Source: Alphaproteobacteria bacterium (lineage in GTDB: Bacteria; Pseudomonadota; Alphaproteobacteria; UBA7985; JAUIBT01). Taken from it: a stretch of DNA of 39,323 bases. The notes beneath the pieces were generated by a model. The model saw nothing but the letters and a program-made list of their open reading frames with translations. It was not told the DNA's origin and ran no database searches. The stretch's first letter is position 1. Each line of letters starts with the position of its first letter. Shown in pieces: positions 1 through 39,323 of the stretch. Location of the stretch: positions 1 through 39,323 of the forward strand of contig JAUIDR010000031.1 in assembly GCA_030428565.1 (NCBI GenBank), given 5' to 3'. Made by a program: the position numbers and the translations under genes.

Positions 1-170
1 GGCTGTTCCAAGCCGCCAGGGCTCGAGCCAGAGGCTATCGAAACACCGCAACTTTCATGACCATGATCTATTTGATAGCCGCCCCGCTCGGAGATATATT
101 CAAATCCACTTGAAACGTCGAAGAGCCCGAAAACTTTTGGCAGCAGCGACGGGTCTGACTCCCTCGACAT
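1..170 (-). CDS. Possible partial gene cut by the left window edge
   Basis: An ATG at about 168-170 opens a minus-strand reading frame that stays open for 56 codons to the window edge. It begins MSRESDPSLLPKVFGLF. A GAGG about 11 bases upstream of the ATG could be its ribosome binding site. It would directly follow the stop of the 160-residue gene at 178, as the next gene of the same minus-strand run. I recognise no family. The open length is short enough to occur by chance, so this is a tentative call. Confidence 0.3.
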   Translation of the reverse strand, partial: MSRESDPSLLPKVFGLFDVSSGFEYISERGGYQIDHGHESCGVSIASGSSPGGLEQ

Positions 171-177
171 GACGGGC

Positions 178-660
178 TTAACCTCGATCGCCAAGTTTAG
201 CGGTACGCACCGCGTCGCGAAAACGCTGCATGAGCCGCCCCTTGATGGCGCCGAGGGCCTGGGTTCGACTGCGATGGCGGGCGCTGCCTGCGGGTAGGAT
301 GCGCTCGGCCAGGGCCAGCGTGTCGGCTTTATTGAGATCTGCGGTCTCAAGCGCTTCAATAAAGCGGGGCAGGTTGACGGTCAGATCCCGGGCGGACTGT
401 TGAGTGAGTGCCTGATAGGCATGGTCCAGCTCGTCAATCAGCGCGGTGTTAACGGGTGCTGGCGCGCTGGTTTTGGGCTTTTGCGGCGCGGCCAAAGATC
501 TATCTTTAGACCGGACCTGCAGGTCGTCGTGGCCTTGGCGCAGCTGCTGCGCATGAGCGCTCAGCAACGCGCGTTCTGCGGGCGATAGCAAGGGGGCGTC
601 CGGCTGCGATGGCTGCTCTGCCAGGCGCTCCAGCAGCGCGATGAGTTCAGCTTTGACCAT
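178..660 (-). CDS. Hypothetical protein (160 aa) translationally coupled to the ParA-like ATPase
   Basis: I chose the start MVKAELIALL at 660 because it overlaps the last 14 bases of the upstream ParA-like gene, a typical coupled arrangement. A start one possible codon group further up (MVQARAMVK) is also possible. The protein is soluble, with no membrane segment or signal peptide. The N-terminal helix is rich in Leu and Glu, a Pro/Ala/Lys linker follows near residues 55-70, and the second half is helical and ends in a basic segment with many Arg. I recognise no family. Its position directly behind a ParA-like ATPase suggests a partner that regulates or is positioned by that ATPase, as ParB-like or other accessory proteins often are. 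That is inference from context only, and I see no ParB nuclease-like or CTP-binding motif. Confidence 0.6.
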   Translation of the reverse strand: MVKAELIALLERLAEQPSQPDAPLLSPAERALLSAHAQQLRQGHDDLQVRSKDRSLAAPQKPKTSAPAPVNTALIDELDHAYQALTQQSARDLTVNLPRFIEALETADLNKADTLALAERILPAGSARHRSRTQALGAIKGRLMQRFRDAVRTAKLGDRG

Positions 661-1921
661 GGCGCGCGCCTGCACCATGAGGGAACAGCTGCAAGGGGCC
701 CTTGCGCGGCGGTTCGGCTTTGGGCACATCGGCGCTGGCAGCGCGCGCGGCTTGTGCTTTTGCCCGCTGTTCCAAGCTGTAGTCCAGTTGGTCAACGATG
801 GCGTCGCCGAGCCGTTCAATCAATTCGCGGGTCGCTTTGTCTTGAAGATAAGCAAAGGCCGATCCAGAGGCCGCTGCAACAGCGGACTTTTGCGGGATTT
901 CTGCGCCCTCGTACAAGTGGACAGGGCCGCGCCATTGCGGAGGCAGATCGGCCGACATGTCGGCCCAGATGCCGCGTTCGTTTGGCGTTAAAGAGACCGA
1001 ATTATCGACCATAGTCCCAATGATGCCAAGAATTTCGAGCTCAGGAAACAACAGCGGGCGCATTTCGCGCAATTGGCGAACGAAGGTCGTGACCGCCTGG
1101 CTCGACATGCGGTCTAGCTTGGTGGGGATTAGCACGTGCGTGGAGCAGGTCAGGGCATTAATCACACCGGTGGTTAACCGCGGCGGACAGTCCATCAAGA
1201 TCAGATCATAGGAGGATTGCACCGATGGATGCAGCAAATAGCGTGCCATGGCAAAGCGCGCATCCATGTGGGTATCGCCCAATAGCCATGAGAGCATGAC
1301 CTGGCTTTCGACGGTCGCGAAATCGTAAAAGGACGGTAAAATTGCCGAATGATTGAGGACCGGTGCCAACGATTGGGCCGCGTAGGGCAGCCACTGGGGC
1401 TCTTTATCGCCCTTTATCAAGTGATGGGTCAGCGTTTCCTCGGCGATGAGGTTGCCGCTGGCATTCAAGGTGAGAGCGGACAAGGAGCCCTGGTAATCAA
1501 GGTCGATTAGCAGAACGCGCTTGTGCCATTTTACATCGAAATAGGCCGCCAGGTTGGCGCAGAGCGTGGTTTTGCCAACTCCCCCCTTCAGGTTGGCCAT
1601 GGTGATGATCGGAATGGATTGGGCGATGCGCGGCGCCAGTACGGGCGCTTGCGTGGACTCATAGCGCAGCCAAATTTCTTTGTCCTCGCTGCTCATCGCG
1701 CTGCGAAGCCGACCGATCCGGGCCATGAGGTCGTCCTTTTCGGCCATATGGCGCTGTTCGGACTGCTCAGCCTCGGTGACCCGCGCTTGCGCACGACGGC
1801 GGCGAGCAGGGGCCAGCAGCACCGCGTCCCAAAGGGCGCCAATCACCGCTCCCGCTGCCAGCGTCGCCAGCAGCAGAACGAAGATCCCGACCGGATTGGC
1901 CAAAAAGAAGCCCATAGCCAT
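647..1921 (-). CDS. Membrane-anchored ParA/MinD-like ATPase (AAA family)
   Basis: The 424-residue protein has one hydrophobic segment at about residues 9-31, then a basic stop-transfer stretch (RRRR near 40-43) and a charged, probably coiled-coil region to about residue 90. The ATPase domain starts near residue 100. It has the deviant Walker A box KGGVGKTT at 112-119 with the signature lysine, the switch I/Walker A' motif DLDYQGS at 140-146, and a Walker B-like LILMDCPP ending near 247. These are the hallmarks of ParA-type ATPases, which dimerise on ATP and position cargo such as plasmids, chemoreceptors or chromosome origins. The N-terminal transmembrane anchor with a coiled coil is unusual for a classical ParA, which binds DNA non-specifically. 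It lies 73 bp downstream of the glutaredoxin gene and overlaps the next gene. The start ATG at 1921 follows a run of eight G. No parS-like repeats or parB gene are visible nearby, so a chromosome-partitioning role is not supported. Confidence 0.82.
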   Translation of the reverse strand: MAMGFFLANPVGIFVLLLATLAAGAVIGALWDAVLLAPARRRRAQARVTEAEQSEQRHMAEKDDLMARIGRLRSAMSSEDKEIWLRYESTQAPVLAPRIAQSIPIITMANLKGGVGKTTLCANLAAYFDVKWHKRVLLIDLDYQGSLSALTLNASGNLIAEETLTHHLIKGDKEPQWLPYAAQSLAPVLNHSAILPSFYDFATVESQVMLSWLLGDTHMDARFAMARYLLHPSVQSSYDLILMDCPPRLTTGVINALTCSTHVLIPTKLDRMSSQAVTTFVRQLREMRPLLFPELEILGIIGTMVDNSVSLTPNERGIWADMSADLPPQWRGPVHLYEGAEIPQKSAVAAASGSAFAYLQDKATRELIERLGDAIVDQLDYSLEQRAKAQAARAASADVPKAEPPRKGPLQLFPHGAGARHGQS

Positions 1922-1931
1922 AGCAGTAAGT

Positions 1932-1939
1932 CCCCCCCC
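1932..1939 (-). repeat. Poly-G(8) tract in the translation-initiation region of the ParA-like gene
   Basis: Eight consecutive C on the plus strand read as G8 on the coding strand, ending 10 bases before the ATG at 1921. The tract takes the place of a normal Shine-Dalgarno sequence. Homopolymers of this length can slip during replication, which here would change the spacing of the ribosome binding site and not the reading frame. Confidence 0.6.
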
Positions 1940-1993
1940 GAGGCTCAGCGGACGCCGCGCGCAGCAAAACTGCTCGGCGGCGTGCTGATGCGC

Positions 1994-2341
1994 CTACTCG
2001 GAGGCGGCTGGGCGCTTGTAGCTGATCGCCTTGTCCTCAAGCATGCCGTAGAATTCGCCGCTCTCGAACATTTCTTTGACGATATCAAAGCCCCCGACAA
2101 ACTCACCCTTAACATAAAGCTGGGGAATGGTCGGCCAATTTGAATAATCTTTGATGCCTTGGCGCAGCTCATCGCTGTCCAACACGTTTACATCTTGCGC
2201 TTCAATCTGAAGGAACTGCAGCAACTGGGCGACACCAGATGAAAAGCCGCATTGGGGAAAGTTGAGGGTGCCCTTCATAAAGAGCACCACGTCGTTGTTC
2301 TTTACGATGGAATCGATTTGAGCTTGGGTTTGCTCGCTCAC
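1994..2341 (-). CDS. grxD: Monothiol glutaredoxin, Grx4 family
   Basis: A 115-residue cytoplasmic protein with the monothiol active site CGFS (Cys31), preceded by MKGT with its glutathione-contacting lysine, and the conserved WPTIPQLYVKGEFVGG stretch. Family members bind a glutathione-ligated [2Fe-2S] cluster as a dimer, often with BolA, and act in iron-sulfur cluster delivery. The start is GTG at 2341, supported by GGAG nine bases upstream. The usual alphaproteobacterial neighbour bolA is not present in this window. The downstream ParA-like gene follows after about 70 bases on the same strand and may be co-transcribed. The length matches the family. Confidence 0.93.
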   Translation of the reverse strand: MSEQTQAQIDSIVKNNDVVLFMKGTLNFPQCGFSSGVAQLLQFLQIEAQDVNVLDSDELRQGIKDYSNWPTIPQLYVKGEFVGGFDIVKEMFESGEFYGMLEDKAISYKRPAASE

Positions 2342-2545
2342 GTCTGGTCACTCCGGTTCTGGCCTATACAGGCCGATTTCGGGCCAAAATTGGCCTGGAT
2401 GTATGTGACAAGCCATGTAGGCGTTTTGGGCGCAAAGCTCAAGCCCAACCGCAGGGCCGGAAGTAAAGATCACACCCCAAAGGCGATGGCGCTAGCAGAT
2501 GTGACCCGCTAGGGTCGCGGGCTTGACGGTGAGACGGGCCACGCG

Positions 2546-2580
2546 CCAGACGACGCGGTCGCAGCGTCACTGGTTTTTTT
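2546..2580 (+). terminator. Intrinsic terminator on the plus strand with no plus-strand gene before it
   Basis: The stem is CCAG (2546-2549) plus GACGC (2552-2556), pairing with GCGTC (2564-2568) plus CTGG (2570-2573), with a small internal loop and a seven-base apical loop. Seven T follow immediately (2574-2580). The reverse strand has no T run, so it works only in the plus direction. The flanking genes grxD and rpoH are both on the minus strand, so the terminated transcript is not explained by an annotated gene. Confidence 0.6.
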
Positions 2581-2615
2581 ATACACGAGCGCCGCGAGTC
2601 GCCTCGGGAATTTGG

Positions 2616-2643
2616 GCCCTGGGGTTTTGAGCCCTGGGGTTTT
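2616..2643. repeat. Tandem direct repeat of GCCCTGGGGTTTT
   Basis: The 13-base unit GCCCTGGGGTTTT occurs at 2616-2628 and again at 2631-2643, separated by GA. It lies 36 bases past the orphan terminator and outside any gene. The function is unknown. Confidence 0.7.
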
Positions 2644-2942
2644 GGGATCGTGGGCCATGTGGGCGTTGTTAGCTGCAGCTTGCCTCAAGCTCTTGGATCG
2701 TTCAGTCCCTTGGGGGACCGCGAAGGGTGCGTAAGCAATAGGGCACGGACAAGCCCGCCACCGTCTCAACCATCAGGTCGTATGCAACGACCATGTGGCG
2801 CCGCGCTCGCCGAAAAGGCCAAGTAACACCAAAAGGCAAGCTAGGACCGCCGCCCGTCGAGGATCGCGGCGCAAGCTCCCTTGAACAAGCTCCCGACAGG
2901 CGGGCTCAAACACATATCGGGCGCCGTATTCGCGCCCCGCCT

Positions 2943-3851
2943 CTAGAGTTTTTCGATTTGGGGTAGGTTCATGTTGGCCTTGCGCGCCAACTCGACCATA
3001 GACTTTTGCAGCTTCTCGAAGGCCCGCGCTTCGATCTGGCGGACACGCTCGCGCGAGATGTCATAGACCTGGCTGAGCTCTTCGAGTGTCTTAGGCTCAT
3101 CGACGAGCCGTCGCTCGGTCAGGATATGCTGTTCACGCTCATTGAGCTTGCCCATGGCTTCAACCAACAACGCACGGCGCTTCGATAATTCGTCTTCTTC
3201 GACGACAATAGATTCTTGTGTCTGTTGATCTTGGTCGACCAGCCAGTCTTGCCACTCGCCATCGCCATCAATGCGCATGGGCGCGTTGAGCGACTGGTCG
3301 CCACCGCCAGCCATACGCCGATCCATGTTAATGACTTCTTGTTCATCCACATCCAAATCGGTCGCGATTTTCTTGATGTTCTCGGGCGACATATCGCCTT
3401 CGTCCAGCGCTTGCAGCTTGCCCTTCATGCGGCGCAGGTTGAAGAACAGCTTCTTTTGCGCAGCGGTGGTGCCGATCTTGACCAACGACCAGGACCGCAA
3501 AATGTATTCTTGGATCGACGCCTTAATCCACCACATGGCATAGGTCGCCAGCCTGAAACCTTTGTCCGGGTCAAAGCGCTTGACCGCCTGCATCATGCCG
3601 ACATTGCCTTCAGAAATCAGCTCAGCGACCGGCAGGCCGTAGCCGCGGTAGCCCATGGCGATTTTGGCCACAAGGCGTAGGTGGCTGGTGACAAGCTGGG
3701 CTGCTGCATCGCGGTCGCCCTGGTCCTGCCACTTCTTGGCGAGCTGGAACTCTTGATCGGCTTCAAGCATGGGAAACTTGCGAATTTCGGACAGATAGCG
3801 CGAAAGATTGCTCTCTGCATCCAAAGCCGGAATGACGGCAAGGTTCGACAT
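2943..3851 (-). CDS. rpoH: RNA polymerase heat-shock sigma factor RpoH (sigma-32)
   Basis: A 302-residue group 3-type sigma-70 family protein. Region 2 holds the core-binding and -10 recognition segment with FRLATYAMWWIKASIQEY (about residues 99-116). The RpoH box QKKLFFNLR at 132-140 is diagnostic for sigma-32 and separates it from RpoD. Region 4.2 near the C-terminus contains the DISRERVRQIEARAFEKL helix-turn-helix. I chose MSNLAVIPAL at 3851 because AGGAGG lies just upstream; an ATG seven codons earlier would leave that site inside the gene. The protein directs transcription of chaperone and protease genes. Two candidate promoters lie upstream. The length is normal for the family. Confidence 0.96.
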   Translation of the reverse strand: MSNLAVIPALDAESNLSRYLSEIRKFPMLEADQEFQLAKKWQDQGDRDAAAQLVTSHLRLVAKIAMGYRGYGLPVAELISEGNVGMMQAVKRFDPDKGFRLATYAMWWIKASIQEYILRSWSLVKIGTTAAQKKLFFNLRRMKGKLQALDEGDMSPENIKKIATDLDVDEQEVINMDRRMAGGGDQSLNAPMRIDGDGEWQDWLVDQDQQTQESIVVEEDELSKRRALLVEAMGKLNEREQHILTERRLVDEPKTLEELSQVYDISRERVRQIEARAFEKLQKSMVELARKANMNLPQIEKL

Positions 3852-3998
3852 AAGGTGTCCTCCTAAGTCCATAATCGCTGTCCAAGTTCTGTCTGCACCC
3901 TGCCCAGTGGGCCGTGCCTAAAACAGACTGGATCGTTCTGTTGCTCGTTGGCCTTTCGGCCCCCAATTTAACTCTCCCCGAAGGCGAGGCGATCCCCA

Positions 3999-4028
3999 TA
4001 TAAAAGAGGCGAGATCGACGCTTTCAAG
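3999..4028 (-). promoter_or_regulatory. Proximal rpoH promoter candidate
   Basis: On the minus strand, TTGAAA (4022-4027) and TTTATA (3999-4004) are separated by 17 bases. The -35 element reads CTTGAAA when extended by one base, which is also the E. coli sigma-32 -35 consensus, but the -10 does not match CCCCAT. The predicted start is about 140 bases upstream of the rpoH ATG. The leader would contain a GGCC-TTTC-GGCC hairpin (GGCC-GAAA-GGCC on the transcript, a GNRA tetraloop) at 3950-3961. Confidence 0.5.
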
Positions 4029-4127
4029 GCAAAATCCCGCAAAAACTCCCTACCGCCTGCACGAGCGCGTGAGCCGGGCCCAATAACGCGCGCCATGACC
4101 GCTGTGGGAGCGATTTGCTATTGGTCA

Positions 4128-4156
4128 TTTATATCAAAGGTAGGAACAAAAAGCAA
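4128..4156 (-). promoter_or_regulatory. Distal rpoH promoter candidate
   Basis: On the minus strand, TTGCTT (4151-4156) and TATAAA (4128-4133) are 17 bases apart. It lies in an AT-rich patch between the rluD stop (4192) and rpoH, and would give a leader of about 270 bases. This is a match by eye only. Confidence 0.4.
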
Positions 4157-4191
4157 ACAAAAATGACAAATGGCTAAGAACAGTGTGGGAA

Positions 4192-5310
4192 CTAAGGCTG
4201 CTCACCCTGCCAGTCCCAATCATCATCGTCGTCGTCAAAATCGTAGTCATAACCGCCGTCGTGGGCCTTGGCAGCAGCCCGTTCGCGCAATTCGGCCAGT
4301 TTGGACTGGTTGCTGGCAGCGACCGCCTCTATTTCTTGCCAAGGTGTCTGGGAGAGCGCGGCGGCGAGCTCTTGCATATCCTTTGGGCAAGGTTGTTCGA
4401 AGCGTAGCCATTCGCCACTGACCGGGTGCTCAAATCCAAGGATGCGCGCGTGCAGAGCTTGGCGCGCAAAATTAGAGATGACAGCGTTTTGGGTCTCGTC
4501 GAAGCTGCGTCGGCGTGCAGGCGTGGCCTTGCCATATAAAGGATCGCCGATCAGACCATGGCCTAGATGGCTCAGGTGGACGCGGATTTGGTGGGTGCGC
4601 CCCGTGGCCAGTCGACATTCGATCCAGGTGGCCGAAAGTCCAAACAAGGCCAGGCGGCCGAAACGGGTGAGGGCGGGCTTGCCGTGGGGGTCTTCTAGCA
4701 CCGCCATTTTCTGCCGGTGTGTGCGCGAACGCCCTAGATTGGCGTCAATCTCACCGATCGCGCCGGGATCGCCCCAGACAAAAGCGTCGTAGGCGCGCTC
4801 AATGCTGCGCTCGGCGAACTGCGCTTGCAGGTGGGTGAGGGCGGTCTCGGTCTTGGCGACCACCATCAGGCCACTGGTGTCTTTATCGAGCCGGTGGACG
4901 ATGCCCGGGCGTATCACGCCGCCGATACCGGTCAGGCTATCGCCGCAGTGATGCAACAGCGCGTTGACCAGCGTGCCCGAGGGATTGCCAGCCGCCGGGT
5001 GAACAACCATGCCAGCGGGCTTATCGAGGACCAACAAATCGTCGTCTTCGTACAAAATGTCGAGCGGGATATCCTCGGCGCGCAAGTGCAACGCTTCGTC
5101 GGGTTCAGGGATGTTTAGCGCGATACTATCGCCCAGCACTACCTTGCGCTTGGGTTGCTCGACAAGCTCACCATTGACACGGACCTGCCCCTGTTCAATG
5201 AGTTGCTTCAAACGTGAGCGTGACAGGCTGTCCTCAAGATCGCTCAGTGCTTGGTCGAGCCGACGCCCGGCTTGAGCGTCTTCAACGTGAAAGGTTTTAT
5301 TGGATGTCAC
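4192..5310 (-). CDS. rluD: 23S rRNA pseudouridine synthase, RluA/RluD family
   Basis: The 372-residue protein has an N-terminal S4 RNA-binding domain (about 14-75), followed by a pseudouridine synthase domain. The catalytic motif HRLDKDTSG is at 139-147 with the nucleophilic Asp142, and ATGRTHQIRVH is further on. RluD modifies uridines in helix 69 of 23S rRNA. RluC-like specificity cannot be excluded from sequence reading alone, but the alphaproteobacterial context next to rpoH fits RluD. The start is GTG at 5310. The C-terminus carries an unusual acidic tail (about nine Asp residues near the end) after a helical extension. The start codon region overlaps the divergent gene at 5304. Confidence 0.92.
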   Translation of the reverse strand: MTSNKTFHVEDAQAGRRLDQALSDLEDSLSRSRLKQLIEQGQVRVNGELVEQPKRKVVLGDSIALNIPEPDEALHLRAEDIPLDILYEDDDLLVLDKPAGMVVHPAAGNPSGTLVNALLHHCGDSLTGIGGVIRPGIVHRLDKDTSGLMVVAKTETALTHLQAQFAERSIERAYDAFVWGDPGAIGEIDANLGRSRTHRQKMAVLEDPHGKPALTRFGRLALFGLSATWIECRLATGRTHQIRVHLSHLGHGLIGDPLYGKATPARRRSFDETQNAVISNFARQALHARILGFEHPVSGEWLRFEQPCPKDMQELAAALSQTPWQEIEAVAASNQSKLAELRERAAAKAHDGGYDYDFDDDDDDWDWQGEQP

Positions 5311-5801
5311 CTGAGACCTCTGATGCTAGCGGGGCTGGCCCGAGCAAACCCTCGGCAGGCTCAACGCCCCATGCGACAAAGGACGATGCGCCGCTGACGT
5401 TGGATGAACAAGAGCGACAGCGCGCCAGGGCGCGGATGAAGCTGCGCTTGGCTCAAAGCGTCGCCGCGGTTCTGGGCGTGCTGATTTTGATTGTTGTGGG
5501 CTTAATGGTCTATTTGGCTTTGCGCAAGTACGCAGAAAACAATGCAGCCCCCGATTCCTGGTCCAAGGCTCAACGGGCGATCCAGAATGACGCCCAGTCG
5601 AGGCCGCTGGAAGCTGGGCAAAACGCGAATGTCCCGCCGGGCTTGGTCGGCTCACAATGCGAGCTGGAGTCCTCAAATTTGGACTCAGCGCGCCTTGTGC
5701 TGATTTTCGACGGCGAGGCCAGCGAGTGCTCGCGCCTTATCATTATCAACACCAACACCGGTGCTTTGGTGCTGGATCGTCAGATCAAGGGGGCGTCCTA
5801 G
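5304..5801 (+). CDS. Small single-pass membrane protein (DUF6476-like)
   Basis: The start MSPETSD at 5304 gives a 165-residue protein; AAAGG lies upstream. The N-terminal 30 residues are Ser/Pro/Ala-rich. A charged helix (about 31-49) precedes one transmembrane segment at 50-73. The remaining domain is probably periplasmic and includes two Cys (in GSQCELE and SECSR) that could pair. A small membrane protein beside rluD recurs in alphaproteobacteria and is often labelled DUF6476; I assign that name from memory and context. The gene diverges from rluD and the two starts overlap by seven bases. The molecular role is unknown. Confidence 0.75.
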   Translation: MSPETSDASGAGPSKPSAGSTPHATKDDAPLTLDEQERQRARARMKLRLAQSVAAVLGVLILIVVGLMVYLALRKYAENNAAPDSWSKAQRAIQNDAQSRPLEAGQNANVPPGLVGSQCELESSNLDSARLVLIFDGEASECSRLIIINTNTGALVLDRQIKGAS

Positions 5802-5853
5802 CCTTCCTTGCGCGCCAGCGCTGCAATCAAACGTCAAAAGGTCTTTTTAAAGC

Positions 5854-6879
5854 ATGCTATTTGCTAGCGATAACGTCACGCCTGCCAACCCCGAAATTAT
5901 AGAGGCGGTCGCCGCCGCCAACGTCGGCAACGTCATGCCCTATGGCGATGATCCGATCTCGCAGCGGGTCCGCGAGGGGCTGGCTGCTCTGTTCGATCGC
6001 GCGGTCGATGTCCACTTTGCCACGACGGGCACGGCCGCCAATGCCTTGGGGCTCGCGAGCATTGTGCCAAGCTATGGGGCGGTCTTTTGTACATCGCTGG
6101 CTCATGTCAATACCGACGAATGCGCGGCTCCGGAGTTTTTCACGGGCGGGGCGAAGCTGATTGATGTTCCAACTGCCGACGGCCGTTTGTGCCCCAAGCA
6201 GTTGACCGCGGCGATTGAAAAGTCAGTGCCGGGCTTCGTGCACCGGCCCGAGGCATGGGCGGTGTCTGTGTCCCAACCCAGCGAGTGCGGCTCGGTCTAC
6301 AGTCGCGACCAGCTGGACGAAATCGTCGATATTGCCCGCCATTATGGGTTGTTGTTGCACATGGATGGCGCGCGTTTTGCCAATGCTGTAGCCGCAACCG
6401 GTATGAGCGCCCAGGACATGGTGAAAGGCATTGATGTCCTGAGTTTTGGCGGCTCCAAGAACGGCTGCATGATGGCCGAAGCGCTGGTGTTCTTCGATCC
6501 GAAGCGTTCAAAGCACACGCCGTTCTTGCATAAGCGTGCGGGCATGCTTTGCTCAAAGATGCGCTTTGTGTCGGCGCAGCTTGAAGCCTATTTGGCGGAC
6601 GATTTGTGGATGCGCAATGCTCACCACGCCAATGCAATGGCCCAGCGGCTTGCTGAGGGAATGGCGCGGCTGGACGGGGTGCGTTTGGCCGCTCCTGTTG
6701 AAACCAACATGGTCTTTTTGGTCTTGCCCGAAGCCATGGCCAGCGGCCTGAAAGCAGCGGGCGCGGAATTCTATTGGATCGGGGACTTCCCAACGCCGGC
6801 TTATCGCTTTGTCACCGCCTGGAATACTAACGAGCAAATGGTTGACGAATTTGTAAAGCTCGCCGGAAGCCTCGCGTAA
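5854..6879 (+). CDS. ltaE: Low-specificity L-threonine aldolase
   Basis: A 341-residue fold-type I PLP enzyme that splits L-threonine or L-allo-threonine into glycine and acetaldehyde. The N-terminus MLFASDNVTPANPEI with YGDDP matches the aldolase family. The cofactor-binding aspartate is in HMDGAR (Asp171). The Schiff-base lysine is Lys202 in LSFGGSKNG. The length is typical. The start at 5854 follows AAAAGG. It lies 52 bases after the small membrane-protein gene, so co-transcription is possible. No strong terminator follows; a GTCCC/GGGAC hairpin (6946-6959) without a T run sits between it and the convergent regulator gene. Confidence 0.94.
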   Translation: MLFASDNVTPANPEIIEAVAAANVGNVMPYGDDPISQRVREGLAALFDRAVDVHFATTGTAANALGLASIVPSYGAVFCTSLAHVNTDECAAPEFFTGGAKLIDVPTADGRLCPKQLTAAIEKSVPGFVHRPEAWAVSVSQPSECGSVYSRDQLDEIVDIARHYGLLLHMDGARFANAVAATGMSAQDMVKGIDVLSFGGSKNGCMMAEALVFFDPKRSKHTPFLHKRAGMLCSKMRFVSAQLEAYLADDLWMRNAHHANAMAQRLAEGMARLDGVRLAAPVETNMVFLVLPEAMASGLKAAGAEFYWIGDFPTPAYRFVTAWNTNEQMVDEFVKLAGSLA

Positions 6880-7000
6880 CACCGATAGAGGGTGATGGCA
6901 CTGGCTGCGATTTTTCGCTGGGTACGCTCTGCCAAGAGTAACACCGTCCCGGGCGGGACATCGCGCCTCGCGGAGTGACTTGGGTCTGCGCGCGCGGCCG

Positions 7001-7402
7001 CTAAAGCTTACGGATAAGATCCAAAATCGCGCGACGGCGTTCGCGATCTTCAATTTTAAAGAAGACCTTCAGCAGGTCAAACGATTCAGTCTGGTTCATC
7101 AGGTCGATCATATGCAGATCGGCTTCGACGACCAAGCTGTTGCCTTCGACGGCGACGCCTTCAAAAAAATAGTCCATTTCAACATTTAAGACCTGCGAGA
7201 GCTGCTTGAGGCGCTTGGCGGTGATCCGATTGTGGGCCCGCTCAAATTTTTGTACTTGTTGAAATGTCACGCCAATTTGCTCACCAACCTGGCCTTGGGA
7301 GAGACCGAGCGTTGTGCGAAGGGCGCGTAGTCGTTGGCCAATGTGCAGATCAACGGGGTCAATGTTCGGGGTTTTGGGTCTCAGATTTGAGGTCGCTTGC
7401 AT
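7001..7402 (-). CDS. XRE-family helix-turn-helix regulator (alphaproteobacterial SinR-like type)
   Basis: The 133-residue protein has a classical XRE/Cro-type DNA-binding domain at about residues 20-77, with GLSQGQVGEQIGVTFQQVQK as the helix-turn-helix and a conserved MDYFFEG end. The C-terminal segment ends in ERRRAILDLIRKL. This arrangement is common in small alphaproteobacterial regulators related to SinR. It ends opposite the threonine aldolase gene and starts 423 bases from the divergent nuoA. Palindromes in that spacer (7443-7452 and 7498-7509) are natural candidates for its operator, which is inference. The target genes are unknown; regulation of nuo is possible from position. Confidence 0.88.
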   Translation of the reverse strand: MQATSNLRPKTPNIDPVDLHIGQRLRALRTTLGLSQGQVGEQIGVTFQQVQKFERAHNRITAKRLKQLSQVLNVEMDYFFEGVAVEGNSLVVEADLHMIDLMNQTESFDLLKVFFKIEDRERRRAILDLIRKL

Positions 7403-7442
7403 TGCCTTGCTTCATCTCTGGTTTGGCTAATATTGTTCTATC

Positions 7443-7509
7443 GGACTAGTCCATAATGCCTTGACGAACAACACTATAATTAAAAAAACACCAAAACACA
7501 CTATAGTGT
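7443..7509. promoter_or_regulatory. Candidate operator palindromes between the XRE gene and nuoA
   Basis: GGACTAGTCC (7443-7452) is a perfect 10 bp palindrome and ACACTATAGTGT (7498-7509) is a perfect 12 bp palindrome. ACACTATA recurs at 7471-7478, 27 bases before its second copy, and the first copy is fused to a perfect TATAAT hexamer (7475-7480). These sites sit 40-110 bases upstream of the XRE start. Palindromes of this size fit a dimeric repressor such as XRE proteins. The nuoA promoter itself was not resolved: TTGACA at 7766-7771 has only a poor -10 partner. Confidence 0.4.
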
Positions 7510-7825
7510 ATGAAGAACGCTGCAGATCGCGCCCAAGATGAACGAATTTTGACAAAATTGAGAGCGGAGGGCGCCGACTCTTTGAACGCAGTTGCGACTC
7601 ATTTGAAATGTCTGGTTGTGAATTTGCGACAGGTTTGGCGGGATGACGTGCTGGCTTCAACGTGTATCGAGAGGCACCGTCGCCGGTTTGACGCAGGTCA
7701 GAGGAATATGGCGGGATTTTGCTGTGGCACAACGACCAACTTTTGCCGGGAGTGCGTACCAGCACTTGACAGACAAGCAGGATGGCGCGACAGAAAGCGC
7801 GTACTAACCAACGGGAGCCTACTTC
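7510..7825. other. Gene-free leader region upstream of nuoA
   Basis: About 316 bases without a supported gene. Open frames on both strands run through it (7510-7845 plus and 7427-7765 minus), but neither has a ribosome binding site and the plus frame runs into nuoA. The stretch probably holds the nuo promoter and leader. The ribosome binding site of nuoA, GGGAG, is at its end. Confidence 0.45.
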
Positions 7826-8191
7826 ATGGCGGACTTTCTGGCTGACTATTTGCCAATCCTTGTCTTTCTTGGCATCGCGGGCGGCATCGCTGTTGTTATG
7901 GTGGCGGCCTCATGGTTCATTGCCCCGCAACGTCCTTATGGCGACAAGGCAGACGCCTATGAATGTGGTTTTGAGGCCTTTGACGACGCGCGCTCGCGCT
8001 TCGATGTCCGGTTCTATCTTGTGGCCATTCTGTTCATCATTTTCGATTTGGAAGTGGCCTTTTTGTTTCCCTGGGCAGTCTCGCTTGGGAAAATCGGCAT
8101 CTTTGGCTTCTGGTCTATGGTAGTCTTCTTGGGCCTTCTGACCATCGGCTTCGTCTACGAGTGGCGCAAAGGCGCTCTTGAGTGGGAGTAG
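7826..8191 (+). CDS. nuoA: NADH-quinone oxidoreductase subunit A
   Basis: A 121-residue membrane subunit of complex I with three transmembrane helices (about 10-32, 64-86 and 90-112). The conserved loop after helix 1 contains [20 protein letters not shown], including the Cys that lies near the quinone site, and the second helix has [10 protein letters not shown]. It sits in the membrane arm next to NuoH, J and K, at the junction with the peripheral arm. It is the first gene of the operon. GGGAGCC precedes the ATG. The stop is TAG, which overlaps the start of an intercistronic hairpin. Confidence 0.97.
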
Positions 8192-8223
8192 GGCTGCTTA
8201 GCGGCGCCTCATCGCCTAAGCCC
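8191..8223 (+). other. Intercistronic hairpin between nuoA and nuoB
   Basis: GGCG (8203-8206) pairs with CGCC (8213-8216), CTTA (8197-8200) with TAAG (8217-8220), and GGG (8191-8193) with CCC (8221-8223), with small bulges. No T run follows, so it is probably an mRNA-stability or processing element and not a terminator. Confidence 0.45.
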
Positions 8224-8285
8224 CGGCTGGCTTTTGCCCAGCGACCCCGATTGACCTTTTCTTGCGAGCAAGGATCTTGCAGACC

Positions 8286-8843
8286 ATGAACAACCAAATC
8301 ACCTCTTCCGACCTGATTACTGGCGATCCGCTTCCTGCCGGTGCTGATCAAGACGCTCTGTTAAAGCGCGTCGGCCAGGAGATCCAAGATCGCGGCTTCG
8401 TCGTCGCTTCTATGGATAAGCTCGCCGCTTGGGGACGCACTGGTTCCTTATGGCCCATGACCTTTGGTCTGGCGTGTTGTGCCGTTGAAATGATGCACGC
8501 CGCTGCCGCGCGCTATGACATGGACCGCTTTGGCTGGTTGTTCCGCCCATCGCCGCGACAGTCAGATGTCATGATTGTCGCCGGTACACTGACGAACAAA
8601 ATGGCCCCGGCCCTGCGCAAGGTCTATGACCAGATGCCCGAACCGCGTTGGGTCATTTCCATGGGGTCCTGCGCGAATGGCGGCGGCTACTATCACTACT
8701 CTTATTCTGTCGTGCGCGGCTGTGATCGCATTGTTCCGGTCGATGTCTATGTGCCCGGCTGCCCTCCGACCGCCGAAGCGCTGATTTACGGCATTATGCA
8801 GTTGCAGAAAAAGATCCGACGAGAAGCCGACTTCGTGCGCTAA
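8286..8843 (+). CDS. nuoB: NADH-quinone oxidoreductase subunit B
   Basis: A 185-residue peripheral subunit that carries cluster N2, the last [4Fe-4S] centre before quinone. The ligands are the tandem Cys64-Cys65 in [10 protein letters not shown], Cys129 in [12 protein letters not shown], and Cys159 in [12 protein letters not shown] chose the ATG at 8286 because the longer frame starts at a TTG with no better support and NuoB proteins usually begin close to this point. The gene follows nuoA after 94 bases. Confidence 0.97.
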
Positions 8844-8933
8844 GCCCCCGCGGGCAACCGGCCCTCGCGGCCCTCGGCGTACCATTTGGCGCGCAAGTAA
8901 GAAGAATGCACAGGAAAGATAAGGAAGTACCTT

Positions 8934-9557
8934 GTGGCCCTATCTCTTGAAGCCCTAACCGAGCATCTGGGAGATGTTCAAGACACGCTGGTCAATACCG
9001 GCGCGAGCGCCCGCATTGAGCGCGATGAAATCGTAGTCGAATGCCCGGGCGATGAAATCATCGCGGTATTGCAGGCTTTGCGCGATGGCAGCTCAACCAG
9101 CTACCGCCAACTGGTGGATGTGACGGCGATCGATAATCTGGATCGTGCTTTGCGTTTTGATGTGGTCTATCACCTGCTGTCGCACACCGAAAATCAGCGC
9201 GTTCGTGTCAAGTGCCCAGTCAGCGACGAGCTGCCGATTGCTTCAGCTTGCAGCGTCTTTTCATCGGCGCTTTGGTACGAGCGTGAAGTCTGGGACATGT
9301 ACGGCATTTTCTTTGCCGACCACCCCGACCTGCGCCGTTTGCTGACCGACTACGGCTTTGAGGGGCACCCGCTGCGCAAGGACTTCCCGCTGACTGGCTA
9401 TACCGAAGTGCGCTATGACGAAGCGCAAAAGCGCGTGGTCTACGAGCCGGTCAACCTGCCGCAAGAATTCCGAAACTTTGATTTTACCTCCCCTTGGGAA
9501 GGCCAGGGTCTGCCTGGTGACGAAAAAGCCCAAGCAGGCGAAGAGGGAGCGCAGTAA
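8934..9557 (+). CDS. nuoC: NADH-quinone oxidoreductase subunit C
   Basis: A 207-residue peripheral-arm subunit (30 kDa subunit). The conserved signature [20 protein letters not shown] and the [17 protein letters not shown] stretch identify it. It helps hold the quinone-reduction module together and has no cofactor. The start is GTG at 8934, with AAGGA just upstream. The 90-base gap after nuoB contains an imperfect GC-rich hairpin. The stop codon TAA is immediately followed by the ATG of nuoD. C and D are separate genes here, unlike the fused nuoCD of E. coli. Confidence 0.96.
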
Positions 9558-10736
9558 ATGGCTGAAACCGCAATTAAGCCTTTAACCTTTAACTTCGGCC
9601 CTCAGCACCCGGCCGCGCACGGCGTGTTGCGTCTGGTCTTGGAGATGGACGGCGAGATTATCGAGCGCGCCGATCCACACATTGGCCTGCTGCACCGCGG
9701 CACAGAAAAGCTGATCGAGCACAAGACCTACTTGCAGGCGATCCCTTATTTCGACCGCTTGGACTATGTGGCGCCGATGAACCAGGAGCACGCCTTCTGC
9801 CTGGCGGTTGAGCGTTTGCTGGACATCGAAGTGCCCCAGCGCGCTTCCTATATCCGCGTGCTGTTCAACGAGATTGGCCGCGTTCTAAACCACTTGATGA
9901 ACGTGTGTACTTTCTTGATCGACGTTGGCGCAACCACGCCGCTGCTGTGGGGCTTTGAACAGCGCGACAAGCTGATGGAGTTCTATGAGCGGGCTTGTGG
10001 CGCGCGCTTGCACGCCAACTACTTCCGCCCCGGCGGCGTCCACCAGGATCTGCCCGAAGGCATGCTGGCCGACATCAAGACCTTCTGCGACGAGTTCGAC
10101 GAATTCTATAACGATATGTCGACGCTGGTGAACAACAACCGTATTTTCCGTCAGCGCACGGTTGATATCGGCATTGTTTCGATCGAAGACGCCCAGGACT
10201 GGGGCTTTTCGGGCGTCATGCTGCGCGGCTCCGGAGCGGCTTGGGACTTGCGCCGTGCGCAGCCTTACGAAGTGTATTCAGATCTGGATTTCGATATTCC
10301 GGTTGGCAAGAACGGCGACTGTTTCGACCGCTACCTTTGCCGGATGTTGGAGATGAAAGAGAGCATCAAGATCATCCGCCAGTGTATCGACAAGATGCCC
10401 TCTGGCCCGGTGATGATCGACGATCACAAGATTGCACCGCCGCGCCGCGCTGAGGCCAAAGGCACCATGGAATCGCTGATTCACCACTTTAAACTTTATA
10501 CCGAGGGCTTCCACGTTCCAGCGGGCGAGGTATACGCCGCCGTTGAAGCGCCTAAGGGTGAGTTTGGTGTCTATCTGCAGGCTGACGGGTCTAACAAGCC
10601 GTCGAAGTGTAAGATCCGGGCGCCAGGCTTTGCACACCTGGCAGCGATGGACTTCATGTGTAAGGGCTACATGTTGGCTGACTCGGTCGCGATCTTGGGC
10701 TCTATGGATATTGTGTTTGGGGAGATCGACCGATGA
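9558..10736 (+). CDS. nuoD: NADH-quinone oxidoreductase subunit D
   Basis: A 392-residue peripheral subunit (49 kDa subunit) that forms the quinone pocket with NuoB. The N-terminus has [20 protein letters not shown], whose His and the conserved Tyr later in the chain line the quinone headgroup site. Further signatures are [12 protein letters not shown] and [11 protein letters not shown]. It descends from the large subunit of [NiFe] hydrogenases but lacks the nickel-binding cysteines. It starts directly after the nuoC stop and overlaps nuoE by four bases (ATGA). Confidence 0.97.
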
Positions 10737-11344
10737 AAGTCACCGCTCGCCCAGAGCTTAACTACGGCGATTTTGCTTTTTCTGAAGAACGAGAAGCGCA
10801 AGCGCAAAAGATTTTGGCGCGTTACCCGGAAGGGCGCGAAGCCTCGGCCATTATTCCTTTCCTGGACCTGGCTCAACGCGAAAACGGTGGCTGGCTGTCA
10901 AAGGAAGCCATCGACTATGTGGCCATGCGCACGGGCAGCGCGAGCATCCGCGTCTATGAGGTCGCGAGCTTTTATACCATGTTCTATCTTGAGCCGGTTG
11001 GAAAGCATGTCGTCCAGGTCTGCCGGACCACACCCTGTTGGTTGCGCGGCGCTGATGCTTTGACCGACGCGGCCAAGCAGAAACTGGGAATCGGCCTTGG
11101 CGAGACCAGCGAGGACGGAAACTTTACCCTGATTGAAGTCGAATGCCTGGGAGCCTGCTGCAATGCGCCCATGGTTCAGATCAACGACGACTTCTATGAA
11201 GACCTGACGCCCGAGCGTATGGGTGAGATTTTGGACGATCTGGCTGCCGGTAAAGAAGTCGCTGCCGGCCCACAGAGCGGCCGACGCTATTCCGAGCCTG
11301 AAGGCGGACCGCAGACCCTGCTGCACATGGCAAGCGAGGCCTAA
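10733..11344 (+). CDS. nuoE: NADH-quinone oxidoreductase subunit E
   Basis: A 203-residue thioredoxin-fold subunit of the NADH module that binds cluster N1a, a [2Fe-2S] centre. The four ligands are Cys97, Cys102, Cys138 and Cys142 in VCRTTPCW and [10 protein letters not shown]. The C-terminal tail after the core (about residue 170 on) is longer than in E. coli NuoE and Gly/Pro rich. The start overlaps the nuoD stop by four bases, indicating coupled translation. Confidence 0.96.
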
Positions 11345-11355
11345 GGGAGAAAGAT

Positions 11356-12663
11356 ATGCTTCAAGATCAAGATCGCATTTTTACCAACCTTTATGGTCAG
11401 CAACATTTCGGCCTGCAGGCCGCGATGAAGCGTGGGGTCTGGGACGGCGTTAAAGAAATGGTAACGCGCGAGCGCGGCGACATCATCGATGACGTCAAGG
11501 CCTCTGATCTGCGCGGCCGTGGCGGCGCGGGCTTCCCAACCGGCATGAAGTGGTCTTTCATGCCGCCCGATGATCGCATGGACGACCGGCCGCACTATCT
11601 GGTGGTCAACGCCGACGAATCAGAGCCCGGCACCTGTAAGGACCGCGAAATCCTGCGCAACGATCCGCATCGCTTGTTGGAAGGCATGGTTGTTGCCTGT
11701 CGCGCCATGGGAGCACACACCGGCTATATCTACATTCGCGGCGAGTTCTACAACGAAGCCAGCAACGTTCAGGTGGCCATCGACGAAGCCTATGATGCCG
11801 GTCTTCTGGGCAAGAACTCCAAGCTTGGTTGGGATGTTGATATTCACCTGCACCGGGGTGCGGGGGCCTACATTTGTGGCGAAGAGACCGCTTTGTTGGA
11901 GAGTTTGGAAGGCAAAAAGGGCCAGCCGCGCCTGAAGCCGCCATTCCCAGCGGGTGCGGGTCTGTATGGTTGCCCGACAACGGTCAACAATGTCGAGACG
12001 ATCGCGGTTGTGCCCGAGATCTTGCGTCGTGGCGTGAGCTGGTGGACTGGCCTGGGCCCTGAGCGTAACCGCGGCACTAAGCTGTTCTGCGTCTCTGGCC
12101 ACGTCAACAAGCCGTGTAACGTCGAAGAAGAGATGGGCATTCCTTTGCGCGAGCTGCTGGAAAAGCATTGTGGCGGCGTGCGCGGTGGTTGGGACAACCT
12201 GCTGACCATTATTCCCGGCGGTTCATCGGTGCCGTGTCTGACCTCCAGCGTCTGTGGGGATATCAAGATGGACTTCGACACGCTGCGTGCGGCGGGATCG
12301 GGCCTGGGGACGGCGGCAGTGATCGTGATGGACAAGTCCACCGATATTATCCGCGCTATTGAGCGCCTGTCGCACTTTTATATGCACGAGTCTTGCGGTC
12401 AGTGTACGCCCTGTCGCGAAGGCACCGGCTGGATGTGGCGCGTTCTGGGCCGCATGTGCGAGGGACGCTCGAGCCGCGAGGAAATCGGCATGCTGTTCGA
12501 CGTGACCAAACAAATTGAGGGCCACACGATTTGCGCCCTGGGCGATGCGGCGGCCTGGCCAGTTCAGGGATTGATCCGCAACTTCCGCCCGGTCATCGAA
12601 GAGCGCATTGACCGCTTCGTTGCAGGTCAAAGTGGCGCGGATATGCCCGTGGCTGCAGAATAA
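11356..12663 (+). CDS. nuoF: NADH-quinone oxidoreductase subunit F
   Basis: A 435-residue subunit that oxidises NADH at FMN and passes electrons to cluster N3. The FMN/NADH-binding glycine motif [13 protein letters not shown] lies near residue 55 and a second glycine-rich segment near [18 protein letters not shown]. The [4Fe-4S] ligands are Cys347, Cys350 and Cys353 in [14 protein letters not shown] and Cys393 in [19 protein letters not shown] precedes the ATG. It is 11 bases from nuoE. Confidence 0.97.
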
Positions 12664-12676
12664 GGAGAGACCGGAC

Positions 12677-14737
12677 ATGTCAGACATTACGGTTAAAGTA
12701 GACGGCGTTGAAGTCGCGGTCCCGGCTGGCTCGAACGTGTTGCAGGCTTGTGAAGCTGCAGGCGTGGAAGTGCCTCGTTTTTGTTACCACGATCGCCTTT
12801 CGGTCGCGGGCAACTGTCGCATGTGTTTGGTGCAGTTGGAAAATGAGCGCGGCATGGCGCCCAAGCCTGCTGCTTCTTGTGCAACGCCGGTTGCGCCCGG
12901 CCTGATGATCCATACCAAGACCGAAGCGGTGCAAAAAGCGCGCAAAGGGGTGATGGAATTCCTGCTGATCAACCACCCGCTGGACTGCCCGATCTGTGAC
13001 CAGGGCGGCGAGTGTGATTTGCAAGATCAGGCCATGGCCTATGGTATGGACCGCACGCGCTATCAAGAAAACAAGCGCGCGGTGACCGAAAAGTACATGG
13101 GCCCCATCGTCAAGACCATCATGACGCGCTGTATTCAATGTACGCGTTGCGTGCGCTTTGCGACCGAGGTTGCTGGTGTCGAGGAAATTGGCCTGGTGCA
13201 GCGCGGCGAGCACGCAGAAATTTCGACCTTGGAAAAGGCCATCAACTCTGAACTTTCGGGCAACCTGATCGATGTCTGCCCAGTGGGTGCCTTGACTTCG
13301 CGCCCCTATGCTTTCCATGCCCGTCCTTGGGAGCTGCGCAAGACCCCTAGCGTCGATGTCTTCGACGCGGTCGGCTCTAACATCCGTATTGATACACGAG
13401 GCAAAGAGGTGCTGCGCGTGCAGCCGCGTTTGCACGAGGATGTCAACGAAGAATGGCTGGCCGATAAAGCCCGCTATGCCGTCGATGGTCTGAAGCGCCA
13501 ACGCCTGGACCGTCCCTATGTGCGTGAAGACGGCAAGCTGCGTCCAGCAAGCTGGGACGAGGCTTTGGGCCTGGTTTTGGACAAGCTGAAAAGCACGCAG
13601 GCTGACAAGATTGGGGCCATTGTTGGCGACCAAGTGGAAGCGGAGAGCATGTTTGCGCTCGGCAGCCTGATGAACGGCTTGGGCGTTAAGAACTTGGACT
13701 GTCGTCAAGACGGAGCCAAGGTCGGTGGCGGTGAGCGCGGCGCTTACCTGTTCAATACCGGCATCGCCGGGCTGGAAGAAGCCGACGCGATTTTGCTGGT
13801 GGGCACCAATCCTCGTTGGGAAGCCCCATTGATTAATGCGCGTATGCGCAAGCGCTTCTTGAAGGGCGGTCTGACCGTAATGGGGATCGGCCAGCCGCAC
13901 GACTTGACTTACGAGGTCGATTGGTTGGGCGATAGCCCGGCGCTGCTCAGCGCGATGCCGCAAGAGGCCTTGGACGTGCTGAAGGCGGCCAAAAATCCGG
14001 TCGTCATTTTGGGTGGCGATGCGTTGACCCGCAATGACGGTGCCGAGATCGCTCACGCAGCCTTCCAATTGCTCAAGTTGGCCGATGGCCTGCGCGATGA
14101 TTGGAACGGTTTCAATGTTCTGCACACCGCCGCATCGCGTGTTGCAGGCCTGGATATGGGCTTCGTGCCGGGTGAGGGCGCCCAGGACACCGCTGCGATG
14201 ATCGCTGGCGGCGTAGATCTGCTGTATCTGTTGGCGGCGGATGAAGTGGATACAAGCGCTCTAAGCGATACTTTTGTTGTCTACCAGGGCCACCACGGCG
14301 ACCGCGGTGCACACGCGGCCGATGTGATTTTGCCGGGCGCGGCCTACACCGAAAAGAACGGCACCTACGTTTCGACTGAAGGGCGGGTACAGTTTGGTCG
14401 CTTGGCGGTCTTTCCTCCGGGTGATGCACGCGAAGACTGGACCATTATTCGCGCTTTGGCGGGCCAACTGGGCGTCGATCTGGGCTTTGATTCGCTCATC
14501 GAGCTGCGTCAAAAGATGATCGAAGCGGTGCCGAGCCTGGCGGTAGCAGACACCCTGCCTGTTGAGAGCCTGACGAGCGTTGGCATTGCCGGTCTGATCG
14601 ACGGACAAGCGCTGAGCGCGGCCATTGACAACTATTACATGACCGACCCGATTAGCCGGGCCTCGAAGACGATGGCTGAATGCAGCCAGGTTTTCGGTAC
14701 CAGCGAAGCAGAAAAGGCGACTGGAACCCATGGTTGA
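12677..14737 (+). CDS. nuoG: NADH-quinone oxidoreductase subunit G
   Basis: A 686-residue subunit of the NADH module. The N-terminal [2Fe-2S] domain has [16 protein letters not shown] and a later ASCATPV cysteine. The His-ligated cluster motif is [19 protein letters not shown], and a ferredoxin-like cluster motif [10 protein letters not shown] ... CPVGAL follows. The rest is a molybdopterin-oxidoreductase-like domain without molybdenum. I chose ATG at 12677 ([10 protein letters not shown]), since GGAGAG lies just upstream and the longer frame would overlap nuoF. The end overlaps nuoH by eight bases. The C-terminal half is somewhat shorter than in E. coli, as is normal for this class. Confidence 0.96.
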
Positions 14738-15764
14738 TATCGTAAAGTTCCTCATCAATCCGTTCGGCACCATGATCGGCGGCATTCTTATGCTGCTGGT
14801 GCCCATCCTGATCGGCGTGGCCTACTATACCTACGCGGAACGCCGGGTCATCGCTGCTGCACAGCTTCGCAAGGGCCCCAACGTCGTTGGTCCGTTCGGC
14901 TTGCTGCAGCCCTTTGCCGACGCGGTTAAACTGTTGTTTAAAGAGACCATCGTTCCGGCAGGATCGAGCCGTTTCGTTTTCATTATTGCGCCGATGCTAA
15001 CCTTCGTATTGGCTATGGTAGCTTGGGCGGTCATTCCCGTAGGCGAGGGCGGTTGGTTCGCGGATGGTCCATGGGTCATTGCGGATATTAATGTCGGGGT
15101 TCTTTACTTGTTCGCGATTTCCTCGATGGGCGTCTACGGCATTATCATGGCTGGCTGGGCCTCGAATTCCAAATATCCCTTTATCGGTGCGCTGCGTTCT
15201 GCGGCTCAGATGGTCTCCTACGAAGTTTCGATGGGCTTGATCATCGTGTCTGTCATCGTCTGCGTCGGGTCTTTCAATTTGTCAGACGTGGTGCGGGCGC
15301 AAAAAGACCTGTGGTATGTGATCCCGCACTTCCCGCTGTTCATCGTCTTTTTCGTGTCAATCTTGGCAGAGACCAACCGCGCGCCTTTCGACTTGCCGGA
15401 AGGCGAATCAGAGATCGTCGCCGGTTTCTTCCTTGAGTATTCCTCCATGAGCTTTGCGCTATTCTTCTTGGGAGAATACGCCAATATGCTGCTGATGTGT
15501 GCCATCACCACGGTGCTGTTCTTGGGCGGCTGGTACGCACCGTTCGATGTGGCTTGGCTGACTTGGATCCCCGGCGTTATTTGGTTCGCACTCAAGGTCT
15601 GCCTGCTGGCCTTCGTCTTCTTGTGGGTGCGCGCGACTGTCCCGCGTTATCGCTATGACCAGTTGATGCGCCTCGGCTGGAAGATCTTTTTGCCATTCAC
15701 TTTGTTCTGGGTCATCGCGACCGCCGGCGTGCTGGTGGCTTTCGGTTGGCTACCCAACGCCTAA
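14730..15764 (+). CDS. nuoH: NADH-quinone oxidoreductase subunit H
   Basis: A 344-residue membrane subunit with eight transmembrane segments that forms the quinone entry channel and links the two arms. Conserved sequences include [20 protein letters not shown] in the first loop and [20 protein letters not shown], whose acidic residues belong to the proton-coupling E channel. The start overlaps the nuoG stop, so it is translationally coupled. The length is standard. Confidence 0.97.
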
Positions 15765-15776
15765 AGGAGAGCCCTC

Positions 15777-16265
15777 ATGAGCACTGCACGCGCTATTTCT
15801 CAGCTCTTTTTGTGGGAACTTGTTAAAGGCTTGGGCCTGACGCTCAAGTACATGTTCTTCAAAAAGCGTGTGACCATCAACTACCCCTACGAAAAGGGTG
15901 CCATTAGCCCGCGATTTCGGGGTGAGCACGCGCTGCGCCGCTACCCCAGCGGCGAAGAGCGCTGTATCGCCTGTAAGCTGTGCGAAGCCATTTGCCCAGC
16001 GCAGGCCATCACCATCGAGGCAGAGCCCCGTGAGGATGGCCAACGCCGTACAACGCGCTATGACATCGACATGACCAAGTGCATCTACTGCGGCTACTGT
16101 CAGGAAGCTTGCCCGGTCGACGCCATCGTGCAAGGGCCGAACTTCGAATTCGCGACCGAGACGCGCGAAGAACTCTACTACAACAAAGACAAGCTGCTGG
16201 CGAACGGCGACCGCTGGGAGACAGAGATCGCCCAGAACATCGCGCTCGACGCGGCTTATCGATAA
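15777..16265 (+). CDS. nuoI: NADH-quinone oxidoreductase subunit I
   Basis: A 162-residue peripheral subunit carrying clusters N6a and N6b. The two ferredoxin motifs are [12 protein letters not shown] and [15 protein letters not shown], each CxxCxxCxxxCP. The N-terminal hydrophobic-amphipathic helix holds it at the membrane. GGAGAG lies upstream of the ATG. Twelve bases separate it from nuoH. Confidence 0.97.
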
Positions 16266-16292
16266 GAGCCGGATAGAAAGGACCACGGTCAC

Positions 16293-16910
16293 ATGGCTAT
16301 AGCTGCTCTTAGTTTTTACGTATTTGCTTTCATCACGCTGTTCGCGGCGGTGAACGTAATTTTCGCCCGCAACCCGGTGCACTCGGTGTTGTTCCTGATC
16401 CTGTCCTTCTTCAGCTCTGCGGGTCTGTTCGTGCTGATGGGGGCTGAATTCCTGGCTATGGTGCTGGTCATTGTCTACGTGGGCGCGGTCGCCGTGCTGT
16501 TCTTGTTCGTAGTGATGATGCTGGACGTGGAAGTCGTCGCCAGCCGCAAAGGCGTGGCCCGTTATGCTTCGGTCGGCGGCTTGGTCGGCGGCTTACTGCT
16601 GGTCGAGCTGGTCTTGATCGTCGGCGGCCGTGTTGGCGGTCTTCCGAATCAGACCGCTGCGCCAGTTCTGCCCATTCCTGAGATGGCAGAACGCACCAAC
16701 ACGCAGGCTCTGGGGGATGTCCTCTATACCGATTACATTTTGCTGTTCCAGACAGCAGGCATGATTTTGCTGGTGGCTATGGTGGGCGCCATTGTGCTGA
16801 CGCTGCGTAAGCGGAGCGGGGTCAAGCGCCAGAACATCCAAAAGCAGACCTTGCGCACCATCGACGAAGCCGTCGAATTGAAAAAAGTAGAGCCTGGAAG
16901 CGGGCTCTAG
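16293..16910 (+). CDS. nuoJ: NADH-quinone oxidoreductase subunit J
   Basis: A 205-residue membrane subunit with five predicted transmembrane segments. The conserved third helix is VYVGAVAVLFLFVVMMLDVE, the helix that changes conformation (pi-bulge) during coupling. The C-terminal tail is basic then acidic and predicted to be cytoplasmic. The stop is TAG. A 78-base gap with a hairpin separates it from nuoK. Confidence 0.95.
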   Translation: MAIAALSFYVFAFITLFAAVNVIFARNPVHSVLFLILSFFSSAGLFVLMGAEFLAMVLVIVYVGAVAVLFLFVVMMLDVEVVASRKGVARYASVGGLVGGLLLVELVLIVGGRVGGLPNQTAAPVLPIPEMAERTNTQALGDVLYTDYILLFQTAGMILLVAMVGAIVLTLRKRSGVKRQNIQKQTLRTIDEAVELKKVEPGSGL

Positions 16911-16938
16911 ACGACGAAACGATAGAACGAACGAGCCG

Positions 16939-16955
16939 GCTGGGGTGCCCCCAGC
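16939..16955 (+). other. Intercistronic hairpin between nuoJ and nuoK
   Basis: GCTGGGG (16939-16945) pairs perfectly with CCCCAGC (16949-16955) around a three-base loop. Only three T follow, so it is unlikely to end transcription fully. It lies 28 bases after the nuoJ stop and 33 bases before the nuoK start. Confidence 0.5.
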
Positions 16956-16988
16956 TTTGGGCCTAACGAAAAGGACTTGGAGAGAGCA

Positions 16989-17300
16989 ATGTTGGAGATT
17001 GGCTTGGGCCACTATTTGACGGTGGCTGCCATCTTGTTCACGCTCGGCGTGTTTGGGATCTTCTTAAACCGTAAGAATGTCATCGTCATTCTTATGTCCC
17101 TGGAACTGATTTTGCTGTCGGTGAACATCAACTTCGTGGCCTTCAGCCATTTCTCGGGCGATTTGACCGGGCAAGTGTTCTCGCTGCTGATCTTGACGGT
17201 TGCGGCGGCTGAGGCCGCGATCGGCCTGGCGATCTTGGTTATCTATTTCCGTAACCGCGGCTCGATTGACGTGGACGATATAAGCGTGATGAAGGGGTAG
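16989..17300 (+). CDS. nuoK: NADH-quinone oxidoreductase subunit K
   Basis: A 103-residue, three-helix membrane subunit. The conserved segment is [20 protein letters not shown] with the proton-channel glutamate, and a second glutamate lies in [15 protein letters not shown] chose the ATG at 16989 (MLEIGLGHY), which has GGAGAGAG upstream and gives the usual length; the longer frame starts at a TTG inside that ribosome binding site. The stop is TAG, nine bases before nuoL. Confidence 0.96.
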
Positions 17301-17309
17301 GGACCAGCC

Positions 17310-19268
17310 ATGTATTTTGCCATCGTCTTCTTACCCCTGTTTGGGGCGCTGATTACGGGATTGGGCGGTAAGCGCCTGTCAATGCGCGCCGCTCAGGTCA
17401 TTACCTCCAGTTTCCTGGTGGCCGCCGCCATCTTGGCGACCTACGCTTTTATTGGTGTTGTTCAACACAATATGGCCGCTGGCGAAGGTCACGGGGCGAT
17501 TGAGCCGATTAAGGTTCAGTTGCTGACTTGGTTCAGTTCTGGTGATTTCAAACTCGATTGGGCGCTACGCATTGATACGCTCAGCGCGGTGATGTTCATC
17601 GTTGTGACCTATGTGTCGTCAGTGGTGCACATTTACTCCATCGGCTACATGGAAGGCGACCAAGGCGTGCGCCGTTTCCATACCTACCTATCGCTTTTCA
17701 CCTTTGCCATGTTGATGCTGGTCAGTTCAGATAACTTGGTGCAGCTCTTCTTTGGCTGGGAAGGCGTGGGCGTTTGTTCCTACCTGCTGATTGGCTACTA
17801 CTACCACAAAGATAGCGCGAACCAGGCCGCGATGAAGGCCTTTATCGTCAACCGTGTCGGCGACTTCGGCTTTGCGCTGGGCATTTTTGCGACCTTCCTG
17901 TTGGTCGGCAGCGTTGATTTCGACGTGATCTTCCACGGCGCTGAGGGCTTGAAAGAACAGAGCCTAATGGGCTTTGATGCGGTCACGGTCATTTGTTTGC
18001 TGTTGTTTATCGGCGCTATGGGTAAATCGGCCCAGTTGGGCCTTCATACCTGGCTGCCCGATGCGATGGAAGGCCCGACCCCGGTTTCGGCCCTGATCCA
18101 CGCAGCGACCATGGTGACGGCCGGCGTCTTTTTGGTCTGCCGCATGTCTCCCTTGTTCGAGATGTCGCCATTTGCCAGCGATGTCGTCACCTACGTTGGC
18201 GCGGCAACGGCTCTATTCGCTGCGACCGTGGGTATGACCCAGTTCGATATTAAGCGCGTCATCGCATATTCAACCTGTTCGCAGTTGGGATATATGTTCT
18301 TTGCGGCGGGCGTTGGTGCCTACGGCGGGGCTATGTTCCACCTGATGACCCACGCTTTCTTTAAGGCGCTGTTGTTCCTGGGCGCCGGTTCTGTGATCCA
18401 TGCGCTGCATCACGAACAGGACATGCGCAAGATGGGCGGCATTTGGCGCAAGATCCCCATTACCTATACCTATATGGTCATTGGTTCTCTGGCCTTGGCG
18501 GGCGTCGGTATCCCGGGTGTCTTTGGTTTTGCTGGCTTCTATTCCAAGGACGCGATTCTTGAGAGCGCCTATGCCGCGCACTCGCTGGCGGGCAACACAG
18601 CGTTCTGGTTCGGTATCATCGCCGCCTTCATGACCGCCTTTTATTCTTGGCGTCTGCTGTTGTTGACCTTCCACGGCACGTACCGCGGCGACAAGCATAC
18701 CTTTGACCATGCGCATGAATCGCCCGCCGTCATGATCGTGCCGCTAGCTTTGCTGGCGCTGGGCGCAATCTTTGCAGGCCTTTATGCTTACGAGTGGTTC
18801 TTCGGTCACGATCGCTTCGCCTTCTTTGCCGGGGCCATCGCGCAAGACCACCACGATATCGTGGACAAGGCACACCACGTGCCCGAATGGGTCAAGTTGG
18901 CGCCCTTGGTAGTCGGTCTGGCGGGAATCGCGACGGCCTACTTGGTCTACGGCTTTGGCAATCTGGGCCCCATGCTGTCCAAGATGTTCATGCCACTCGA
19001 CGTCTTGTTCCGCAACAAGTGGTTCTTTGACGAGATCTATGACGCCATTTTCGTTCGCCCAGCTCTGGCGATAGGCCGCTTCTTCTGGCAGGTCGGTGAT
19101 ATCAAGATCATCGATGGCTTGGGGCCGAACGGTATCGCAGGGCGCATTGCCGCTGGCGCGCGCCAGATTGCACGCCTGCAGACGGGCTATATCTATCACT
19201 ATGCCTTTGCCATGCTGATCGGGGTGGTGGTCTTTGCGACCTACTACCTGCTGGTCGTCGGCCTCTAA
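17310..19268 (+). CDS. nuoL: NADH-quinone oxidoreductase subunit L
   Basis: A 652-residue antiporter-like proton-pumping subunit. Conserved features are GWEGVGVCSYLLIGYY with the key glutamate in transmembrane helix 5, HTWLPDAMEGPTPVSALIHA with the channel lysine region before it (GKSAQLGLHTW), and MTHAFFKALLFLGAGSVIH. The C-terminal part includes a long amphipathic helix that runs along the membrane arm, typical of NuoL, with a final transmembrane anchor. The length fits the family. Confidence 0.97.
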   Translation: MYFAIVFLPLFGALITGLGGKRLSMRAAQVITSSFLVAAAILATYAFIGVVQHNMAAGEGHGAIEPIKVQLLTWFSSGDFKLDWALRIDTLSAVMFIVVTYVSSVVHIYSIGYMEGDQGVRRFHTYLSLFTFAMLMLVSSDNLVQLFFGWEGVGVCSYLLIGYYYHKDSANQAAMKAFIVNRVGDFGFALGIFATFLLVGSVDFDVIFHGAEGLKEQSLMGFDAVTVICLLLFIGAMGKSAQLGLHTWLPDAMEGPTPVSALIHAATMVTAGVFLVCRMSPLFEMSPFASDVVTYVGAATALFAATVGMTQFDIKRVIAYSTCSQLGYMFFAAGVGAYGGAMFHLMTHAFFKALLFLGAGSVIHALHHEQDMRKMGGIWRKIPITYTYMVIGSLALAGVGIPGVFGFAGFYSKDAILESAYAAHSLAGNTAFWFGIIAAFMTAFYSWRLLLLTFHGTYRGDKHTFDHAHESPAVMIVPLALLALGAIFAGLYAYEWFFGHDRFAFFAGAIAQDHHDIVDKAHHVPEWVKLAPLVVGLAGIATAYLVYGFGNLGPMLSKMFMPLDVLFRNKWFFDEIYDAIFVRPALAIGRFFWQVGDIKIIDGLGPNGIAGRIAAGARQIARLQTGYIYHYAFAMLIGVVVFATYYLLVVGL

Positions 19269-19289
19269 GCGCACAGGAGACACACGATT

Positions 19290-20789
19290 ATGTTTGATAC
19301 TTGGCCTCTCTTGTCGCTGATTACCTTCTTGCCGCTGTTGGGTGCGGTCCTGATTCTGGTGCTTGTCGGCGGCAAGGACGATGAAGGTTCTGCAACGACG
19401 GCGCGAATTCTGGCCCTTTGGATCTCGGGCTTCACCTTTGTGATTTCGCTGGCGCTCTGGATCGGTTTTGACCGAGGAACGGCGGACTATCAATTCGTCG
19501 AGAAAGTCGCGTGGATTCCGGCGCTCGACATTTCCTACCATATGGGCGTTGATGGCATTTCGGTGCTGTTTGTCTTGCTCTCGACCTTGCTGACACCGGC
19601 TGCGATTTTGGCGTCGTGGGATGCCATTAAGACGCGCGTTCGTGATTACATGGTGGCCTTTTTGGTGCTTGAGACCTTGATGGTAGGCACTTTCTCGGCG
19701 CTGGATCTGTTCCTATTCTACATCTTCTTCGAAGCCGTATTGATCCCCATGTTCTTGATTATCGGCATTTGGGGCGGCGAGAACCGGGTCTATGCTTCCT
19801 ACAAGTTCTTCTTGTACACGCTGTTGGGTTCGATCTTGATGCTGGTTGCCATGCTGGTGGTCTATCGTGTCGGTGGGACTAGTGACATTCCTACCTTGCA
19901 TCAAAACCTTGAGCTGGCGGCAAACGTCCAGATCTGGCTGTGGTTGGCGTTCTTCGCTTCGTTCGCGGTCAAAATCCCCATGTGGCCGGTCCACACCTGG
20001 TTGCCGGATGCACACGTGCAAGCGCCTACGGCGGGGTCGGTTATCCTGGCAGGCGTGCTGTTGAAAATGGGTGGCTATGGCTTCCTACGTTTCTCGCTGC
20101 CGCTGTTCCCGGATGCCTCGCTGGCTTTGTCGCCGCTTGTCTTTGGCCTGTCTATCGTCGCTGTCGTCTATGCCTCTTTGGTGGCACTGGTGCAAAAGGA
20201 CATGAAAAAGCTGATTGCTTATTCGTCTGTTGGGCACATGGCCTTCGTCACCGCTGGCATTTGGGCTTTCAACCACCAGGGCATCGACGGTGCCATTTTC
20301 CAGATGCTGAGCCACGGCATTGTATCAGCCGCTCTGTTCTTGTGCGTCGGCGTTGTCTATGACCGCCTGCACACGCGTGAGATTGCTGCTTATGGCGGGG
20401 TCGCTGAGACCATGCCGCACTACGCCATCGCCTTCATGATCTTCATGCTGGCATCTGTCGGTCTGCCCGGCACTTCAGGCTTTATCGGCGAATTCCTGGT
20501 GCTGGTCGGCCTGTTCCAGACGTCGATTTTCACAACCGCCTGCCTGGCAACCGGCCTGATTTTGGGCGCGACCTACATGTTATGGCTCTATCGCCAGGTC
20601 ATTTTTGGCGCGCTGACCAGCGACAACGTCAAGGCCTTGTTGGATCTGGAGCTGCGCGAAAAAATCATTCTGTATCCGTTGATTGTGCTGGTGTTCTGGA
20701 TGGGCATCTATCCCAAGCCGATCTTGGATATTACCAGTGCGTCTGTCGCTAATCTTGTTCAAACCTTCCAAGCGGCCGTAGGAGGCTGA
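19290..20789 (+). CDS. nuoM: NADH-quinone oxidoreductase subunit M
   Basis: A 499-residue antiporter-like subunit of the membrane arm, with about 14 transmembrane helices. Conserved motifs are [21 protein letters not shown] with the pump glutamate and [20 protein letters not shown] with the channel lysine. It lies 21 bases after nuoL and ends three bases before nuoN. The start is ATG with AGGAGA upstream. Confidence 0.97.
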
Positions 20790-20792
20790 TCC

Positions 20793-22244
20793 ATGACCCA
20801 TTTGGACCTCATCGCTTTCGCGCCCGAGCTGCTGATGGCTGCGGCCATTCTGGTGTTCATCCTGTTCGGCGCTTTTACGGGTGATAAAGCGGCCCGCCCT
20901 GTGGCTATTGCAGCCGTGGTGGCCATGCTTATCGCGGCCTTCTTGGTTGCCAACCAAGGCACCGATGACGGCAACTTCTTCAACAACCTGGTTGCGATCA
21001 ACGACTTCACAGGGGCCGCTAAAATCCTGATTTTGCTGGTCTCAGCCGCCAGTCTGTTCTTGGCGCTGCCGCACATCGCGCGCGATATCAACAAGCGCTT
21101 TGAATTCCCGCTACTGTATTTGTTTGCAACGCTTGGCATGATGATTTTGGTCTCAGCTCAAGACCTCATGACCTTGTACTTGGGGCTAGAGTTGATGAGC
21201 TTGTCACTCTATGTTCTGGCGGCGCTACGTCGCGAACTGGTTCGTGCCTCTGAAGCGGGCCTAAAGTATTTTGTTCTGGGCGCTCTGTCGTCGGGCATGA
21301 TCCTTTACGGTTCCTCCATCATTTATGGCTACAGCGGCGCGACAAACTTTGACCTGATCGCGGGCGCTCTGACCGCCAGTGATGGCAACAACATCGGTCT
21401 GTTGGTCGGGCTGGTGTTTGTCATCGCGGGTTTGGCCTTCAAGGTTTCAGCGGTGCCCTTCCACATGTGGACGCCCGATGTCTACCAAGGTGCTCCAGCA
21501 GCCGTGACTGCTTTCTTTGCGGGCGCGCCGAAGCTGGCGGCAATGATGGTCTTCGTGCGGGTTTTGGTCGGTCCCTTTGGCGATTTGACCGCCCAATGGC
21601 AGCAGGTGATCGCTCTGATCTCTATGGCGTCGATGATCTTGGGCGCATTCGCAGCGCTCAATCAGCGCAATATCAAGCGCTTGATGGCGTATTCGTCCAT
21701 CGCTAATATGGGCTATGCCCTGATCGGTTTGGCCGCTGGGACACCCGAAGGCGTGCAGGGGCTGATGGCCTATATGACCATCTATGCGGTCATGACGCTT
21801 GGCACGTTTGCTGTCATTATGCTGATGCGCCGCGAGGACCGTCCGCTCGAAAACATCGAGGACTTGGCTGGCCTGATCAATCAAAAGCCGCGTATGGCCG
21901 CGGCCATGATAATCATGATGTTCTCGCTGTCTGGCATCCCACCGCTCGCAGGTTTCTTTGGTAAGCTGATGGTCTTTATGGCTGCGATCAACGAAGGGTC
22001 TTCCCTCATGATTGCGTTGGCGGTCGTCGGTGCTTTGACCTCAGTCGTTGCGGCTTTCTACTATTTGCGTATCATTAAGCTTATGGTCTTCGATCCGCAA
22101 CCGGATGAGCTGGACCATAAGGATGCCCGCGAATGGAGCATCACAGCGGGCGTTGCGGCGGCGCTGCTCATCGTGCTGACGCTGGGCTTCCAACACTTGC
22201 ACGCCTGGTTCGTGGGTGCTTCGGCCGTGCTTTTCACCGGCTAA
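20793..22244 (+). CDS. nuoN: NADH-quinone oxidoreductase subunit N
   Basis: A 483-residue antiporter-like subunit, the last gene of the complex I set. The conserved LYLGLELMSLSLYVLAALRR and FKVSAVPFHMWTPDVYQGAP segments identify it, with the channel lysine in the second. GAGG lies in the end of nuoM. The next gene coaX starts 16 bases after its stop, so the transcript probably continues. Confidence 0.97.
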   Translation: MTHLDLIAFAPELLMAAAILVFILFGAFTGDKAARPVAIAAVVAMLIAAFLVANQGTDDGNFFNNLVAINDFTGAAKILILLVSAASLFLALPHIARDINKRFEFPLLYLFATLGMMILVSAQDLMTLYLGLELMSLSLYVLAALRRELVRASEAGLKYFVLGALSSGMILYGSSIIYGYSGATNFDLIAGALTASDGNNIGLLVGLVFVIAGLAFKVSAVPFHMWTPDVYQGAPAAVTAFFAGAPKLAAMMVFVRVLVGPFGDLTAQWQQVIALISMASMILGAFAALNQRNIKRLMAYSSIANMGYALIGLAAGTPEGVQGLMAYMTIYAVMTLGTFAVIMLMRREDRPLENIEDLAGLINQKPRMAAAMIIMMFSLSGIPPLAGFFGKLMVFMAAINEGSSLMIALAVVGALTSVVAAFYYLRIIKLMVFDPQPDELDHKDAREWSITAGVAAALLIVLTLGFQHLHAWFVGASAVLFTG

Positions 22245-22260
22245 CTTGAGGCCTAGCGAC

Positions 22261-23055
22261 ATGCTGATCGTCGGTGATGTTGGAAATACCAACGTTGTGT
22301 TTGCCTTTTACGACGGCGACAGCCTGGTCGCAGAGTGGCGGTGTGAGACCAACGCCAAGCGCACGGCCGATCAATACGCCGTGTGGCTGCTGGGCTTGAT
22401 GGCTCACAAGGGTTTGGACCCCAAAGACGTGCGCGGCTTGGCGGTCGCGGCCGTTGTCCCGACCGTTATCTTCTCGCTGCAACAACTGGCGGACAAGTAC
22501 TTTGGCGTAAAAGCTATGGTGCTGGGGCGCGACGGCATCAAGGTGCCAATCGCAGTCGAAATTGACGCGCCCGAGCAAGCCGGTATGGATCGCTTGGTCA
22601 ACTCCTACGAGGCTTTCGCGACCTACAAACAAGCCCTTATCGCTCTGGATTTTGGGACAGGAACGACCTTTGATGTCGTCTCCCACACCGGCGCCTATTT
22701 GGGCGGTGCGATCTCTCCAGGTATTCATCAGGCGGTTGAAGCTATGTATATCGCAGCCTCCCGTTTGCCGCGCATAGCAGTCGACAAACCCGATCAAGTC
22801 ATCGGCAAAGCTACCATCCCATGCATGCAGTCGGGGGTGTTCTGGGGCTACATTGGCTTGATAGAGGGGCTTGTCAGCCGCATCCGAAAGGAATATGTGG
22901 CCTCTACAGGTCGCAACGACCGCCTGCCCGTCATTGCCACCGGCGGACTTGCAAGTCTGTTTGCAGATGAAACAGATTGTATCGACGAGATTGACCCCTA
23001 CCTCACGCTGCGGGGGATTAAGCGCGTGTACGAAGCTCTAACGACCAAGAGTTGA
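22261..23055 (+). CDS. coaX: Type III pantothenate kinase
   Basis: A 264-residue enzyme that phosphorylates pantothenate in the first step of coenzyme A synthesis. It belongs to the ASKHA superfamily: the phosphate motif DVGNTN is near the N-terminus, GMDRLVNSYEA in the middle, and ALDFGTGTTFDVV with GGAISPGI after it. The adenosine motif near the end is ATGGLAS. I chose the ATG at 22261 (MLIVGDVGNTN), because the longer frame begins inside nuoN. In many alphaproteobacteria birA sits between nuoN and coaX; here it is absent. Confidence 0.95.
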   Translation: MLIVGDVGNTNVVFAFYDGDSLVAEWRCETNAKRTADQYAVWLLGLMAHKGLDPKDVRGLAVAAVVPTVIFSLQQLADKYFGVKAMVLGRDGIKVPIAVEIDAPEQAGMDRLVNSYEAFATYKQALIALDFGTGTTFDVVSHTGAYLGGAISPGIHQAVEAMYIAASRLPRIAVDKPDQVIGKATIPCMQSGVFWGYIGLIEGLVSRIRKEYVASTGRNDRLPVIATGGLASLFADETDCIDEIDPYLTLRGIKRVYEALTTKS

Positions 23056-23077
23056 CCTAGAACCAAAGGAAGAGAAC

Positions 23078-24787
23078 TTGGAAAACAAACAACTGAAGCA
23101 CTTTGGCACCGGCCGCCTGAAGGCGGGCGCCGATGAAGTGCTGTTCGTGCCGCTGGGCGGTGTCGGCGAGATCGGAATGAACCTCTATTGCTATGGCCAC
23201 AAGGGCCGCTGGCTTGTGGTTGATTTCGGCGTGACCTTTGCCGACCACCACGCGCCGGGCATCGACGTCATTACCGCCGACATCCGCTTTTTGGAAGCCA
23301 ATGCTGACCGCATCGACGGTATTGTTTTGACCCACAGCCACGAAGACCATCTGGGTGCTTTGCCCTACCTGTGGGACATCTTGAAGGCACCGGTATATGC
23401 GACGCCCTTTGCGCACGCCATGGCGCGGACCAAGATGGAGGAGAACCAGGGCGAAGAGGGAATCCCCAGTCTGGTCAAAGTAGAAGCCAACGAAGACTTC
23501 AAGGCTGGCAGCTTTGATTTGCGCCTGGTCCCCATGACGCATTCGATTGCCGAGGCCTGTGCGCTGTTGATCCGCACCGACATTGGCAACATTTTCCACA
23601 CCGGCGATTGGAAGAACGATCCCGAGCCGCTGATTAGCGATCCAATCGACGAGGGCGCACTGCGCCAAATCGGGCAGGATGATTTGTTGGCGGTTGTTGG
23701 CGACAGTACAAATGCGATGGAGCCGGGCCATTCGGGCAGCGAAGCCACCGCCGCGCGCGGCTTGATGGAGGCGGTTGCCGCTTGCGATAACCGTGTCGCC
23801 GTGACCATGTTCGCAACCAACGTTGCACGCATGCAGAGCGCCTTTCGCGCCGCCGCTGCAGCGGGCCGTCACGTCGCCGTCGCTGGTCGATCGATCAAAC
23901 GCGTTCTTGCTTGCGCGCAAGAAGCAGGCTACCTGACCGACCGCCCGATCTTTGTTGACGAAGACAAGGTCAACGAGCTGCCACGCAACAAGGTCTTGCT
24001 GGTCTGCACTGGCTCGCAAGGTGAGGGGCGTGCAGCGATGGCTCGTATTGCCCAAGGCAAGCACCCCAGCATTTCGCTGAGCGCGGGTGATAGCGTGATC
24101 TTCTCGTCCAAGACCATTCCCGGCAACGAAAAAGAAGTGGCGCGCATTGAGAACATGCTCGCCGAGCGCGATATCGAGATTATCGAGGATATTCAGACAA
24201 AGGTGCACGTCACCGGCCACCCACGCCAAGAAGAGCTCAAATGGCTCTATGGTGTAATGCAGCCCAAGATCGTCGTCCCCATGCACGGCGAGCTTCGCCA
24301 CTTGAAGGCGCACGCGCGCTTGGCAAAGGCTTCTGGTGCCCAGCATACGCCAGTGGCGGTCAATGGCCAGGTGCTGCGCTTGACCCGGGACGGCGAGCCT
24401 ACGATCATCGGCGAAGTTACCCACGGCCGTTGGGGCGTGGACGGCGACCGCTTGCTCGACACCGACGGTCTGGTGTTCCGTGAGCGCAAGCGCATGATGC
24501 ACAAAGGCCTGTGCCACGTTTCTATGGTCATGAGCGATGGGGGGGCCATTAAGTCCGATCCTAAAATCATGGCGCTTGGCCTATTGGATGACGAGGTGGA
24601 CGATCCTGAGATCATTACAGAAGCCGAAGACTTTGCTTGGGATGCAATTGATCGTCTGCCCAAGTCTTCGCGGCAAGATGATCAGCAAGTCACTGGCGTG
24701 CTGATCAAAGCCATGAAGCGGTTTTTCAACGACAGCATCGGCCGTAAGCCGTTGATCGAAGTCACTATTCACCGGGTAGGAAAATGA
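23078..24787 (+). CDS. rnj: Ribonuclease J
   Basis: A 569-residue metallo-beta-lactamase/beta-CASP ribonuclease with 5'-3' exo- and endonuclease activity in mRNA decay and rRNA maturation. The zinc-binding motif HSHEDH covers His86, His88, Asp90 and His91. Further motifs are TGDWKND, VGDSTNAMEPGHSGSE and the beta-CASP segment VTGHPRQEELKWLY with PMHGELRHL. The start is TTG at 23078, supported by AAGGAAGA upstream and by the conserved N-terminus that would be lost at the next ATG. It overlaps the epimerase gene by four bases. Confidence 0.95.
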   Translation: MENKQLKHFGTGRLKAGADEVLFVPLGGVGEIGMNLYCYGHKGRWLVVDFGVTFADHHAPGIDVITADIRFLEANADRIDGIVLTHSHEDHLGALPYLWDILKAPVYATPFAHAMARTKMEENQGEEGIPSLVKVEANEDFKAGSFDLRLVPMTHSIAEACALLIRTDIGNIFHTGDWKNDPEPLISDPIDEGALRQIGQDDLLAVVGDSTNAMEPGHSGSEATAARGLMEAVAACDNRVAVTMFATNVARMQSAFRAAAAAGRHVAVAGRSIKRVLACAQEAGYLTDRPIFVDEDKVNELPRNKVLLVCTGSQGEGRAAMARIAQGKHPSISLSAGDSVIFSSKTIPGNEKEVARIENMLAERDIEIIEDIQTKVHVTGHPRQEELKWLYGVMQPKIVVPMHGELRHLKAHARLAKASGAQHTPVAVNGQVLRLTRDGEPTIIGEVTHGRWGVDGDRLLDTDGLVFRERKRMMHKGLCHVSMVMSDGGAIKSDPKIMALGLLDDEVDDPEIITEAEDFAWDAIDRLPKSSRQDDQQVTGVLIKAMKRFFNDSIGRKPLIEVTIHRVGK

Positions 24788-25194
24788 TTGGACGCTTGAA
24801 CCACGTGGCCATTGCCGTGCCAAATCTTGAAGCGGGTGTCTCGCGATATCGCGAGACGCTGGGCGCCCAGGTATCGCAGCCGCAGGCGCTACCGGAGCAC
24901 GGCGTAACGGTGGTTTTCGTGGAGCTGCCCAACACTAAGATTGAGCTGTTGGAACCGCTGGGCCAAGCCTCACCGATTGCCAAATTTATCGAGCGCAATC
25001 CGGACGGTGGCATCCACCATATTTGCTATGAAGTCACCGATATTCTGGCCGCGCGTGACGTGTTGGCATCAACTGGCCTGCGCGTTCTTGGCGACGGTGA
25101 GCCTAAGATCGGTGCGCATGGTAACCCGGTCTTGTTCTTGCATCCCAAGGATATGAACGGCGCATTGGTCGAATTGGAGCAAGTGGCGGCCTAA
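24784..25194 (+). CDS. mce: Methylmalonyl-CoA epimerase
   Basis: A 136-residue protein of the vicinal-oxygen-chelate (glyoxalase) fold that interconverts (R)- and (S)-methylmalonyl-CoA in propionyl-CoA breakdown. It has two beta-alpha-beta-beta-beta repeats. Likely metal ligands are His7 in NHVAIAV, the His pair near 78-79 in DGGIHHICYE and Glu130 in ALVELE. The ATG overlaps the rnj stop (ATGA). A terminator follows. The mutase genes are not in the window. Confidence 0.93.
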   Translation: MIGRLNHVAIAVPNLEAGVSRYRETLGAQVSQPQALPEHGVTVVFVELPNTKIELLEPLGQASPIAKFIERNPDGGIHHICYEVTDILAARDVLASTGLRVLGDGEPKIGAHGNPVLFLHPKDMNGALVELEQVAA

Positions 25195-25197
25195 TAC

Positions 25198-25247
25198 GCA
25201 AGGGCATAGTTTGCGCCCAAGCGGGCGCCTTGCTTCTTGTTTGTTGA
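25198..25247 (+). terminator. Probable terminator after mce
   Basis: GCGCCC (25213-25218) pairs with GGGCGC (25223-25228) around an AAGC loop, and an outer GCAAGG (25198-25203) can pair with CCTTGC (25228-25233). A T-rich tail, CTTGCTTCTTGTTTGTT, follows. This probably ends most transcripts of the nuo-coaX-rnj-mce run. Confidence 0.5.
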
Positions 25248-25342
25248 ACCTAAATCCATGATTGCGGCTTTTACGGCCCGCGCCAGGAATGCTCTAGCTG
25301 TTCCCGATGGCGCCAACGCGATTTAGCAAAGGAGAGCGGACG

Positions 25343-25600
25343 ATGTGGTCTGTGATTATCACTTATTTCTTCGTCTTCATGATTATTTGGTGGCTGGTGC
25401 TGTTTACCCAGCTGCCACGCGGGGGCACGGCGCCTGGTGAGCAAGAAGTCAATGAATATGGCGCGCCCTTGCAGCCCAATCTAAAAGCCAAAATATTCAG
25501 AACGACCTTGATTGCGGGCGGCATTATCGCGCTGTTGTTCATCTTGAGCCAGTTGGGCGTCATTTCTCTGTTTGAGTTGCTGACAGGCCGCTCACTCTAG
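25343..25600 (+). CDS. DUF1467 family small membrane protein
   Basis: An 85-residue protein with two transmembrane segments (about 2-22 and 51-73). The loop between them contains LFTQLPRGGTAPGEQ and is rich in Gly and Pro, followed by EYGAPLQPNLKAKI. This pattern and the position between mce and proS match the DUF1467 family of alphaproteobacteria. The function is unknown. The start at 25343 follows GGAGAG; the longer frame adds 12 residues without support. The stop is TAG. Confidence 0.88.
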   Translation: MWSVIITYFFVFMIIWWLVLFTQLPRGGTAPGEQEVNEYGAPLQPNLKAKIFRTTLIAGGIIALLFILSQLGVISLFELLTGRSL

Positions 25601-25807
25601 CCGCCGTTGGCAAGCCTCTGCCCTTGTTGCTTCAAACTCGGCTCAGTGACAGCTGTCTCGCTGGCTATTTGGCCTGCATGGGACGCGCGAGTTTTCGATA
25701 GGCTGTGTTGCGCCAGTCGTCCCCTTGGCTTCACTGCATGACCGCGGTCAGCCATTCGCGAGCAGGCGTAACAATTTCTGTTTCTAACAGAGCAAATGCT
25801 CGCAGAA

Positions 25808-25838
25808 CAAAAAAAGGCCGGAGCAATCGCTCCGGCCT
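25808..25838 (-). terminator. Strong intrinsic terminator, minus orientation
   Basis: AGGCCGGAGC (25815-25824) pairs perfectly with GCTCCGGCCT (25829-25838) around a four-base loop. On the minus strand it is followed by a run of seven T. In the plus direction the tail is AATCGCATTTTT, which is much weaker, so it is mainly a minus-strand terminator, perhaps with some plus-strand activity for the DUF1467 transcript. Confidence 0.75.
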
Positions 25839-26095
25839 AATCGCATTTTTAGCGATAGTTTCTGCAATACGGCACCCGTAACGATATGCAAGCGAGCATT
25901 CGTGGGCGGCTTGTACTGCTTCCTCCCCAACTTGGACAGCTCAGTTAAGAGCTGCGACGATCAATGCCGTGATTCCTGTGACCGAGCAAGTGAATTCTGT
26001 CGCACACGTGTGGTATTCCGTATTGTGGACTTCGTTCCCACATATAACCGCCGGAACGATCAATTGGTCTGGTCGATTGATGGCTTTTTGCAAAA
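25808..26095 (-). ncRNA. Candidate structured small RNA of about 280 bases
   Basis: A minus-strand -10 match TACAAT (26095-26100) with a weak TTAAGG -35 opens this stretch, and a near-perfect intrinsic terminator closes it. Between them are hairpins with stems ATCAAT/ATTGAT (26059-26064 and 26076-26081), CGTTCC/GGAACG (26033-26038 and 26053-26058), CAGCTC/GAGCTG (25937-25954), a bulged ACGATATGC/GCATTCGT stem (25881-25903) and ATCGC/GCGAT (25840-25856). No frame longer than about 50 codons is open on the minus strand, and none has a ribosome binding site. I could not match it to 6S RNA, SRP RNA, tmRNA or RNase P RNA. The call rests on terminator plus structure, not on homology. Confidence 0.4.
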
Positions 26096-26251
26096 TTGTA
26101 CACCGACCTTAAGGCGCCTTAATTGGGGACAGGCTCGTTTGATGCCTAGCGCTCATGGGTCATAGGTCGTAAAAGAAGCCGCAAACGCGCTGCGGTCTTG
26201 TTTGTGATTGCCGTATGCCACGCATCCCCATTTCTACGGAGCCCTCTAGTT

Positions 26252-27586
26252 ATGCGCCGCACCGCATTTTACCTGCCCACAATGAAGGACACGCCCGCTG
26301 AGGCGCAAATCGTTAGCCACCGCGTCATGCTGCGCGCCGGCATGGTGCGTCAGTGCTCTGCGGGTATCTATGCTTGGTTGCCGCTGGGCCTAAAAGTCCT
26401 CAATAACATTGCGCGGATCGTGCGCGAGGAGCAGGACGCGGCTGGCTGCAATGAAGTGCTGATGCCGACCATTCAGTCGGCCGACCTATGGCGCGAGTCC
26501 GGTCGCTATGATGCTTATGGCCCCGAGATGCTGCGCATTACTGACCGCCACGAGCGAGACATGCTGTTTGGCCCGACCAACGAAGAAATGGTGACAGAGC
26601 TGTTTTCACGCGATGTGAAGTCGTACAAGCAGCTTCCGCTCAACCTCTACCATATTCAGTGGAAATTCCGCGACGAGATCCGCCCGCGTTTCGGCGTCAT
26701 GCGTGGCCGGGAATTCTTGATGAAAGACGGCTACAGCTTTGACATTTCCAAAGAAGCCGCAACCGAGGCCTATAAGCGCGTTTTCATTTCCTATCTGAAA
26801 ACCTTCAAGCGCATGGGCTTGGTGGCCTTTCCGATGAAGGCTGACACCGGGCCAATTGGCGGCGATCTGAGCCACGAATTCCTGATCGAGGCCAAGACGG
26901 GCGAGTCTGAAATTTTCTATGATTCGGCGCTCAATGAATTGGATATTTTCAATACCGATACATCAGATGCCGACGCGCTGGACCAGGCGTTCCAGACCTT
27001 GACTTCAGCCTACGCACGCACCGATGAGACCCACGAGCAGGCCGAGTTCGAGGCCGCGGTTCCCGAAGCACGTCGTCGCAGCGCCCGTGGCATTGAGGTC
27101 GGTCACATTTTCTATTTCGGAACCAAGTACTCTGAGCCCTTGGGCGCGAAAGTGACCGGCCCTGACGGCAACGAACTAGACGTGCACATGGGCTCTTACG
27201 GCATCGGCGTCTCTCGCCTGGTGGGCGGCATTATCGAAGCCTCACACGACGAACAAGGGGTCATTTGGCCCGCCGAAATTGCGCCCTTCCACGTTGGCTT
27301 GGTCAATATCAAGGTCGGCCATGAAGGATGCGATGCCGGGTGCCAACAGCTCTATGATGCGCTGCGCAGCAAAGGCGTTGAAGTGCTGTACGACGACCGC
27401 GAGGAACGGGCAGGGGCCAAGTTCGCGGATATGGAGCTGATCGGCTTGCCCTGGGTCATGACCGTCGGGCCGCGCGGCGCGGACAGCGGGTTGGTCGAAG
27501 TCAAGAACCGCAAATCTGGCGAGAAGGTTGAAGTCGGTTTCGACAAGGCCCTTGAGTTGGTCATGTCCAACGCGCCCAAGCGCTAA
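26252..27586 (+). CDS. proS: Prolyl-tRNA synthetase, short alphaproteobacterial form
   Basis: A 444-residue class II aminoacyl-tRNA synthetase that charges tRNA-Pro. The N-terminus [21 protein letters not shown], motif 2 around [21 protein letters not shown] and motif 3 around [16 protein letters not shown] are clear. The C-terminal anticodon-binding domain begins near [15 protein letters not shown]. The enzyme lacks the ybaK-like editing insertion found in E. coli ProRS, as usual in alphaproteobacteria. I chose MRRTAFYLP at 26252, since the longer frame has only hydrophobic leader residues and no better ribosome binding site. The lol genes follow after 15 bases. Confidence 0.95.
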
Positions 27587-27601
27587 TCCGAGGGCGAGCG
27601 G

Positions 27602-28840
27602 GTGAACCTGAGGCTAGCGGCGACCTTGGCTTGGCGCTTTGCGCGTGCCAAAGGCGTTGAAGGATTCATTTCCGTGGTCAATTGGTTCTCCTTGTTGGGG
27701 GTCACGATTGGCGTGGCTTGCCTTGTGGTTGTGATGGGCGTGATGGACGGATTTCAAGCCCAGATCGTCGATAAAATCCTGGATCTCAATGGGCACTTGT
27801 CGGTCTACTTGCCCGAACATCGCAAACCCCAAACGGCGGCCATTGAGCAACAAATGCGCGCTCTGCCAAGCAGCAAGGCCGTCATCGCCTACTACGATGT
27901 TGAGGCGTTGGTGACAAACAAGCGGCGCTCTGGCGGCGCGCTGCTCCGGGGCGTCAGCGCGGAAGATTTGGCCCAAAAGCGAGCGGTCGTCGAAGGCATG
28001 CAGAGCCCCAATTGGTCGTTGCAGGGCAACCAAGCCGTTATCGGCTATCGCCTGGCGCAGCGCCTTGGTGTTGAGCAGGGGGACGATTTTCTTATCCTGC
28101 TCGGCCAGACCAGCCCCGAAGGCCTACAGCTTCAGCCCAAGCGCGTCAAAGTGACGGTGGGGGGCATCTTTAAGGCTGGTTTTTATCGTTATGACACGGG
28201 CGTCGCCTACCTGCCGATCGAGCTGCTGCGCCGCGTGCAAGAAGCGCCCGGGGCCGTGTCCAGCTTTGAGCTGGTTGCACCATCCAAGCCGCAAATCTTG
28301 ACCCTGCAGTGGGAGATTTATTCCAAGATTGCCAACGATTTGCTGATCCAAGATTGGGCCGAAGCCAACAAGGATTTTCTGTCGCTCGTCGAAACCCAAA
28401 AACGTCTGCTGTTCTTCATCTTGCTGATAATCGTCGTCGTGGCGGCCTTTAACATCGTGGCCGGGCAGGTCATGCTGGTACAAGAAAAGGCCCGCAATAT
28501 CGCGATTTTGCGCACGATGGGCGCCAGCCGGCGGACCATGCTTGCCAGCTTCTTGTTGCTGGGCGGTGGGATCGGTCTGCTGGGCACGCTCGCGGGCCTT
28601 GGGTTGGGGCTGGTCATCGCGCGCAATCTTGAGACTTTGCGCCGAGTGATCGAAGATCAATTTGGCATCACGCTATTCCCGCAAGAAGTCTACTTCCTAG
28701 CCGAGCTGCCGTCGCAGATTTCGCCAGCCATGCTGCTCGCCGTCGCTTTGGCGAGCCTCGGCCTGTGCCTGATCGCCAGCCTATTTCCTGCTTGGCAAGC
28801 CGCGCGCACGGCGCCTGCGGAGGTCTTGCGTCGTGTTTAG
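27602..28840 (+). CDS. lolC: Lipoprotein-releasing ABC transporter permease, LolC/LolE family (first copy)
   Basis: A 412-residue inner-membrane permease of the FtsX/MacB superfamily. One transmembrane helix near residues 25-47 is followed by a large periplasmic domain, then three helices from about 270 on (LLFFILLIIVVVAAFNIV, LLGGGIGLLGTLAGLGLGLV, and one near the end). With LolD it extracts lipoproteins from the inner membrane and hands them to LolA. The start is GTG at 27602, with GAGGGCGAG upstream. The stop is TAG and overlaps the next gene by eight bases. I label it lolC by position only; LolC and LolE cannot be told apart here. Confidence 0.88.
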   Translation: MNLRLAATLAWRFARAKGVEGFISVVNWFSLLGVTIGVACLVVVMGVMDGFQAQIVDKILDLNGHLSVYLPEHRKPQTAAIEQQMRALPSSKAVIAYYDVEALVTNKRRSGGALLRGVSAEDLAQKRAVVEGMQSPNWSLQGNQAVIGYRLAQRLGVEQGDDFLILLGQTSPEGLQLQPKRVKVTVGGIFKAGFYRYDTGVAYLPIELLRRVQEAPGAVSSFELVAPSKPQILTLQWEIYSKIANDLLIQDWAEANKDFLSLVETQKRLLFFILLIIVVVAAFNIVAGQVMLVQEKARNIAILRTMGASRRTMLASFLLLGGGIGLLGTLAGLGLGLVIARNLETLRRVIEDQFGITLFPQEVYFLAELPSQISPAMLLAVALASLGLCLIASLFPAWQAARTAPAEVLRRV

Positions 28841-30071
28841 TCGTTTCGAACGCTTGATTGCGGGCCGCTATCTCAAGGCCAAACAAGGCCAGCGCTTCGC
28901 TTCGCTTGTCAGCGGCTTTTCGGTGTTGGGGATTTTCTTGGGCGTTGCAGCTCTAATCATCGTTTCTTCGCTGATGAATGGTTTTCGCGACGACCTTGAG
29001 AGCCAATTGGTTGGCCTGGACGCTCATATTGAGATCACCCGAAGCGACGGCGAAATTATTGCTGATGACCAAGGACTGATCCAACGCCTTCGCGCGCTAG
29101 AACAGGTGGCGTTGGTCAGCCTGGTTGCGCGGGACCAAGTCGTTCTGATGGGCGGCGATGGTCGCGCCGAGGCCCTTACTCTGCGCGGCCTGGCCGCAGG
29201 CGATATGGCGGCGCGCCCGCAGATTTTGCGCAGCTTGGCAGCGGGCAATTTAGAGGACTTTTCGGGCTGGTCGCTCTATATCACGCGCCAAGCCAGCCAG
29301 CGCCTGCGCGAGGGGCTGGGGGGCGAAGTTGATATGATTTCTCCGCTGGGCAATACCTCGCCCTTGGGGTGGGTGCCGCGCATTAAGCGCATGACCATCG
29401 CGGGCGTCTTTGACTTTCGCCGCGATCAAGCGACGGCCTTCTTGCCGCTGGATAAGGCTCAGATCTTCCTGCGCCAAAAAGGCGGCGGGCGGGCCTTGGA
29501 GCTGTTCTTGAATGAAGCAGGTGATGCGCGCCGTCTTCGCAGGCAGCTTGCGGCCGAGTTGGGGCCAGACTACATCGTCGAAGACTGGATGGCGCTGAAC
29601 GAGACGCTGGTCACTGCGCTGGACGTAGAGCGGATCGTTGTTGTGCTGATTCTGACGTTGATCATGGTGGTGGCCGCCTTTTCCATTGTCTCAAGCCAGG
29701 TCATGCTGGTGCGATCAAAGGGGGCGGGAATCGCCATATTGCGGACCATGGGGGCATCGCGGGGGGCTGTCGCCCGCGCGTTTGTTCTGGCGGGCCTGCG
29801 CCTGGGCCTTTTGGGTGTGGGCAGTGGCTTGGCGCTGGGCCTGCTGATGGCCTGGGGCTTTACCGATACGATTTGGTGGCTCGAACAACGCCTACAGGGC
29901 CTCGGCATCCGTGCAGAACTCGCTTATCTGGCGGAGATGCCGGTCAACATTCAAGGCTGGCAGGTGGCTGGCTATGCCATTTTTTCGCTGATCTTGACCT
30001 TGTTGGCGACCCTATATCCCGCCTGGCGCGCGGCTTCTTTGGACCCCGTTGAGGCGCTTAGAAATGACTGA
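28833..30071 (+). CDS. lolE: Lipoprotein-releasing ABC transporter permease, LolC/LolE family (second copy)
   Basis: A 412-residue paralogue of the preceding gene with the same topology: a first helix near 25-48 (GFSVLGIFLGVAALIIVSS), a periplasmic domain, and three C-terminal helices beginning with VVLILTLIMVVAAFSIV and the shared AILRTMGASR segment. The two proteins most likely form the heterodimeric membrane part of the Lol transporter. The start is GTG at 28833 inside the end of the first copy, so translation is coupled. Many alphaproteobacteria have a single lolC/E-type gene here, which makes the tandem pair notable. The LolE name is positional. Confidence 0.87.
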   Translation: MFSRFERLIAGRYLKAKQGQRFASLVSGFSVLGIFLGVAALIIVSSLMNGFRDDLESQLVGLDAHIEITRSDGEIIADDQGLIQRLRALEQVALVSLVARDQVVLMGGDGRAEALTLRGLAAGDMAARPQILRSLAAGNLEDFSGWSLYITRQASQRLREGLGGEVDMISPLGNTSPLGWVPRIKRMTIAGVFDFRRDQATAFLPLDKAQIFLRQKGGGRALELFLNEAGDARRLRRQLAAELGPDYIVEDWMALNETLVTALDVERIVVVLILTLIMVVAAFSIVSSQVMLVRSKGAGIAILRTMGASRGAVARAFVLAGLRLGLLGVGSGLALGLLMAWGFTDTIWWLEQRLQGLGIRAELAYLAEMPVNIQGWQVAGYAIFSLILTLLATLYPAWRAASLDPVEALRND

Positions 30072-30774
30072 TAGAGCTATGAAGGATTCCCCACAAGATC
30101 AGCCGGTCTTGCTGCTTGACGGCGTTACTCGGCGGTTTTCGCAGGGCAGCGAGCAGATTGACGTACTCAAAGGCGGGCAGCTGGCCATCTATCCCGGTGA
30201 GATCGTTGCGCTTGTGGGGCCGTCTGGGTCGGGCAAGTCAACATTGCTGCAGATCGCCGGACTGTTGGAGCCTCCGACAAGCGGCAAGGTCTGGGTTGCG
30301 GGTAAGGACGCCAGCCGCGCCAAGGAAGGCGAGCGCACGCGGCTGCGGCGCGATCATTTAGGCTTCGTTTATCAGTTCCACCATTTGCTGCCCGAATTCA
30401 GCGCGCTGGAAAACGTGGCCATGCCGCGTATCATTCAAGGCGCAAAGCCCAGTGAGGCTCTTGCGCGCGCCAAAGACCTGCTTGAACAAATGGGACTTGG
30501 CCACCGCCTGGACCATCGACCCGCGCGCCTGTCTGGTGGCGAGCAGCAGCGCGTAGCCATCGCGCGTGCCTTGGCAAACCAGCCCGCTTTGTTGTTGGCG
30601 GACGAGCCGACCGGCAACCTGGACCCGGAGACTGGCCATAAGGTCTTTGAATTGTTGGTCCAGACCGCCCGCCAGTATGGGCTAGCGGCGCTGATCGCGA
30701 CCCATAACTTGGACATGGCCGCTCTCATGGACCGTCAAGTCAGCCTGCAAGACGGCCATATCGTTCAGCTCTAG
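30064..30774 (+). CDS. lolD: Lipoprotein-releasing ABC transporter ATP-binding protein LolD
   Basis: A 236-residue ABC ATPase that powers the LolC/E permeases. Walker A is GPSGSGKST at 52-60, the signature is LSGGEQQRVAIARAL, and Walker B is LLADEPTGNLD, all in the standard order. The ATG at 30064 overlaps the stop of the second permease gene by eight bases; an internal ATG five codons later is an alternative. The usual downstream neighbour dnaE is missing; a convergent SPFH gene follows. The stop is TAG. Confidence 0.94.
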   Translation: MTDRAMKDSPQDQPVLLLDGVTRRFSQGSEQIDVLKGGQLAIYPGEIVALVGPSGSGKSTLLQIAGLLEPPTSGKVWVAGKDASRAKEGERTRLRRDHLGFVYQFHHLLPEFSALENVAMPRIIQGAKPSEALARAKDLLEQMGLGHRLDHRPARLSGGEQQRVAIARALANQPALLLADEPTGNLDPETGHKVFELLVQTARQYGLAALIATHNLDMAALMDRQVSLQDGHIVQL

Positions 30775-30853
30775 GGTTCGCCAATGCCAACGCGCACCTA
30801 AGATTTAGGGCAGGCTTTTGGCGCGCTTAGCCTCTTGGACAGGCAGCAAGGCG

Positions 30854-31966
30854 CTAGCGTTCACTGACGTTGCGGTCGTAGTCCAAGCGCTTGGCGTACT
30901 CCATGGTCAGCAACTGCTGGAGCAACAATGCCTCGTTGTCGACCCCGATCGGCGCTCCGCCTTGTACGCCACCGCTAGATCCGCTACCGCCAAAGACATA
31001 TTGCGGCACGTTCCGGCGAGCGAAGGCGTCCGCCCACATGCGCTGAATAGCCATTTCTGTATCTAACTTTTGCTGCAAGGCATTGTCTGATGCTAACCGG
31101 GCTTTGCGGGCATAGGCTTCCGCTTCGGCTGCCACGCGCAGGGACTCGGCATCAATTTTTGCTTTTTCTAGCAAGACTTGCGCTGTTTGTTGTTCGATCT
31201 CAGCCTGCTCCTTGAGCTTGTTAGCTTGCGTGATCGCCAATTGCTTTTCGGTCTCTGCGTTCGTGGTGCGCTCGATTTGCGTCACCCGTGCCTTGGCTTG
31301 GCGCTGTGCGACTTCGCGCTCGCCTTTTGCGATTGCCAGCAGGCGCTGTTCTTCTTCTTGGATGCGCTGCTCACGGGCAATGCCGCGCGCTGTGGCGGCG
31401 TCTTGCTTTTGCTGCATGCGCTCACGAAAGCGCTGGTTGGGCTGCACGTCGGTAACGCGGGCTGAAATAACCGAAATGCCAAATTTAGCAAAATTTTGAC
31501 TCTTGCGGATGGGCTGACCTTCGTCGCTCAGCAGTTTTTCGACCTTGAAAACGACCTGCTTGTCGTCGCCGAACTCCTGCTGGGTATCTAGCGAGGCATT
31601 TGCCGTTGCTCGTTGGATGCGGTTGGTGGTCTCGATGACTTCACGACGTTCGACCAGGTAGACCCCGTTTTCCATTTGGTTTTGGAATTCGCTGGTGAAT
31701 TCTGTGCGCCCACCCGAAAAATACTCTTCGGCGCCCATCAGCGAGGCGGTCGCGCCCAGCGTTTCGCGGAAGGCGGGGACCAGCTCGGTGCGCAGCAAAT
31801 TGTCAGGTGAGCGGAATTGTCGGGCCATGCGCAAGAAGGATGCCTGATCATTGGGCAGCTCAAAGCGGGCCGTGGCAGAGACCAAGGCATCAACTTGGTC
31901 CAAGAAGACTAGGGATTGCTGGCCAAGATTGGCGGACATCTGGCTGGAGTCAAACTCGGCGCGCAA
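30854..31966 (-). pseudogene. SPFH/Band 7 protein, C-terminal part (separated from its N-terminus by an in-frame TAG)
   Basis: The 370-codon frame holds an SPFH (stomatin/prohibitin) domain in its first half and a long charged coiled coil (about residues 190-310) rich in Ala, Glu, Lys and Gln. It ends in a Gly-rich segment and a short tail. It is in the same frame as the fragment at 31997-32272 and connects to it by ten codons after the stop TAG at 31997-31999, giving one protein of about 472 residues. The first usable start here is a TTG at 31966 (next ATG 31939), neither with a ribosome binding site, and a product from there would lack the membrane anchor. The coding sequence is otherwise intact, which suggests a recent mutation or a sequencing error. 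SPFH proteins form membrane-associated rings. Confidence 0.7.
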
Positions 31967-31996
31967 ATCGTCGCTTAGCCCCGCAGCAGCCTGTAC

Positions 31997-32272
31997 CTAC
32001 ATGGCATTCTTCCACGCATTGATTCGCCCAAACCAGTGGGGCGCGTAGCCGACGGTATCGACCATCTTCTCTTCACCAAAGATGGTGCGAACGTGGTATT
32101 TAAAACCGGGCTCGGCATAAAAGAATACGGAGTTGAAGCTGCTGGCGGCCAGTAACGCCAGACCTAGCAGCGCGCCCAAAGCGCGGACCAGCGTGGGAGC
32201 AAAGGGGCTGCGATGCGCCATGGTGAGCGCGGCCAGCAAAACGACGATGCCAACGATTGCAAGAGCGAGCAT
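31997..32272 (-). pseudogene. SPFH/Band 7 protein, N-terminal part ending at an in-frame TAG
   Basis: The 91 codons begin at an ATG with a strong GGAGG six bases upstream, so this is the real translation start of the SPFH gene. It contains two hydrophobic segments (about 2-18 and 29-44) and the start of the SPFH domain (FYAEPGFKYHVRTIFGEEK). The stop TAG at 31997-31999 follows WKNAM and is followed in the same frame by VQAAAGLSDDLRAEF, which continues the domain. TAG is used as a normal stop by at least seven genes in this window, so recoding is not expected. As read, the ribosome would make only a short membrane peptide. Confidence 0.7.
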
Positions 32273-32471
32273 GAAGACCTCCAGGCGTGCTTAAGGTATT
32301 AATGCCCTATGATAGGGCGAACCGTCGGCTTTGGCTGTATTTGTCGATCCTGTTCGCCACTTCGCAAGACGGGTTCGCAACCTGCACGCTAAGTTCCTTC
32401 CAAAATCAGCGATAAGAGGCAAATCGCGTGCCCGGACCTCCCACTTGGTTTAAAAGCGGGTGGAGTCGCGC

Positions 32472-35360
32472 TTAGGATCGGGGCTGCAAGTAGCTGTTTA
32501 AGTATGCGCCAGTATAAGAACCTTTTGCTTTGGCAACTTGTTCTGGCGTTCCCTCGGCCACCACTTGACCACCACCGTCGCCGCCTTCTGGTCCCATATC
32601 AATAATCCAGTCGGCGGTCTTGATGACCTCCAAATTGTGCTCGATGACAAAAATGGAATTGCCGGTCTCCACCAACTGATGCAGCACCTCCAACAGTTTG
32701 GCGACATCGTCGAAGTGCAGCCCGGTTGTCGGCTCATCCAAAATGTAGATCGTGCGGCCGGTCGGGCGCTTGGACAATTCCTTCGCCAGCTTGACCCGCT
32801 GGGCCTCGCCGCCGGAAAGCGTGGTGGCGGACTGTCCGATTTTGACGTAGCTTAGACCGACGCGGTCGAGCATTTCGAGCTTGTTGCGGATAGCTGGGAC
32901 AGCCTTGAAGAACGCCACCCCCTCTTCGACGGTCATGTCCAGCACGTCAGCGATGGATTTATCTTTAAAGCGCACCTCCAAGGTCTCGCGGTTGTAGCGC
33001 TTGCCTTTGCAGACATCGCACTGCACGAAAATATCGGGCAAAAAGTGCATTTCGATCTTAATCAGTCCGTCGCCTTGGCAGGCTTCGCAGCGCCCACCCT
33101 TGACGTTAAACGAGAAACGACCGGGCTTATAACCACGCGCTTTGGCGTCCGGCAGGCCGGCGAACCAATCACGGATCGGCCCAAAGGCTCCCGTATAGGT
33201 GGCCGGGTTAGAGCGCGGCGTTCGTCCAATGGGGGATTGGTCGATATCAATGATCTTATCGACCTGTTCCAGCCCTTTGATCTCAGCATGGGCACCCGGA
33301 GTGACCCGCGATCCGTTCAAATGCTTCGCCAATGCTTTGTAGAGCGTCTCGATGGTCAGGGTGGATTTACCCGAGCCCGATACCCCGGTCACACAACAGA
33401 ACACACCCAGCGGAAAGCTGACGTCGACATTGGCCAGGTTGTTGGCGCTTGCGCCGTGCAGCTCAATGCTGCGCTTGGGGTTGATTGGGCGCCGCATCAG
33501 CGGAACAGCGATGTTTTGTCGGCCCGACAGGTAAGCGCCGGTAATGCTGTCCGGGTGTTCCATGACCGTTTCGGGGCGGCCTTCGGCGACGATTGTGCCG
33601 CCGTGAACGCCAGCGCGCGGGCCCATGTCGATCAGATAGTCGGCGGTGCGGATCGCGTCTTCATCGTGCTCAACGACGATGACGGTGTTGCCCAGATCGC
33701 GTAGCCGGGTTAGCGTTTCGAGTAGGCGGTCATTGTCGCGTTGGTGCAGTCCGATGGAGGGCTCGTCCAGTACGTAGAGGACGCCTGTCAAGCCCGAGCC
33801 AATCTGCGACGCCAAGCGGATGCGCTGGCTCTCGCCGCCCGACAGTGTACCCGACGCGCGTGAGAGATTGAGATAGTCCAGGCCGACGTTGTTCAAGAAC
33901 GACAGACGCTCGTGGATTTCTTTGACAATGCGCTCGGCGATCTCCTGCTGCGTCTTGGTCAGAACGGCAGGCAATCCTTTGGCCCAATACAGCGCCTGCT
34001 TGATCGAGTAGTTCGAGACCTCGCCAATGTGCTGCTGGTTGATCTTGACCGCCAAGGCCTCTGGCTTCAAACGCGCACCTTTACAGGACTTGCAGGCGCG
34101 CGAGTTTTGATATTTGGAGAACTCATCGCGTACCCAATCGCTATCCGTCTCGCGATAGCGTCGCTCCATGTTGGGGATGATGCCTTCGAAGGGTTTTTTG
34201 GTCTCATATCGGCGCAGACCGTCATCAAAAACCAAGCGAATAGCGGTACGACCCGAGCCGTGTAATATCAGAGACCTGGCTTGTTCGGGCAGGTCACGCC
34301 AGGCGGTGTTGAGTTTGAAATCAAAATGCTTGCCAAGCGATTGCAGGGTCTGTTGGTAGTACTTAGACGAGGAGTTTGCCCAGGGCGCGATAGCACCTTG
34401 TTGCAGCGTCAAGTTGCTATCAGGCACGATCAGTTCGGGATCAAAGTACAGCGTATGGCCCAGGCCGTCGCAGGCTGGGCAGGCACCGAACGGATTGTTG
34501 AAGGAAAACAAACGCGGTTCGATTTCTTCGATTGTGAAACCGGACTCCGGGCAAGCGAATTTGGCGCTATAGGTCGTGATGTCGCCACTGCTGGCGTCTT
34601 CAGTCTGCGCGATGCCGTCGCTCAACTCCAGTGCGGTCTCCAGGCTGTCGGCCAAGCGCTGTTCAATGCCTGCTTTGATTGCCAAGCGATCGACCACGAC
34701 CGCGATATCGTGCTTGTATTTCTTGTCCAGGGCAGGCGCGTCTGCGATTTCGTAGTAGGCACCGTCGATTTTCACACGAGCAAAGCCGCGCTTTTGCAGT
34801 TCCAACAGCTCTTTGCGGTACTCACCCTTGCGCCCCCGAACAATAGGCGCCAGCAGGTAGAGGCGGCTCTTCTCTGGCAGAGCCATGATGCGATCGACCA
34901 TCTGGCTGACGGTTTGGCTCTCGATTGGCAGGCCCGTGGTCGGCGAATAGGGAATGCCGACGCGCGCATAGAGCAGGCGCAGGTAGTCGTAAATCTCGGT
35001 GACTGTCCCGACGGTTGAGCGCGGGTTTTTTGACGTGGTCTTTTGTTCGATGGAGATGGCGGGCGACAATCCCTCGATGCTGTCCACATCGGGCTTTTGC
35101 TGCATTTCCAAGAACTGCCGCGCGTAAGCCGACAGGCTCTCGACATAGCGGCGCTGGCCCTCGGCATAGATGGTGTCGAAGGCGAGCGATGATTTGCCGG
35201 ACCCCGATAGACCGGTGATGACCACTAATTGATGGCGAGGAATGTCGACGTTGACGTTTCTAAGATTATGCTCACGCGCGCCGCGCACCGAGATAAAAGG
35301 ACTCTCGATGGGCAGGGTACGCGCGGTGGCTTTCTGGGAAGCTGTCTTAGGGTCGGTCAT
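32472..35360 (-). CDS. uvrA: Excinuclease ABC subunit A
   Basis: A 962-residue DNA-damage sensor of nucleotide excision repair, with two ABC ATPase modules. The first Walker A is GLSGSGKSS near residue 50 and the second is GVSGSGKST in the second half. The two signatures are [16 protein letters not shown] and [18 protein letters not shown]. Zinc-finger cysteines are seen in CPESGF ... [20 protein letters not shown] and CEACQGDGL ... [10 protein letters not shown]. It acts with UvrB and UvrC. A promoter candidate (TTGGAA, 16 bases, TATTTT; 35390-35417) lies upstream. I found no GAAC-N7-GAAC or GTTC-N7-GTTC box there, so SOS control is not supported by this reading. Confidence 0.97.
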
Positions 35361-35389
35361 GCGTGGGCTCTCAACGTCAAGGAGCCCCT

Positions 35390-35417
35390 AAAATAGCGAG
35401 GGTGGCGCGCATTCCAA
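35390..35417 (-). promoter_or_regulatory. uvrA promoter candidate
   Basis: On the minus strand, TTGGAA (35412-35417) and TATTTT (35390-35395) are 16 bases apart. The predicted transcript would start about 25 bases before the uvrA ATG. This is a match by eye. Confidence 0.35.
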
Positions 35418-35546
35418 GCCCCGACCCCCGGCTTTTTCTCGCTTTAGCGCGATGGAAACAAAAATTGAACACCCGGGCCCGCGCGATTGTTGCTCGCATA
35501 GGGGCCCGACGGTTCTCAACGTGGCGGTTGCAATGCCGCCGATTGT

Positions 35547-35948
35547 TTAGATTTCGGCCTGTTCGATGTTGAGATCGTTGAGCTGATCACAGACCGTTGT
35601 CAAACGAGCAATGGCGCGCTCGACCCGTTCACGGGCCTGGGCTTGGTGCTCTATGGCTTGCGTCAACTCTGCCTGGGCCAGACGGATATCGTCGATAGAA
35701 AAGCCATCGCTGGGGCCGTCACCGCGACCTGTCAAAATCCAGGCTGGCGAGACGTTCAGCAGACCGGCCAGCATGACGAGCCGGTTGGCGCGGGGCTCAG
35801 CGCGGTCGCTCTCCCAGTCGGCCATGGTTTTTGTCTTGACCCCAAGGCGGCGCGCAAGCTGGCTTACCGAGAGGCTCTGGGCTTCACGGGCGGAGGTCAA
35901 ACGACCGCCGATCGTGTCGTTCATATGGAAAATCTGTGTATCGTTCAT
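35547..35948 (-). CDS. XRE-family helix-turn-helix regulator
   Basis: A 133-residue protein with a Cro/CI-type domain at about residues 13-70: LSVSQLARRLGVKTKTMADW is the helix-turn-helix, followed by the MLAGLLNVSPAWILTGRGDG signature common in small regulators of this type. The C-terminal half is a predicted coiled coil with regular Ala, Glu and Leu (from AELTQAIEHQAQARERVERA). The N-terminus repeats MNDT twice, so the second ATG (eight codons in) is a possible start; neither has a strong ribosome binding site. It diverges from the LysR gene. Targets are unknown. Confidence 0.87.
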   Translation of the reverse strand: MNDTQIFHMNDTIGGRLTSAREAQSLSVSQLARRLGVKTKTMADWESDRAEPRANRLVMLAGLLNVSPAWILTGRGDGPSDGFSIDDIRLAQAELTQAIEHQAQARERVERAIARLTTVCDQLNDLNIEQAEI

Positions 35949-36090
35949 GCTTGCAACCTAGGCCTTTGGACGGGGGCGGACCAGGGGGGAGCGTCGTATT
36001 TTCCCAATTTTGCGACCTGGCACTTAAAACGATTATTGACCTTTTCCTAAACTATGGTTTGACTCGTCATGTATCTAAGAGGCGACCGCA

Positions 36091-37161
36091 ATGGATGACG
36101 ACGGCAATTATTTTGACAGCGACAAAACTCCCTACGTTTCAAGCTATCCAGAGTTTGAAACGCCCGAATCACAGAAGGCAAAAATTTACAGCCCTGCGCT
36201 CTGGTCTGAGCTGCGCGTATTTTTGGCTGCCGCCAAAATGGGCAGTTTTAGCGGCGGTGCAAAACTGATCGGAACCAGCCAACCCTCTGTTTCTCGCCAG
36301 ATTTCTTCGCTTGAGAAGCATTTAGGCCGCCAGCTCTTCATTCGCGAATCGCAAGGCGTGCGCCTGACGCAAGCGGGGCGGGACTTAGCGGCTCAGACCG
36401 CACAGCTTGATGTGATAATCTCGCGCCTAGCGGCGCGTAGCGATAATAATCGGGGGCAAATTTCGGGAAATGCTAAAATTGCGGCCAGCGACTCGATCCT
36501 AAATTCTTGGGTAATTCCTTTCCTTCCGCGATTGCAAAAAGAACAACCACACCTGTCGGTAGACATATTTTCAAGTGATACTATATTTGACGGCGAAGTG
36601 CCGCCCGCAGATCTAGTGATCACCACCCGTTACAATCAGAATTGCACCAAATCTTGCCGCCGGATCGGTCGACTGCACTTTCTGCCGTTCGTGTCTCGCG
36701 GTTATGCCAACGCCTTTGGAATGCCTCGACGCGATCAATTGCAACACCATCGCTTTGTGCAAAACCGGCAGTTTGAATTCACGCCGGAATGTTTTGAGAG
36801 TTGGGAGGCGCTGCGGGCGGTTGGTACGACGGTCAATACTACCAAGCTCAGCGCGTCGTATTCGCAAATGGTGCGCTCGGGCTTGGGCATTGGCCTACTG
36901 GATTCCTACCACGCGCTTGACCCTAATCTGATCCCCTTGGATTGGGAACTGGCGATCAGCCGCGAGCTCTATCTCTATTGCACGCGCGACGCTGACAATG
37001 CGGCGCTGCAAGCGGTTAATGACTTTCTGGTCAAGATGTTTGGTAGCAACCCTTGGTTCAAGGATACGTTGGTTACGCACAGTCGCGATCTGGGCCATAC
37101 GCCGGTGGCTGAAAATTCGCTGGCACAGAACAGTCGCGAGTCAACTGTCTTTCGGCATTAG
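36091..37161 (+). CDS. LysR-family transcriptional regulator
   Basis: A 356-residue regulator. The winged helix-turn-helix lies at about residues 38-98 and contains GSFSGGAKLIGTSQPSVSRQ, with the typical LEKHLGRQLFIRE and LTQAG. The rest is a periplasmic-binding-protein-like effector domain. The N-terminus has an extra, acidic 35 residues compared with standard LysR proteins, and the C-terminal tail is long and polar. GAGG lies nine bases upstream of the ATG. The usual LysR target is a divergent gene, here the XRE gene at 35547-35948; the effector is unknown. Confidence 0.88.
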   Translation: MDDDGNYFDSDKTPYVSSYPEFETPESQKAKIYSPALWSELRVFLAAAKMGSFSGGAKLIGTSQPSVSRQISSLEKHLGRQLFIRESQGVRLTQAGRDLAAQTAQLDVIISRLAARSDNNRGQISGNAKIAASDSILNSWVIPFLPRLQKEQPHLSVDIFSSDTIFDGEVPPADLVITTRYNQNCTKSCRRIGRLHFLPFVSRGYANAFGMPRRDQLQHHRFVQNRQFEFTPECFESWEALRAVGTTVNTTKLSASYSQMVRSGLGIGLLDSYHALDPNLIPLDWELAISRELYLYCTRDADNAALQAVNDFLVKMFGSNPWFKDTLVTHSRDLGHTPVAENSLAQNSRESTVFRH

Positions 37162-37302
37162 CGTCTTCTCCACGCGCGTGAAGGCATGGCCCCAGAACAG
37201 CGTTGCTATCGCTGGCTTCCTATTTGGTGGTATTAAGGGGCTTGTCGGGCAGGCGAAACGGCGAGCGGCGTGAAGTGCCAGGGCTATTGAACGAAACACG
37301 CG

Positions 37303-38325
37303 CTAGATCGTCGTAGGTGGCAGCAGAAGGGCCTCAATCTCCTCTTCTGATGCTGCGGTCGGCGCGGCTTCAGCTTCTGGGTGGGTTTGGCGTTCTTCGA
37401 CGGGCTCTTCAACGGGCACGGCGGCCGGCGGGCGCGGACAGGTAATCTCTTCCTTGGCGGGTGTGAGCCCGCGCGCGCGAGCCTCGATGGCCTCGCTTAG
37501 ATAGCGTTTGACCACATCCCCCAGGGCTTGGTTGGCCGATGCAATTTCTTTTGCTTTCATGAAGTCAAACGGTTTGAAATCGCCTTGATTGCCCCAAAGC
37601 ATCAAATCAGGCTGGCGTTTTCTGGTCGAGCTGGCCACGAGTTGGCTGGTTAGGATCTGAACGCAGCCCATCATGATTTCATTGAATTTCAAGTTCTTTG
37701 TCGATGAGTCGTCGGTCAAATAGCCAGTGGTGCGTGAGGCCGCACCGATGACGCTGCTGGCGATGATAAGGTCACAGTCTTCCGGCAGGTACTCGACTGG
37801 CAGCGGACTGACGAGGCCACCGTCCAGGTGAGCTTGGCCATTGATATAGACCGGCTTGAATACGCCTGGGATAGCCATAGAGGCGGCCACAGCCGGCTTC
37901 AAAGCGCCTTCGGCGAACGCGACGGCGGCGCCGGTTGCAAAGTTGGTGGAGACCAAGTGCGTCTCAATACCAAGTTCTTCAAAGGTCTCTGGCACTGGCA
38001 TCATGAACTCGTCCAAGACCGCGTAGGGATCAAGGCTCAAGGGGTTCCAGTCTTTCAAACTGGCTTTCAAATGGTTGGGCAGCAGGCGGGGGAGGCGTTT
38101 GAACAAGGCTGATCGCAGCTCGAAGACCTCTTGGGTGTGTTCGAGCAGCTCATTTGGGGAATACCCCGCCGCGTAGGAGGCACAACCGATGGCCCCCATG
38201 GAAGTTCCGGCCATCACAGTGGGCTTGATGCCAAGGTCCTCGAAAGCCTGCAATACCGGCAGGTGGGCGTAGCCGTAGGCGGCACCGCCGCTCAGCGCCA
38301 ATCCAATCTTGATCTCGGAAATCAT
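37303..38325 (-). CDS. Patatin-like phospholipase (RssA family)
   Basis: A 340-residue serine hydrolase with a Ser-Asp dyad. The oxyanion-hole motif GGAAYG is at 13-18, the nucleophile elbow GTSMG (Ser42) at 40-44, and the catalytic DGG at 168-170. After the domain the C-terminal tail (about 290-340) is rich in Pro, Ala and Glu and probably disordered. There is no signal peptide, so it is cytoplasmic or membrane-peripheral. I chose the ATG at 38325 because GGAG lies seven bases upstream; the longer frame starts at a TTG. Family members cleave acyl chains from phospholipids, but the physiological substrate is unknown. Confidence 0.9.
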   Translation of the reverse strand: MISEIKIGLALSGGAAYGYAHLPVLQAFEDLGIKPTVMAGTSMGAIGCASYAAGYSPNELLEHTQEVFELRSALFKRLPRLLPNHLKASLKDWNPLSLDPYAVLDEFMMPVPETFEELGIETHLVSTNFATGAAVAFAEGALKPAVAASMAIPGVFKPVYINGQAHLDGGLVSPLPVEYLPEDCDLIIASSVIGAASRTTGYLTDDSSTKNLKFNEIMMGCVQILTSQLVASSTRKRQPDLMLWGNQGDFKPFDFMKAKEIASANQALGDVVKRYLSEAIEARARGLTPAKEEITCPRPPAAVPVEEPVEERQTHPEAEAAPTAASEEEIEALLLPPTTI

Positions 38326-38418
38326 GACTTGTCTCCAAGTTTGTTCGCCCAAGGCCCGGGCATTGGCTCAGATGGTCCTATTTGGCGCTCTGATGTTTAC
38401 CTTCCAAAGATATGATGC

Positions 38419-38446
38419 TTTACAAGGGCGTGCAAGGCGATTAAAT
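38419..38446 (+). promoter_or_regulatory. ssb promoter candidate
   Basis: TTTACA (38419-38424) and TTAAAT (38441-38446) are separated by 16 bases. The predicted start falls inside the LexA box immediately after the -10 element. Confidence 0.35.
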
Positions 38447-38461
38447 GAACTAAACGAGAAC
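38447..38461 (+). promoter_or_regulatory. LexA (SOS) box upstream of ssb
   Basis: GAAC (38447-38450), seven bases, then GAAC (38458-38461) is an exact match to the alphaproteobacterial LexA consensus GAAC-N7-GAAC. It starts 50 bases before the ssb ATG and directly follows the -10 candidate, a position where bound LexA would block transcription start. Confidence 0.7.
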
Positions 38462-38496
38462 ACTTGGCGCGATTGAGCGCTGGATAGGAGAACAAC

Positions 38497-39009
38497 ATGG
38501 CCGGTAGCGTGAATAAAGTCATTCTGATTGGCAACCTCGGCCGCGACCCAGAGATTCGCAGCACCCAGAACGGTGGCAAGGTCGCAAATCTGTCGATCGC
38601 GACCTCAGAATCCTGGCGCGACCGCAATTCAGGTGAGCGTCGTGAACGCACCGAATGGCACCGAGTCGTTGTATTTTCGGAAGGCCTGATTCGGGTCATT
38701 GAGAACTACCTGCGCAAAGGTTCAAAGGTCTACGTTGAAGGCTCTTTGCAGACGCGCAAATGGACCGACCAACAGGGCCAAGAGCGTTATACCACCGAAG
38801 TCGTTCTACAGAACTTCGGCGGTACGTTGACAATGCTGGATGGCCGCAGCGAAGGCGGCGCGGGCAACTATGGCGGTGGTTCTGATTTTGGTGGCGCTTC
38901 AAGCGTTGAAGAGCCAGCGTTCGGCAACCCGATGAGCGGTGGCGGCCAGACCAGCGGCTTTGGCAGCGGTTCGGCTGGCAGCGCGCTGGACGACGATATT
39001 CCGTTTTAA
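38497..39009 (+). CDS. ssb: Single-stranded DNA-binding protein
   Basis: The 170-residue protein starts [20 protein letters not shown], the standard OB-fold opening, and contains [11 protein letters not shown]. The C-terminal linker (about 118-160) is rich in Gly and Ser, and the acidic tip DDDIPF (165-170) is the site that binds partner repair proteins. It coats single-stranded DNA during replication, repair and recombination as a tetramer. AGGAG lies just upstream of the ATG. A LexA box precedes it. In many alphaproteobacteria ssb sits directly beside uvrA; here three genes separate them. Confidence 0.97.
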
Positions 39010-39228
39010 CAACTGATCGCTTTCAGAAACCAATGCGCCAAGGCGCACCGGTGGCATGACGGCAAAGCTTTTGCGATGCCAGGCCGCGCTTTGGCTTGCA
39101 TTTGCTGCGTTGCGCCTGGCATAGAAGAACGTAAGTTCCGGGTACGTGTGCGATACCGCGATGGCCACGCTGTTAATTGGGACAGCTGTAGCCTAATACT
39201 ACAGTTGCATTTTATGGCGTGTTTTGCG
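39010..39228. other. Gene-free stretch after ssb
   Basis: About 220 bases without a supported gene; the minus-strand frames here look like random open frames. It holds the inverted repeat at 39076-39122 and the hairpin at 39186-39204. Confidence 0.45.
39076..39122. repeat. Inverted repeat downstream of ssb
   Basis: ATGCCAGGC (39076-39084) and GCCTGGCAT (39114-39122) are perfect complements around a 29-base loop. No T run follows. It could form a long hairpin in the ssb 3' region; a clear terminator was not found. A second hairpin, CTGTAG/CTACAG, lies at 39186-39204 and is followed by TTGCATTTT. Confidence 0.5.
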
Positions 39229-39323
39229 ATGAGCAATGGCGGCGGCGACTTGATGCTCGCGTCGCCATCGCGACCAGTCCCATATGAAGGTGGCGGTGAG
39301 TATGGGGCGCGGCAGAAGGCGCG
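39229..39323 (+). CDS. Possible partial gene cut by the right window edge
   Basis: From the ATG at 39229 a plus-strand frame stays open for 31 codons to the edge and begins MSNGGGDLMLASPSRPVPYE. No convincing ribosome binding site precedes it. I recognise no family. In many alphaproteobacteria gyrA follows ssb, but this N-terminus does not look like GyrA. The evidence is weak because the open length is short. Confidence 0.3.
   Translation, partial: MSNGGGDLMLASPSRPVPYEGGGEYGARQKA

Follow-up and report, generated by a model that had tools for sequence, protein, structure and literature searches.

The window, that is, the whole stretch of DNA that was analyzed (39,323 nucleotides), comes from a draft alphaproteobacterial genome of 3.52 Mb in 114 contigs, with a completeness of 99.2% and an estimated contamination of 0. 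The neighborhood is ordinary chromosome and includes the nuo operon, a type III pantothenate kinase, RNase J, a class II tRNA synthetase, and a LolCDE-like ABC transporter, which is followed by an SPFH (Band_7) membrane protein gene and then by uvrA and an ssb gene. The SPFH gene lies on the minus strand (32272 to 30854) and, on translation, comprises 472 codons plus the stop, running from an ATG (32272 to 32270) to a normal terminator that is likewise TAG (30856 to 30854). A GGAGG ribosome-binding site (32278 to 32282, minus strand) is located five bases 5' of the ATG. The frame is interrupted by a single in-frame TAG at codon 92 (31999 to 31997, minus strand) and is open on either side of it, giving 91 residues, the TAG, and 380 residues (91 + 1 + 380 = 472). 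Codons 1 to 91 (32272 to 32000) encode two hydrophobic segments, visible by inspection within the first 50 residues, and the start of the homologous region, and codons 93 to 472 (31996 to 30857) encode most of the Band_7 domain (profile positions 37 to 174) and a charged C-terminal region. The initial annotation had described an otherwise intact SPFH gene split by this TAG, with a strong ribosome-binding site and membrane segments in the start fragment; translation and alignments of congeneric frames through the stop bear out the split, the GGAGG motif and the two hydrophobic segments agree with the rest, and its counts of 91, 380, and 472 codons were all reproduced on retranslation.

The read-through frame matches Band_7 (PF01145) with 52.5 bits, and the post-stop part alone does so with 50.3 bits (cutoff, 23.6 in both cases); the matched part starts at profile position 37 and lies wholly past the stop. 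The read-through protein also aligns over nearly its full length with phrog_11908 (residues 36 to 469, E = 2.8e-72), whereas searches of NCBIfam and the PDB gave no named equivalogue and no sequence match, respectively. An N-terminal membrane anchor fused to the SPFH domain is usual, though not universal, in this family. The gene resembles its Band_7 and phrog_11908 relatives in the above-cutoff domain match and the N-terminal hydrophobic segments, but its frame is broken at codon 92, such that anchor and SPFH domain are split in this assembly and joined in the congeners.

The two sides of the TAG are one gene and not a chance abutment, because congeneric frames run through the stop, codon-usage scores are alike before and after it (0.17 and 0.18), and the first NTG start past it, a TTG at 31966, comes ten codons later and is not conserved, being CTG in one congener. 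Two congeners, both alphaproteobacterial metagenome-assembled genomes, each carry one intact orthologue, 94% and 88 to 89% identical to the read-through protein, and their frames align by tblastn across the stop over 474/481 and 467/482 residues. Outside the genus, homologues in Pseudomonas megaplasmids and in Alishewanella, Pseudomonas, and Sinorhizobium phages (35 to 42% identical), together with one in a 97-kb viral contig (52% identical), are likewise single frames. The two open reading frames should be annotated as a single SPFH gene interrupted by a private in-frame stop, and neither as two genes nor as evidence of recoding.

Codon 92 is TCG (Ser) in both congeners, Thr or Ser in the plasmid and phage homologues (ACG, ACA, TCC, ACT), Thr in the viral contig homologue, and Asp in two distant Persicobacter proteins. 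None of these relatives has a stop at this position, nor was another assembly of the species found. The TAG is hence confined to this assembly, and a single C-to-A change on the coding strand separates it from the TCG of the congeners. Of the three ancestral codons proposed in the initial annotation (CAG, TCG, and TGG), only TCG occurs in the relatives. The same annotation had left a fresh mutation, a sequencing error, and readthrough as three options and had suggested comparing the codon in relatives; with sense codons in every relative examined, the three can be ranked, and conserved readthrough finds no support.

The gene has been under strong purifying selection on both sides of the stop. 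Relative to the congener G001, dN/dS is 0.028 for codons 1 to 91 and 0.029 for codons 93 to the end, with synonymous sites near saturation. When changes after the stop were polarized with G001, this branch had 4 nonsynonymous and 70 synonymous codon changes, and the sister branch had 8 and 68, respectively. Selection has thus been equally strong before and after the stop, at a dN/dS of about 0.03 or less, and the relaxation past the stop that would be expected only of an old pseudogene is not seen. Since a release from selection lasting beyond a small part of the branch would be expected to leave many more amino acid changes, the stop would appear to be either very young or not real.

We consider it probable, although by no means assured, that the TAG is a very recent single nonsense mutation in the chromosomal, accessory SPFH gene of the assembled lineage or strain. 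The genus-wide serine codon 92 would have become TAG by a single substitution, release factor 1 would end translation after 91 residues, and what is made would be a short membrane stub lacking most of the SPFH domain, while the post-stop part would be left largely untranslated. No other, intact copy of the interrupted gene was found in the genome; four further SPFH genes are present, all of them intact, and owing to these the loss may be tolerated, or else the lesion may be a transient polymorphism. A stop within a gene that is intact in its relatives, as here, is one mark of a nonsense pseudogene, and the lone in-frame stop, the intact remainder, and the absence of the stop from close relatives match nonsense or spurious pseudogenes described in bacterial genomes (PMC11017572; PMC7918605), with no distinctive difference here. 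A private stop of this sort is an ordinary finding.

The gene shows no decay beyond the single stop, which is equally consistent with an error. The TAG could be a miscalled base, or a base of a minority strain that became fixed in the consensus, while the living population retains an intact gene; we regard this as a serious possibility, if a rather less likely one. It would account for one substitution in a strongly selected and otherwise undamaged gene, the assembly is a draft in 114 pieces, and published work traces many pseudogenes with internal stops in public genomes to assembly errors linked to sequencing platform and low coverage (PMC11017572). On the other hand, contamination is estimated at 0 and completeness at 99.2%, and tblastn of congener frames, read by eye, found no frameshift or other internal stop in the window genes that have congener homologues; the remaining stops reported fall at the ends of genes or in shadow frames on the antisense strand. 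In a census by codon-usage scan covering 335 kb of this genome, eight in-frame stops had coding signal on either side. In six of these cases a start follows no more than nine codons later, and they are taken to be ordinary adjacent genes, leaving only two stops that are flanked by strong coding signal and lack a plausible new start nearby. Both sit in apparently dispensable genes and neither in a core gene such as those of the nuo operon, which also speaks against an error. Extrapolation from two per 335 kb gives approximately 20 per genome (Poisson range, roughly 3 to 75), a rate that fits ordinary pseudogenes but also a modest frequency of consensus errors. The second of these stops is a TGA at G000:C73:40889 (L094:889, L106:2390, minus strand) inside a 455-codon accessory gene, which is absent from both congeners; the TAG is thus not the only lesion of its type in this genome, a point in favor of the mutation.

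Functional readthrough, in which the TAG is decoded part of the time to yield a short and a long form, seems highly unlikely. An in-frame TAG followed by a conserved frame is what programmed readthrough or amber suppression would look like, constraint appears equal on both sides of it, and one survey makes the case that readthrough occurs at many in-frame stops of bacterial genes (PMC7918605). However, programmed readthrough would place a stop at the same codon in relatives, and here no relative examined shares it; the low dN/dS cannot be used as evidence of readthrough, because nearly all of the measured divergence is older than the stop. The RNA after the stop likewise has no unusually stable structure compared with shuffled sequences (z = 0.28 and -0.62), and a structured readthrough element was rejected on this ground. 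The decoding apparatus also argues against it. Among the 139 long frames (350 codons or more) of the 335-kb sample, TAG is the commonest terminator (65, against 43 for TAA and 31 for TGA), and prfA, encoding release factor 1, is present above its cutoff; TAG is thus neither avoided as a terminator nor deprived of its release factor. No tRNA with a CUA anticodon was among the 32 tRNAs recovered, an incomplete list with only one tRNA-Ser, so that a serine suppressor may have been missed. A pattern scan for the CUA anticodon arm hit three places, of which one falls within tRNA-Arg(TCT) and the others are no tRNAs. Stop usage (65/139), the intact release factor 1, and the tRNA search together led us to reject TAG recoding, and the earlier argument against it, that TAG ends other genes here, holds. 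TAG leads among the terminators although most of the sampled stretches of this genome have a G+C content of 57 to 60%.

A narrower form of the idea, a species-specific leaky TAG that arose after the split from the sister species and yields a short membrane-anchored form plus rare full-length SPFH protein, strikes us as scarcely credible. Least credible is a pair of genes, one for a membrane peptide of 91 residues and one for a soluble SPFH protein restarted at the TTG ten codons past the stop: such an in-frame TTG exists, but no clear ribosome-binding site is seen by inspection ahead of it, its codon is not kept as a start in one congener, and all relatives have one fused protein.

The closest SPFH homologues outside the genus reside in Pseudomonas megaplasmids (approximately 0.9 to 1.2 Mb), in phages of approximately 140 to 207 kb, and in the 97-kb viral contig (stretches L030, L031, L032, L033, L034, L035, and L108), and a search of 58 other alphaproteobacterial genomes gave no match. 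Taken together, these two observations suggest gene exchange with large phages or megaplasmids. A wider search of the order and class, a first pass that may miss distant sequences, added no more orthologues. A minor biological point is that this SPFH subfamily occurs as a chromosomal gene in one alphaproteobacterial genus and is also present on Pseudomonas megaplasmids and in large phages.

In plasmid pBASL58 of Pseudomonas sp. Leaf58, the SPFH gene (L034:2917-4263) has its annotated start at 3190, but the frame that matches its homologues is already open at 2917; the annotation therefore probably begins too far downstream and omits the membrane anchor. In the window itself, the last 130 bases (39193 to 39323) are a repeat that is 95 to 99% identical to contig ends elsewhere in this genome and in the congener G001, whereas the genes around it are only about 80% identical between the species. 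The repeat probably represents the end of an element that was mobile until recently and at which the assembly breaks.
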